Below, piece after piece: positions 1 through 46,469 of a DNA stretch of 46,469 nucleotides (position 1 is its first letter; the number at the start of each line of letters is the position of its first letter). Origin of the DNA: a virus; the IMG/VR virus record IMGVR_UViG_3300001473_000001, positions 1 to 46,469 of that record, one strand, 5' to 3'. Under the pieces are notes generated by a model. It ran no database searches. It was not told where the DNA came from and saw nothing but the letters and a program-made list of their open reading frames with translations. The position numbers were made by a program, and so were the translations under genes.

Positions 1-95
<95 letters not shown>

Positions 96-116
96 GTACG
101 CGAGGAGGCAGCGCCG

Positions 117-557
117 ATGATACCGACCGGTAACCCATACGCCGCAGCCGGCGTCCCCGACGACGCCCCAGGGCGGGCGTTTCGCCGGGAGACCAATGGC
201 CGCATCTACTACGGAGTCGACCAGCTGCGCCAGGCGTGGGAGTGGTACCGCCGGGGCTGGTGGGCCGCCCAGGTACCGAGCACCGTCGCGCGCTACGAGT
301 CCGCCCTGCGCGCCATCTGGGAGCACGCCCAGGACCACGGCCTCACCGACGTGCCCGAGTTCGCGGCGGCCGGCCAGGTGCTCGACGAACTGTCTACGCC
401 TGGCAGTGACACGGCAGCGCCCCCCGCCAAGCCCCGCGAAGTCGTCGATCCGATCGGGTGCGATACCCGGTGCACTTACTGCGACGACGGCAGCTGGTGC
501 TACTGCCATTTGCCACCCTGTGCCATCGAGGCCAGCGACGACGAGGAGACGCCGTGA
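117..557 (+). CDS. Hypothetical protein with C-terminal Cys cluster
   Basis: 146-residue protein of unknown function, the first gene after the attachment region. The ATG at 117 is chosen over an upstream GTG at 81 because GAGGAGG lies 8 bases before it and the GTG falls inside the terminal repeat. The N-terminal half is aromatic-rich and probably helical. The C-terminus carries six cysteines (CDTRC, YC, CYC and PPC), suggestive of a small metal-binding site. Its stop overlaps the next start as GTGA, so the two are probably co-translated. Confidence 0.7.
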   Translation: MIPTGNPYAAAGVPDDAPGRAFRRETNGRIYYGVDQLRQAWEWYRRGWWAAQVPSTVARYESALRAIWEHAQDHGLTDVPEFAAAGQVLDELSTPGSDTAAPPAKPREVVDPIGCDTRCTYCDDGSWCYCHLPPCAIEASDDEETP

Positions 558-1036
558 AGTGGTTTCCGATCATGGGCGGCCCCGCCGTCCCCTGGGTGAC
601 CATCGAGCCTCATGAGGCGCAGGCGAGGCGCAACCACGACCAGTCGCTCGAGCGGCTCGCCCAGCGCGGCGGACTGTCGCCGATGGAGGCGGTGCTGGTG
701 CTCGAGGATCGGCGCTGGCCGCGGTTTGGTGAGCCGGACCTGAAGCGGCCACCCGACTACTGGCGAGGACGACTCCAACAACTCCTCGACACAGACGTTC
801 GGCGCAAGGTGGCGGAGGCCGAGGCCCGAGCGCGACGTGCCGAGTCCGCCCTAGCGCAATGCCGCGAAGCCTTGCTCGACGCCGGTGTGCTCGCGGGGCG
901 CCACGGGTCCGAGTCCCTGGTCGAGACGATCCACGGAGCGCTGCACGCCGCGTTCGATGTCGTCGGGCGCACTGGCAGCCCCGTGGCACCCGACGACGAA
1001 TCCCCAACGAATTCAACCCCGCCCACCGGGACGTAA
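554..1036 (+). CDS. Hypothetical coiled-coil protein
   Basis: 160-residue protein starting at GTG 554, whose GTGA overlaps the previous stop; GAGGAG lies 5 bases upstream. The frame stays open further upstream, but that part is out-of-frame overlap with the previous gene. The middle (about residues 75-105) is a charged Ala/Glu/Arg-rich helix typical of a short coiled coil, and the tail is Pro/Thr-rich. No family recognised. Confidence 0.65.
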   Translation: MKWFPIMGGPAVPWVTIEPHEAQARRNHDQSLERLAQRGGLSPMEAVLVLEDRRWPRFGEPDLKRPPDYWRGRLQQLLDTDVRRKVAEAEARARRAESALAQCREALLDAGVLAGRHGSESLVETIHGALHAAFDVVGRTGSPVAPDDESPTNSTPPTGT

Positions 1037-1046
1037 GCCCGGGACC

Positions 1047-1274
1047 ATGCGTGCGTTCAGGACACGGGCCGTCGGGGTCACCTGCCTCGTATTCGCCGGC
1101 ACTCGCGGGCAGGCCCGGGCCACGACGGCTCGGAGCGCTGTCAACGCCGGGTTCGACGTCAAGTTCTTCGACGTCTCGGTGAGTAGGTGGCCGGAGTTCG
1201 ACGACCTTGCCACGCCCGAGCGTAGCGGCCGATGCTGGACGCCTAGCTTCGCCGCGAGCTGGCAGCCGGGATAG
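1047..1274 (+). CDS. Small conserved-looking phage protein
   Basis: 75-residue protein from ATG 1047, ten bases after the preceding stop. The core (GTRGQARATTARSAVNAGFD, then a KFFDVSVSR segment) resembles small actinophage and proteobacterial phage proteins that carry a GKTRGQA-like motif, but this is a recollection of family style and not a search result. Upstream Shine-Dalgarno sequence is weak. Function unknown. Confidence 0.5.
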   Translation: MRAFRTRAVGVTCLVFAGTRGQARATTARSAVNAGFDVKFFDVSVSRWPEFDDLATPERSGRCWTPSFAASWQPG

Positions 1275-1284
1275 TCTCCGGGGC

Positions 1285-1503
1285 ATGGGCATGAAACCTC
1301 GACTCAATCCGCCTGGCAGCGACGAGGCAGCGCCGCCAAGGACCGCGCTCGGGATGATCGTACCGTCGGTCGCGGACGACCGGAACCTGGCGAGGGCCAA
1401 CGACCCGTGGTTACCGGACTCTCCCCGAGGCAAGCTTCTCGAAAAGCATGGGCTCCCGCCGCAGCCACGCGACACCGTGGAGCCCGGCGATACCGGGAAG
1501 TAG
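1285..1503 (+). CDS. Small hypothetical protein
   Basis: 72-residue Pro-rich protein from ATG 1285 (a second ATG at 1291 is equally possible). It is the last gene of the rightward group that starts at 117 and is followed within 10 bases by a hairpin terminator. No recognised domain; the segment NDPWLPDSPRGKLLEKHG looks like a short protein-binding peptide rather than a fold. Ribosome-binding site is poor, so confidence is moderate. Confidence 0.4.
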   Translation: MGMKPRLNPPGSDEAAPPRTALGMIVPSVADDRNLARANDPWLPDSPRGKLLEKHGLPPQPRDTVEPGDTGK

Positions 1504-1509
1504 AAACGG

Positions 1510-1543
1510 AAAAGGCCACCTTGAGTCATTTCCCAAGGTGGCC
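1510..1543 (-). terminator. Intrinsic terminator of the toxin operon
   Basis: A perfect 10-bp stem (1514-1523 with 1534-1543, GGCCACCTTG/CAAGGTGGCC) with a 10-base loop is followed, on the minus strand, by TTTT. It lies just past the stop of the leftward gene at 1552. It may also end the rightward group ending at 1503, though no U-tract exists on that side. Confidence 0.75.
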
Positions 1544-1551
1544 AAGCCCGC

Positions 1552-1731
1552 TTAGTTGAACAGGGTGTCTTCTAGCTTTACGCCGATCGTGATCGTAGCA
1601 CCGGTCGACGTCCCTCGCTCGCTGAGCTCGATCGCCGCCATCTGCACGCACCAATCGGCGACGACAGGGTGACCGGCGGCGAGGGCCCACGAGGCCATTG
1701 CAAGACGGAGACGTATGGCGGCGAGGTCCAT
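1552..1731 (-). CDS. Small protein downstream of RelE
   Basis: 59-residue protein, just under a common ORF length cutoff and easily missed. Translation begins MDLAAIRLRLAMASWALAAG and ends VKLEDTLFN. The N-terminal half is a hydrophobic helix, the C-terminal half Ser/Thr-rich. It follows the RelE gene by about 40 bases on the same strand and is followed by the terminator at 1510-1543, so it is probably the second gene of the toxin transcript. It could be an accessory component of the toxin module; no function is known. A GGAGG lies about 18 bases upstream of the ATG, rather far. Confidence 0.5.
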   Translation of the reverse strand: MDLAAIRLRLAMASWALAAGHPVVADWCVQMAAIELSERGTSTGATITIGVKLEDTLFN

Positions 1732-1769
1732 GCCGCCGGTATCGGCAGCCCTCCGCCGCAGTTGCGGTT

Positions 1770-2033
1770 CTATCGGTAGACTTCCGACCGATCCGCAATG
1801 GTGTTCACGATGACGATGCGACCGTCGTCGTCGATCGTGTAGATGACCCGCCAGGACCCGACGCGGATCCGGTAGCCATCGCCCACGCTCAGCTTCTTGT
1901 AGCCGTGCGGGCGAGGGTCGCTGGCGAGGTCTGAAATCGCAACGCGGATTCGGTTGGCCTGAGTGGCATCGCCTTGCGCCAATCGTTTCAGGGACTTCTT
2001 GGCAGCCCGCGTGATCTCGATTTCGTACGCCAT
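1770..2033 (-). CDS. relE: RelE/ParE-family toxin
   Basis: 87-residue RelE-superfamily toxin, expected to cleave mRNA at the ribosome and inhibit translation. The whole family pattern is present: MAYEIEITRAAKKSLKRL start, the PHGYKKL segment, YRIRVGSWRVIYTIDDD strand pair and the C-terminal RSEVYR with conserved Arg and Tyr. ATG 2033 is preferred; a GTG two codons upstream (2039) is the alternative. Unlike ordinary relBE operons, the antitoxin is not upstream on the same strand but is encoded divergently at 2237. The gene looks intact. Confidence 0.88.
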   Translation of the reverse strand: MAYEIEITRAAKKSLKRLAQGDATQANRIRVAISDLASDPRPHGYKKLSVGDGYRIRVGSWRVIYTIDDDGRIVIVNTIADRSEVYR

Positions 2034-2077
2034 GGTCACCCGACTCTACTGGACTAGGATCCGGATGTCACGTAGAA

Positions 2078-2218
2078 AATGTACATTGTGCAAAAATTGT
2101 CAGGAACGCCAGATATTACTAGTTTTACCAATATTCTTGGTATATACATTTTACACAGGGCTATACACGACCGCCCAGAGATTGCTCGCAATTTCAGGTG
2201 TATAGCGCTGAGTGTAAA
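2078..2218. promoter_or_regulatory. AT-rich divergent control region with several inverted repeats
   Basis: This region between the toxin and antitoxin starts is strikingly AT-rich for this genome. It holds a 10-bp palindrome AATGTACATT (2078-2087), TACCAA-5-TTGGTA (2126-2142), and a large interrupted palindrome pairing TTTACAC (2150-2156) plus GCTATACAC (2160-2168) with GTGTATAGC (2198-2206) plus GTGTAAA (2212-2218). AAAATGTA (2076-2083) and TACATTTT (2145-2152) are also inverted copies. These are likely operators for the antitoxin and promoters for both genes. Confidence 0.6.
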
Positions 2219-2236
2219 GAGCAAGGACACCGACAT

Positions 2237-2515
2237 ATGAACAAACCGACCATCTCTGCGACTCGCGCTCGCACCGAGCTCACGCGGCTCCTGAGCCGCG
2301 CCGAGTTCAAGAGCGAGCGCATTCTCATCGAGCGCCAGGGGAAAGCAGTTGCCGCGCTCATCAGCGCCGAGGACCTCCAGCTACTCGAGTATCTTGAGGA
2401 CGTGCACGACGCTGCCGCGGCCCGCGCCGCTCTGGCCGAACAAGGCGACGAGCCCCTTGAGAAATTCGACGACGCGGTCAAAGACATCTTTGACGGCGCT
2501 TACGACGCCGAATAG
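2237..2515 (+). CDS. Phd/YefM-family antitoxin
   Basis: 92-residue antitoxin. The N-terminal half has the Phd/YefM fold pattern: ISATRARTELTRLLSRAE, then RILIERQGKAVAALISAEDL, the segment that dimerises and binds operator DNA. The acidic C-terminal half (EPLEKFDDAVKDIFDGAYD) would wrap and neutralise the toxin. ATG 2237 has AAGGA nine bases upstream; an upstream GTG at 2198 lies inside the operator repeat and is rejected. Its likely partner is RelE at 1770-2033, on the opposite strand. A strong terminator follows. Confidence 0.88.
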   Translation: MNKPTISATRARTELTRLLSRAEFKSERILIERQGKAVAALISAEDLQLLEYLEDVHDAAAARAALAEQGDEPLEKFDDAVKDIFDGAYDAE

Positions 2516-2538
2516 CTCGTCGATAAGACAGCACGTTG

Positions 2539-2569
2539 CCCCCGCCCGTCACCCCGGGCGGGGGTTTTT
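2539..2569 (+). terminator. Intrinsic terminator of the antitoxin gene
   Basis: Perfect 10-bp GC stem CCCCCGCCCG (2539-2548) and CGGGCGGGGG (2555-2564), 6-base loop, then TTTTT (2565-2569). It ends antitoxin transcription and insulates it from the leftward late operon ending at 2581. Confidence 0.9.
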
Positions 2570-2580
2570 GCGTCCGGATC

Positions 2581-2952
2581 CTACGGCGCCGTGCTGGCCC
2601 GCAGCCGCCGGAACTCTTCAAGCGCCGCGGCCCTCGCCTTCGCGCGCGCCGCCGGCGCCGCGCCCGCGATCGAGAGCTTCGCGAGCTCGCCGCGCAGGAA
2701 TGCGAGCTGCGGCTCGAGCTCGTCGGCCATCTCCGGCCGGCAGGCCAGAAGCCCGGGCTCGAGCCCCCGCGGGATGATCGGCGAGTAGAGCGGGTCGTTG
2801 CCCTTCTCGAGACCCTCGATGTAGAAGTCGAGCGCCTGGGCGACGTCGGCGCAAACGTTGCGCTCCGGCGATGAGTTCCTGGTGAGCAGCAGCGCCACGT
2901 TGGCGGCGAGGCTCACGACCAGGGCGACGGCGAGTAGGCGTGAGGCGGTCAT
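2581..2952 (-). CDS. Small membrane-anchored protein
   Basis: 123-residue protein, last gene of the leftward late operon. An N-terminal hydrophobic segment (MTASRLLAVALVVSLAANVA) looks like a signal anchor or uncleaved signal peptide. A soluble helical part with two Cys and a charged C-terminal helix (about residues 75-118) follows. Its ATG overlaps the stop of the lipoprotein gene upstream (ATGA), so the two are probably made together and may act together in the envelope. Function unknown. Confidence 0.65.
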   Translation of the reverse strand: MTASRLLAVALVVSLAANVALLLTRNSSPERNVCADVAQALDFYIEGLEKGNDPLYSPIIPRGLEPGLLACRPEMADELEPQLAFLRGELAKLSIAGAAPAARAKARAAALEEFRRLRASTAP

Positions 2953-3719
2953 GGGATCGGGATTGAGGAGACGCGGGCCATTCCCTGCGAGCGCCAGCAG
3001 CCGCTCGTGCCGCTTGCCACGCTGTTGATGATCAGGGCAGCGCGGGCGTTCTCGACCTCAACGGTGATCTCGTACTCGCTCACCGTGAAGAAGTCCCAGG
3101 GGTAGTTAGCCCACTCGAATGACACGAGCGACACCTCGCCGCCTTGTGTCGGTTCGGGCACGAGCCCGGCATCCCGCGCGAGCTGGCGTTCCGTCTGCGC
3201 GAGGCTGCCGGCGCCGAAGCCCGGGTCGATGGCGATGGCGAGCCCGTTCGGTAGGACGTCGGCGGTCCAGTTGGGCCAGGTTTCCGCCTGCTGAATTGTC
3301 ACCTGCGGAACGCGGAACGTCGAGAGGTCGAGAGGCTCGGTGCCCGTGTTCACGATCCGCATGAAGGCGGCCTGCTCGTGTTCTGCGCAGCCGGCGTTGC
3401 TGGCCACGAAGATTTCGCTCGGGAAAACGATGTCGAACGAGGCCTGCGTCGGCTCCGGAGTGTCTCCATCGCCATCCCCATCGCCGTCCCCGGTGGTCAT
3501 CGGCTCCTCGTCGCCATCCCCGTCGCCGTCGCCCGACGTGTCGTCGGCGCTGGTGTCGGTCGTGTCGTCCCCCGGCGGCTCCTCCTGCTCGCAGATGTTC
3601 GTCACGTCCGAGCAGAAAAACCCCTGGTCGCACCCGGTCACCTGGCAGGCGTCCGGGTTTGGAATGGTTGAGCAAGCTGCCGTCAGCAGGGCGAGCAGCA
3701 TTCGGAACCAAACGGGCAT
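2949..3719 (-). CDS. Lipoprotein with Asp-Gly repeats (host-like cargo gene)
   Basis: 256 residues from ATG 3719. A short signal sequence ends in LLTAAC, a lipobox placing the mature Cys in the outer envelope. A Cys-rich knot (CQVTGCDQGFFC...C) follows, then a low-complexity linker of Asp-Gly repeats (GDGDGDGD twice), then a beta-rich domain (about residues 90-250) with a conserved-looking Cys. This architecture is typical of myxobacterial (Nannocystis-type) surface lipoproteins and not of phage structural proteins. It is probably a lysogenic-conversion cargo gene or was acquired from the host. The frame is open 20 codons further upstream, but that part lacks signal-peptide character. Confidence 0.75.
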   Translation of the reverse strand: MPVWFRMLLALLTAACSTIPNPDACQVTGCDQGFFCSDVTNICEQEEPPGDDTTDTSADDTSGDGDGDGDEEPMTTGDGDGDGDGDTPEPTQASFDIVFPSEIFVASNAGCAEHEQAAFMRIVNTGTEPLDLSTFRVPQVTIQQAETWPNWTADVLPNGLAIAIDPGFGAGSLAQTERQLARDAGLVPEPTQGGEVSLVSFEWANYPWDFFTVSEYEITVEVENARAALIINSVASGTSGCWRSQGMARVSSIPIP

Positions 3720-3775
3720 CTCGCGGATGCTACATCGGCAGCAAGTTCTGGTCACGCTGCCGTTATCGGAGGCCG

Positions 3776-3789
3776 GCAACCCGGGTTGC
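3776..3789. promoter_or_regulatory. 14-bp perfect palindrome upstream of the lipoprotein gene
   Basis: GCAACCCGGGTTGC is a perfect palindrome about 57 bases upstream of the lipoprotein start, between it and the endolysin stop. A second inverted pair (CGGCAGC/GCTGCCG, about 3736-3762) follows. It may be an operator or processing hairpin giving the cargo lipoprotein its own control. No convincing -35/-10 pair was seen. Confidence 0.3.
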
Positions 3790-3803
3790 GCGGAAAAAAG
3801 CCT

Positions 3804-4505
3804 CTATTTTCGCGGCGCCATCGTGGCCATGAGGTAGAGGTCGCGCCGCCACCGCCCGTTTGGGTAGTGGAACCTTTCCACCTTCGCGAAGCGCTCGCCG
3901 CGGCGGTTCTTGTTGCCTTCGACCGTCACCATGGAGTCGGCAGCCGGGTCGTACGCGACGATGAACCCGATGTGCCCCTTTCGGCTCAGCGCCCCGAGCC
4001 GCGAGCGGTGCCAGCAAATGGCTGCGTTGACCTCGGGGTGAGTGCAACGTCGACCTGCCTCGGCCACGTTCTCGGTGAGGCGCTTCGCCCCGCGGGACGT
4101 GCGGAACGGCAGCCTGTAGCCCAAGCCCTCGCCCGACCGGGCGAAGCACCAGGATGCGTAAGAGGCGCACCAGGGCCCGTCCAGGTCCCATGGTCGGCCC
4201 GTCGCGTCACCGCGGCGGTACTTGTAAACCGCTTCGCCCCGGTTGTTCCCGGCCTTGGGGTCCTCGCCCTGCCCCTCCTCCCCCAGGGCGATGGCGACCG
4301 TGCGCTCCTGAAAAAGCGCCCAGTCCGGCGCATCAGTCGAGGGAGGGGAGATCGCTGCTTCGATCGACTCGACCGTGCGCCGGCCGGGCAAACCGTCGAC
4401 CTCGAGGCCGTGCGATGTCTGCCAGAAGCGCGTGAGCTCCACGATGTGGTCGTACGTGAAACGACCACTTCGGATTTCTCGTTGTACAAAGTCCCGGGGG
4501 GCCAT
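3804..4505 (-). CDS. Endolysin with CHAP-like amidase/endopeptidase domain
   Basis: 233-residue predicted peptidoglycan hydrolase. Residues 1-55 contain a short helical segment with a VDGLPGRRTVE motif resembling a peptidoglycan-binding repeat. The catalytic domain (about 65-233) has the Cys in GPWCASY (C113), the His in KGHIGF (H178) and a downstream Asn in VEGNKN, the triad order of CHAP/NlpC-P60 cysteine hydrolases. No signal peptide is seen, so export would need the holin at 4679. ATG 4505 was preferred over the GTG two codons upstream. Confidence 0.8.
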   Translation of the reverse strand: MAPRDFVQREIRSGRFTYDHIVELTRFWQTSHGLEVDGLPGRRTVESIEAAISPPSTDAPDWALFQERTVAIALGEEGQGEDPKAGNNRGEAVYKYRRGDATGRPWDLDGPWCASYASWCFARSGEGLGYRLPFRTSRGAKRLTENVAEAGRRCTHPEVNAAICWHRSRLGALSRKGHIGFIVAYDPAADSMVTVEGNKNRRGERFAKVERFHYPNGRWRRDLYLMATMAPRK

Positions 4506-4682
4506 ATGCACCTAAGTCCAGACGGAAAAGAGGGGTTGGCCCTTGCGCTCGAGTGGCTCGCGAAGCAGGTGCGCCTGGGCCTCGTGCTGGGGATTTCGCT
4601 CGAGGTGTCCGGCAACGTGAGCCGCATGGCCGTCACGTTCGTCAACGAAGAGCCGGACGGCCCTCCAGAGCCCAGCGACTAG
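4506..4682 (+). CDS. Small rightward ORF inside the leftward lysis region
   Basis: 58-residue ORF, ATG 4506 with GGGGGG just upstream, filling exactly the 170-base space between the holin and endolysin genes, where no leftward gene fits. The translation looks protein-like (LEWLAKQVRLGLVLGISLEV, then an acidic tail NEEPDGPPEPSD). It would be divergent from the endolysin and end over the holin stop. It could be a small regulator of lysis, or chance coding in GC-rich DNA. Confidence 0.4.
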   Translation: MHLSPDGKEGLALALEWLAKQVRLGLVLGISLEVSGNVSRMAVTFVNEEPDGPPEPSD

Positions 4683-5218
4683 GTTGCCGGTCTGCCGAGC
4701 GTCTTCGCCTTGGCGCCGCTCGGCAGCACCGACCAGGCCCCGGCCGCGGTGAGCGCGGCTGCGATCGAAGCCCAGAGCACTCCCAGCGAAAAGCCCTCGG
4801 TCGCGTACATGAGCGTCCCGAGCGTCGTGACGAAGGCCGTGCCGACGCCGAGCACCTTGCCGCCCGTCTTGCTGCTGGCCCATTCGTCGGCGAAGAACCC
4901 GACGATGCGCCGCGCGCCCCAGCCGATCAGCATCAGCGCGAGCGCGCCCACAGCCAGCCAGTCGCCGACTCGGGCCGCCTGCACCCCCGCGCTCACGATG
5001 CCCTCGGGGGTCTCGGGGGGCACACGCTCCTCGGCCTCAGCCGGCGTCTCAGGCCCGTCGCCGGGTTCGGGCGTCGCGATGTCCGTGTCGCTCGGCGGGG
5101 CCTCTGCGGCGGGCGGAGAGCCGTCGTCGACCGGTTGGGCCTGGGCGGCGTCGAGCGCAACGAACAGCCCCAGCACGCACAGGGCCGCAAAAAACATCAG
5201 GTCTCGGAATCCAGTCAC
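4679..5218 (-). CDS. Candidate holin
   Basis: 179-residue membrane protein. GTG 5218 overlaps the o-spanin stop (GTGA) and has a strong GGAGGGAG 7-8 bases upstream, so the longer upstream frame is rejected. It has an N-terminal signal-like helix ending AAQAQ, a Pro/Glu/Asp-rich periplasmic linker (about 30-85), then two or three hydrophobic helices (about 100-170). Lying between spanins and endolysin, it is the best holin candidate. It lacks recognisable similarity to a named holin family, so the role is from topology and context. Confidence 0.6.
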   Translation of the reverse strand: MTGFRDLMFFAALCVLGLFVALDAAQAQPVDDGSPPAAEAPPSDTDIATPEPGDGPETPAEAEERVPPETPEGIVSAGVQAARVGDWLAVGALALMLIGWGARRIVGFFADEWASSKTGGKVLGVGTAFVTTLGTLMYATEGFSLGVLWASIAAALTAAGAWSVLPSGAKAKTLGRPAT

Positions 5219-5526
5219 AGCGTTTCTCCCTCCGGCGGCGGTGCCGCCCCGCACAGCCGCTCCACCGTCTCGTGGTAGGCCGTCACGTCTTCGATCCATT
5301 CGTTCAGTTCGAGAGCGCCGTCGAGCGACAAACAGGTCTCGAAAGCGCCGATGCCGCATTGGAGCCAGACGTCCGGCGGCACCCCTGGCCAAGGTACGTT
5401 CGCCGCGCAGCTACGGTCGATCTTGGGGATTTCGATCGGCGGCCTTGCGCCCTCGCGACAGCAGCCGCAGAGCAGCCAGGCCATCGCCAGGGCGAGCGCG
5501 AGCCCGCAACTTCTTCCGTGCTTCAT
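5215..5526 (-). CDS. Outer-membrane spanin subunit (Rz1-like lipoprotein)
   Basis: 103-residue lipoprotein with a signal peptide ending WLLCGCC, Pro-rich mature start (GARPPIEIPK) and four further Cys. Its 5' end overlaps the i-spanin gene by 116 bases in another frame, the usual Rz/Rz1 arrangement. AGGAGG lies 7 bases before ATG 5526. As o-spanin it would sit in the outer membrane and bind the i-spanin coiled coil to fuse the membranes at lysis. Confidence 0.75.
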   Translation of the reverse strand: MKHGRSCGLALALAMAWLLCGCCREGARPPIEIPKIDRSCAANVPWPGVPPDVWLQCGIGAFETCLSLDGALELNEWIEDVTAYHETVERLCGAAPPPEGETL

Positions 5527-5755
5527 CGTTCCGCCTCCTGAGGTCTTCGATTTCCGCGCGAAACGCGGCGTCCTCGAGCTCGTCGTCTTCGAGCAGCGCC
5601 CTGATCTCGTCCTCGAGTCGGTCCCGGTCGGCCTCGCTGCGCGCGAGCTCGGCGCTCAGACCGCCGATGCGAAGCGAGAGCAAGACGACCGCCAGCACGA
5701 TCGCGAAGACGACCACACCGACGGCGAGAGCAGCTACTGGCGCAGACTCGGGCAC
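5411..5755 (-). CDS. Inner-membrane spanin subunit (Rz-like)
   Basis: 114-residue protein from GTG 5755, overlapping the preceding gene by 22 bases. One N-terminal transmembrane helix (AVGVVVFAIVLAVVLLSL) is followed by a long charged coiled coil (about residues 33-85) rich in Glu/Arg/Leu, the i-spanin layout. The C-terminus is Arg-rich. The start codon is uncertain because the Shine-Dalgarno sequence is weak; the much longer upstream open frame is overlap with neighbouring genes. Confidence 0.72.
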   Translation of the reverse strand: MPESAPVAALAVGVVVFAIVLAVVLLSLRIGGLSAELARSEADRDRLEDEIRALLEDDELEDAAFRAEIEDLRRRNDEARKKLRARARPGDGLAALRLLSRGRKAADRNPQDRP

Positions 5756-5979
5756 GGGCTCAAGTACCAGAGGAAAACCGTGTCGCCGCGAACTGGCGGC
5801 GCCGCCAAGAGCACGCGGTGGTCGCCGAGCTCGCACAGCTCGTCCCGCGGCCGCAGGTCCGGGCCGAACAGGTAGACGCTGCGAGGAAGGTACGGGTACG
5901 TCGTGAAGAACAGCCGTCGCTCGCCGTCGAGCAGCATCGGGTCGAGGTGCTCGATGCACTGCCGCGTCTGCTGGGTCAT
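5734..5979 (-). CDS. Small fiber-like beta-hairpin domain protein
   Basis: 81-residue protein whose ATG overlaps the stop of the diguanylate cyclase (ATGA). The pattern FFTTYPYLPRSVYLFGPDLR, an LxELGDHRVLLAAPP segment and GDTVFLWY matches the small beta domain often found in tail fiber and spike proteins (PYVPGSL-VYLNG ... PP-GD-V-V-Y). As a stand-alone gene it may be a fiber tip, trimer or virion accessory protein. Function is inferred from the motif only. Confidence 0.6.
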   Translation of the reverse strand: MTQQTRQCIEHLDPMLLDGERRLFFTTYPYLPRSVYLFGPDLRPRDELCELGDHRVLLAAPPVRGDTVFLWYLSPCPSLRQ

Positions 5980-6839
5980 CCCGCGACGCGCACCTGAGCC
6001 CGGCCGGCCCGCTTCGCCGCGAGCATGGCCTGGTCGGCAGCCTTGCAGAGCTCGTCGAAGTGCTCGCCGTGGTCGGGGTACAGGGCGCAGCCGACCGAGA
6101 CCGACACCGAGAGTTCGGCGTCGCCCAGCTTCACGGTGCGAGAGATGCCGTGGAGCAGCCGCTTGCCGAGCGCGACGGCGTCGACCACGTTGCTCACGCC
6201 CTCGGCGATGACGACGAATTCGTCGCCGTGCAGACGCCCCAGCACGTCGAGCTCGCGCAGGACGAGCCGCGCTTTCTCGGCCACCAGGCGGATCACGTTG
6301 TCGCCTACGGAGTGGCCATGCTGATCGTTGATGGACTTGAAGTCGTCGAGGTCGAAGTACAGCAGCGCCACTCGCTCGTTGCGGCGCGCCGCGCGAAGGT
6401 AGGCCTCGCGAAAGTTCGCGCGCAACGCCTTTCCGTTCGGCAGCCCCGTAAGCTCGTCGACCAGCGTGGCCCGGTGGTAGCGCTGGCGCTGTGCCAACGC
6501 GACCGCGACGCCGCGCGTGAGCAGCTCGTAGTTGTCTTTGCTGAGCACCGCATCGGCGCCCGCCTCGACCAGGTCGGCGACCAGGTCGTCCGTGACCATC
6601 CCAGACAGCACCAGCAACGGCACGTCGACCGCGGCTCGGCGCACCTGTTCGACAACCTGCGCATCCCGGTAGGGCCCGAGGCACAGGTCGCAGACCACTG
6701 CGTCAAAGCGCCGCTCGGCCAGCGCCGTGAGCGCGTCGTCGATCGTCGCCACGCTCACCCACGCCGCCGGCATGGCCTTGAGCGCCAGCATGGCATCCAC
6801 CGGGTTGTCCTCGACGAGCAGCAGGCGCAGGGCCTTCAC
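5976..6839 (-). CDS. Response-regulator diguanylate cyclase (REC-GGDEF)
   Basis: 287-residue two-domain protein. The receiver domain (about 1-115) has the acidic pocket E10/D11, phosphoacceptor D51 (VVCDLCLG), S79 and K101, all expected in an active REC. The GGDEF domain (about 125-285) has FDLDDFKSIND, GHSVGD with guanine-contacting N171 and D180, and the signature as HGDEF (204-208; first Gly replaced by His). An RELD inhibitory I-site (195-198) lies exactly five residues before it. It should make c-di-GMP from two GTP. D180 argues against the cGAMP-making Hypr subclass. It is embedded in the late leftward operon with 4-bp overlaps on both sides. A phage-borne REC-GGDEF here is very unusual. 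Confidence 0.92.
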   Translation of the reverse strand: MKALRLLLVEDNPVDAMLALKAMPAAWVSVATIDDALTALAERRFDAVVCDLCLGPYRDAQVVEQVRRAAVDVPLLVLSGMVTDDLVADLVEAGADAVLSKDNYELLTRGVAVALAQRQRYHRATLVDELTGLPNGKALRANFREAYLRAARRNERVALLYFDLDDFKSINDQHGHSVGDNVIRLVAEKARLVLRELDVLGRLHGDEFVVIAEGVSNVVDAVALGKRLLHGISRTVKLGDAELSVSVSVGCALYPDHGEHFDELCKAADQAMLAAKRAGRAQVRVAG

Positions 6840-7333
6840 CGGCGACGCCTCCGCTGCTGGGCCAGCTCCGCCTCGAGGCGCTTGACGGCCTCGGTGAGCT
6901 GCTCCAAGTCGCGGCCGATGAGCATCGTCTTCGTCGCGCTGTCGACCTGGGCCTCGCGCAGCAGCTGGATGCGGTTGTCGACCTGGTCGTCGAGGGCGTC
7001 AATGCGAGTCTGGATCGCCGCGTACTCGGAGCGGTCCGGGTACTTCGCCGCCTGCCAGACCCAGCCGCCCACCATGACGGCAACGCCCACGATAAACCCT
7101 GCGACACGCCACTTGTCCGCGGCCTTGGGCTGCATGCGTTGCTCGAGATCGGCCAGCTGGCGCTTGTGCGCGGAGAAGCGTTCGGCGCCGTTGTCTAGCC
7201 GTTCGACTAGCCGGCGCTCCACGGCCTCGAGCTCCCACTCGACCCTCATCACGCGTGATGGGATGTCGCCGAAGCTCATGGCACGCCCGGACGGGTCGGG
7301 CGGCTCGTCCGCGTTCGTCGGCCCCCGCGGCAC
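6836..7333 (-). CDS. Membrane protein with flanking coiled coils
   Basis: 165 residues from GTG 7333, with AGGTGG five bases upstream; its start shares a base with the upstream stop and its own stop overlaps the diguanylate cyclase start. A charged helix (about 30-70) precedes a single transmembrane segment (VAGFIVGVAVMVGGWVWQ) and a second coiled coil (about 100-160) ending in five Arg. It could be a class-III-like holin accessory, a superinfection factor, or a membrane partner of the cyclase. Not recognised. Confidence 0.65.
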   Translation of the reverse strand: MPRGPTNADEPPDPSGRAMSFGDIPSRVMRVEWELEAVERRLVERLDNGAERFSAHKRQLADLEQRMQPKAADKWRVAGFIVGVAVMVGGWVWQAAKYPDRSEYAAIQTRIDALDDQVDNRIQLLREAQVDSATKTMLIGRDLEQLTEAVKRLEAELAQQRRRRR

Positions 7334-8127
7334 TAGGCCACCTGCCGAATCTCATCGACGCGGCCCACCCAGTCGCCGTTGTGCGTTCCAAACTCGTACG
7401 TGGCGGGGCCGACGAAGACCTCGGGGCCGAACGTTGGGAAGCGGAATCCCGCCTCGGTGGCGGGCACCCAGGTCGTCTCGCCGACAGCCCGGTTGTCGAA
7501 CTCGACCGTTTGATTCGCCAGGCCTCGGACGCGCAGATCCATCACCGTGTTCGGCGCTCCCGGCGAGCCCGTGAAGTTCGCGCCCTCGTCGACGATCGAG
7601 TTGAATCCCGTGCCGTCGGAGTTCTTCTGCTCGATCGTGTAGTGCGTGCCGCCGCGGTGCCCGACGTTGTAGGCCCGATAGTTGAGCGACCCCAGCACGA
7701 GGTCGTGCACGAAGGCGCCGCAGAAAGCATATGGGCTGGCGACCAGGTGGGTGCCCGGAATGGGCGCAGCCGCGGCGTCGTCGATTCGGCCGATACCGAT
7801 GCCCAGGAAGTGAATTTCGAACGGGAACGCCACCCGCACGTAGTCGAGCCGGCCGTCGTCGCTCAGGTACCAGACCGTCTGGTTCCCGGCGTTCGTGAGC
7901 ACTGGCGCCCGGTAGCGGCCGTCGCGCTGCTCGACGCCGGGGATGGCCGCGGCGTTGTACGTCGACCAGATGCCCGGATCGAGGGGGGAGCCGTTCGCCC
8001 CGTTGAACTGGTCGACGAGGAGCCCCCCGCCAGCCGCGACCCCGCCCGCCCCAGCGGGCTTGCGAATGAGGTCGCCGACGCAGGGTGGCCTAAGGAACGG
8101 GGGCAGGCTCTGGCGGATGAACGACAA
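7333..8127 (-). CDS. Tail-associated lectin/glucanase-like beta-sandwich protein
   Basis: 264 residues. A TTG start at 8127 is supported by GGGGAGGG five bases upstream. After a short N-terminal tail-attachment-like segment and a Gly/Ala linker, the domain from about residue 37 on reads like a concanavalin-type beta sandwich (DQFNGANGSPLDPGIWSTYN, then many aromatic strands, and a final VGRVDEIRQVA). These are common in virion adhesins that bind surface glycans. Probably a receptor-binding or baseplate-decorating protein. Confidence 0.6.
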   Translation of the reverse strand: MSFIRQSLPPFLRPPCVGDLIRKPAGAGGVAAGGGLLVDQFNGANGSPLDPGIWSTYNAAAIPGVEQRDGRYRAPVLTNAGNQTVWYLSDDGRLDYVRVAFPFEIHFLGIGIGRIDDAAAAPIPGTHLVASPYAFCGAFVHDLVLGSLNYRAYNVGHRGGTHYTIEQKNSDGTGFNSIVDEGANFTGSPGAPNTVMDLRVRGLANQTVEFDNRAVGETTWVPATEAGFRFPTFGPEVFVGPATYEFGTHNGDWVGRVDEIRQVA

Positions 8128-8139
8128 CGCCGCCCTCCC

Positions 8140-8538
8140 CTACTCGTCGTCGTCGTCGATGAAGACGAGCTCGGTCTGGACTTGGCTCGTCGGGTTGCTC
8201 GCGGCGTGCGCTGATGCGCGGGTCGCTGCGCCGACGTCTTCGATGCGCTCAGCCCAGCCCGTGTCGCCGACGGTTATGTCGGCGCCGCCGTTCAGCGCGC
8301 CCGACTTGTACCAGTTGCCGCGAATGTACAGGTCGACGTAGACCGGGCCCGAGAGCGTCACGTCGCCGGGGCCGGCTGATGCGCCCTTGCGCACCAGGAC
8401 AATCGCGCGGTCGGGCAGGTAGCCGCCGTCGCGGGACGGAATCAGGTCGACGCCGTCACCGCCACCCGACGGCTCGGAGTAATCAGTGCTGTCGGCCTTG
8501 AGGACAACAGTGGCCTTCGTGGAGAGTCCAGATCCCAT
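8140..8538 (-). CDS. Tail/virion protein, hypothetical
   Basis: 132-residue beta-rich protein (VDLYIRGNWYKSGALNGGAD; acidic end FIDDDDE). It contains Gly/Asp-rich turns and no obvious domain. The position between the lectin-like protein and other adhesin candidates suggests a small virion or fiber-attachment component. ATG 8538 is the only good start. Confidence 0.6.
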   Translation of the reverse strand: MGSGLSTKATVVLKADSTDYSEPSGGGDGVDLIPSRDGGYLPDRAIVLVRKGASAGPGDVTLSGPVYVDLYIRGNWYKSGALNGGADITVGDTGWAERIEDVGAATRASAHAASNPTSQVQTELVFIDDDDE

Positions 8539-8552
8539 GACTTGCTCGCGGG

Positions 8553-9119
8553 CTACGGGTTGTAGAAGTCGAGGTCCACCTGGGCGAAGTAGTAGATGCC
8601 GGTGTTGTCGTTCTTCTTGAAACAGAGGTAGTAGACGAAGTCCGCGACGACGGCGTGCGGAAGGCCCGTGTCGGTCTCGTCGAAGGTCAACGTCCAGGCG
8701 TTGATGTCGGTCGGCACAGACTTGGTGACGACCGGAAACGGGAAGCCGCTCACGCCCTGCTTGCGGAACAGGGCGATCTCATCCGACGAATGCGCACCCT
8801 CGGACGCGCCGCTGATTGGGAAAGCACCGCTGCCCCGCACGCGAAAGCCGGTGATGACAGCGTTGGCCGGCAGGCTGAGCGGCAAGAACACTCGGTCCCC
8901 GTTACTCGTCACCGCCCAGTCGAGGCCGCCGTCCGGGCCCTGCTGCGAGGCCACCGGCGAGACGCCAGGCCCGCCGATCATCTGCTCGCTGCCAAGCACG
9001 ATCGTCTTGTCGCCGTGCTTCCCCCCAATGATCGCGTCTTGGATCTGAACCTGATCGACGGCTCGAAACGAGTCGCCTTTCGTGGGCGTTCGGAGTCGGA
9101 CTCGAGGCCAGCTGCTCAT
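8553..9119 (-). CDS. Tail fiber or baseplate-associated protein, hypothetical
   Basis: 188 residues, ATG 9119. The N-terminus contains a VDQVQIQDAIIGGKHGDKTI segment of the kind that attaches or trimerises fiber proteins. The rest is predicted beta-rich (SLPANAVITGFRVRG; FVYYLCFKKNDNTGIYYFAQ). It lies directly downstream of the gp48-like gene, where Mu-like phages carry tail fiber genes. No catalytic motif seen. Confidence 0.6.
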   Translation of the reverse strand: MSSWPRVRLRTPTKGDSFRAVDQVQIQDAIIGGKHGDKTIVLGSEQMIGGPGVSPVASQQGPDGGLDWAVTSNGDRVFLPLSLPANAVITGFRVRGSGAFPISGASEGAHSSDEIALFRKQGVSGFPFPVVTKSVPTDINAWTLTFDETDTGLPHAVVADFVYYLCFKKNDNTGIYYFAQVDLDFYNP

Positions 9120-9158
9120 GCCCTGCCAGGGTCCGGTCGACCCCGCGGAGGGTCAATC

Positions 9159-11105
9159 TCACGCCATGGGCGCTTCGTCGTAGCCCGATGCCGGGTCGTC
9201 GTAGAGGGCGACCCGCACGGTCGTCGCGCCGCCCTCGGTATCGGCGGGGCGCTTGCGCTCGAACAGCCGCTTGGCCCCCTCCATGTCCGCGTCGCCGGCG
9301 AGCGCCGGATCGCGGAACGCCTGCAGTGAAAACGTGTGCACGCCGAGCGGGAAGAACGAGCGCCATTGCGACGCCTCGATTTCGCTGTTGACCGAGGTCG
9401 TGACGCCTTCCACCGTGAGCAGGCCCCAGCCGACCCACGTCGGGCTCTCGATCGACGAGATAGTAACGAGCTGGTCGTCGGCTCCGTCGCCCGCCGCGGT
9501 CACGTAGGGGTCGCTCTCGACGGCGGCGATGTCCCACTGGCCGGCGCCCTTGTAGTTGATGATCCAGTGCGGCGGGATGGCGCCGAGCAGGACCGAGCCC
9601 GGGGGCTGCCCCGTCGACTGCGTCGTGGCGATGATGTTCCACGCGCCCCAACTCTGGTTTCGGTACTCGCGCCAGCCCCAGTCCCAGCCCCCCGCGCGCG
9701 GCCGGATGCCCACGAGCAGCAGGTCGCGCGACTTGCTCGCCTGGGCCAGGACGCCCGCCATCATGTCGCCATCAAGGGTGTACGACTCGACGTCGAGCAC
9801 CGCGTAGGTACCGACGCCGAAGTCGGCGAAGTCCTCGCTCGGGCGCCCGTCGACCACCTGCATCGCCGCGAACTGCCGTCCCAGACTGTAGGCGTTGTCG
9901 TTGCCTGCTGTGACGCCGAGGGCCGTGTGCAGGATGTTCGGCGCCGAGACGGCTCCGCCCGACTCCGGCAGGTACCACCAGTCCTCGAGGTCGCCGTTGA
10001 GGGCGTCGACGTGCTCGTTCGTGTACGTCAAGAATTCGACGTCGGCCTCGGCCAGGTCGAAGGCGTCGGCCATCGTCTTGGCCATGCCGGGCCGGTGATA
10101 GCCGTGCGACTGCAGCCCATCGGCGGCCCGCTGGCGGCGGCGAGCAATGGAGTCTCGGGGCCGCACGTACAGCCGGAGCAGCGACTCCCAGTCCTCGAGC
10201 AGCGAGTGGGCCCGGTTGGGCAGGTAGTCCTCGGCGAGCTCGGCGACCTTGGCCTTGGCCACGCCAAAGATATCGGACACCGCGCCGATGAAGCGCTGCA
10301 CCTTGGAGTCCTCGTCCTCGGAGAACACCCCCTTGGGCAGCAGTGCGCGCACAGCCTCCTCGGTCTCGGGCTGATGGACCAGGATCGAGCGCCAGAACTG
10401 CCGCAGCTCCTCGGCCGAGCGCACGACGCGCGACACCCGCAGCGAGTCGATGACGCCCAGGAAGCTATCCTGATAGTCGGCCGCTCCGTTGCCGCGGCAG
10501 CCCGCCAGGAACGTGCCGCCGTCGCCGCCCTCGATGTCGCCGGCCGTGTCGTTCCCAGTGCCGATGACCGTGCCGTTGACGCTGAGCTCGACGTCAACGC
10601 TGGCGACCGAGTTCCACTGCCTCGAGGCCGCGACCAGGATCGGCCCCTCAGGAATCGTGAACTGGGCAGCCACCTCGGCGACGACGTTGCTCGAGTCCTC
10701 CCACCACAGGGCGAGCTCGGCCGTCGTCGCATCAATCTTGCGCAGCACAAGCGCGTACAGCACGCGCTCGGCCGCGCTCACCGCGCCGCCCCGGCCCCGG
10801 GCGCAGACGGTGTAGTCGGTGGACAGCGCTGCCGCGTCGATGTCGAACTCGAGCAGCGCGTCGATCGTGAGGTTCTCACGCAGGCGGGTCGCGCCGGCGA
10901 CGATCTCGGTGCCGACCAGCCCTGAGTCGGCCACGAAGCGCCGCCCGTAGCCCGTGAGCGCCTCCTCGGTCGTTGGCAGGCTCAGGGCCGGGGACGAGCC
11001 CGAGTCGGGCCCCAGGTCGTTGAGCGAGCCCGCGACGTCGCTCGGCAGCACGGTCGCGTCGACCTCATTGAAGGGCAGCAAGACCGCCGTCTTAGTCGAG
11101 GACAT
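9159..11105 (-). CDS. Baseplate/tail protein: LamG-like domain fused to Mu gp48-like (DUF2313) module
   Basis: 648 residues, ATG 11105 with GGGAGGG upstream and a 14-base overlap with the preceding gene. Residues about 10-235 form a LamG/concanavalin-like lectin domain (LNDLGPDSGSSP start; FLGVIDSLRVSRVVRSAEEL end). Residues about 245-370 match the YmfQ/gp48 family (AVRALLPKGVFSEDEDSKVQ, LLEDWESLLRL), a baseplate protein. The remainder is beta-rich and unidentified. The lectin-baseplate fusion would display a glycan-binding domain at the tail tip. Confidence 0.72.
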   Translation of the reverse strand: MSSTKTAVLLPFNEVDATVLPSDVAGSLNDLGPDSGSSPALSLPTTEEALTGYGRRFVADSGLVGTEIVAGATRLRENLTIDALLEFDIDAAALSTDYTVCARGRGGAVSAAERVLYALVLRKIDATTAELALWWEDSSNVVAEVAAQFTIPEGPILVAASRQWNSVASVDVELSVNGTVIGTGNDTAGDIEGGDGGTFLAGCRGNGAADYQDSFLGVIDSLRVSRVVRSAEELRQFWRSILVHQPETEEAVRALLPKGVFSEDEDSKVQRFIGAVSDIFGVAKAKVAELAEDYLPNRAHSLLEDWESLLRLYVRPRDSIARRRQRAADGLQSHGYHRPGMAKTMADAFDLAEADVEFLTYTNEHVDALNGDLEDWWYLPESGGAVSAPNILHTALGVTAGNDNAYSLGRQFAAMQVVDGRPSEDFADFGVGTYAVLDVESYTLDGDMMAGVLAQASKSRDLLLVGIRPRAGGWDWGWREYRNQSWGAWNIIATTQSTGQPPGSVLLGAIPPHWIINYKGAGQWDIAAVESDPYVTAAGDGADDQLVTISSIESPTWVGWGLLTVEGVTTSVNSEIEASQWRSFFPLGVHTFSLQAFRDPALAGDADMEGAKRLFERKRPADTEGGATTVRVALYDDPASGYDEAPMA

Positions 11106-11688
11106 AGCCCACCCTCCCTGCGCCCTGGCCGAGGTTGCCGGGCTCGATCACGGGCGTGAGCTCACGCCCCGTCTCGAAGAAGTGATAGCGAGGGTTCGCA
11201 GCCGCCCCGCCGTCAATGATGCCCACCCAGTGCTCATCGGCCGGCGGGCGGGCGAAGATGTAGACGCCGCCCCCGAGCTCGGTGATCGTCGGCTGCTCAG
11301 CGATCGCCGCCCCCGTGCTCACCCGCAGCAGCGAAGCCCACGTCGGCGACGCTCCGGTGAGCGGGCTGCCGGCGGCGAGCACGGTCGGCGGCTCCCCCTC
11401 CCCGCCTGGGATGATGAGCTCCTCCGCACGAAACAGGGCGAACGACTCGCGAGCTCGAGCGGGCGCCAGCCCGTAGCGCGGGTTGGCCGAGGCCCCCATG
11501 TCCACCAGGCCGACGAAGTCGAAGTCGACCGGCCGGTCGAAAGCGTAGAGCCCGCCGCCGAGCTCGCGGAAACTCGGCCCGCTGATACTGGCGCCGCTGC
11601 CCGCGTTGTAGTCCGCAGCCCAGGTCGGCGTCTGGCTCGCCAGCGGAGCACCCGCGGCGTTGTAGATAGCAAAGGCCTCGGTCGTCAC
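11092..11688 (-). CDS. Tail protein made of two tandem homologous domains
   Basis: 198 residues from GTG 11688 (GTGA overlap with the upstream stop). Two repeats of about 60-70 residues are visible. GAPLASQTPTWAADY, RELGGGLYAFDRP and GASANPRY in the first correspond to GSPLTGASPTWASLL, TELGGGVYIFARP and GAAANPRY in the second. The duplication suggests a virion Ig-like or carpet-type domain pair. A C-terminal tail links to the adhesin genes that follow. Family not recognised. Confidence 0.65.
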   Translation of the reverse strand: MTTEAFAIYNAAGAPLASQTPTWAADYNAGSGASISGPSFRELGGGLYAFDRPVDFDFVGLVDMGASANPRYGLAPARARESFALFRAEELIIPGGEGEPPTVLAAGSPLTGASPTWASLLRVSTGAAIAEQPTITELGGGVYIFARPPADEHWVGIIDGGAAANPRYHFFETGRELTPVIEPGNLGQGAGRVGYVLD

Positions 11689-12161
11689 GAGAGCCTCAAG
11701 AGCACGAGAATCGTCTCGTCCCGGCCCATCTGCGTGAAGTTCGTATCGGACGTCACCCGGGCCTCGAGAGTCGGGCCGCCCGAGACCACGACAACGCCGC
11801 CGATGCTGGGCGTGATCGACTCGCTAGAACTGCTGTCGATCCGCTGCACGACGTGGGCGTTCGCGCCAGGTAGGAGTGCGTCGGCCGTGACGTTCCAGAG
11901 CCGGATCGTGTTCGCAGCCGGATTGGCCACGCTGAACTGGCCACGCGTCGTGAAGAACGGAAACCAGGTCCCATCGGGGATTGTGAACCGCCCCTTCGGC
12001 GAACTGGACACCGTGGCCAGCTCGCTCTTGCTCGCCACCTGGTCGAACTCGACCCGCCCGTTCAAGACGACCGTTGTCTGGTCCGCGCTCATCGTGAGGC
12101 GCACCCAGTCGAGCACACCGCCCCCAGCGCCGCCGCCGACGACTGGTCCCGGAATGATCAC
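11685..12161 (-). CDS. Baseplate-region beta-rich protein, hypothetical
   Basis: 158 residues from GTG 12161, overlapping the baseplate J stop (GTGA) and preceded by GTGAGG. The long open frame further upstream is a shadow of the baseplate J gene. The sequence is mostly beta strands with Ser/Thr (TTVVLNGRVEFDQVA, GGVVVVSGGPTLEARV). The location between gp47 and gp48 homologues suggests a baseplate-attached decoration protein. Confidence 0.6.
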   Translation of the reverse strand: MIIPGPVVGGGAGGGVLDWVRLTMSADQTTVVLNGRVEFDQVASKSELATVSSSPKGRFTIPDGTWFPFFTTRGQFSVANPAANTIRLWNVTADALLPGANAHVVQRIDSSSSESITPSIGGVVVVSGGPTLEARVTSDTNFTQMGRDETILVLLRLS

Positions 12162-13558
12162 GGCAAACGCCTCACTACGATCTCGCCTGGGATGAGCAGC
12201 TCGACGCTGGTGTCGAGCGGGAACGGCGTGTCGCTCGGCGTCACCGTCGACGCCGGCGCGGCGATCGTCCCCTTCAGGACGTCCTCGACGCGCACAGACT
12301 CCGCCAGCAGCCGCACCGGGTCGACTTCGTCCAGCCAGTTGCCGACGCCGTACGCGCCAATGACGGGGCCCAGCGAGTCGAAGAACGCCGCGAGCTGCGT
12401 CCGCACCGGGTCGACCAAGTCGCCGCCCGCGTAGAGCAGGTCCCCCGCGGCCGGCGTGACGGGTGGGTCCTCGGCGAGGATGATCTCGTCGGCGCCCGCG
12501 CCGAGCGCGCCGATGACCAGCTGCTCGCCGGTGCGCGCGTCGTCGTCCGCCGAGACGTCGCTGAGCGTGACGCGGTCGCCCGCGGCCAGGTCGTCGGGCC
12601 GGTTGGCGGTGAGCGTGATCGTTCGCGTCCCGGCGTTCCAGGAGCTCACCTGGAGGGCGCCGTCGGTGTCGTCCCAATCCCAGACGTTGGGGCCGTCGGT
12701 GGTGCCCCGGATCTGGACGTCGGTGTCGACCCGCTGCGTCGTCACTTCCAGCACACGGATGTTGTTTTCCAGGTGGACGGGAACTCGCTGCCGCAGGTGC
12801 TCGAGCAGCTCGGCCCGCTCGTCGGCGCTTGGCAGCCGCGCCGTTCCGCTGCCGGAGGCGAGCGCGACGATGTCGACCGTGCCGCGCCCATGCCGATTCG
12901 GGTAGACGTAGACGTCGCGCACCCAGTCAAGCTCGAGGGCCCAGCCGCGATAGTCCGCCCGATTGCCGCCCGCAGATCCCTCACCGATGCGGTCGGCCAG
13001 GCGCTCGCCGTACGCGGCCGGGCCCTCCTGCTCCTCGCCGCCGGCGACGAGGTCGGCTTGGAGCTCGGCCTCGGCCTCGATGCCCGACGGCGGCGAAACG
13101 AACGTAAGCACCTCGCCAGCGTTCAGCCGCGTCTGCTCTCCCACGTCGACCGCGACCAGGTCGACGTCGACGTACCCCGTACCGCCAACGGTGTCGGCCT
13201 CGTTGACCTGGTAGCGCAGGCCGCCTTTGCTGGTCAGCTCGTTGCCCACCGACACCGCGCTGCCGACCGTGCCGTAGACGCGCAGCACGTCCGAACCCCG
13301 CGCGCCCGTGGGCCCCTTCTGCGGCAGCTTCAGCGTGTCGCCCCAGCTCTTCTGCCCGTCGTCGTCGGCGTTCTGCGGGAAGAAGTTCCGCTGCGCGTCG
13401 GAGAGCTGCTTCTGGATGGCCTGCACGACGGCGGAGAACGCGCGACCGATCTTGTACAGCGGCTTCGTCGGCGACAGGTTCACGCCGGGGAAGCGGCTGC
13501 GGAGGTTGTTATTCAGCTCCTCGTGGATCTCGTCCAGAGTCTGAACCGTGACCGGCAT
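12158..13558 (-). CDS. Baseplate J-like protein (Mu gp47 / P2 gpJ family)
   Basis: 466 residues. It has the typical order of the family: an N-terminal helix (TLDEIHEELNNNLRSRFPGV), a central YGERLADRIGEGSAGGNRAD segment with RGWALELDWVRDVYVYPN, and a C-terminal domain starting VDPVRTQLAAFFDSLGPVIG. It forms the wedge of the contractile-tail baseplate. An insertion of about 100 beta-rich residues (300-390) before the C-terminal domain is longer than usual. ATG 13558. Confidence 0.85.
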   Translation of the reverse strand: MPVTVQTLDEIHEELNNNLRSRFPGVNLSPTKPLYKIGRAFSAVVQAIQKQLSDAQRNFFPQNADDDGQKSWGDTLKLPQKGPTGARGSDVLRVYGTVGSAVSVGNELTSKGGLRYQVNEADTVGGTGYVDVDLVAVDVGEQTRLNAGEVLTFVSPPSGIEAEAELQADLVAGGEEQEGPAAYGERLADRIGEGSAGGNRADYRGWALELDWVRDVYVYPNRHGRGTVDIVALASGSGTARLPSADERAELLEHLRQRVPVHLENNIRVLEVTTQRVDTDVQIRGTTDGPNVWDWDDTDGALQVSSWNAGTRTITLTANRPDDLAAGDRVTLSDVSADDDARTGEQLVIGALGAGADEIILAEDPPVTPAAGDLLYAGGDLVDPVRTQLAAFFDSLGPVIGAYGVGNWLDEVDPVRLLAESVRVEDVLKGTIAAPASTVTPSDTPFPLDTSVELLIPGEIVVRRLP

Positions 13559-13603
13559 CGACTCGACGCTACGACCGCGATCGGGAGCGTCAATTTCGCG
13601 AGG

Positions 13604-14113
13604 CTAGCGAAGTCGACGACGAGGCGTGGCCGCTGCCGCAAGCGACTCGATCGGATCCTGCGGTAGCTCGTCGTCGATCTCGTCGATGTCGGCCCGGCGC
13701 AGACCGTCGGGCAGGCCGGCCTCGAGCAGGTCTACGCCCGATGCCCCGCAGGCGCACTCGAGCCCCACGAGCTGGCCTTGACGGCGAAGGCCGCGCAGCC
13801 GACGGCGACCGCCGCGCACAAGCCGGCGCAGCCGCGAGAGGAATGGGGCGGAGAGCTCAGAGTTGCGCTGCACCCTCGCCGCCCCGATCTGCGACCGCAG
13901 ATTCACAGCCGCCGGCCGCGTGATCGTCCCCGAATAGAGCGCCCCGCCAGCCGGCCAGTCGGCGACGCGCAGGATGGCGATGCACTGATTCGGGCTCCGG
14001 CTCGAAATCCAGACGCCGCCCGACTGCACCATATTGCGCGGCAAAGACCAGTTGCCGAGGTCCGGTCGGCCGTTGCCGAGCTCGTCGGCGCGGATGATGA
14101 CGCCGAAGCTCAC
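13604..14113 (-). CDS. Baseplate-region hypothetical protein with Arg-rich middle
   Basis: 169 residues from GTG 14113, overlapping the gp46-like stop (GTGA). The first 75 residues look folded (LGNWSLPRNMVQSGGVWISS). A run of Arg-rich sequence and an acidic C-terminus (DIDEIDDELPQDPIESL) follow. Not recognised; probably a baseplate accessory. Confidence 0.6.
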   Translation of the reverse strand: MSFGVIIRADELGNGRPDLGNWSLPRNMVQSGGVWISSRSPNQCIAILRVADWPAGGALYSGTITRPAAVNLRSQIGAARVQRNSELSAPFLSRLRRLVRGGRRRLRGLRRQGQLVGLECACGASGVDLLEAGLPDGLRRADIDEIDDELPQDPIESLAAAATPRRRLR

Positions 14114-15270
14114 GCCGCTTCCACCTGGGTGACGATGTTGCCATCGGACTCGGTGATCGCGAAGCCCGACGAGACCTCGGGCGTGCCGCCCGTGTTCGAA
14201 ATTACGCCGGGCACGCCATCGAGTGTGAAGTCGATCTGGGTCGCAGCACGCGCAGCGATGCCCCCGGACGTCGGGATGTACTCGGTGGCCTCAGAGCCCT
14301 CCTCGACCTGCATGCCCCAGAGCAGAAAGTCGCCGTTTGCGCGCACGTCCATTCGCGCACTGGTGGAGCCGGCGACAAACGTGAACGTGTATCGATCCCA
14401 GTCGGCGCCAACGGTAAAGTCGGGACTCGCACCGGATGCGGCCGAATTGAAGTCCACCGTCTGCGGCGAGCCGTCCTTGCTCTTCATGTACGCAGAGGCG
14501 GTGTACGTCTGCCCTGATACGACGGTGGCCCCGGTACAACGAGCGCCGAAGATGGACGTCGAGGACTGCACGCGGGCCGCAGTCGTAGTGCCGTCCGGGG
14601 CGACGTCGTCGTTGTTGGTAATCGTGGCCGAGCCGACGCTACCGAACGACTCGGAGTCCTGCTCGAGGTTGGTCGCCGCCGGCGGCACCGACGCACCGAT
14701 GCGCGCAAGAGTCTCGCTCCACGCGTAGGCGTAGACACCCGACAGGAACTTGATGACTTCGTCGCCGCCAGCACCGATCGCGGTCCGCGGTGCGCTCACA
14801 GAGCCGCGCGAGTACGTGTCGACCTCCGCCGGCGCAGACGTCCCCGAGAAGTCCAGGACCGTGGCAACCGGCGGCACAACCGGCGCGGCCGGCGCGGGCT
14901 GAATCCGATTGGTACGGAACTGCAGCGCCTGGAGCTGCGTCACGTCCAATGCTTGGCCGGTCCGCGCATCGTAGACGGTGATGCGCTGAAACAGCCTGTC
15001 ACGCTCCGTAGCGCGCTCGAATTCGACCCGGTCGAGAATCAGCCCGTCGTCGATGAGCCGCTGCAGCGCCCGCATATAGCCGTCCTCGATGCGCTGGACG
15101 TCGGCCTCGGTGACCCGCGGCATCTTCTCAAGCCCGGTGTCGTCGCCCCACCAGCCCTGCGCCTGCGCCAGCTGGGTGTAGACGTCGTTGCGGGCGTCGG
15201 TGGCCTCGACGAAGCCGCCCTCGCCATCGTCGATCCAGTCCTTGGTCTCGGGGTCGATCTCGAAGTTCAT
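14110..15270 (-). CDS. Mu gp46-like baseplate protein with grafted C-terminal carbohydrate-binding-like module
   Basis: 386 residues. The first 120 match the gp46 family (KDWIDDGEGGF, QGWWGDDTGLEKMPRV, YMRALQRLIDDGLI). From about residue 145 a different domain begins (SGTSAPAEVDTYSRGS, YTASAYMKSKDG, LLWGMQVEEGSEATEYIPTS), typical of CBM-like jelly-roll modules in virion proteins. The same module is found at the C-terminus of the gp37-like protein at 22432. The module probably decorates the baseplate and binds glycans; that role is inferred. Confidence 0.75.
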   Translation of the reverse strand: MNFEIDPETKDWIDDGEGGFVEATDARNDVYTQLAQAQGWWGDDTGLEKMPRVTEADVQRIEDGYMRALQRLIDDGLILDRVEFERATERDRLFQRITVYDARTGQALDVTQLQALQFRTNRIQPAPAAPVVPPVATVLDFSGTSAPAEVDTYSRGSVSAPRTAIGAGGDEVIKFLSGVYAYAWSETLARIGASVPPAATNLEQDSESFGSVGSATITNNDDVAPDGTTTAARVQSSTSIFGARCTGATVVSGQTYTASAYMKSKDGSPQTVDFNSAASGASPDFTVGADWDRYTFTFVAGSTSARMDVRANGDFLLWGMQVEEGSEATEYIPTSGGIAARAATQIDFTLDGVPGVISNTGGTPEVSSGFAITESDGNIVTQVEAA

Positions 15271-15274
15271 CGGG

Positions 15275-15880
15275 CTACTCGGTGAGCGTCGTCTGCGAGA
15301 TGGCGGCCGCCGCGGCGGTCTTGAAGGCGTTGAGCGCCGCGGTGAACGTCGACTTCGCCAGCGGCGCGGCTGCCGTCGCCTGCGCGAACGCGTCGAGGGC
15401 CGTCAAGAACACCTGCTCCGAGGTGTTGCGCTCGGTCCCCTTGATGACACCGTTCGTCGCGGTGTCCCCGCCGTTCCTGATCTGTCGCCCCGCGGCCGGA
15501 CTCAGGTCGATGTGACCGTCCTTCGTGAGCTTCACGGACGCCCCGGCCTTGTTGAAGATCGCCGTCTCCCCCGCCTCGAGGTTGATACGGATGTCCTCGT
15601 CCCGCAGCCCGACGATCGCGAAGTGCTCCTCGCCCAGGCGCACGAGAATGGCCTCGGCCTCGGTGTCCCCGCTGGGCCGGCTGGCGAAGCCAATACCCTG
15701 AAAGGCCGGCACCTTGAAGGGCGGCTCGCTGTCGTCGCCGTCGCCCCTATCGAAGCCGGCCACCTGCCACAGGCCCCCGGAGCTCAGCGTCACCGCCACA
15801 CGCCGGGCAGCGTTCGCGATCATCCGCGGTACCTTGCCGGCCCGGTTTCGATGCTCTCGTCGCGTGAAGCCAAAGCTCAC
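15275..15880 (-). CDS. Baseplate spike/hub protein (Mu gp45-like)
   Basis: 201 residues from GTG 15880 (GTGA overlap with P). It has the gp45 pattern: an N-terminal RRVAVTLSSGGLWQVAGFD region, then GETAIFNKAGASVKLTKDGHI, the OB/beta-prism segment of tail spikes, and a helical Ala-rich C-terminus. It would form the membrane-puncturing tip under the hub protein. Confidence 0.75.
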   Translation of the reverse strand: MSFGFTRREHRNRAGKVPRMIANAARRVAVTLSSGGLWQVAGFDRGDGDDSEPPFKVPAFQGIGFASRPSGDTEAEAILVRLGEEHFAIVGLRDEDIRINLEAGETAIFNKAGASVKLTKDGHIDLSPAAGRQIRNGGDTATNGVIKGTERNTSEQVFLTALDAFAQATAAAPLAKSTFTAALNAFKTAAAAAISQTTLTE

Positions 15881-16986
15881 GCGATGAAAATCGTGTCGGT
15901 TGGCGCGAGCGTCAAAGTCGTGAGGCCGTTCGTGCCCCGGCCACCGCTGAGTTGCACGGCGGCGACGATTAGCCTTTCGTTGATGTCGAGCGCCTCGTCG
16001 TAGTACTCGGCGATCGTCTCCGGCGCGAACAGGGCCGCCTCGGCGTTCTCAACAAGCCGTTGTGAGTGCCCCATCGTCTCGATGCTCACCTGCAGCCGGG
16101 ACGACCGGCGCTCGTCCCGCTCGGCCTCGGCGCGCTCCTGGGCGTCCGCCTGATTCCGCAGGTCGCTGTGTGGGACGATCAGCACCTTGCTGCGCAGAAA
16201 CCCGTCGTCATCGGCCGTCGCCCGGTACCGGGTCACGCTGCGCCCGTAGTTCGCCCCGTCACCGCTGCCCGCCCCGACGACGATAATCTGGCTGAAACGC
16301 TCGCCGACGCTCTCGCGATAGTCCACGCCGATCACGTTGGCGCGGTTCGCGAACTCCGACGTCGGCGACGCCGGCAGGGTGAAGCGATACTGCGGGTCCT
16401 GCTGGACGTTCGGTTGGCCGACGATGAGCTCGCGCCCGTCGGCCGACTCCCAGGCCGTGAGCTTGGCGCGGCGCAGGAAGCGCTGCAGCACCGCCTGGCG
16501 AGTCTCCCCCGGCTCGACCTTGAGCGACGTCTCGTTGCGGCGGGCGAAGATTGGCGCCCTCGCCCGGGCCTTCGCCGAGCGGCGCCCGCGGATCAGGTCT
16601 CGGTTTCGGGTGCCGTCCAGCGTGATAGTCGTGAACCAGGGGTCGCAGACCTTTCGGCAGAACGTCTCGAGGTCGAGGCCGTCCAGCCGCATCAGCGGGC
16701 AGCTCTCGTCAATGAGCCGTCCCATCTTCGAGCGGCCGACGATCGAAATCGTCTGCTCTCCGCGGCGCGCGACCCGGCCTCGATCGTCGATGTAGCCGCG
16801 AATCAGCGGCGAGTTGCCGAGCATGATCTGCACCTCGGCGTCCAGCCGGCACAAATCCCACAGGCGCCGCGTCGGCGGACCTAGGCTCAGCGAGAACTCG
16901 TCGGCGACCAGGCCCAGCGACAGCCGGATGTCGTAGCTCTGCCAGTTGACGATGCTCTCGCCGTTTACGATGACGCGCGCTTCCAT
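15877..16986 (-). CDS. Baseplate hub protein (Mu gpP/gp44-like)
   Basis: 369 residues, ATG 16986. It begins with a beta-rich NGESIVNWQSYDIRLSLGLV segment, followed by DRGRVARRGEQTISIVGRSK and LDLETFCRKVCDPW, all as expected of the T4 gp27-like hub family of Mu (gp44/P). Adjacent N and gp45 genes fix the identity. The protein joins the tail tube to the baseplate. Confidence 0.8.
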   Translation of the reverse strand: MEARVIVNGESIVNWQSYDIRLSLGLVADEFSLSLGPPTRRLWDLCRLDAEVQIMLGNSPLIRGYIDDRGRVARRGEQTISIVGRSKMGRLIDESCPLMRLDGLDLETFCRKVCDPWFTTITLDGTRNRDLIRGRRSAKARARAPIFARRNETSLKVEPGETRQAVLQRFLRRAKLTAWESADGRELIVGQPNVQQDPQYRFTLPASPTSEFANRANVIGVDYRESVGERFSQIIVVGAGSGDGANYGRSVTRYRATADDDGFLRSKVLIVPHSDLRNQADAQERAEAERDERRSSRLQVSIETMGHSQRLVENAEAALFAPETIAEYYDEALDINERLIVAAVQLSGGRGTNGLTTLTLAPTDTIFIA

Positions 16987-17001
16987 AGGCGCCCGGGCCG
17001 G

Positions 17002-17910
17002 CTAGGCCTCCTCGACGACCAGCACGGCGCCCTCGGGGACACGCAGCGGGTCTTTGATCGTGTTCTGGGCCAACACCTGCTCGTAGCGCTCCTCGGCGTT
17101 CTCACTGCCGTAGAGCGTCTGCACGACGACGTAGACGGGCATCGCCCGCGGCACGACCCATTGCACCAGCCGCGGCGCGTTCGACAGCAGCCGCGACGCC
17201 GCGTCGGTCACGTTCACCTGCAGCCGGTTGAACGCCAACATGATCGGCGACGCGTCGACGTCGGTGGCCAGGGCCAAGCGCGTCGACTCCGTTTCGATCT
17301 GGGTCGCCAGGCGGTTCACCTCGAGCGTGAGGTCGCGCTGCCGGCGTATGGCCTGCGACTCCCACGACTCGACCAGGGCCACAGCATCGGCCCCAACTGA
17401 ACTGGACTCGCCGCGGGCCGCCAGGGCGCTGTCGAGCTCGGCCGCGGTGATGGCCACTTGGTCGATCGACTCCTGAACCGAGACGCGCTGCCCGACTTCG
17501 AAGGCGGCGGGGTCGGGCTCATGCTCGATCCACTCGACGGAAACGGTCACGACGCCCCGCTGCCCGCCACTCGCCCCGAACCGGATCGGGCCCGGCTTAG
17601 CGATGAACGCCCCTGAGATGGGGTGCACGACCGAGCGAGGCTGGCCATCGAGCAGGCGGATGAAGTCCTGCAGGCGATTCAGGTGGGTGTCATCGGGGCC
17701 GCGGTCGCCGATGCCCTCGACGAAGAAGATCTGCCACGCCGACCGACGAGGCCCCTGGCCGTCGTCGGCGACGAAGCCGCCGTTTCGATTGACGAACTCG
17801 TGCACCGTCTGCGAGCGCGACAGGTCGTCGTCGAAGTCCAGCAGCAGCACCACGAAGCCGTCGACCGAAGCCTCGAAGAGCTGGTCGGTCCACTCGTCGC
17901 GGTCGCTCAT
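17002..17910 (-). CDS. Mu gpN-like DNA circularisation/tail protein
   Basis: 302 residues; the N-terminal domain (about 15-140) matches the DNA circularisation N-terminal family (VDGFVVLLLDFDDDLSRSQT, HEFVNRNGG). The C-terminus ends with a LysM-like segment (LYGSENAEERYEQVLAQNTI, then PEGAVLVV), as seen in many tail initiation proteins. ATG 17910 overlaps the tape measure stop (ATGA). In Mu-like phages N acts in baseplate assembly. Confidence 0.78.
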   Translation of the reverse strand: MSDRDEWTDQLFEASVDGFVVLLLDFDDDLSRSQTVHEFVNRNGGFVADDGQGPRRSAWQIFFVEGIGDRGPDDTHLNRLQDFIRLLDGQPRSVVHPISGAFIAKPGPIRFGASGGQRGVVTVSVEWIEHEPDPAAFEVGQRVSVQESIDQVAITAAELDSALAARGESSSVGADAVALVESWESQAIRRQRDLTLEVNRLATQIETESTRLALATDVDASPIMLAFNRLQVNVTDAASRLLSNAPRLVQWVVPRAMPVYVVVQTLYGSENAEERYEQVLAQNTIKDPLRVPEGAVLVVEEA

Positions 17911-19655
17911 TCGCTACCACCTCGGCGCGCGTCGCGGTTCTGTCGGGTCTCGACGTGGGCCCCCATATCCTGATCGAAGCGGAACGTGTGCTCGACGCGA
18001 ACTGGCGGCGGAATCATCGAGCCACCGGCCGGGAACCGCTGGAGCCCAGGGGGCAAGCCAACAGCTTCGCCAACGCCGGTCTCGCGGGGCGTAGCGATGA
18101 CCTCGTCGGTACGCCGCCGTCGAGTCGCTTCGGAGGGAGTCTCCCTGCCTGCGACTCGCCGGGCATTTCGAAATGCACTCCGAAAGTTCTTCTCGGCCAG
18201 TGTCGCAGCGGCTCCCGACGGGTCCGCGAAGTTGTTTCTAACGAACCGGCGAAGCTGCCCGTCTTGAACGTTGCCTCGCTCGTCGACGATCCCGTGCCGT
18301 TTTGCCTCACGCAGAAACTCACGTGCCGACCGAATGTCGCGTTCGTCGACGTCTCCAGCCGCGAGACGCGCTGCTGCGTCGGCAGGGTTACCCCCAGGAC
18401 TGAACCCGAAGCGCTTGCCGCTCTCTCGCAGCCCAACCCCTTGGATCTGGTGACCGTCGCTCGGACTCGTTATCCGGTCCCATGCGAACCCGACGTTGTC
18501 GATGGCGTCGTTCATCAGCTCGAGCACCTTGAGGCTGCGCTCGAGAGCCTTCGCGAAAGTCTGAATGCGCTCTGGCGTGAAGACCTCCGCCATTGTGGAC
18601 TTCAGCACGGCGAGAGTTTTCTCCATCTTCCCCGCGGCCGACTCGTCGTAGATCGCCGAGTCCTTCGCTACGTCGTCGGCTTTCCGGGCGGCCTCCGCGA
18701 TGCTGTCCCACTCGGGCCGGAACTTCGCGAGCTCGCTGAACGCACGCACGGCTTCGTTGCGCCCGAACGCCTTGATGAGCCGCGTGGGGTCGGTCGCCAG
18801 CTTCGAGGTCGCGATGTCGTCGATGATGTCGCGGAAGTTGCGGAGCTGCTTCGTCCCGTCCGCGTTGCGCTCGAAGATGTTGACGCCCGCGCTCTTGAAC
18901 TTGCCGGCGTTCTTGATCAGCGCGGTGAAGATCGAGTTCAGGCCAGTGGCCGCCTCCGCCGGGCCCGCGAAGCCAGACTGCACGACCTGGAACGCTCCGG
19001 AAAGCTGCGCCAGGCCGTCGGCCCCTGTGGTGCCGAACTTGGCAAACTGCGGGGCGATGGTCGTGAGCAGCGAGGCCATCTCCTTGAGCTCGACCGAGCC
19101 CGCTTTGCCGGCGGACAGGATGATGGAGAAGGCCTTCTCGAACTTCGCCGGATCCATGATGTCGAAGTTCTTCTGCAGCGAGAACGCGACGCGGGCCAGG
19201 TCGCCGGTCGCGGCGCCGGATGCGCGGGCCGTCTTGGCGAACGTGTCGAGCAGCTGTTCGGCGGTCGCCATGTCTCCGGTGAGCGAGACGAAGCGCTGCG
19301 ACACGTCGAGCAGCTCTTCGCGGGCGATACCGCTCGAGCGAGCGACCTCGTCGATACGGTCCCGGAATGCGGCCATCTGCTTCGGGGTGCGGCCGGCCTG
19401 AATCTGCAGACGCGTGAGCGTCTTCTCGAACTTGAAAACGTCCGCCGCTGCCAGCCCCAGGGCGGCCGTCGTGCCGACGCCCAGGAAACTCAGCGCGCGC
19501 CGCGCACCAGCGCCGGCGCGCGAGACGGACCGCATGTCCTTCTTCACGTCCCGACCGAACAGGCGGAACTTGCGCCGGGCCTTCCGCAGGTCCGGGTCAA
19601 GTCGGCGCGACGATGCGCCGATCTCGGCTTCTGCTCGCCGCCTACCGCGGGGCAT
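17907..19655 (-). CDS. Tape measure protein
   Basis: 582 residues, ATG 19655, directly after the frameshifted chaperone. An N-terminal charged helix precedes a hydrophobic stretch (ALSFLGVGTTAALGLAAADV) and the phage_TMP core (FEKTLTRLQIQAG, LLDVSQRFVSLTG, LQKNFDIMDPAKFEKAFSII), then a long helical body. At about 1.5 angstrom per residue this predicts a tail near 85-90 nm. The C-terminal 70 residues are Arg-rich and probably exposed or processed. Confidence 0.88.
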   Translation of the reverse strand: MPRGRRRAEAEIGASSRRLDPDLRKARRKFRLFGRDVKKDMRSVSRAGAGARRALSFLGVGTTAALGLAAADVFKFEKTLTRLQIQAGRTPKQMAAFRDRIDEVARSSGIAREELLDVSQRFVSLTGDMATAEQLLDTFAKTARASGAATGDLARVAFSLQKNFDIMDPAKFEKAFSIILSAGKAGSVELKEMASLLTTIAPQFAKFGTTGADGLAQLSGAFQVVQSGFAGPAEAATGLNSIFTALIKNAGKFKSAGVNIFERNADGTKQLRNFRDIIDDIATSKLATDPTRLIKAFGRNEAVRAFSELAKFRPEWDSIAEAARKADDVAKDSAIYDESAAGKMEKTLAVLKSTMAEVFTPERIQTFAKALERSLKVLELMNDAIDNVGFAWDRITSPSDGHQIQGVGLRESGKRFGFSPGGNPADAAARLAAGDVDERDIRSAREFLREAKRHGIVDERGNVQDGQLRRFVRNNFADPSGAAATLAEKNFRSAFRNARRVAGRETPSEATRRRRTDEVIATPRETGVGEAVGLPPGLQRFPAGGSMIPPPVRVEHTFRFDQDMGAHVETRQNRDARRGGSE

Positions 19656-20299
19656 CTACTTCTTCCCCCGGGACCGCCGTAGCGGGCTCTTGCGCGGCGC
19701 AGCCCGCTCTACGAACTTGAGCCCGTCCTCGTCACCGCGCAGCCACGAGAACGCTAGGACCTGGCCGTTGGTGAGCTCCACGGCTGGCCGTCCATAGTAC
19801 GCAGAAAGTTCCACAGCAAAGCGGACCCGAAACTGAGCCCAGTCCGCGTGTCGTTTTTTTTTAAGGCGGCGACCAGCGCATCCCGCTCGTCCGACGACAA
19901 GCCGTGCAGATCCGGGTTCACGAACTCCTCGAGATCCATGTAGCCCGTAATGAGCATGTCCCGCTCCTCGAAGCTCAGGAACTCGCGCAGCTCGTCGACG
20001 TCGCGGGCCAGTGGTTTCTCGGGTCGCTCCGGGTCGCGCATGGCGCGCCAGAGAATCTGCCAAGACGTCTCGTCCTCGAGATAGCTCTGGCCGGGTACGA
20101 CGACCGGGATGCGTCGTTGCTCGAGATACTCGTGCGCCGCCTGCACGGCCTCCGCCCGCTCGTTCTCCGTCACGACCCTCCACAGGAAATCCACGGCAGC
20201 CGCGCCGAGCGCTTCGTTGGCCGGGATCTGGCCCGGGCGGGTGTATCGCTTGCCGGCGCGCATGGCGCGCAGGCGCGACTCTGTCTCCTTGACGGCCAC
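19656..20299 (-). CDS. Tail assembly chaperone, -1 frameshift fusion product (G-T type)
   Basis: Predicted extended product of the chaperone gene. Translation begins at 20299 and slips -1 on the nine-A run (19854-19862), continuing in the frame KKKRHADWAQFRVRFAVELS to a stop at 19656-19658. This is one base before the tape measure start codon. The extension has no start of its own and fills the space up to the tape measure gene exactly as lambda GT does. Confidence 0.75.
19754..20299 (-). CDS. Tail assembly chaperone, short form (G type)
   Basis: 181-residue unshifted product of the chaperone gene, mostly helical and acidic in the C-terminal part (LREFLSFEERDMLITGYMDL). It lies between the tube and tape measure genes, the standard chaperone position. 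After the A run the zero frame continues for 33 residues (NDTRTGLSFGSALLW...). The chaperone would coat the tape measure protein before tube polymerisation and is not expected in the virion. Confidence 0.78.
   Translation of the reverse strand: MAVKETESRLRAMRAGKRYTRPGQIPANEALGAAAVDFLWRVVTENERAEAVQAAHEYLEQRRIPVVVPGQSYLEDETSWQILWRAMRDPERPEKPLARDVDELREFLSFEERDMLITGYMDLEEFVNPDLHGLSSDERDALVAALKKNDTRTGLSFGSALLWNFLRTMDGQPWSSPTARS
19854..19862 (-). other. Programmed -1 frameshift slippery run (A9)
   Basis: On the minus strand the message reads GCC GCC TTA AAA AAA AAC: TT followed by nine A, then C. Slippage of -1 on AAA AAA joins the chaperone frame to the frame that reaches 19656. Long A runs are very rare in this GC-rich genome, supporting selection. 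Confidence 0.75.
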
Positions 20300-20304
20300 G
20301 GTCG

Positions 20305-20688
20305 CTAGCCGGCCTCGGGCTCGTGCTCGGCGGCAAAGAAGGTGATCTGGTCGCTCGCCTGGTCGCCCGCGGCCCGGCTGCGGCTGATGCCGAGCACGCG
20401 GAAGCCGCGCAGCTGCCAGCGCTCGCCGTCCTCGCCGTCTTCGTAGACGACCGTGACGATCTTGCGCGTGCGGTGCAGCGCGTGCCAGTCGTACTCGCGC
20501 GGCGCCCCCACTTTGGTGGTGAGCGTGCCGCCGATCGCCCGGTTGCCCGGCGTGGTCCCGAGGGCGCGCCGGGCGGTGGTCATGGTGTTGACCGGCTCGG
20601 CGCCCGACTGCTCGTCGGTGATCTCGAGCGACATCGGATGGTCGAGCAGCTGCCCATCCACCTCGAGATATGCGTTGTCTACGAACAT
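20305..20688 (-). CDS. Tail tube protein (Mu gpM-like)
   Basis: 127 residues, ATG 20688 with GGAGG seven bases upstream. A beta-rich sequence (NAYLEVDGQLLDHPMSLEI, then RALGTTPGNRAIGGTLTTKV and RKIVTVVYEDG) fits a small tube monomer, and the gene follows the sheath gene immediately, as in Mu. Confidence 0.78.
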   Translation of the reverse strand: MFVDNAYLEVDGQLLDHPMSLEITDEQSGAEPVNTMTTARRALGTTPGNRAIGGTLTTKVGAPREYDWHALHRTRKIVTVVYEDGEDGERWQLRGFRVLGISRSRAAGDQASDQITFFAAEHEPEAG

Positions 20689-20703
20689 TCGAAAGCCTCC
20701 GGG

Positions 20704-22143
20704 CTAGCGCAGAAGGTTGATGAGGTTGGAGATCTGGTTCAGCGGCCTCACCGGGCTCAGGGGCAACGCGGTGTTGTAGCGGCTGCTCACGACGCTATCG
20801 ACCCCGACGACGAGTTCGTCGATGTACAGGTCGACATCCTTGAGGTCGCCCTCGTTCTCCAGCTGCTTGAGCGTCGAGTAGGACACCGACCAGAGCGCCT
20901 TCTCTGTGCTCGGGTCGATGACAGCCCGCGGAAAGGCCAGCGCCTGGGCGACGTCGACTCGGCGCGCCGCCTTGACCATGATGGCCGAGACGCTCAGGTC
21001 GAGCAGCTCGTAGAAAGGCACGCTGTTGAACGTGACCATGGTGGTGCAGGCGCGAACGATCTTGGCCCGCGTGCCGTTGTCGTTGACGCTGAGCATGAAG
21101 AGACCGCCAGCGATACCGGTTTCGATCTCCGCGTCGCTCGGGACGTCGGCTGGGTCCGGCAGGTACAGCGACGGCAGCTCCACGTCGTTCCAGGGCAACT
21201 TGACGTCGTCCTCTCCGCCCAGGGCGCCAGCGACGTACGCTGCGATTTCCCCGCAGGTATTGCGGAACCCCTCCGCCGAGATGACGATCTGCTTGTAGTC
21301 GTCCGCGGCGGTGGCGAGCACCTGCCCCGCCGCGAGGGTGCCGCGCTCCGCGACGATGGAGTGCCGCCAACGCTTGGTGCCGGCATTCCAGGCCGACGCG
21401 TGGTGAGCGGCCAGATCCGCGATGTCGGCGCTCTGGTGGTTGGCCAGAACGACGAAGTTGTAGTCACGGTCGAGCAACGAATCGAGAGCGTTCGTGGCGT
21501 CGACCGTACCGGCGCCCGCCGTCTCCTCGGTCGTGGTCACCGAGCCCAGACCGGCGACTGTCTGCAGGATCTCGAACTCGGCGTCGGCCGGATTCACCCC
21601 CGCATGCGGAGCGGTGTAGTCAACCTCGTTGACGTTCGTGCCGTCGAGAGCGGCCGTGAACGGCAGGTTCGGCGCCTCCTCGTTCGACGCGTCCCGGAGC
21701 TTGATGGCCACTGCGTCCTGGTCGTCGCCGACGACGACGGCCGCCCGGATGATTCGGCCGGCAATCTTGACGATCAGCTCTTCCGATTCGGTGGCCGTGC
21801 CGGCGCCGATGGCGATCGTTTGAACGCGAGCCGCCCCCGCCCCCGGGGCTGCGATCGGGCAGACGAAGATGCGCGGGCGCTTGCCGTAGTCGCGCGCGCC
21901 CAGCATGGCCCAGCGGGCCATCAAAGCGAGCTCGGAGCCGCTGCCGCAACCGGTGTCTGCGCCAGCCTCGTCGAACACCTCGCTCGGCTGCTCGACAGGG
22001 AACGTGCCCGACGCCGACTTGATGCCGACGAGCACGATAGCCCGGTCGCCGTCGCCGCCACCGCGGGCCGCGTTCGCGACATTGAACTTCTGATAGCGGC
22101 CCGGCTTGCGGACCGAGGACGAGAGACCCGTTTCGATCGTCAT
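20704..22143 (-). CDS. Contractile tail sheath protein (Mu gpL-like)
   Basis: 479 residues, ATG 22143 with GAGGAG upstream. It begins MTIETGLSSSVRKPGRYQKF, the Mu gpL start style, with domains ending in a conserved C-terminal fold (PVRPLNQISNLINLLR). It proves a contractile (myovirus) tail. The N-terminal 90 residues include an AIVLVGIKSASGTFPVEQ strand pair typical of the family. Confidence 0.85.
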   Translation of the reverse strand: MTIETGLSSSVRKPGRYQKFNVANAARGGGDGDRAIVLVGIKSASGTFPVEQPSEVFDEAGADTGCGSGSELALMARWAMLGARDYGKRPRIFVCPIAAPGAGAARVQTIAIGAGTATESEELIVKIAGRIIRAAVVVGDDQDAVAIKLRDASNEEAPNLPFTAALDGTNVNEVDYTAPHAGVNPADAEFEILQTVAGLGSVTTTEETAGAGTVDATNALDSLLDRDYNFVVLANHQSADIADLAAHHASAWNAGTKRWRHSIVAERGTLAAGQVLATAADDYKQIVISAEGFRNTCGEIAAYVAGALGGEDDVKLPWNDVELPSLYLPDPADVPSDAEIETGIAGGLFMLSVNDNGTRAKIVRACTTMVTFNSVPFYELLDLSVSAIMVKAARRVDVAQALAFPRAVIDPSTEKALWSVSYSTLKQLENEGDLKDVDLYIDELVVGVDSVVSSRYNTALPLSPVRPLNQISNLINLLR

Positions 22144-22146
22144 CGG

Positions 22147-22416
22147 TTACTCCTCTTTCTTCGTCGGCGCCGGGGCCGGGGTCGATTTCGCGGACTTCGC
22201 AGGCGCCGGCGCGACCTTCACCAGGTCGCCCTTGCGCAGCCGACCCCGGTAGTAGCGCGCGTCGGGGTGGTACTTCACCGGCACCTTCACCGGCACGTCG
22301 TGGTAGATGCACGAGCGATCGCGCCCGTCGGGCGTCGGAGCCACAGAGGTCCGCCGCATCGGGCAAGGCTGTGCCTCCGACTTGGCGACGACGGTTTCGT
22401 AGACAGTTTCGGGCAT
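22147..22416 (-). CDS. Mu gp38/DUF2635-like small tail protein
   Basis: 89 residues, basic, with a central KYHPDARYYRGRLRKGDLVK segment matching the small DUF2635 pattern (a short protein ending in a GDL-v element). It lies just upstream of the sheath gene, as in Mu. The Ala/Pro/Lys-rich tail is low complexity. The gene starts with ATG 22416. Confidence 0.65.
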   Translation of the reverse strand: MPETVYETVVAKSEAQPCPMRRTSVAPTPDGRDRSCIYHDVPVKVPVKYHPDARYYRGRLRKGDLVKVAPAPAKSAKSTPAPAPTKKEE

Positions 22417-22431
22417 TCGTTCCTCGCTTTC

Positions 22432-23916
22432 CTACGGAAGGGCGACCGCCTTCGCGACCAGGTCGCCGATGACCTCGGAGTCGCGCAGCGCAAAATCGTT
22501 GTCCCCGAGCGTGAGCACGGGCCCGGCCCCGTTGTTGCCGATGCGGCCCGACTCGCCCTCAAACTCGAAGTTGATGACGGTCGACGCGCGATCGGCGGCG
22601 GCTCCGTCGGTCCGGATCCACGGCGTCGGCTGGGTACCGGCCTCGAGCTGGATGCACTGAGGCATCCAGATGGCCTCGTTGATCGCGGGGAAGATGAAGC
22701 GCACCAGCGCCTCGGTCTTAGTGGCCACGAACGCGAGGTAGTACTGGACCCACGCCTCAGTCAGGTTCACGTCGAGGTCTTCGATGACCTCGAGCGTCCC
22801 GGTGTCGGCTCGCATGCGAATGACGTCGGCTGGATTGAGCACCCCGCTGAAGGGCCCCAGGTCCGGCTCTGTCGGCTTGCGCATATAGGCGCTGAAGCAA
22901 TACCAGGCGCCGATCGTGAGGGTGCCGACGGACACGGCGGCCTGCAACCGTCGGTCGAGCCCCGAGAGCGACACGAGTAGAGCCTGAACGTTGCCGATCG
23001 GCCCCGGAACCGACGAGGGCGCCGCGAACTCGAAGACGTCGTCCTCCGTCCAAGCGGCGTTCCCTGGGTCCGCCGCCGGTGAGTAGGCCAGCAGGTTGCG
23101 CCCCGACGGGGGCACGATCGCCGCCCGGCTGCCAGCATGGGGAAAGCTCGCGTCGACGCCGTAGGCGTACTCGTCCGCAGCGAACTCGGTGATCGTCGGC
23201 CCGTCTACCGTCACTGCGGTCACCGCGGTCACGGGCGAGCTCCGGCTGTAGCTGGTCACCTCTGCCGGGGCGGTCGTGCCGTAGAACTCGACGCCCGGGA
23301 TGTCCAGGTCGCGATCGGCTTCGACGATCGGGTCTGCCGTGTCGTCGCCGGCCAGGTTCGCGTCGATGCCCATCTCGGTGACGTACGGAGCTTCGGCGAG
23401 CGGATTGTCGGCCTCGATGTCGGCGTCGACCTCGTAAACCAAGCGCCAGACGCCCCAGTCCCCCGCGCGCGCCAAGGAGTTCTCCGAAAGCGGGTACGGG
23501 CGCCTGACGCACTCGATGCCCAGGTTGGCGCCGAAAAGCCTGTCGCGAACGTCCTGCATGAGCTGGTACAGGCCGGGGTCTTCGCTGAGCTGGGTGCTCC
23601 GAACGTCACCGCGAGCTCGTGCTTCGAAGTTTCGGGTGTGATTCGAGAGCGCGTAGATGACGATCTGCAGCGTCATCTCGGCTGTGCGCCGGCGCATCGT
23701 GATCTCGTCGTAGCCCGCGTCCTCGGTCGTCACCAACAACGCCGGGCCGCCACCGTCGAGCAGACGTTTGACGTCGTCGCTCTCCGGCGAGGGCGGGCCC
23801 TGGTACGGCTTGAGCGTAACGAGGTAGCCGTCGGCCGCCCCACCCTTGCCAGGCTTGAGCAGCGGCGTGAGGGCCGCAATCACGGCGTCCTCGATCTGCG
23901 TCCGCAGCGCCGGCAT
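22432..23916 (-). CDS. Mu gp37/DUF1834-like tail protein with grafted C-terminal carbohydrate-binding-like module
   Basis: 494 residues, about three times the usual gp37 length. Residues 1-190 resemble the gp37 family (RTQIEDAVIAALTPLL, GGGPALLVTTEDAGYDEITM, YQLMQDVRDRLFGANLG). Residues about 215-490 form the same module as in the gp46-like protein (YGTTAPAEVTSYSRSS, CFSAYMRKPTE, PQCIQLEAGTQPTPWIRTDG). Such a large decoration on a tail terminator-like protein suggests an exposed ring near the head-tail joint. ATG 23916 overlaps the upstream stop by one base. Confidence 0.72.
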   Translation of the reverse strand: MPALRTQIEDAVIAALTPLLKPGKGGAADGYLVTLKPYQGPPSPESDDVKRLLDGGGPALLVTTEDAGYDEITMRRRTAEMTLQIVIYALSNHTRNFEARARGDVRSTQLSEDPGLYQLMQDVRDRLFGANLGIECVRRPYPLSENSLARAGDWGVWRLVYEVDADIEADNPLAEAPYVTEMGIDANLAGDDTADPIVEADRDLDIPGVEFYGTTAPAEVTSYSRSSPVTAVTAVTVDGPTITEFAADEYAYGVDASFPHAGSRAAIVPPSGRNLLAYSPAADPGNAAWTEDDVFEFAAPSSVPGPIGNVQALLVSLSGLDRRLQAAVSVGTLTIGAWYCFSAYMRKPTEPDLGPFSGVLNPADVIRMRADTGTLEVIEDLDVNLTEAWVQYYLAFVATKTEALVRFIFPAINEAIWMPQCIQLEAGTQPTPWIRTDGAAADRASTVINFEFEGESGRIGNNGAGPVLTLGDNDFALRDSEVIGDLVAKAVALP

Positions 23917-24407
23917 CAGAACGCCCTCGCGACGTGCTCGGCGAGCATGTCACGCAGGCGCTCGAGCGAGTCGTCGGAGAAGTAGACGTGCGTTCGGGCC
24001 GGAATGCGCGCGCCCTTGCCGGCGACGCCGCCGTCCTGGTGGATGCCCGACCATTTGACCCGCGAGCGGGCCAGGAAGGTGTCGCGGTTGAATCGGAACT
24101 GCGCTTGCCGCGGCAGCCGCCCCAACGGCTTCTTCGTCACCCGCTTAGGCACGCGCTTGCGGTTTCGGCGAGCGCTGGCTTGCCGTCGCCTGAGCCGCTT
24201 GCTGGCAGTCGTACGCGCCAGCGGTTCCCACTTTTGCTTGTCGGGCCCCTCTGCGAGGCGGGCCGTTTCCTTCTGGTCTTGCTTCGCGATCGGCTCGAAC
24301 TTGCGCCAGACCGACCGCAGGTCGCGCGCGCGCCGCTTCATGGCGTCGAAGCCGTCGTCGATGTCCTCGAGGTCCATCCGGATCGAGGGCTGTACAAAGC
24401 CGGTCAC
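23916..24407 (-). CDS. Virion morphogenesis protein (Mu gpG / phage S-like tail completion family)
   Basis: 163 residues from GTG 24407 (GTGA overlap with gp36-like). It follows the family pattern: helical N-terminus, KWEPLARTTASKRLRRR (the W-PL-T-R element), then SGIHQDGGVAGKGARIPARTHVYF (HQ-G...IPAR), and a C-terminal helix. It probably completes the tail or connects it to the head. The longer upstream frame is a shadow of the next gene. Confidence 0.78.
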   Translation of the reverse strand: MTGFVQPSIRMDLEDIDDGFDAMKRRARDLRSVWRKFEPIAKQDQKETARLAEGPDKQKWEPLARTTASKRLRRRQASARRNRKRVPKRVTKKPLGRLPRQAQFRFNRDTFLARSRVKWSGIHQDGGVAGKGARIPARTHVYFSDDSLERLRDMLAEHVARAF

Positions 24408-24880
24408 CAGAAGCCCCCCGAGTTCTTGCGCGTGAACGTATCGCCGTCGTCGAGCTCGTCCCGATCGCCAACCTCGCCGCCAACCCAGTTCTCGCTTGCC
24501 GCGGCAACATCGGCCGCAAGCGTGGACTCGCCGGTCGAGACGGCGCGTAGCCACTCGAGCGCCTCTTCGTGCTCGCGAATGTCGGCCTCGGTGGCGTTCT
24601 GATTTGCCTGCCGGTACCGGTAGACCACCTCGCGCGCGACCAGCTTGCGCAGCGAGGGGTCGACCGTGGCCGCATCGACATCCAGGGGGAGCGATACCCG
24701 ACGCGACAAATAGCGAGCAGCCCACGCCGAGGCTTCGTCGATCATCGCGACGAGACGCGTGTTGTCGGCGGACTCGCCGGTGTCGTCGGTGTCGCCGTCG
24801 TGGTCCCAGTCGATCAGCTGAATGAGCCGATCAGGACCGCCGACGGCGTCCTCGACATCCTGTGCCGTGCAGTACGGCAT
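24404..24880 (-). CDS. Mu gp36-like (DUF1320) head-tail joining protein
   Basis: 158 residues, ATG 24880. The start MPYCTAQDVEDAVGGPDRLIQL, SAWAARYLSRRVSLPL and VAREVVYRYRQ match the gp36/DUF1320 family. An acidic insert (DHDGDTDDTGESAD) is present near residue 27 and could bind metal. It is the first of the tail joining genes after the capsid gene. Confidence 0.8.
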   Translation of the reverse strand: MPYCTAQDVEDAVGGPDRLIQLIDWDHDGDTDDTGESADNTRLVAMIDEASAWAARYLSRRVSLPLDVDAATVDPSLRKLVAREVVYRYRQANQNATEADIREHEEALEWLRAVSTGESTLAADVAAASENWVGGEVGDRDELDDGDTFTRKNSGGFW

Positions 24881-24892
24881 CGGTGGTGCTGG

Positions 24893-25216
24893 CTACTTGC
24901 CACCCTTCTTGCCCGGATCCTTGCCCGGATCCTTGCCCGGATCCTTCGAGGCCTCGGCCTTCGGCGCCGCCCCGTGGATGGCCAGGACGCCGCCGGGGTT
25001 GTTCTTCGTCTTCTGGGCCTGCTCCACCCAGGCCAGCTGGGAGGCCGACAGGTCGGCAGCCTCGTCGGCGGGCTTGCGCTGGTGCGGCGCCAGGTGCTCC
25101 TGCCCGGGCGCGTCCTCGGCGACGGTCACCGTCTTGCGCTCCGGCGTGAACACGACACCGCAGCGCTGGAAGTTCTTGCCGTGCAGCGTGTTGATCTCGT
25201 ACTGGGTCTTCTTCAT
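24893..25216 (-). CDS. Small head-joining protein (Mu gp35-like position) with DPGK repeats
   Basis: 107 residues, ATG 25216. The first 80 residues contain a FTPERKTVTVAEDAPGQ segment and helix QLAWVEQAQKTKNNPGGVL. The C-terminus is a triple DPGK repeat encoded by a 12-bp tandem repeat. It lies between the capsid gene and gp36, the gp35 position of Mu-like phages. Identity inferred from context. Confidence 0.6.
   Translation of the reverse strand: MKKTQYEINTLHGKNFQRCGVVFTPERKTVTVAEDAPGQEHLAPHQRKPADEAADLSASQLAWVEQAQKTKNNPGGVLAIHGAAPKAEASKDPGKDPGKDPGKKGGK
24909..24944. repeat. Three perfect 12-bp tandem repeats
   Basis: TTGCCCGGATCC occurs three times head to tail at 24909, 24921 and 24933, encoding the repeated GKDP tail of the small head protein. 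It is probably a slippage-generated length-variable linker. Confidence 0.85.
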
Positions 25217-25227
25217 CGTCTGGCTCC

Positions 25228-25253
25228 AAAAGGGCCCGGGCTTCCCCGGGCCC
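25228..25253 (-). terminator. Intrinsic terminator after the major capsid gene
   Basis: A perfect 9-bp stem, GGGCCCGGG (25232-25240) with CCCGGGCCC (25245-25253), 4-base loop. On the minus strand it is followed by TTTT (25231-25228). It lies between the capsid stop and the next gene, so it probably attenuates the message and gives extra capsid transcripts. Confidence 0.75.
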
Positions 25254-25290
25254 TCGTCTCGGGTTTTGCTACGTCGCTACAGCCTCGTGG

Positions 25291-26199
25291 CTAGGTGGTG
25301 CCGTTCGAACCCCAGGCGACTTTCCAGCCCCAGAAGTCGATGTCGTACCGGGCGTCGGCCGCGTACTTGTAGAGGTCCTTGTCCATCGCCGACTCGTCGG
25401 TCAGGTTGTCCTGCGAGCGGAACGTCACCGGACGCTTGCTCAGCATCGCGAACGGCTTCATGACCTTCGACAGGTCCATGAGGAACCAGTACGCGGGCTG
25501 GTCGGCGAGCTCGTTGGACACGACGATCTGCACGGCGCCCCGAAGCCGGTTATCGGCGCCGTTGGCCAGGCGGTCGAGGTTGAACAGGTTCTCGGCCGTG
25601 GGCTCGAGGTCCGGGCCAACGACGATGTGCGTCGGACGCACGTTCGCCGTCTTGTTGTTCGCCTTCTTGATCTTGCGCATCGCAATGCGCGCGGCGTCGA
25701 AGGCGTCCGCGGTGAGCGCGGCCGTGCCCATGTTGACTTGCACGTCCCCGTCCGGGCCGTCCCGGTGGTCGGTGTCGAAGAAGAACTGCCCGTCGTAAGC
25801 CAGGCCCTCGGAGCCGCCGAAGCCGGCTTTCAGCTTCGTGGTGATGAGGTCCCACTTGTGCTGCACGAAGTCGTCCGCCATCTCGCGGATGACGGGCGTA
25901 TACAGCATGAGCCGATCGTCTTCGATGTCCTCGGCTTCGACCTCGAGGCCGACGGACCACTTCTTGACCGCCAGTGCCTTCTCGAACGCCCGGGCCTTGT
26001 CGTAGATGCGGTCGCCCGTCCACTCCACAACGCCGTTCTGGCGCTCGAGCCACTTCAGTACCTCACGCGGATTCCCGGTGTTGTACTCCTGGAGCATCAT
26101 CTCGCTCGGTCGGGCTTCCTGGCCGAGCATCTGCTCCTCGAAGATGGCTCGGAAGCCAACTTCGGCGTCGACGACTTTCTGTTTGTCGAGAATACCCAT
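25291..26199 (-). CDS. Major capsid protein (Mu gpT-like)
   Basis: 302 residues, ATG 26199. The sequence matches the gpT family: N-terminal IFEEQMLGQEARPSEM, WSVGLEVEAEDIEDDRLMLY, then a FFDTDHRDG loop and a C-terminal YAADARYDIDFWGW. It follows the protease/scaffold and decoration genes in the usual order, and a terminator follows it. It forms the HK97-fold icosahedral shell. Confidence 0.88.
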   Translation of the reverse strand: MGILDKQKVVDAEVGFRAIFEEQMLGQEARPSEMMLQEYNTGNPREVLKWLERQNGVVEWTGDRIYDKARAFEKALAVKKWSVGLEVEAEDIEDDRLMLYTPVIREMADDFVQHKWDLITTKLKAGFGGSEGLAYDGQFFFDTDHRDGPDGDVQVNMGTAALTADAFDAARIAMRKIKKANNKTANVRPTHIVVGPDLEPTAENLFNLDRLANGADNRLRGAVQIVVSNELADQPAYWFLMDLSKVMKPFAMLSKRPVTFRSQDNLTDESAMDKDLYKYAADARYDIDFWGWKVAWGSNGTT

Positions 26200-26211
26200 G
26201 TCGATTGCCTC

Positions 26212-26634
26212 CTACAGGCCGAGGGCGACCCAAACGCCGTCGCTCTCGAGCTCGACGATTCGGCCCGCAGCGATGTTGTTGGTTCCGTGCGTCGGGCCTG
26301 CGACCGTCTGGTCGTCGGCGACCTCCGCCTGGGCCGTGCCGAGAACGTCGGCCTGCTCGACGGCGGCGCCGCCAGCTGCGTTCTCGTACTTGAAGACGCC
26401 CGTCTCGACCTTGCAGGTCAAGTCGCCGTCTCCGCCGCCGGAGTTGTCGACACGTTCGGCGGCTCGGCCAACGACAACCAGGCCGACCGTGGGGGCTGCC
26501 GGAACGAGATAGCCCGCCGCGTTGCGCGCGACGAGTGCGCCCGCGTAGATGATGGTGCTTGCCGCAACGCCGCCGACGAACGTGTCGCGCAGGCGCTTTC
26601 GCGGCGTGTTTCGATCTTGCGTGAGTGCTGCCAT
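26212..26634 (-). CDS. Head decoration/stabilisation protein candidate
   Basis: 140 residues, ATG 26634 with GGAGGG upstream. Beta-rich, with VGGVAASTIIYAGALVARNA and an extended GGGDGDLTCKVETGVFKYEN segment, typical of small decoration proteins encoded just upstream of the capsid gene in Mu-like phages (DUF2190-like style). Thirteen bases separate it from the capsid gene. Confidence 0.7.
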   Translation of the reverse strand: MAALTQDRNTPRKRLRDTFVGGVAASTIIYAGALVARNAAGYLVPAAPTVGLVVVGRAAERVDNSGGGDGDLTCKVETGVFKYENAAGGAAVEQADVLGTAQAEVADDQTVAGPTHGTNNIAAGRIVELESDGVWVALGL

Positions 26635-26643
26635 GACGCCCTC

Positions 26644-28065
26644 CTAGTTGGTCGCCTGCGACTTGTTGAGTTGCGCGAGGTACTGCTCAGCCGTGAGACC
26701 GAGTTGCTTTGCGACCTTGAGCTGGTTCTCGGTGAGCTGGCTGGCCGCGTCTCCGCCCTCCGAGGTTCGAGTCTTGGTGACGGTCGACGACTGAGCCGTC
26801 TGCGACAGCGGGGCCACCTGGGCCAGGCCGGAGACGTACTCGCTCGCGACCTCGAAGCCGCTGGTCTTGGCGATATTGCGGATGCTCTTTTCGAGTCCGC
26901 TTTCGACCTCGTCGCCTTTGGCGTCGCGTTGAATCGGGAGTCGCCCCTCGTTCTTCGCGCGCTCGACCAGGCCGTCGATGCGCGCCTGATCCTCGGCCGC
27001 CTTGGCCTCCTCAGCGGCTTCGGCCAGCCCCGCGAGCTCGGCGCGAGCTGCATCGAGCTGCACCTTGGCCGCGGCGTGCGCCTCGCGCTCGGCGGCAAGC
27101 AGCGTTTCGAGCCGCTCGTTGTCTTTGCCCGCGGCATCGGCCCGAGATTCGAGCCGCGACAGCGCCGACGAGTCGACGTCGTTCGACGCCTTCTCCTGGA
27201 GCTGCTTGATCGCGGCCAGAGCATCTTCGCGGCTCGAGTCCTCGGACAGCCCCAATTGCTTGAGAATCTTGTCCATCTTCCCGTGTCCTCGCTGTTTGAG
27301 AGCGCGCAACGCGCTCATGTCGAAAATCCCCGTGCCCTCAACGGCCGGGTACAAAACGGCCGACGTCTCGATTCCGTAGACGTGCCGCGAAAGCCAAAGT
27401 GCCTCGACGATGACCGGTTCCCCGTCGTCGCCCTCCATGACGTCACCCGGCCAACAAGGGCAGTCCGAGCCGAAGAGCGACGTGCGGCAGACCGAACACT
27501 GCAACGCGGTCTTGAGGTCGTCCCAAGTGCCGCCGCGCCACATCCACCCGATCGAGAATTCCTTGATGTTGTCGTTGAGGACTCCGCGCACGGCCCACGG
27601 CTCGACGAGGCGGACGCGCTGAATGAACTCGTAGCCGCCGTCGTCCCCGCGGCGGTAATCGGCCGCCGTGATAGTCCCGCCCTTAGCCAGGATGGTCCCC
27701 TGGTTGTGGTCGCGCAGAAACGGCTGATCTTTGAACGAGCGGATGAAGCTCGCGATGCCAACCGAATGAAACCGGGAAAAGTTCGCATTCGCGAGCTCGC
27801 GCTGCGACGCCGGCAGGGGCAAGGGCTTGGCCGGCTCGATGCTCGCGATGATTTCGATGTCGAGCTCTACATGCTTGCCAGCATTCAGCTGCTCGAGAAG
27901 CTCGACGCGCTCGTCGCGGCTGAGCCCCTGGCCGTTGGCCGCGAGGACGCGCGGCGGCGCGCTCGTACGCAACTCGCCGGTGAAGTACTCGGGCAACAAG
28001 TCGGCCACGAGCTTGTCGGTGAGTCCTTGGACTCCGGGCAGCTGTGCCCCCTTATCAAGCCGCAT
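26644..28065 (-). CDS. Prohead protease fused to scaffold
   Basis: 473 residues. The protease half (about 80-260) has candidate catalytic H120 (PFLRDHNQ) and S171 (KEFSIGWMW), plus a Cys cluster C190, C193, C202, C204 that may bind zinc. From about 285 to 400 a long coiled coil forms the scaffold, ending in a Gln/Thr-rich tail (QLTENQLKVAKQLGLTAEQY) likely to contact the capsid protein. The protease-scaffold fusion resembles Mu gpI, whose internal start gives the separate scaffold. It overlaps the portal stop by 11 bases. Confidence 0.75.
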   Translation of the reverse strand: MRLDKGAQLPGVQGLTDKLVADLLPEYFTGELRTSAPPRVLAANGQGLSRDERVELLEQLNAGKHVELDIEIIASIEPAKPLPLPASQRELANANFSRFHSVGIASFIRSFKDQPFLRDHNQGTILAKGGTITAADYRRGDDGGYEFIQRVRLVEPWAVRGVLNDNIKEFSIGWMWRGGTWDDLKTALQCSVCRTSLFGSDCPCWPGDVMEGDDGEPVIVEALWLSRHVYGIETSAVLYPAVEGTGIFDMSALRALKQRGHGKMDKILKQLGLSEDSSREDALAAIKQLQEKASNDVDSSALSRLESRADAAGKDNERLETLLAAEREAHAAAKVQLDAARAELAGLAEAAEEAKAAEDQARIDGLVERAKNEGRLPIQRDAKGDEVESGLEKSIRNIAKTSGFEVASEYVSGLAQVAPLSQTAQSSTVTKTRTSEGGDAASQLTENQLKVAKQLGLTAEQYLAQLNKSQATN

Positions 28066-29395
28066 CGGAGGTCTCCCGAATCGAAGGCGGTTCGATGAGG
28101 GGCTGCAGGATGTCGTTGTCGTCGACAGGCTCCTGGATCTGGAGCTCGGTCTGTACCTGCTGCCGGCTCACCGGAACGCCCAAGCCTTGCACGTGGCGGA
28201 ACGTGAGCGCTCGGTCATTCGGCGCTTGGTAGCGCACGACGTGAAACCGAATCTTCGGCGCGATGGTGTCGAAGCCATTGTACTTGACGAACGGACGCAG
28301 CACGCAGTCGCGAAACGATTCGGCAAGCTTCGTCGCGTCGCGCAGTTTGCGGTGAAAGACACGGCCGCCTTGCTCGCTAGCGAGGGCGTAGCTGCCGTTG
28401 TCGCCGGCCTCGCTGGCAATCGTCGAGCCGGTCACGAGTTTCGCAACCTCCGCATTGCAGAGCGCCACCATTGCTCCGTGCACGTCCTCGGCCTTGCCGG
28501 AGCGCATGGCCTCAACCATCTTGACGTCAACGTTGGCCGAGAAGACTGCCCAGCCGTCGGAGCCAAGCATCTGCATCATGCGCTTGAGTTCCTTGCGCTC
28601 GTCGGGGGCGAGATTCTGATAGCTCGCGTAGCTGTACGGCAGCCCGTAGCGGTCCATAAACCGCATCCAGTCCCGCACGCCGTAGGTCTTGAACATCGAC
28701 CAAATCGCGCAGGTGGTCATCAGTCCGGCGGTGGCCTTCTTGCGGCCGCGGCGCCACAGCCCCCACCAGCGACCGGGGGCGAGCGGCTCGCCCTTGCTGC
28801 GGTTCTCAGCCGTGCGCAACAAGGGCTCGTCGGTACCCATGTCGAACTTGAAGTGCCCGGGCCAGACCGGGTAGAAGCACCTCGGCACGACCAGGCCGTC
28901 GACGCGCTGCCAGTCGATCTCCGCGTACGCGTAGCCGTAGCGCAGCGCCGTCTCCATGTGCTCGAGCGTCTGCACCAGGTGGGGAACGTCCTGGAGCGCC
29001 CGGGTGCACAGCTCGACGACGCGCTTGGCGAGGGCCGAGTTGTCGCCCGGCAGCAGAATCCACGACGCGGCGGCGACGTCCTCTTCGCGCGTCTCGAAGG
29101 CGTCGCGCATATGGCCATCGATGCGCAGGCGGTCGTCGAAGATTTCGATCATCCGCTCGGGCTCGCCCTGCTCGGCCAGGGCGTACGACGCGAGCAGCTT
29201 GCGGACGGTGAGCTTCGTGCCCGGGTGGCCGACCCATGCCTCGTCGCTGCGGTGGATCCGAAACGACTGCATGTCCGACCCAGGGTCGTCGGGAATCTCA
29301 GGGGCGCGCCGCAGCGCAGACTCCGGCGCGTCCCCCGTATACGGACTCCAGCCCGCCATGCTCAGCCAAAATCGGCGAGCATTCGAAACGGTCAA
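28055..29395 (-). CDS. Portal protein (Mu gp29 / DUF935-like)
   Basis: 446 residues. It has the DUF935 pattern: LASYALAEQGEPERMIEIFD, ALRYGYAYAEIDW (E-A-Y segment), YGVRDWMRFMDRYGLPYSYA and a C-terminal helix region. The start is uncertain: the open frame begins with TTG 29395, and an internal ATG at 29359 (MAGWSPYTG) is the alternative. Neither has a strong Shine-Dalgarno sequence. The portal forms the dodecameric ring for DNA entry. Confidence 0.82.
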   Translation of the reverse strand: MTVSNARRFWLSMAGWSPYTGDAPESALRRAPEIPDDPGSDMQSFRIHRSDEAWVGHPGTKLTVRKLLASYALAEQGEPERMIEIFDDRLRIDGHMRDAFETREEDVAAASWILLPGDNSALAKRVVELCTRALQDVPHLVQTLEHMETALRYGYAYAEIDWQRVDGLVVPRCFYPVWPGHFKFDMGTDEPLLRTAENRSKGEPLAPGRWWGLWRRGRKKATAGLMTTCAIWSMFKTYGVRDWMRFMDRYGLPYSYASYQNLAPDERKELKRMMQMLGSDGWAVFSANVDVKMVEAMRSGKAEDVHGAMVALCNAEVAKLVTGSTIASEAGDNGSYALASEQGGRVFHRKLRDATKLAESFRDCVLRPFVKYNGFDTIAPKIRFHVVRYQAPNDRALTFRHVQGLGVPVSRQQVQTELQIQEPVDDNDILQPLIEPPSIRETSDAA

Positions 29396-29417
29396 TCTCG
29401 CGCCGTCGATCTAAGGC

Positions 29418-31055
29418 CTAAAAGCCATCGAGCTCGCGGTCGCGCGAGGTCGTCGCCGGCTCGACGAGCTCGTACTCGAACTTCGAAAAGCGCTTGGTGC
29501 GCGGGAAGAAGCGGTGAGCCATGTAGCGAACCGTGTCGCCGACGTGGGCCCATTGGCTCATCTTGTTGGGATAGCCGTTCTTGTTCTTCCAGCGGGCGCA
29601 GGCCTTGACTACCTGGAGCGCGCCCGGCAGCGCGTTGATGCGGTGGTGCCCCGACGACGTGCGCATCATGGCGTTCGCCGTGCGCACCGTCTCAAGCACA
29701 TCGGGGTTCTTGCGTCGTAGCCGTGCGTCGGGGGCGAAGACGCGATACCCGCGACTCTCGAGGTACTCCCACGAGTTCTTGCCAGGGTTGCGCCCGGCGT
29801 CCTGGTACTCGCCGGTGGCGTCGGCGACGAAGCACATGGCCTGCGGCGATGTGTCGCGGGCTATCTCGCGGCCCTTGTCGTCGACCGCGTCCATCAAGGC
29901 GAACTCGTCGCCGTCCGGCGAGACGCTCGCGATGCACCAGGCGTGCACGATACCGCTCGGGTCTCGAAAGAAGTCCCAGACCGAGGCGACCATCGGCTGC
30001 CGCTGGAAGTCGGCGACGGCCACCAGGTCGAAAGCCCAGCCGTTGAGGTACTCGGGTGTGAACTCGCGCGCCCAGGGCTCCATCTGGTCGGGGATTTCGC
30101 GCACGTTCAGCCGCGGCGACCAGCTGTTGTAGACCCGGTCGCCGACCGCCAGGAACTGGCCTTTGACCTCGCGCAAGTACTCGTCCTCGCCGATGGCGGG
30201 GTCGTCGCGCATGGTCTCGAGTGCCCGGTGGTCGATGGTTGGGTTGTTCTCGCTGGCGAACTCGAAGAACACCCAGCCCGGCGTCCCGCCGCGGGCAGCG
30301 TCGTAGACATCCTGTACCCAGAAGCCGCGCTCGGTGTCGGGCGGGTTGGCCGTGAGCATGATGAGTCCGCCGGTGTCGGCGATCGGCGCACGCACGTTCC
30401 GGTAGACGCCGTTCTCCATCATCTGCGACTCGTTCAGCAAGCCGACGTCGCAGCGGCCATCCTTCACGAGCTCAGCGCTGTCGCCCGTGCGGAACTCGTA
30501 CTCGGTGCCCGTCCAGAGCGTCAGCTTGCCCTGCCCGGCCGACCAGCGGCCCCAAGCGCCCGGCTCGGTGCCACTCGGGATGCTACGGAAGATGCGGCGG
30601 AGCTCCTCGGTCTTGCGCAGCGCCGGGCAGATGAGCCACACGATCGACTCGGGCACGGCCACGCCGAAGAGCGCGAGCAGCTTCGCCGACGCGTCCGACT
30701 TGCCGCCGCGCCGACCGCCGACATTGAGCATCGAGTAGACGTCCTCGAAGCCGACCAGGCGGTCGCCCGCGATGTACGCCTCGAGCCATCGACCGAACCA
30801 GTCGATGCTGTGCTCCTGGCCCGCGTGAACGTGCCAGGTGAGATAGCGGCTCGGGCTGCGGTCGGTCCACTTCGAAAGGCGCCGGTCCCACACCCCGCCA
30901 GCCGACAGCAGCGACTTGCTCGACTCATAGTGCGGCTTCTTCGCCGACGGGTCCCGGCCCCAGCTGCGGATGTCGACCGCGATGTCAACGAAGCGCCCGC
31001 CGAGCTGCTCGGCGGCGAGAATCTCCGTTGCGGCGTGCTGGGCGCTCTGCGTCAT
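29418..31055 (-). CDS. Terminase large subunit
   Basis: 545 residues, ATG 31055 overlapping the upstream stop (ATGA). The ATPase has Walker A VGGRRGGKSDAS and a following VWLICPALRKTEELRRIF strand-helix. DVGLLNESQMM is a candidate Walker B region, and VMLTANPP-like motif III appears as IMLTANPPDTERGFW. The C-terminal nuclease half (about 320-500) contains VADFQRQPMVASV. It packages DNA into proheads through the portal encoded next. Confidence 0.88.
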   Translation of the reverse strand: MTQSAQHAATEILAAEQLGGRFVDIAVDIRSWGRDPSAKKPHYESSKSLLSAGGVWDRRLSKWTDRSPSRYLTWHVHAGQEHSIDWFGRWLEAYIAGDRLVGFEDVYSMLNVGGRRGGKSDASAKLLALFGVAVPESIVWLICPALRKTEELRRIFRSIPSGTEPGAWGRWSAGQGKLTLWTGTEYEFRTGDSAELVKDGRCDVGLLNESQMMENGVYRNVRAPIADTGGLIMLTANPPDTERGFWVQDVYDAARGGTPGWVFFEFASENNPTIDHRALETMRDDPAIGEDEYLREVKGQFLAVGDRVYNSWSPRLNVREIPDQMEPWAREFTPEYLNGWAFDLVAVADFQRQPMVASVWDFFRDPSGIVHAWCIASVSPDGDEFALMDAVDDKGREIARDTSPQAMCFVADATGEYQDAGRNPGKNSWEYLESRGYRVFAPDARLRRKNPDVLETVRTANAMMRTSSGHHRINALPGALQVVKACARWKNKNGYPNKMSQWAHVGDTVRYMAHRFFPRTKRFSKFEYELVEPATTSRDRELDGF

Positions 31056-31504
31056 CCCCGGCGCATCGGCGCGGGCAACGCAGCGGACTCTTCGTCCGCG
31101 TCGGCGTCGGTAGCCTGGACGACCTCGCGCATCTTGCCGCCGCCGGCCTTGTTCGTCGGCTTCGTCGGTACCCGGTTGCCGAGAACAACCTGCTCGGCCG
31201 CGTACAGCCTCACCTTCGGAATCAGTCGCGCAATACTCGATGCGAACGCGCGCAGCTCTTTGTTCATCGCGGTCGTGCCGCGCCCCTCAAGCGTGCGCAG
31301 CGACGCCTCTGTGAGCATGTCGAGCATGACTTCGGCTCGCTCGAGTGCGTCGTCGCAGTCCTCGATTTTCGCGCGCGCGTTCGCGACGAAGTCTTTGTAG
31401 AGCTCGGCGCCCTTGTCGCCGTCCTCCCCTTCGCCTCGGCGAAGCCCGTGCTTCGCGGGGCGGCCCTGGTTCGATTTCGTTCGAGGTTTGAGTCGTGACG
31501 ACAT
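31052..31504 (-). CDS. Terminase-adjacent DNA-packaging protein candidate
   Basis: 150 residues, ATG 31504 with GAGGAG six bases upstream. The N-terminus is basic (LKPRTKSNQGRPAKHGLRRG) and followed by a helical middle (ALERAEVMLDMLTEASLRTL). It lies immediately upstream of the terminase large subunit and may be the small subunit or a partner of it. No family recognised with certainty. Confidence 0.55.
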   Translation of the reverse strand: MSSRLKPRTKSNQGRPAKHGLRRGEGEDGDKGAELYKDFVANARAKIEDCDDALERAEVMLDMLTEASLRTLEGRGTTAMNKELRAFASSIARLIPKVRLYAAEQVVLGNRVPTKPTNKAGGGKMREVVQATDADADEESAALPAPMRRG

Positions 31505-31956
31505 CAGGTCTCCTCAGCGAGCGGCTTGCCTGCCGTCTCTTTCTGGCGGCGCGGCCTCGGAACCTTCGACCGCACGTACGATCGAAGTAGACGCTGCGCC
31601 GGTTCCGACAACGAACCGTCGGGGTAGGCCATCCGTGCGTGCACGCACATGCGCAGCTTGAGTTCGGCGGTGTGCGGCGCCATGCCGGCGGCGCGCGCAA
31701 AATCTTCGAAGTCGATGCGTCGCCAGACCGGCGCCCACAGCCACTCGAAAAGATCGCCCGGGTCGCTCTCCGGCGGGCGCCGCCCTCGAGGTCGAACCCA
31801 CTTCGGCACGCGGAACAGCGACCACGCGGCGAGCACCTTCACGGCCTGGGTGTCGGCGACGATGATCGCGATTCCGGCCTCGGGTTCGGCGCCGCGAAAC
31901 ACGTCGAGCTCCTCGGTGAGGGTCGGCTTCTGGTCGGCCTTTTTTCCAGCAGGCAT
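31504..31956 (-). CDS. Helix-turn-helix packaging protein, small terminase candidate
   Basis: 150 residues. The C-terminal half carries a likely helix-turn-helix (FARAAGMAPHTAELKLRM, then YPDGSLSEPAQRLLRSY), a pattern common in small terminase and DNA-binding packaging proteins. The stop overlaps the next start by one base (TGATG). Of the two genes preceding the large subunit, this one has the clearer DNA-binding segment. Confidence 0.55.
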   Translation of the reverse strand: MPAGKKADQKPTLTEELDVFRGAEPEAGIAIIVADTQAVKVLAAWSLFRVPKWVRPRGRRPPESDPGDLFEWLWAPVWRRIDFEDFARAAGMAPHTAELKLRMCVHARMAYPDGSLSEPAQRLLRSYVRSKVPRPRRQKETAGKPLAEET

Positions 31957-31959
31957 GTA

Positions 31960-32103
31960 CTAATTCCGCTCCGCTTGGAGTTTTGGGCCAGACCGAAATC
32001 CAAATTCGGTGTTCGGGAGCGGGCGGGCTGTCCTTAGAACCCCTAAGAAAAATCGATACTTAGCCGCCACTCGACGTCTTTCCAAGCACTTACGAGCGCT
32101 CAT
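31960..32103 (-). CDS. Tiny basic protein, coupled to the gene upstream
   Basis: 47-residue ORF too short for common length cutoffs. It starts MSARKCLERRRVAAKYRFFL and ends KLQAERN at TAG (31960-31962), four bases before the next start. Its ATG overlaps the upstream stop (ATGA), as do most genes here, which supports expression. Codon use is more AT-rich than its neighbours (TTT, TTA, AAA, TAT). Function unknown. Confidence 0.4.
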   Translation of the reverse strand: MSARKCLERRRVAAKYRFFLGVLRTARPLPNTEFGFRSGPKLQAERN

Positions 32104-32438
32104 TTTGCCCCACTCCCGTCGCTTGCTGCCAACGATTTCAGTGCCTTACGCCCTAGCGCAGTCGCACCCACACGTAATGATTTCGTGCTGTTAGCGACGC
32201 CAATCGCAACGAACAGCATCACAGCGGTCCGATTTCGCGCATCGCCGAGAAGCCCCCTGAGAGCCCCACCACGCCGCCCAAACCACCTACCCACACACGT
32301 GCCGCACCGGAGGCGTTCCAGGGGCACAGCCAGCCTGCCAGGGGCCTTCTCGCGTAAGCCAGCCTTGCAGGGCGTCACCGCACCCACGTGCGAGGCCAGT
32401 CGAGCCGGCCCCAGCGCCTTGGCCCTTGGCAAGCTCAC
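32100..32438 (-). CDS. Unrecognised protein between RusA and packaging genes
   Basis: 112 residues from GTG 32438, whose GTGA overlaps the RusA stop. The sequence is basic and Cys-containing (PLERLRCGTCVGRWFGRRGG), then has a hydrophobic piece (AVMLFVAIGVANSTKSLRVG). Its 3' half is more AT-rich than its flanks. Both couplings and frame continuity support a gene, but the segment could instead be an insertion read through by chance. No family recognised. Confidence 0.45.
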   Translation of the reverse strand: MSLPRAKALGPARLASHVGAVTPCKAGLREKAPGRLAVPLERLRCGTCVGRWFGRRGGALRGLLGDARNRTAVMLFVAIGVANSTKSLRVGATALGRKALKSLAASDGSGAK

Positions 32439-32989
32439 GCCAGCCTCCGCACGGTCACCCGCACGCCGGGCCTGCCGAGGGCGCTGTGCGACCAGCGCTT
32501 GAGCGACCCGTCGTGGGAGACGACCTGCGAGTCGTCGTCGTAGGCGATGCCGGTGAGCGCATCGCCCACGGCACGCAGCAGCTTGTCCTGGTCGGGGTAG
32601 CCTACGTGATGCGAGGGCGCCTTGGCCGTGAGCCGGCCACGCATCCGGTCGCCGCCAACGAAGTGCGATTTGGGCCGCGTGAACACGAACTCGCAGCACA
32701 GGTTCACCGGTCCGGCGACCCGCTGCCAGTTGTCACGCTGGACGACACGCATCGCAGTCATCGCAATCGTCTCGCGCCAGCGCTTGAGCCTGTGCGCCTT
32801 GCGCGTCTCGGTCGCCATGTTCGACTGCTCGACGAGGATGGCGCGCGGCTTCAGAATCGCGACGCCCTTCCTGGTCGGAATGCGCTCGCCCGCGTACCCG
32901 GCTACAGCCTTCGACCCCTGGGTCACGGGCGTGCCGAGCACGACGAACTCGAGCGACGGCAACTCGAACATGGCGACCTGCGAGCTCAT
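32435..32989 (-). CDS. rusA: RusA-like Holliday junction resolvase
   Basis: 184 residues, ATG 32989. RusA family features: N-terminal FVVLGTPVTQGSKAVAGY, later HHVGYPDQDKLLRAVGDALT and GIAYDDDSQVV, the D-x-D-K/N...D...DD acidic cluster that binds magnesium. It would cut branched replication intermediates before packaging. It is somewhat longer than RusA itself because of an insert near residues 35-75. Confidence 0.85.
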   Translation of the reverse strand: MSSQVAMFELPSLEFVVLGTPVTQGSKAVAGYAGERIPTRKGVAILKPRAILVEQSNMATETRKAHRLKRWRETIAMTAMRVVQRDNWQRVAGPVNLCCEFVFTRPKSHFVGGDRMRGRLTAKAPSHHVGYPDQDKLLRAVGDALTGIAYDDDSQVVSHDGSLKRWSHSALGRPGVRVTVRRLA

Positions 32990-32991
32990 GG

Positions 32992-33438
32992 CTATCCGAG
33001 CGTCTGCTCCGGTTGCCCCATGCCCTGCGACGGCGGCGGGTCGAAGTCGTCGTCGTCGAAGTCGTCATCGCCAAACGCCTCGGCGTAGGCGTCGTCGACA
33101 TCGTCCTCGGTCAACTCGCTCTTGCCATCGCCCTCGTTGTCGTTCGCGCTCGCTGGTGCTGGCTTGGTGTGCACCTTGAGCTTGCGCTTGGTCTCGAGCA
33201 CGACCTGGTGCTGCGTCTCGCCGTCGTAGAAGTCGTAGACGAGCGCGCCGCCGATATCGCGTTCGAGGTTGTCGCCATGCTCTTCCATCTCGGCCTCGAG
33301 ATGAGCTCGCGCGTCGGCCTTCTTTCGCTTCCAGCGATTGTACTCGTCGCGCGCCTGCAGGTAGTCGCTGGTCGCTTCGTCCAGCGGCTCGATGCTGGGC
33401 CGCTCGGTCCCCGGTAGTTCAGTCTGCACTTTTGCCAT
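32992..33438 (-). CDS. Acidic-tailed hypothetical protein
   Basis: 148 residues from ATG 33438, overlapping the methyltransferase by 20 bases. A charged coiled-coil-like helix (about 25-60) precedes a beta segment (GGALVYDFYDGETQHQVVLE). The tail is very acidic (DDVDDAYAEAFGDDDFDDDD). Acidic tails of this kind occur in DNA-mimic and SSB-interacting proteins. Context between RusA and methyltransferase suggests DNA metabolism; function unknown. Confidence 0.6.
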   Translation of the reverse strand: MAKVQTELPGTERPSIEPLDEATSDYLQARDEYNRWKRKKADARAHLEAEMEEHGDNLERDIGGALVYDFYDGETQHQVVLETKRKLKVHTKPAPASANDNEGDGKSELTEDDVDDAYAEAFGDDDFDDDDFDPPPSQGMGQPEQTLG

Positions 33439-34198
33439 CGGTCTTTTTGCCCTCCAAGGCTTCGCGCACCGCCCTCGGTGCGTAGGTCTTCGCGATGCGC
33501 CTCTGCGCCTCCGCACAAATGTCCCTGTCGCGCTCGAAGCCGACGAACCGGCGTCCGAGCAACTTGGCTGCGACGCCCGTCGTGCCGCTGCCCGCGAATG
33601 GGTCCAGGATTAGCTCGCCCGGGTCGCTGAAGAGCGTGACGAGCTCGCGCATGAGCTTGAGCGGCTTCTGGGTCTTGTGCACCCGCACAGGCACAGCGTT
33701 CGCCACACGGTCCTTCACGACCGCGTGCTCGAACACGTTGCCGCGTCCGCCACCGTTCCAACGCTTCTGCATCGGCTTCCCGTTCGGCTTGCGCTGGTGG
33801 CAAAGCACCAGCCCCTCAGCGTGCGCCGCCGGCCTGTCTCCGGTGCGCTGCGGTTGGCCACCGCGCTTTGTCCAGACCATCGAACGGACGTACTCGACGC
33901 CTCGGCCCTCGAACGCACGCTTCCAATCGCCGATCGACTCTAGGTCGGTAAAGACAGCGATCCAGCGTCGCGCGAGCCTGGCCATGTGATAGGCCGACCA
34001 GGACAGCGTCTCTGGGTCGAGATGCTCGAAGCCAAAGTCGACGCGCTCGCCGTAGACGCCCGTGTCTTTGCCGGCCCAGCCATTGGCGTGGACGTGCTCG
34101 GAGTACGGCGGGTCGGAGATCACGACGTCGACGCTCCCAGACTCCATCGCCCCCATCGCTCCGATGCACTCGGCGTGCGCTACCTCGTAGAAGCTCAT
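33419..34198 (-). CDS. DNA methyltransferase (N6-adenine/N4-cytosine, beta order)
   Basis: 259 residues from ATG 34198 (ATGA overlap). DPPY at 29-32 precedes the SAM-binding DPFAGSGTTG at 199-208, so the catalytic motif comes before the SAM-binding motif as in beta-class amino-MTases. A target-recognition segment lies between them (about 100-170). No cognate restriction enzyme gene is seen, so this is an orphan methylase. It could protect phage DNA from host restriction or regulate promoters. Confidence 0.88.
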   Translation of the reverse strand: MSFYEVAHAECIGAMGAMESGSVDVVISDPPYSEHVHANGWAGKDTGVYGERVDFGFEHLDPETLSWSAYHMARLARRWIAVFTDLESIGDWKRAFEGRGVEYVRSMVWTKRGGQPQRTGDRPAAHAEGLVLCHQRKPNGKPMQKRWNGGGRGNVFEHAVVKDRVANAVPVRVHKTQKPLKLMRELVTLFSDPGELILDPFAGSGTTGVAAKLLGRRFVGFERDRDICAEAQRRIAKTYAPRAVREALEGKKTDGKSAD

Positions 34199-34383
34199 CG
34201 GAACTGGTCGGCCCGCTTGTTGTGTTTCGCCACAGCCCGCTGCAACAGCAGACTCTCGCGGAGCCAATGCGCGCCCTCCGAACCCTTGCCCCCCATCCGG
34301 CGCTCGAGCTCATCGGCATACGCGAGCAAGCGGTCCGCGGCCTCGTCGGCGCTGAGCGGCTCGCTGTTTTTCTCTTCACCCAC
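34195..34383 (-). CDS. Small helical protein between helicase and methyltransferase
   Basis: 62 residues from GTG 34383 with GGGGGA five bases upstream. It is almost wholly helical (ADEAADRLLAYADELERRM, then HWLRESLLLQRAVAKHNKRA) and overlaps the methylase start (ATGA). Unknown function. Confidence 0.6.
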   Translation of the reverse strand: MGEEKNSEPLSADEAADRLLAYADELERRMGGKGSEGAHWLRESLLLQRAVAKHNKRADQFR

Positions 34384-34395
34384 AGGTTCCCCCAG

Positions 34396-35700
34396 TCACT
34401 CTCGCCACGGCGAGATGGTCATCGTCGGGCCGTGCCATCCGAAGCGAGCAATCGCCTGGTCCGGGCCCAGGTTCTGCTTGTCCACGATGACGTCGAGCTC
34501 GTCGTCGCCGCCCTCATCGCGAGGACGGCCCTTGTTGGGCCTGTGAACGACCAGGCCGAGTTTTGAGTACTCCTCGATGGCCGCACACTCGCGCGCATCG
34601 GTGATGCGCGGCGGCCTGTTCTGCTTTCCTGGATCTCGGTTGACCTGCGCCGCGGTCACCCACGCGCAGTCGAGCACGCCGCACGCGTCGTCGAACAGAC
34701 CGACGGCATGTCGCATGCGCTCGTCAGTGCGCAGCTTCGGCGATGCCGAGAGGCGCACGCGATTCAAGTAGTCCACGACCACCAGGCCGACGCCAAGCTC
34801 AGCGCCGACCTGCCGCGCAGTGCGTGCGACCTCCTCGTCGCTCATGCCGCGGCCAGCGACGAAGTGCACGTCGTTCGGCACCTGGTCGACGCTGCCGACC
34901 AGGTTGGCGAAGTCTTCAGCGTTCAGCCGCAGCGTCGAGATGGCAATACCCGGAATCCCCGTGCGCGCCGCCATGAAGCGGTCGACCAAGTCGCGCTCGA
35001 GTTCCTCGAACGTGAAGTAGAGCGCCGGCACCGGAGCGTGAAAGGCCATGTGCATCAGCGTCGCGGTCTTGCCGTGGCCAGTCTGCGCGACGAGCCCCAC
35101 GTGGTTACCGCGCGGCAGCCCACCGATGATCTCGTCGAGCGCGAACATCCCCGTCGGCACGCGGCCAGGTGTCTCACCGCGCGCCTGCTGCTCACTCGCC
35201 TTCACGAGCTCACGCGTTCGACGCTCCGCGAGGTCGCGCGCGCTGTAGACGCGATGCCGCTGGGAAGGACGGATGCCGCGAGCGGCCTCGCGAAACTGAG
35301 CCAAAAGGTCATCGCCGCGAGCGAGACCGGTGTAGCCGGCCTCGACCAGCTCGGACGCAGCGAGCATCGTTTGCCGAGTCGTCGAGTACTCGCGGACGAT
35401 TGCAGCGTAGTGGCTGGCGTTGCCCGCGGTCGGCGTGTCGAGAGCAAGCTGCGAGACGTACGGCAAACCGCCGACGGCATCGAAGGCGCCGGAGCGTCTC
35501 AGCGACTCCTCGACGGTGCGCGAGTCAATGGCGCGCCCCAGCGACCGAATCTCGCCGAAGGCATTCCAGACTGCCCGGGCCCGCGGGTCGAAGAAGTCCT
35601 CGGCGCACAGGTCGATGGCGTCGAGGACCTCGGGGCGCACGAGCACCGCACCGAGCACCGAGCGCTCTGCGTTCTCGTTGTGCGGAAGCTCTCGACTCAC
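34396..35700 (-). CDS. dnaB: Replicative DNA helicase, DnaB-like
   Basis: 434 residues from GTG 35700 (GTGA overlap with the initiator gene). The N-terminal DnaB domain (NENAERSVLGAVLVRPEVLD) is followed by a linker and a RecA-like ATPase domain with Walker A AQTGHGKTA (K211), FTFEELERDLVDRF, a VVVDYLNRV strand (Walker B) and Gln-rich VTAAQVNRDPGKQNRPP. It would unwind the phage origin after loading by the neighbouring initiator. Confidence 0.88.
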   Translation of the reverse strand: MSRELPHNENAERSVLGAVLVRPEVLDAIDLCAEDFFDPRARAVWNAFGEIRSLGRAIDSRTVEESLRRSGAFDAVGGLPYVSQLALDTPTAGNASHYAAIVREYSTTRQTMLAASELVEAGYTGLARGDDLLAQFREAARGIRPSQRHRVYSARDLAERRTRELVKASEQQARGETPGRVPTGMFALDEIIGGLPRGNHVGLVAQTGHGKTATLMHMAFHAPVPALYFTFEELERDLVDRFMAARTGIPGIAISTLRLNAEDFANLVGSVDQVPNDVHFVAGRGMSDEEVARTARQVGAELGVGLVVVDYLNRVRLSASPKLRTDERMRHAVGLFDDACGVLDCAWVTAAQVNRDPGKQNRPPRITDARECAAIEEYSKLGLVVHRPNKGRPRDEGGDDELDVIVDKQNLGPDQAIARFGWHGPTMTISPWRE

Positions 35701-36752
35701 GAGTGCACCTCGTAGCCCTCGTAGAGCTCGTCGAAGCTCTTGCGCTGCGGCTCGCCGTTAACCCGGCGGGGCCTACTCGCGTCGTCGAGCGCGTCCCACT
35801 TCTTGCGAAGCGACGCCATCGACTCCACGCGGAAGCGACCGCTCTCGCGCTGCTGGTTCTCGCCGAAGAGCCAGCGGATGATCTCGAGCGTGCGGTCCAA
35901 GTCTCGGCCGTCACCGCCTCGAGCGTCGCGAAGCATGAGCTCGGCCGCCTGGGCCCAGGACCGGCGCGTCGGCGAGGTGTCCCACTTGGCTTCGGAGGTC
36001 GCGCCTTTGCCAATGGCGTGGTCGGGCTTCCAGCGCAGCAGATGGCGGCGCAGGTAGTCGGCCAGCTTCCAGGCGCGTTCCGGCAGCGACCGCTTCGGTC
36101 TCGGCCGCTGGCTGCGTCGCTCTGGCTCCGGAGGGGGCTTGCTCTCCCGAGTGCCCTCCCGGGCGCCGGAGCCCGACTCCGCCAGGGGTCGGGACAAGGT
36201 TATTTTCTCTTTCTGTTCCTGTTCCTGTTCCTGTTCCTGATTCGGCGAAGGATGGCCGCAGGGTTCCTCGAAGGCTTCGCCGAAGGCTTTCGCGAAGGAT
36301 GCGCCCAAGGCTTTCGCGAAGGATTCAAGGTCCCGATAAATCTTGTCTTTTAGCCCGCACTCGGGGACGTCATCCCAGCACTTACCCCACCCTCGGAGCA
36401 CGTTAGGGGACTCCGGCTTGTTGCTCTCCCGGGGTCGACCCTTGCCATCCAGCAGCGCGCGAGGCAGGTAGATGAGCCCCTCGGGGTCGACCTCCGCGAG
36501 ACCCTCTGCGCACACTTCGTCGAAGGCTTTGCGAAAGGCTTCGTCGAAGCCTGCGCCAAAGGCTTCGGTCCACCGCATCGACGCCGCGAGCTCCTCTGGC
36601 GTCGCCGGGACAACGCCGGGGATGGGGAGCGTGTGCTTGCCGATCAGCAGGGCGATGAACAGGTCCTGCGCGTTCGGCGGCGCGGAGCTCAGGCGGCGAA
36701 ATCGAGCGTCGCCCCAAAGGGCAACCTCGACCTTGCGGTACTTGCGGGCCAT
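35697..36752 (-). CDS. Replication initiator / helicase loader (O-like)
   Basis: 351 residues from ATG 36752, with AAGGAG nine bases upstream. The first 100 residues look like a winged-helix replisome organiser domain (VEVALWGDARFRRLSSAPPN, then LGKH and PATPEELAASMRW). The middle holds repeated AF-EAF-type helices and a QEQEQEQEQ linker. The C-terminal region (about 225-350) is helical and may contact the helicase. It is the first gene of the long leftward block. The repeat-rich middle is also the candidate origin. Confidence 0.65.
   Translation of the reverse strand: MARKYRKVEVALWGDARFRRLSSAPPNAQDLFIALLIGKHTLPIPGVVPATPEELAASMRWTEAFGAGFDEAFRKAFDEVCAEGLAEVDPEGLIYLPRALLDGKGRPRESNKPESPNVLRGWGKCWDDVPECGLKDKIYRDLESFAKALGASFAKAFGEAFEEPCGHPSPNQEQEQEQEQKEKITLSRPLAESGSGAREGTRESKPPPEPERRSQRPRPKRSLPERAWKLADYLRRHLLRWKPDHAIGKGATSEAKWDTSPTRRSWAQAAELMLRDARGGDGRDLDRTLEIIRWLFGENQQRESGRFRVESMASLRKKWDALDDASRPRRVNGEPQRKSFDELYEGYEVHS
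36196..36324. other. Candidate replication origin inside the initiator gene
   Basis: Two identical 18-bp repeats AAGGCTTTCGCGAAGGAT (36283-36300 and 36307-36324), 24 bp apart, each containing the palindrome TTCGCGAA, plus a diverged copy at about 36271-36286. Next to them is an AT- and pyrimidine-rich tract (36196-36242) with four CTGTTC hexamers (36213-36236). Iterons beside an AT-rich segment inside the initiator gene is the lambda O/ori arrangement. The repeats could also simply reflect repeated protein sequence. Confidence 0.45.
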
Positions 36753-36910
36753 CAGCCTCGCTCCTTCTGCGCGCGGGGACACGCGCGGCTTATCGGTGGC
36801 GGTGACTCAAAGTTGTCTACGAATCGGCGCGCCGAGTACGCGGCCCCTTGGGCTCCCTCAATCTGAGCGATTGGTCGTGCCAGCGGATTCGGCGACCATG
36901 GTTCGGCGCT

Positions 36911-37255
36911 ATGCCCCAGCCACCGCCGACCCCGATGACCGCGTTGAAGACCTGCCCGTACTGCGGCGAGCAGATCCAGCCCACCGCCATCAAGTGCCGG
37001 TACTGCGGCGAGCGCCTCGACCTGCCGCCGAGCGCTCCCCAGATGGCCCCGGGCGCCACGGCACAGCAGCCGTTGCACGTCTCGACCAAGAGCTCCGGCA
37101 GCGGGCTCAAGGCGATCGGCATGATGCTGCTGGTCGGCGGTATGCCGCTCTGCTCGGCAGGCGTGGCCACGGAGAGCGCCTCGTGGATGGGCATGGGCAT
37201 TCTCGCGGCGGCGGCCGGATTCGTCGTGTTCATCGCGGGCCGGCTCCGCGACTGA
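36911..37255 (+). CDS. Zinc-ribbon membrane protein (cargo candidate)
   Basis: 114 residues from ATG 36911. CPYCGE and, fifteen residues later, CRYCGE form a zinc ribbon near the N-terminus. A Pro/Gln/Ser linker precedes two hydrophobic helices (AIGMMLLVGGMPLCSAGVA; MGILAAAAGFVVFIAGRL). It is the only gene in the gap between the replication operon and the repressor and runs rightward alone, so it could be expressed from the prophage. The Shine-Dalgarno sequence is weak. Similar small zinc-ribbon/TM proteins are common in bacterial genomes. Confidence 0.6.
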   Translation: MPQPPPTPMTALKTCPYCGEQIQPTAIKCRYCGERLDLPPSAPQMAPGATAQQPLHVSTKSSGSGLKAIGMMLLVGGMPLCSAGVATESASWMGMGILAAAAGFVVFIAGRLRD

Positions 37256-37266
37256 CGTCGCGACGC

Positions 37267-37494
37267 TCACTCGGCCCCCGCGGGCGCGTCCCTGCCCGTT
37301 GGCAGATCGGGAAGAAGGTCACGCGGCTGAATTTTGAGGGCGCGCGCAAGCTGCCGAAGTGTCTCGAGTGAGGGTTCCGCGCGCCCCGACTCGTACGAGG
37401 AAATCGCGCTCTGCGTGAGCCCCGCTCTCGCGGCCAGCTGTTGCTGTGTTAGACCCTCGGCGACCCGAAAGGTCCGAATCCGTTCCCCAACCAT
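37267..37494 (-). CDS. XRE-family regulator (repressor candidate)
   Basis: 75-residue helix-turn-helix protein: RIRTFRVAEGLTQQQLAARA, then GLTQSAISSYESGRAEPSL, a textbook XRE domain with little beyond it. It runs leftward, opposite to the XRE gene at 37589. Its promoter places transcription start at or next to its ATG (leaderless). It is the better candidate for the lysogenic repressor or a Cro-like partner. Confidence 0.8.
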   Translation of the reverse strand: MVGERIRTFRVAEGLTQQQLAARAGLTQSAISSYESGRAEPSLETLRQLARALKIQPRDLLPDLPTGRDAPAGAE

Positions 37495-37502
37495 CGCGGC
37501 GA

Positions 37503-37531
37503 ATATTAGGCTGGGACATTTTTCTCCGCAA
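37503..37531 (-). promoter_or_regulatory. Sigma-70-type promoter of the XRE repressor, leaderless
   Basis: On the minus strand TTGCGG (37531-37526) and TAATAT (37508-37503) are separated by 17 bases. The -10 ends eight bases before the ATG at 37494, so the transcript would begin at about the start codon, as for lambda cI. CGATAT (37544-37549) and ATATCG (37582-37587) nearby are inverted and may be operator half-sites between the two regulators. Confidence 0.65.
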
Positions 37532-37588
37532 GGTTGTGGTCACCGATATATGATTCAACGTCATGCCGCTAAGTAGTACCCATATCGA

Positions 37589-38020
37589 ATGCGAACTCCG
37601 CTACCCGGCCGGACCACGCGCCTGGAGATACAGAAGGCTGTGAGTGAGTCGGAGATTCGAACGACCGATGCTTGGCGCAACGAGATGCGCCGTGTGCGAA
37701 AGCTTCGGGGATGGACCCAGGCGGAGCTCGGCGAAATTGTCGGCGTCGAGCAGAGCACTATCTCGTCGATCGAGACGGGCAGGATGGCCGCTGCTGCCGC
37801 CGTACCAGCCATTGCGAAGGCTTTAGACATCCCCGACCCAACGCCGCAGCTGGGTGTCCATGAGGCGCTCTGGTTAAGGTACGGGCAGCTCTTGCAACGC
37901 GAACACCCAGACCTCTTCAAGCTGCAGATCGAGAACCTTCGAGGGATGCTCGACAAGCTGAAGATCAGCGACGAGGGCCAAGCGGCCCTTGAAGGCCTCC
38001 CCCTCCCCGACGAGGACTAA
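37589..38020 (+). CDS. XRE-family regulator, divergent partner
   Basis: 143 residues (start could be internal: GTG 37640 has AAGG eight bases upstream). An XRE domain (MRRVRKLRGWTQAELGEIVG, then QSTISSIETGRM) is followed by a helical region that looks like a dimerisation or effector part (YGQLLQREHPDLFKLQIENL). It is divergent from the leftward XRE gene, the usual arrangement of a lysis-lysogeny switch. Which of the two acts as repressor is not decided by sequence. Confidence 0.72.
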   Translation: MRTPLPGRTTRLEIQKAVSESEIRTTDAWRNEMRRVRKLRGWTQAELGEIVGVEQSTISSIETGRMAAAAAVPAIAKALDIPDPTPQLGVHEALWLRYGQLLQREHPDLFKLQIENLRGMLDKLKISDEGQAALEGLPLPDED

Positions 38021-38230
38021 TCCCGGCGGTTCCGCCGCGATGGTTCGACGGAACCGACGGTTCGGGAGTGCTAGTCCGGATTGAGCTCCCCTGCCTTGAG
38101 TTAGTAGGCCGGACCTCACTTTTTTCCGGCAGTTCATTTTTCCGCCACTCCCGGGCGCGGCCGTAAAAACCGAGACTCAATCGCTTTTTGCTGTCCGTGA
38201 ACGTGGTTAGCCCGTGGTACACCGGCGCAC
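38021..38230. other. Intergenic region with hairpins and T-runs
   Basis: About 210 bases between the second XRE gene and the small ORF at 38231. CGGTTCCG (38027-38034) and CGGAACCG (38049-38056) form a hairpin just after the XRE stop. GTCCGG (38074-38079) and CCGGAC (38109-38114) can pair and are followed by TTTTTT (38120-38125). The latter could be a weak terminator. No gene recognised. Confidence 0.35.
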
Positions 38231-38425
38231 ATGGGGGAAGGTCACGACCGCACGGGCTTGCGAGAGTGGATGCGGCTGGGCGCGGCGATCGCTGCCGCGG
38301 CCCCGTCCCTTTTCGAGATTCAGCTCGCGACAGCCGAAAACATGCTAGCCGGCCCCGAGAATTGCGGGCCGCAATCGGCTGAAAACGTGGGCAAAGGCGC
38401 CCGCGAGCTGATCGACCTGCCCTAA
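38231..38425 (+). CDS. Small hypothetical protein, start of the early rightward block
   Basis: 64 residues from ATG 38231. The helical Ala-rich sequence LGAAIAAAAPSLFEIQLATA is followed by a polar tail. It lies just before the operator region at 38427 and after the XRE pair, a position typical of small early regulators. Shine-Dalgarno signal is weak. Unknown function. Confidence 0.45.
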   Translation: MGEGHDRTGLREWMRLGAAIAAAAPSLFEIQLATAENMLAGPENCGPQSAENVGKGARELIDLP

Positions 38426-38426
38426 A

Positions 38427-38490
38427 ATATGTCTCAGGCTCCTATCTTGGGGTTGTTTATGCGGCAGCCACATATTAGTCTGAGACATAT
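38427..38490. promoter_or_regulatory. Operator/promoter: 11-bp inverted repeat around a promoter-like sequence
   Basis: ATATGTCTCAG (38427-38437) and CTGAGACATAT (38480-38490) are exact inverse complements 42 bases apart. Between them, TTGGGG (38448-38453) and CATATT (38471-38476), 17 bases apart, resemble -35 and -10 elements. The right arm runs into the ATG at 38489. It is the strongest operator candidate in the window and may bind an XRE protein as a looping or dimer-dimer site. Confidence 0.6.
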
Positions 38491-38755
38491 GGATGGGGAA
38501 CGGACGAAGGCGTGCTCGCACGCCTATCACGACAGTTTGAAGCGCTCGCCTAGCGCGCTCCGGCGGGGTACCAGCCACCGCTACCTCTGGCAGATGCTCT
38601 CGGAAGACGGCGATCGGATGATCGGCGCGCGCTGCAAGCGATGCCACACCGACCTCGCCGTCACGGTAAGCGGCGACGTGTCGCTCGACGACATCGAGCG
38701 CGACTACGACGTCGACGTGTCGTCGGCCCGCGAGCCGCTGGCTGAGGTCGCGTAG
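38489..38755 (+). CDS. Small hypothetical protein with CxxC
   Basis: 88 residues from ATG 38489; an upstream in-frame ATG at 38429 would place the operator repeat inside the gene and is not preferred. The sequence contains GARCKRCHTDLAV (CxxC) and several His/Cys that may bind zinc, and an acidic C-terminus (DDIERDYDVDVSS). It is the first gene behind the operator, so probably early. Function unknown. Confidence 0.6.
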   Translation: MDGERTKACSHAYHDSLKRSPSALRRGTSHRYLWQMLSEDGDRMIGARCKRCHTDLAVTVSGDVSLDDIERDYDVDVSSAREPLAEVA

Positions 38756-38757
38756 CC

Positions 38758-39069
38758 ATGTCGCCGCAACCGCCGGTCGACGTCGGCAACGTCTTCGAGC
38801 TCAAGCCGCCGCGCGAAACGCTCATCGAGCACCTTGGTCTCGTCAAGCAGCTCGAGCAGCTCCGCGAGCGTCGCCCCGACCTGGCCGACGACTTCGCCAA
38901 GCTCGCCGAGCGCTGGCTGAATGCCGCGGTCTGGCTCGCTGACGGCATGTCGAGCGATGACGCCGACTGGGTTTCGCTCAGCCTCGGCGCCGACGGCCTC
39001 GTCCGCGCGATGGAACTCGCCGAAGCGTTCGCCGGCAAGTTGGCCGACGAAGTCAACGCCCTCCCGTAG
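38758..39069 (+). CDS. Hypothetical early protein
   Basis: 103 residues, ATG 38758, two bases after the preceding stop. Mostly helical and acidic (HLGLVKQLEQLRERRPDLAD, LVRAMELAEAFAGKLADEVN). No family recognised. It precedes the nuclease-ATPase recombination genes. Confidence 0.65.
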   Translation: MSPQPPVDVGNVFELKPPRETLIEHLGLVKQLEQLRERRPDLADDFAKLAERWLNAAVWLADGMSSDDADWVSLSLGADGLVRAMELAEAFAGKLADEVNALP

Positions 39070-39126
39070 CCCTCCGCAACCCGCACTAACCCGGCTGCGT
39101 CTTTCGCCGGGGTTGGAGATTTCGCG

Positions 39127-40308
39127 ATGGAAACGCTCACGAACTCACGAGCGAAGGCCCTCCGCCGTTGTCCTCGCCTTCACTACTACAGCTACGAGCT
39201 CGGCCGCCGGCCTATCCGCAAGGGCGTGGCGCTGTCGTTCGGAACGCTGTTTCACAACGGCCTTGAAGCCTGGTGGCTCGCCTGGCTCGGCGGCTCGTCC
39301 GGGATTCAACCACTCTCGCAGGCCTTCGATGCGATCGCTGCTGGCAAGAGCGACGACCTCGACCCAATTTACGACATCCGGGCGGAGGAACTCCTGCGCG
39401 GCTACCACCTGCGCTGGCGCGACGACATGGAGCGTCTTGTCGTTATTGCCGTCGAGTCTCGCTTCGATGCTCCAGTGCTGAACCCCGCAACGGGGCACGC
39501 GAGTCGTACGTTTCGCCTCGGCGGCAAGATCGACGCTCTGGTGCAGGACGCCGAGACGGGCGAGTACCTGTTGGTCGAGCACAAGACGACGAACTCGGAC
39601 CTATCGCCCGGCTCGGACTACTGGCTGCGCCTGCGCATGGACGGCCAGGTCTCGACGTACGTCGATGGCCTGCGCGCCACCCTGGGCATCGACGTCGCTC
39701 GCTGCCTGTACGACGTCGCTCGGCGGCCGAGCCTACAGCAGAAGCTCGCGACGCCCGAGGAGTCGCGCCGATACACCAAGGGCACCGGATGCAAACCATG
39801 CGGTGGCGGCCGCGGTGGTGTTCAAGGGACTGGCGAGATTCACGTCGGAGAGGGCGACGACGTCCGCGTTGAGAGGTGCGTCGAGTGCGACGGCTCCGGC
39901 TGGAAAGATGCGCCGCGCCTCGACTCTCGCCAGCGCCTCGAGGACGAACCCCTCGACGAGTATCGCCTGCGTCTGCGCGAGCACATCGCCGAGTACCCAA
40001 ACGCCTACTACGCGCGCGGCGACGTCGTTCGCCTCGACGAGGAGCTCGACGAGTACCGGTTCGATATCTGGCAGCTCGCCCAGATGCTGCGCAAACACCA
40101 GCTCGCCGGAGCCGACATGGGCGAGCTCGCCTGGCCCCGCAACCCCGACGCCTGCGAGCAGTACGGCCGGCGCTGCGAGTACTGGGAGGTCTGCACGAAG
40201 TCGACCTCCATCGACGACGACCACCGATTCATCGACGTGAACCCACACGAGGAACTTCAGGATGCCCCAACAGCAACACCGGCAGATGCCGGTACCCCCG
40301 CCGAGTAA
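39127..40308 (+). CDS. RecB/Cas4-like Fe-S nuclease
   Basis: 393 residues, ATG 39127. PD-(D/E)xK nuclease of the RecB/AddB/Cas4 type: active-site D136 (KIDALV) and E151/K153 (VEHKTT). Four Cys for a likely 4Fe-4S cluster bracket the domain: C15 near the N-terminus and C343, C350, C356 near the C-terminus. A separate Cys-rich insert (CKPCGGGRGG ... CVECDGSGW, about 218-258) looks like a DnaJ-like zinc finger and is unusual. It overlaps the ATPase gene by 47 bases and probably acts with it in recombination or DNA end processing. Confidence 0.85.
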   Translation: METLTNSRAKALRRCPRLHYYSYELGRRPIRKGVALSFGTLFHNGLEAWWLAWLGGSSGIQPLSQAFDAIAAGKSDDLDPIYDIRAEELLRGYHLRWRDDMERLVVIAVESRFDAPVLNPATGHASRTFRLGGKIDALVQDAETGEYLLVEHKTTNSDLSPGSDYWLRLRMDGQVSTYVDGLRATLGIDVARCLYDVARRPSLQQKLATPEESRRYTKGTGCKPCGGGRGGVQGTGEIHVGEGDDVRVERCVECDGSGWKDAPRLDSRQRLEDEPLDEYRLRLREHIAEYPNAYYARGDVVRLDEELDEYRFDIWQLAQMLRKHQLAGADMGELAWPRNPDACEQYGRRCEYWEVCTKSTSIDDDHRFIDVNPHEELQDAPTATPADAGTPAE

Positions 40309-41269
40309 GCTCGGCTCGGTCTCGCGCGGCCGCAAGGCCGGCGCGCGCCGCTTCTGCTTCTACGGCCCGCACGCGGTCGGCAAGACGACACTGGCGGCCC
40401 ACGCGCCGGCGCCGATCGTCATCGACATCGAGAGCGGCAGCGACGAGCTCGACGTCGCGCGATACCCGTTCGAGGCCGGCGCGCCCGAGACGCTCGCCGA
40501 GGTCCGCGCGGCCGTTCGCGATCTGCTCGCCAACAAGCACGAGTACAAGACGCTCGTTATCGACAGCGCCGACCGGCTCGAGGCGCTCATCTGGGCGGAC
40601 ATCTGCGCGCGCTACTCGGGCCGACAGAACGAGTTCAACAAGCGCGGCAAGGAGATCACGAGCATCGAGCAGTTCGGCTACGGCAAGGGCTACTCGATGG
40701 CGCTCGACGAGCTACGCGACTTGTTCGTCGACCTCGACCGTCTGCGCAAGCGCGGCATGCACATCATCATCGTCGCCCACTCGATGGTGAAGCCCTTCAA
40801 GAACCCGGAGGGTGAAGACTACGACCGCTACGTTATCCGAGCGCACGACAAGTTCGCCGGCCAGATTGCCGAATGGGTCGACGTCCTCGGGTACTGCTGC
40901 TTCGAAGGCGGCGCCGGCTCTCTGGACGACGGAGAGCGCGCCCGCGGCTACCGGACCGGCAGACGCCTCATCCGCCTGGTGCACGCTGCCGCCTACGACG
41001 CGAAGTCCCGCGTCCCGATGCCCGACCAGGTCGAGATGGAGCACGGCAACCCCTGGGGGCCGTTCGCGGCCGCTCTCGAGGTCGGCGAAAAGGCCGACGC
41101 GAAAGAGCTCCTCAAGCTCATCCAGGCCGAGCTCGAGCGAATCGGCGACGACGACTACACGCAGACGGTGAAGGACGCCTGCAAGGGCGTCACCGACGAA
41201 GCGAGGTTGTCCCGCTACCTGATGAAGGTCAAAGCCCGCGCGAGCGCGGCGCAGGAAGGAAACAGCTAG
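40262..41269 (+). CDS. Sak4-like RecA-fold ATPase
   Basis: 335 residues, ATG 40262 with GAGGAA about eight bases upstream. P-loop YGPHAVGKTTLA (K41), Walker B TLVIDSADRLE and a HIIIVAHSMVKPF motif are those of the phage AAA_24/Sak4 family, single-strand annealing recombinases that cooperate with SSB. The C-terminal helix region (about 265-335) may interact with partners. The neighbouring nuclease and SSB-like genes make a recombination module. Confidence 0.82.
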   Translation: MPQQQHRQMPVPPPSKLGSVSRGRKAGARRFCFYGPHAVGKTTLAAHAPAPIVIDIESGSDELDVARYPFEAGAPETLAEVRAAVRDLLANKHEYKTLVIDSADRLEALIWADICARYSGRQNEFNKRGKEITSIEQFGYGKGYSMALDELRDLFVDLDRLRKRGMHIIIVAHSMVKPFKNPEGEDYDRYVIRAHDKFAGQIAEWVDVLGYCCFEGGAGSLDDGERARGYRTGRRLIRLVHAAAYDAKSRVPMPDQVEMEHGNPWGPFAAALEVGEKADAKELLKLIQAELERIGDDDYTQTVKDACKGVTDEARLSRYLMKVKARASAAQEGNS

Positions 41270-41271
41270 TC

Positions 41272-41808
41272 ATGGAGCTCATCCCCGAGGGGTACTACAA
41301 CGCCGTCGCAGCCGAGAGCGCGAACGAGCACGGGTCGACGGCCTACGCCCATCTGTGCGAGTCGAAGAACGGCAAGAAACAGGTCGCGGTTCGCTTTCAG
41401 ATTCTCGACGGCGCGTATGCCGGCCGCACCATCACCTGGTACGGCTTCTTCACGACGAAGACGTGGGAGCGAACAACCGAGTCGCTTCGCTACTGCGGGT
41501 TTCGGGGCAACGACATCCTCGACGTCGAGCGCCAGGAGTTGCGCCAGCCCGTGTCGCTCACTGTGGAGCACGACACCTACGACGGTAAGACCCGGGCGAA
41601 GGTGGCCTGGGTCAATGCCCAGGGCGGGGGCGTGCTCAAGATTTCGCAGCTCGACGAGGCGAAGCGCGCCGAGTTCGCGGGCCTGATGTCGAGCAAGCTC
41701 GCCGAGGTTCCCGAGCACGACGTGCCCGCAGTCGCCGCGCCCTCGCCTGCCGATGACGGCTGGGGCGATTCGTCGCACGCCGGGCCCGACGACGACATCC
41801 CGTTCTAG
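41272..41808 (+). CDS. DUF669/SSB-like protein
   Basis: 178 residues from ATG 41272. PEGYYNAVAAESANEHGST, VRFQILDGAYAGRTITWYGF and LRYCGFRGNDI follow the DUF669 pattern of phage OB-fold proteins. The last residues DDDIPF match the acidic tip of bacterial SSB that recruits partner proteins. It would coat ssDNA for the Sak4-like ATPase. AGGAAGGA precedes the start. Confidence 0.82.
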   Translation: MELIPEGYYNAVAAESANEHGSTAYAHLCESKNGKKQVAVRFQILDGAYAGRTITWYGFFTTKTWERTTESLRYCGFRGNDILDVERQELRQPVSLTVEHDTYDGKTRAKVAWVNAQGGGVLKISQLDEAKRAEFAGLMSSKLAEVPEHDVPAVAAPSPADDGWGDSSHAGPDDDIPF

Positions 41809-41816
41809 GGAGGCGC

Positions 41817-42449
41817 ATGCCGAAGCCATGGGTGCAGCTGCCGCTCTTCGTTACGCCGCGACATCCCGACGCGCCCGATACCTGGGGCGAGTGCAGGGCG
41901 CAGCGTCGCGAAGGGCCCTGCCCCTGGGTCGGCTGCCGAGCGCACCTTCTGCTCGCGGTGTCCGAAGACGGCGGCCTTTCGCTCGAGAGCGACAACCGCA
42001 ACCCCGTGCGCAACGGCTACTCGACGCACAAGCGGCGCTGGCCCAAACGCGAAGCCGACATGCTGGCCCGGCTGGAGACGATGAAAGACACCTGCGCGAT
42101 CGAGGTGGGGGAGCGGCGCTCTCACAACGGTCGCGAGGCCGGCGACATCTTGGGCGTCCACCGCGAGCTCATTCGCCGCATCACCGACACCGCACTCGAA
42201 AAGGCCCGCAAGGCCATCGCCAGCGAGCAGAGCTTCGACGAGCTCATCGAGTACTTCGACGCCGAAGGCTTCTACGACGAAGACGAGACCATGACCAACG
42301 AAACGAAACACCTCAAGCACCTGCATCGCGAGTACGGCGAGGGACTGTCGCTCAAGGAGTTCGCGCGACGAATGGCCGAGCACGAGGAGCCCTCGAGGCT
42401 GCGAGAGCTCGCCCGCGGCTGGCTCAAACGAAAGGGCATGCGGCAGTGA
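41817..42449 (+). CDS. Sigma region-4-like DNA-binding protein
   Basis: 210 residues, ATG 41817 with AGGGAGG upstream. Near the N-terminus, C26, C35 and C40 (ECRAQ, GPCPWVGCRAHL) look like a small metal site. Residues about 101-135 (GREAGDILGVHRELIRRITD, then TALEKARKA) resemble sigma-70 region 4 (GxxLGVtRERIRQIE). The C-terminal 50 residues are helical and charged. Comparable small proteins with a GPCP-CR-HL start are known from myxobacteria. It may redirect RNA polymerase to late genes. Confidence 0.65.
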   Translation: MPKPWVQLPLFVTPRHPDAPDTWGECRAQRREGPCPWVGCRAHLLLAVSEDGGLSLESDNRNPVRNGYSTHKRRWPKREADMLARLETMKDTCAIEVGERRSHNGREAGDILGVHRELIRRITDTALEKARKAIASEQSFDELIEYFDAEGFYDEDETMTNETKHLKHLHREYGEGLSLKEFARRMAEHEEPSRLRELARGWLKRKGMRQ

Positions 42450-42622
42450 CCCAGGCCAGCGACGACTGGCGCACGGTGCTCGAGTTCGACGACGACGCCC
42501 GCCCGACGCTCATCCAGCTGGCGGCACGGGTGCAGGCATTCATCAACTCGACAGCGAGCGCCGACGGCCGCGAGCGCTACCTGGCTGCGCACAAGGCAGC
42601 CAAGCAGGAGCTCGGCTTGTGA
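42446..42622 (+). CDS. Tiny helical protein
   Basis: 58 residues from GTG 42446, overlapping the previous stop (GTGA). Mostly helical (RPTLIQLAARVQAFINSTAS, RERYLAAHKAAKQELGL). Coupled on both sides. Unknown. Confidence 0.55.
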   Translation: MTQASDDWRTVLEFDDDARPTLIQLAARVQAFINSTASADGRERYLAAHKAAKQELGL

Positions 42623-42711
42623 GTATCCTCGAGGTCGTTCTCATCGCTGCCGGCTGGTTCGGCCTGGGCATCGTCGTCGGCGCGGTCGTCGTCGGAGGCG
42701 GCCGCCGATGA
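42619..42711 (+). CDS. 30-residue transmembrane peptide
   Basis: Thirty residues, VSILEVVLIAAGWFGLGIVV then GAVVVGGGRR, one hydrophobic helix followed by a basic tail. Its GTG overlaps the previous stop and its own stop overlaps the next start (ATGA), supporting a real gene well below the usual ORF cutoff. It may be a small membrane regulator or part of the lipoprotein unit next to it. Confidence 0.5.
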   Translation: MSILEVVLIAAGWFGLGIVVGAVVVGGGRR

Positions 42712-43196
42712 GGCCACTCGCTCTCGCCACCCTGCTCGCCCTCGCCGCTTGCGAGCCCTTCGAGCCCGGGCCGTACCTCTACTCGACGTCGGCGCCGGAG
42801 CTGGTCGACGCCCTCGGCCAGGCCGTCGTCGAGGTCAACGCGGTCGCCGGCTGCGAGCTGCTCATCGTATCCGAGCCTGGCCCCGCCGCCATCGAGCTGG
42901 AGCTGGTGAGCTCGCACCGGAGCATCGACGAGCCTGTGCTTGGCTGCGCGCCTCGCGGCGAGGCGGTCGACGGCTCGTACCCGAAGCGCTCGATCGAGGT
43001 CCTGCGCGACGGGCTCGACTTTCAGCTCGAGCTCACGGTGCTGCATGAGGTCGTGCACACCCTCGACCGCGGCCACGTGCACAGCCACGGCTACGTGATG
43101 TCCCTTTACGCCGACGAGGTGCGCTGGCACCCCGAGACCGAAGCCTACCTGCAAAACCTCTGCGGCCTCATGGCCGGGAAGGACGACGAGCGATGA
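42708..43196 (+). CDS. Lipoprotein with metzincin-like metalloprotease motif
   Basis: 162 residues. Signal peptide ending LLALAAC (lipid Cys15). The zinc motif reads HEVVHTLDRGH: H113, E114, H117 and H123, so HExxHxxDxxH instead of HExxHxxGxxH. It is followed by a Met-turn candidate M131 (HGYVMSLY). The layout fits a small metzincin/matrixin-type protease tethered to the envelope. An early phage gene of this kind is unusual. It could modify host surface proteins, block superinfection or act as lysogenic cargo. ATG overlaps the previous stop. Confidence 0.7.
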   Translation: MRPLALATLLALAACEPFEPGPYLYSTSAPELVDALGQAVVEVNAVAGCELLIVSEPGPAAIELELVSSHRSIDEPVLGCAPRGEAVDGSYPKRSIEVLRDGLDFQLELTVLHEVVHTLDRGHVHSHGYVMSLYADEVRWHPETEAYLQNLCGLMAGKDDER

Positions 43197-43435
43197 GACC
43201 ACGAATTCAGAGCCGTTTTCGCGAGGGCATGAGCCACTGCCAGCGCATCCAGAAGCACATCGGGCACGTCTCGATTCACCCGGTCGGCGTAACGCTGCAA
43301 GGCCCGCCCTCGATCGAGGTGGAGATGCCGGTCGAGCTCATCGAGAACATCGACGCCGACAACGCGTCGAAGGTCGAGCGTCTGCTCAGCGATTTCTACG
43401 AGGGTCTCACCGGCCTGCTCGGGGAGAAAGCGTGA
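43193..43435 (+). CDS. Small hypothetical protein
   Basis: 80 residues, ATG 43193 (ATGA overlap). The sequence has a mixed alpha/beta look (HVSIHPVGVTLQGPPSIEVE) and an acidic helix at the end. It lies between the metzincin lipoprotein and a winged-helix gene. No family recognised. Confidence 0.55.
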   Translation: MRPRIQSRFREGMSHCQRIQKHIGHVSIHPVGVTLQGPPSIEVEMPVELIENIDADNASKVERLLSDFYEGLTGLLGEKA

Positions 43436-43698
43436 GCCTCGTCCGCATCGAGTCGAGCTGGCTGGTCGAAGAAGGCGTGGTGACGCGCATCGGTCCGCCC
43501 AGGGCGGCCAAGCGACCCGGCATGCCCCTACAGCCCCGATGGCGCGTGCTGCGCCTGGTGCAGCTCGGCATGACGCGGCCGGCGCAGATCGCCAAGCGCC
43601 TCGGCCTCACTCCGCTGGCCGTTCGCCAGCACCTGGCGGCGCTCAAGCGCGCCGGCAAGGTCCAACGCACCGGCCTTGCGTGGGTGCCGCGATGCTAG
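43432..43698 (+). CDS. Winged-helix DNA-binding protein
   Basis: 88 residues from GTG 43432 (GTGA overlap). The C-terminal half is an ArsR/MarR-style winged helix (RPAQIAKRLGLTPLAVRQHL, then AALKRAGKVQRTG). It is likely a small phage transcription regulator acting on early genes or on the host. Confidence 0.65.
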   Translation: MSLVRIESSWLVEEGVVTRIGPPRAAKRPGMPLQPRWRVLRLVQLGMTRPAQIAKRLGLTPLAVRQHLAALKRAGKVQRTGLAWVPRC

Positions 43699-43841
43699 AG
43701 CGACCGCCCAACGCCCTCGGCCTCGAAATCCTCTTCGGCTGGCCCGCCCTCTTCTGGATGGCACTCGGCGGACTGCTGAAGAGCGCCTGGTGGCTCGTGA
43801 CGCTGCCGGTTCGCTGCGTCGGCTGGACGGTGCGTCGATGA
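43692..43841 (+). CDS. 49-residue membrane protein
   Basis: Starts ATG 43692, overlapping the previous stop by 7 bases. It contains one or two hydrophobic stretches (ILFGWPALFWMALGGLLKSA; WWLVTLPVRCVGW) and a basic end. The stop overlaps the next ATG. Function unknown. Confidence 0.5.
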   Translation: MLERPPNALGLEILFGWPALFWMALGGLLKSAWWLVTLPVRCVGWTVRR

Positions 43842-44035
43842 AGCTGTCGGCGCTCTTTGGCCCGCACGAGGGCCACGACGCCATCGTCTGGCCTGTCCAC
43901 CCGCGCCAGGCCTTCACCCTCAAGTGCTCGTGCGGCGACTGGTTTCGCGTCACGCCCGACGAGCTCAAGAACAACGACGGCAAGCAGGCGTTCGCGCTCG
44001 AGCGCTGCGAGCCCATCGAGGGAGCAACGCTATGA
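43838..44035 (+). CDS. Small Cys-containing protein
   Basis: 65 residues, ATG 43838. TLKCSCGDWFRVTPDEL gives a CxC and a His-rich start (HEGHD), perhaps metal-binding. Coupled to neighbours by ATGA overlaps at both ends. Unknown. Confidence 0.55.
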   Translation: MKLSALFGPHEGHDAIVWPVHPRQAFTLKCSCGDWFRVTPDELKNNDGKQAFALERCEPIEGATL

Positions 44036-44244
44036 CTCCACGCCACCCACGCGCCGTCGTCCCCGGCGGCCCCCGACCGACGTCGAAGCCGCCCAACGAC
44101 GAGCATCGGCGCGTTGTCCTGGGCATCGCCGCCCAGATCGCCGCCGCGCTCATCAAGGGCCTCGAGCCGCCCCAGCGGGTCGCGCGCACGGCGGTCGACG
44201 TTGCTGAGAAGATCGTCGACGAGTACGAGAGGCGGCACGCGTGA
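44032..44244 (+). CDS. Small helical protein
   Basis: 70 residues, ATG 44032. A polar N-terminus is followed by two amphipathic helices (VVLGIAAQIAAALIKGLEPP; VARTAVDVAEKIVDEYERRH). The stop overlaps the next GTG. Unknown. Confidence 0.5.
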   Translation: MTPRHPRAVVPGGPRPTSKPPNDEHRRVVLGIAAQIAAALIKGLEPPQRVARTAVDVAEKIVDEYERRHA

Positions 44245-44681
44245 CCCGCTACGCCTCGCGCACGACCGTTCCGGTGTCGCAATCGCGCTCGGAGATCGAG
44301 AAGACGCTGAAGCGCTACGGCGCTAAGCAGTTCGTCTCCGGCTGGGACGACGAGTCTGGCGAGGCCATGGTCGGATTCTCGATTCTCAGCGACGACGGCG
44401 TGACGCCGCGACAGGTCCGCATGCGCCTGCTCGAGCCCGACTCCGAGGGCATGACGCAGAAGCAGCACGCCCAGGCCGTGCGCTCCGCCTGGCGGTCGCT
44501 GGCACTCGTCGTAAAGGCGAAGCTCGAGGCCGTCGAGAGCGGCATCAGCACCGTTGAGCGCGAGTTCCTCGCCGACGTTGTGCTGCCGAACGGGCAGACG
44601 CTCGGCGACGCACTCGCGCCGCAGCTGTCGGCCGCGTACCAGGGCGGGAAGATGCCCAAGCTGCTCGGGGGCGGGAAGTGA
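44241..44681 (+). CDS. Conserved phage protein of unknown function
   Basis: 146 residues from GTG 44241. Sequence features YASRTTVPVSQSRSEIEKTL, AWRSLALVVKAKLEAVESGI, EREFLADVVLPNGQTLGDAL, AAYQGGKMPKLL are typical of a widely seen small phage protein associated with replication or recombination genes. The function of that family is not known to me. Confidence 0.75.
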   Translation: MTRYASRTTVPVSQSRSEIEKTLKRYGAKQFVSGWDDESGEAMVGFSILSDDGVTPRQVRMRLLEPDSEGMTQKQHAQAVRSAWRSLALVVKAKLEAVESGISTVEREFLADVVLPNGQTLGDALAPQLSAAYQGGKMPKLLGGGK

Positions 44682-44983
44682 CCCGCCCCGTCCCCAAGCG
44701 CCCCGAGCCCGGCCGGCTCGTCGCGATGAACCCAGAGCTCGTGCGCCCGCTGCCCGATCGGCGTCCGCGCCCGACGCGACGCATGCGGTTCTGGCTCGCC
44801 TACGTCGCCGCCAACGGCACCGCCGTCGGCGTGGCCTTCGGCCTGCGCGAAGGCCTCTGGGGCGCGGCGGCCGGGCTCCTCGTCGTGTCGCTGGCGGGGT
44901 TGGCATCGTCCTACCTGGCCGTGCGCAGGGCGAAGAAGCCGTGGCGGGCGCCGCTGCCGATCGCGCGGGCGGGGCGGCGGTGA
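44678..44983 (+). CDS. Small membrane protein
   Basis: 101 residues from GTG 44678. The N-terminus is basic and Pro-rich. Two hydrophobic helices follow (FWLAYVAANGTAVGVAFGL; WGAAAGLLVVSLAGLASSYL) and a basic tail ends the protein. It lies just before the excisionase-like gene and overlaps it (GTGA). It could be a superinfection-immunity membrane protein; no family recognised. Confidence 0.55.
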   Translation: MTRPVPKRPEPGRLVAMNPELVRPLPDRRPRPTRRMRFWLAYVAANGTAVGVAFGLREGLWGAAAGLLVVSLAGLASSYLAVRRAKKPWRAPLPIARAGRR

Positions 44984-45378
44984 GCGCCTTCATGACGACG
45001 GCCCAGGTGGCCGAGTACCTCCAGATCTCCGAGCGTTATGCGCGACAGGTGATCTACGAAGTCGGTCCGTGTAGGGTCGGCCGCGCTCTGCGGGTCCGCC
45101 GCGAGCGCATCGAAGCGTGGCTCCGGGCCCGCGAGGAGCAACCATGGCAGAGCTGTACAAACGTCACGGACGCGCCTGCGCCAACGCGGGCACCAAGCGA
45201 ACCAACTGCAAGTGCCCCTGGTGGGGAAGCTGGTTCGACCCCGAACGAGGCTACACCCGCGGGTCGCTCAAGACCACCGACAAGGCGGTCGCGCGCAGCC
45301 GGCTCCGGGAAAAAGAGCTCGGGCAGCCGGTCGAAGTCGAGGCGGAGGAGACCATCGGTGCGGCGCTCGACTACGTGA
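44980..45378 (+). CDS. Excisionase-like MerR/HTH_17 protein
   Basis: 132 residues from GTG 44980 (an ATG at 44992 is the alternative). Residues 5-58 are the short excisionase/HTH_17 fold (MTTAQVAEYLQISERYARQV, then RRERIEAWLRAREEQ). The remaining 75 residues are low-complexity Ser/Thr/Arg/Pro and overlap the integrase start in another frame by 235 bases. Next to int, its likely job is directing excision. The long overlap may couple the two levels. Confidence 0.65.
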   Translation: MSAFMTTAQVAEYLQISERYARQVIYEVGPCRVGRALRVRRERIEAWLRAREEQPWQSCTNVTDAPAPTRAPSEPTASAPGGEAGSTPNEATPAGRSRPPTRRSRAAGSGKKSSGSRSKSRRRRPSVRRSTT

Positions 45379-46208
45379 CCGACGTGCACTGCGCCCAGAA
45401 GGCGGAGGGCACGCGCGAGAGCTACCGGAAGAAGGCCAAGCGCCTACGCGAGTTCTTCAACCCGGACGCCCTGGTCGCCGACGTGACACGCGAGGATGTC
45501 AACGCGTACGTCCACCAGCGGCAGTCCCAGGGGCGCAAGGCGCACACGATCCACAAAGAGCTCATCGTGCTCCGGCTCGCACTGAAGTACGCCAACGAGC
45601 GCGGTGCCTGCGACGACCCGCGGCGCACCGTCCCGAAGTTCTCGGCCGACTACAAACCCGGCGAGCGCTGGCTCACCCGCGACGAGTTCGATCGACTGCT
45701 CGCAGCGACACCGCCGCATCGGAAGATCTGGGTCGCCCTCATGACCCTGGCGGGTGCCGACGCGATCGACGTCGAGCGGATGCGCCGATGCGACGTCGAC
45801 CTCGAGGCCGGCCGGCTGCGCCTGCGCGGGACGAAGGCCCGGTCGCGCGATCGGTACGTCCCGGTCGCCGACGAACTGCGCCCTTGGCTCGACCTGGCCG
45901 TGCGCCAGCACGAGCTCGAGCGCGGCGCCAGCGAACTGATGTTCGAGACCTGGCACAACCCTGGCCGCGACCTCGCCGTCTACTGCAAGGTGGCCAAGGT
46001 CTCGCCCGCGGCGACGCCGAAGGATCTGCGCCGCACGTTCGGCAGCTGGCTCAAGCAAGCGGGCGTGGACTCGAAGGCCGTCGCCGACATGATGGGCCAC
46101 ACGACGACGCGCATGGTCGACCTGACCTACGGTCACCTCACCGACGACGTGTACCGCGAGGCGATCGAGAAGCTGCCCCGCGGGCGGCACCTGAAGGCCG
46201 TGAAGTGA
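45144..46208 (+). CDS. int: Tyrosine site-specific recombinase (integrase)
   Basis: 354 residues from ATG 45144 with GAGGAG upstream. The N-terminal segment (CANAGTKRTNCKCPWWGSW) is Cys-rich, as in myxobacterial and acidobacterial integrases. A SAM-like core-binding domain (about 65-160) precedes the catalytic domain: K231, K293-x-x-R296 (KDLRRTF in place of HxxR), H319 (GHTT) and nucleophile Y329 (TYGHL). The first catalytic Arg, normally in a G-x-R motif, appears as Asp (LAGADAIDVERM, D206). It probably integrates at a tRNA-Phe gene; attP lies just downstream. Confidence 0.88.
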   Translation: MAELYKRHGRACANAGTKRTNCKCPWWGSWFDPERGYTRGSLKTTDKAVARSRLREKELGQPVEVEAEETIGAALDYVTDVHCAQKAEGTRESYRKKAKRLREFFNPDALVADVTREDVNAYVHQRQSQGRKAHTIHKELIVLRLALKYANERGACDDPRRTVPKFSADYKPGERWLTRDEFDRLLAATPPHRKIWVALMTLAGADAIDVERMRRCDVDLEAGRLRLRGTKARSRDRYVPVADELRPWLDLAVRQHELERGASELMFETWHNPGRDLAVYCKVAKVSPAATPKDLRRTFGSWLKQAGVDSKAVADMMGHTTTRMVDLTYGHLTDDVYREAIEKLPRGRHLKAVK

Positions 46209-46250
46209 CCGCCCCAGCGTACAAAGTCCCCTCCCGGCCCTTGGCCAGCT

Positions 46251-46269
46251 GCGTACGCTCTGCGTACGC
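46251..46269. promoter_or_regulatory. Second pair of GCGTACGC palindromes (candidate arm sites)
   Basis: GCGTACGC at 46251-46258 and 46262-46269, 11 bp apart, matching the pair at 83-101 on the other side of the attachment core. They lie 43 bases after the integrase stop. Confidence 0.5.
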
Positions 46270-46323
46270 CGGAGGTTCCTATCGGGTGCGTTCGGTGCCG
46301 GAAACGGTACGCGCGACTACGAG

Positions 46324-46370
46324 AAAGCCCCGGGCTCGTCTTGGTTGTTTCCAAGGAACTCCGGGGCTTT
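46324..46370. terminator. Hairpin between integrase and attachment core
   Basis: AAAGCCCCGG (46324-46333) pairs exactly with CCGGGGCTTT (46361-46370). A smaller hairpin CTTGG/CCAAG (46340-46344 and 46351-46355) is nested inside. The flanking A and T runs fit a bidirectional intrinsic terminator that would end int transcription before the att core. Confidence 0.65.
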
Positions 46371-46374
46371 GACC

Positions 46375-46469
<95 letters not shown>

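Follow-up and report, generated by a model that had tools for sequence, protein, structure and literature searches.

A putatively temperate, Mu-like phage encodes a predicted REC-GGDEF diguanylate cyclase between its adhesin genes and its lysis genes. On balance, the protein is best read as a cell-derived and probably active enzyme that would be made together with the lysis proteins and raise c-di-GMP late in infection.

The cyclase gene and its two domains

The gene lies at positions 5976-6839 on the minus strand of the window, which is the whole IMG/VR record of 46,469 nucleotides; the plus-strand translation of 5976-6839 is meaningless. It starts with GTG, stops with TGA and encodes 287 residues, arranged as a receiver domain (REC, residues 1-102), an alpha5/linker segment (residues 105-126) and a GGDEF domain (residues 126-281). 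Pfam searches identified GGDEF at residues 126-281 (2e-40, 138.6 bits vs. a cut-off of 23.8) and Response_reg at residues 7-102 (1.3e-8, 35.4 bits vs. a cut-off of 30.2), and both matches are far beyond chance. These results bear out the two-domain protein proposed in the initial annotation. The residues singled out there are also in place, namely D11, D51, S79 and K101 of the receiver, and N171, D180, the GDEF of the HGDEF signature (residues 204-208) and R195-E-L-D198, five residues ahead of the signature. The codons of the R195xxD198 I-site and the HGDEF motif are located within 6198-6257 on the minus strand, as computed from the translation.

The AlphaFold2 model of the cyclase has a mean pLDDT of 95.9, and the active-site region, for which a structure prediction had been suggested, is modeled with high confidence. 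A Foldseek search with the model retrieved PleD and WspR, and the full-length match was the native state of DgcR of Leptospira biflexa (PDB 6zxb, 6zxc and 6zxm; PMC8041772), a small prototypic REC-GGDEF cyclase. The phage protein and DgcR have the same domain order, lengths of 287 vs. 298 residues and the same fold (TM 0.76, 294 columns), and the phospho-acceptor residues, the guanine-binding Asn and Asp and the RxxD motif are present in both. However, the two are only ~24% identical, and the signature is GGEEF in DgcR vs. HGDEF in the phage cyclase. The phage protein further differs by a linker of 27 residues instead of 31, a Val at the aromatic switch position and its location in a lysis operon.

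The GGDEF active site

Residue comparisons between the cyclase and 99 cellular GGDEF domains showed that the metal-binding Asp (D163), the D206 and E207 of the motif, the guanine contacts N171 and D180 and the phosphate contact K276 are all kept. The RxxD I-site, a common but not universal element, is kept as well. The signature HGDEF departs from an exact GG(D/E)EF at H204. The initial annotation considered the first Gly to be the only alteration, which holds for the motif but not for the domain, where four further deviations were found: R136 is replaced by Gly (Arg in 93 of the 99 cellular domains), Y273 by Leu (Tyr in 95), A125 by Thr (Ala in 87) and L183 by Ile (Leu in 96). In this comparison R136G and Y273L appear as uncommon changes within the GGDEF domain, which would count against an active enzyme.

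A natural HGDEF signature is present in seven of the 99 cellular relatives, the sample having been chosen in part by this motif. Mutagenesis of VCA0965, in which all substitutions were made at the first motif position, left activity only with the native Ala, Gly, Met or His, and the HGDEF form raised c-di-GMP about 3-fold (PMC3974145). The His is thus not expected to be fatal to activity, because the same change in VCA0965 leaves that enzyme active. The concern of the initial annotation that HGDEF might abolish activity is thereby largely answered, although most first-position mutants of VCA0965 are inactive and the tolerated residues vary among enzymes (PMC3974145). As judged from its residues, the phage cyclase is probably catalytically active. 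In Hypr enzymes, Ser or Thr takes the place of the guanine-binding Asp of canonical cyclases. The phage protein has D180 at this position, so the product is expected to be c-di-GMP rather than cGAMP.

The receiver and the linker

The receiver keeps E10, D11, D51, S79 and K101, leaving the acceptor chemistry intact. The switch position, three residues before the conserved Lys, is occupied by V98 in the phage protein, compared with Tyr or Phe in eight of nine homologs and Cys in the remaining one. The linker between the REC Lys and the DxLT motif has 27 residues, vs. 32 in nine cellular homologs, 31 in DgcR and 39 in a second phage REC-GGDEF protein described below. Linker lengths of REC-GGDEF proteins go in steps of seven residues, a heptad rule (PMC8041772); the linker of the phage cyclase is five residues short and falls outside this rule. 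Both the aromatic residue and the linker length series of a DgcR/WspR-type phospho-switch are therefore missing.

These features suggest that control by phosphorylation is altered or lost, which is where the present reading differs most from the initial annotation. Because the linker is short and out of phase and the switch aromatic is missing, the receiver is suggested to act mainly as a dimerization or docking module, or to be unusually coupled to the GGDEF domain. The same deviations could make the enzyme weak or poorly controlled. Among the phage proteins scanned, there was neither a histidine kinase nor a phosphodiesterase domain. Any phosphoryl input would thus be expected from the host, as no histidine kinase is among these proteins.

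Position of the cyclase gene among the late genes

The cyclase gene overlaps both of its neighbors by 4 nt. The TGA stop of the upstream gene (6836-7279, minus strand), which encodes a coiled coil, one hydrophobic segment and a second coiled coil, overlaps the cyclase GTG in GTGA (6836-6839), and the ATG of a downstream ORF of 81 residues (5734-5979, minus strand) overlaps the cyclase TGA in ATGA (5976-5979). A ribosome-binding-like GGAGG is located 8 nt ahead of the GTG start. Further upstream are Mu-like tail genes and genes of lectin-like adhesins, and downstream are nested spanin candidates, a holin-like protein and an endolysin. The placement between adhesin and lysis genes with 4-bp overlaps, as initially described, is confirmed in both overlaps and in context, and a phage-encoded, probably active REC-GGDEF enzyme in a late/lysis operon is likewise supported by the sequence analysis.

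The candidate inner-membrane spanin (5411-5755, minus strand; start codon uncertain) consists of a hydrophobic segment and a coiled coil. The gene of the candidate outer-membrane spanin, a small lipoprotein (5215-5526, minus strand), starts inside the inner-spanin gene, and its stop codon overlaps the gene of the holin-like membrane protein (4679-5218, minus strand) in GTGA. None of the three has a family match, and the spanin and holin labels are assigned from arrangement and sequence features alone. The endolysin (3804-4505, minus strand) has a CHAP domain (Pfam CHAP 4.5e-7, PHROG endolysin 1.3e-7). A scan for sigma-70-type sites showed no sigma-70-like promoter in 2500-9200, and the minus strand showed no terminator-like site in 4668-9200. 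The GC3 of the cyclase gene is 0.90, and both GC3 and codon usage are within the range of the phage structural genes. The cyclase gene is accordingly situated inside a structural-lysis unit with coupled reading frames.

The upstream membrane/coiled-coil gene has no match in phages. It was considered as a conserved GGDEF partner and dropped, having neither a phage match nor detectable homology to a look-alike that precedes a GGDEF gene on another contig (L114, see below). Just downstream of the endolysin gene is a predicted lipoprotein with a (GD)n-rich stretch (2949-3719, minus strand), for which no family was found beyond a weak low-complexity match; it could be a superinfection-exclusion or conversion protein. 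In the tail region, two proteins (14110-15270 and 22432-23916, both minus strand) have similar carbohydrate-binding-like C-terminal extensions (SAPAEVDTYSR / TAPAEVTSYSR ...), and a short internal duplication is present within 11092-11688. The similar extensions and the duplication possibly represent a shuffled adhesin module.

The phage genome and its host

The two ends of the window (1-95 and 46375-46469) are identical over 95 nt, comprising 47 nt of the 3' half of a tRNA-Phe(GAA) gene (1-47 in the left copy, the attP core) and 48 nt of non-tRNA sequence. A tyrosine-type phage integrase (45117-46208, plus strand; PHROG integrase 1.2e-48) ends 166 nt ahead of the right repeat. In an integrated prophage, the repeat would be expected to end with the tRNA core. 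The longer repeat seen here is therefore taken as an assembly overlap, produced when a circular genome was opened at attP. Together with the integrase, it gives the record the appearance of a complete temperate phage lacking host flanks. Matches to sheath, baseplate, hub, head and portal proteins identify the phage as a Mu-like myovirus. Near the left end is a RelE-like toxin gene (1770-2033, minus strand; PHROG 2e-16). Single-protein scans of viral contigs with the cyclase, the sheath, the head protein, the portal and a 545-aa gene beside the portal found no sibling phages, and the sheath likewise gave no relatives when scanned against genomes.

A Nannocystaceae host was suggested by the (GD)n lipoprotein, but neither the lipoprotein nor its C-terminal domain has a match in 189 Myxococcota genomes. 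Portal matches in Myxococcota genomes are only 25-27% identical. The tRNA-Phe core with at most two mismatches is present in 2 of 189 Myxococcota, 0 of 200 Gemmatimonadota and 9 of 398 Pseudomonadota genomes, and as a sequence is no guide to the host. The Pseudomonadota genome G543 (54-57% GC over the stretches that were read) contains the exact 47-nt core twice (L196 and L197). One copy is part of a tRNA-Phe gene that is directly followed by an integrase-like ORF, and the other is a lone 3' half. Nothing else of the phage is near the core; the arrangement suggests that the att site is shared with an unrelated element.

Cellular relatives and origin of the cyclase

Among the full-length relatives found, REC-GGDEF(-EAL) proteins of Myxococcota are the closest at 39-40% identity, the Myxococcota being the group searched most thoroughly. 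These proteins (G027, G030; L087, L088, L096) match the phage cyclase over REC and GGDEF and have the same VEDNP-type receiver. However, they are cellular proteins with an EAL domain, in some cases an extra REC, a canonical GGDEF and a 32-residue linker, all of which the phage cyclase lacks. In a 142-row GGDEF tree built by a quick method and with weak support, the long branch of the phage protein lies next to a Myxococcota row, and the protein is not grouped with the other viral rows. The best reading of these comparisons is that the gene is cell-derived, a bacterial REC-GGDEF gene captured by the phage.

GGDEF proteins in other phages

Diguanylate cyclases were initially described as very rare in phages, which is too strong; GGDEF genes are an uncommon but established component of phage genomes. 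In PHROG, seven families match this domain, all labeled as of unknown function, and a viral structure library holds several GGDEF proteins. A pattern scan of IMG/VR gave at least 540 contigs with GGDEF relatives before filtering, some of which are probably host DNA. The Bacillus phages SP-15 (SP15_150) and G (gp350) encode GGDEF proteins in real phage genomes, as here. However, these proteins have no REC, and neither gene is in a lysis cassette, that of SP-15 being in a polysaccharide/nucleotide-sugar cluster and that of G among other genes. None of the reference-phage GGDEF genes examined is located in a lysis cassette. A Mu-like virus of the Cariaco Basin has a diguanylate cyclase proposed to alter host signaling (PMC7785012); it shares a Mu-like phage type and a cyclase with the phage studied here, a likeness drawn from the published description.

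A search of phage proteins for REC-GGDEF genes in viral context, a check named in the initial annotation, found a 133-kb contig (IMGVR_UViG_3300049847_000494, L158) with consecutive genes of a histidine kinase, a lone receiver and a REC-GGDEF protein (L158:6883-8885) and genes of DNA polymerase, exonuclease and PhoH nearby. Its REC-GGDEF protein (292 aa) resembles the cyclase of the window in its domains. However, the two are 24% identical, and the L158 protein has a canonical GGDEF, a 39-residue linker that obeys the heptad rule and its own histidine kinase adjoining. From these differences it looks like an independent acquisition, and as an example of two-component c-di-GMP signaling owned by a phage it may be stronger than the gene of the window.

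A further GGDEF protein, of 452 aa, was observed alike in three giant-phage metagenome contigs of IMG/VR (L110, L113 and L114; L114:7053-8810), its gene directly behind a small membrane/coiled-coil gene and near genes of terminase, portal and ribonucleotide reductase. The sole full-length match in INPHARED, in Pseudomonas phage Y11, was set aside as an UNVERIFIED and unannotated record with the match in a 542-aa ORF. The cyclases of Escherichia phage vB_EcoS-683R6 and Microcystis phage MaAM05, which are among bacterial chromosome genes, were also rejected. In two INPHARED records labeled as phage (MW495066 and ON470595), the cyclase regions are plainly bacterial chromosome. Phage GGDEF surveys from such collections thus need filtering.

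Proposed function and alternative explanations

We propose that a temperate Mu-like myovirus captured a bacterial REC-GGDEF gene and that start/stop codon overlaps with its neighbors would have fixed it in the late transcription unit, with tail/adhesin genes on one side and the lysis cassette on the other. Gene order, the overlaps and the lack of promoter-like sites point to transcription and translation of the cyclase with the lysis genes. The enzyme would dimerize, condense two GTP into c-di-GMP and be subject to product inhibition through R195xxD198. It contains no phosphodiesterase domain, and would increase the c-di-GMP level of the infected cell just ahead of lysis. As a guess, the likeliest benefit is a host held in a sessile state of high c-di-GMP, with less motility and more matrix or surface polysaccharide, during the production and release of progeny. 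Host c-di-GMP can alter phage sensitivity, as for N4 in E. coli (PMC8669472), which makes an effect of the extra c-di-GMP on surface polysaccharides plausible by analogy. A more specific version, in which a c-di-GMP pulse from the lysis cassette, with receiver control rewired, times or conditions lysis or reshapes the host surface before release, is improbable on present evidence.

The gene might alternatively serve in lysogenic conversion, as a moron expressed mainly in lysogens and promoting biofilm formation or stress survival of the host instead of acting late in infection. The integrase and attP of a temperate phage fit this explanation, as do the host-behavior roles that authors propose for viral cyclases (PMC7785012). 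However, the gene overlaps both neighbors and is inside the lysis unit rather than at its border, and no promoter-like site of its own was detected, in a scan of sigma-70-type sites that an unusual internal promoter could escape. Because the gene leaves no space for a promoter of its own, expression as a moron in lysogens is less likely than a late cyclase, and we regard it as unlikely while giving it some weight. Slightly less credit is due to a protein with little or no catalytic activity that has been retained to sense c-di-GMP through its I-site, or as a phosphoryl-group decoy through its REC, and that acts on a phage or host partner. HGDEF, R136G and Y273L, the altered linker and the loss of the switch aromatic would agree with such a protein, as would the inactivity of most first-position mutants of VCA0965 and the enzyme-dependent tolerance (PMC3974145); against it, the direct metal, guanine and phosphate contacts are all kept, His is among the few tolerated substitutions and the structure model is highly confident around the active site.

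Synthesis of another cyclic dinucleotide, a Hypr-like 3',3'-cGAMP, for example against a nucleotide-based defense, is very improbable. Hypr enzymes are present in Myxococcota and in other groups formerly placed in the deltaproteobacteria, and the nearest relatives detected here also come from Myxococcota; however, D180 is present where Ser or Thr would be expected, and PADLOC gave no match. Least probable of all, to the point of being nearly negligible, is a chimeric assembly or host contamination that joined a bacterial gene to a phage contig. Cellular homologs exist and some phage-labeled GGDEF records are bacterial contamination (MW495066 and ON470595), but here the reading frames overlap those of late-unit genes on both sides, the codon usage matches, the ends of the complete phage are identical and bear attP, and no more than about 40% identity is reached by any cellular match found. 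The chimera with host DNA that the initial annotation feared is strongly disfavored by these overlaps, codon usage and ends, which also make a recent contaminant very unlikely.

Phage-encoded GGDEF proteins are known, and the present one is an unusual version of them in its REC-GGDEF architecture, its placement in a lysis cassette and its apparently altered coupling, rather than a new kind of system. GGDEF genes recur across phages, with hundreds of IMG/VR contigs before filtering and one with its own kinase and receiver. If the late cyclase favored here is active, it would be a clean case of a c-di-GMP-producing enzyme of a temperate phage translationally coupled to lysis genes, and would turn the vague idea of viral signaling genes into a testable late-infection function. 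A c-di-GMP pulse from the lysis cassette, if true, would be a dedicated second-messenger step in the phage lysis program.
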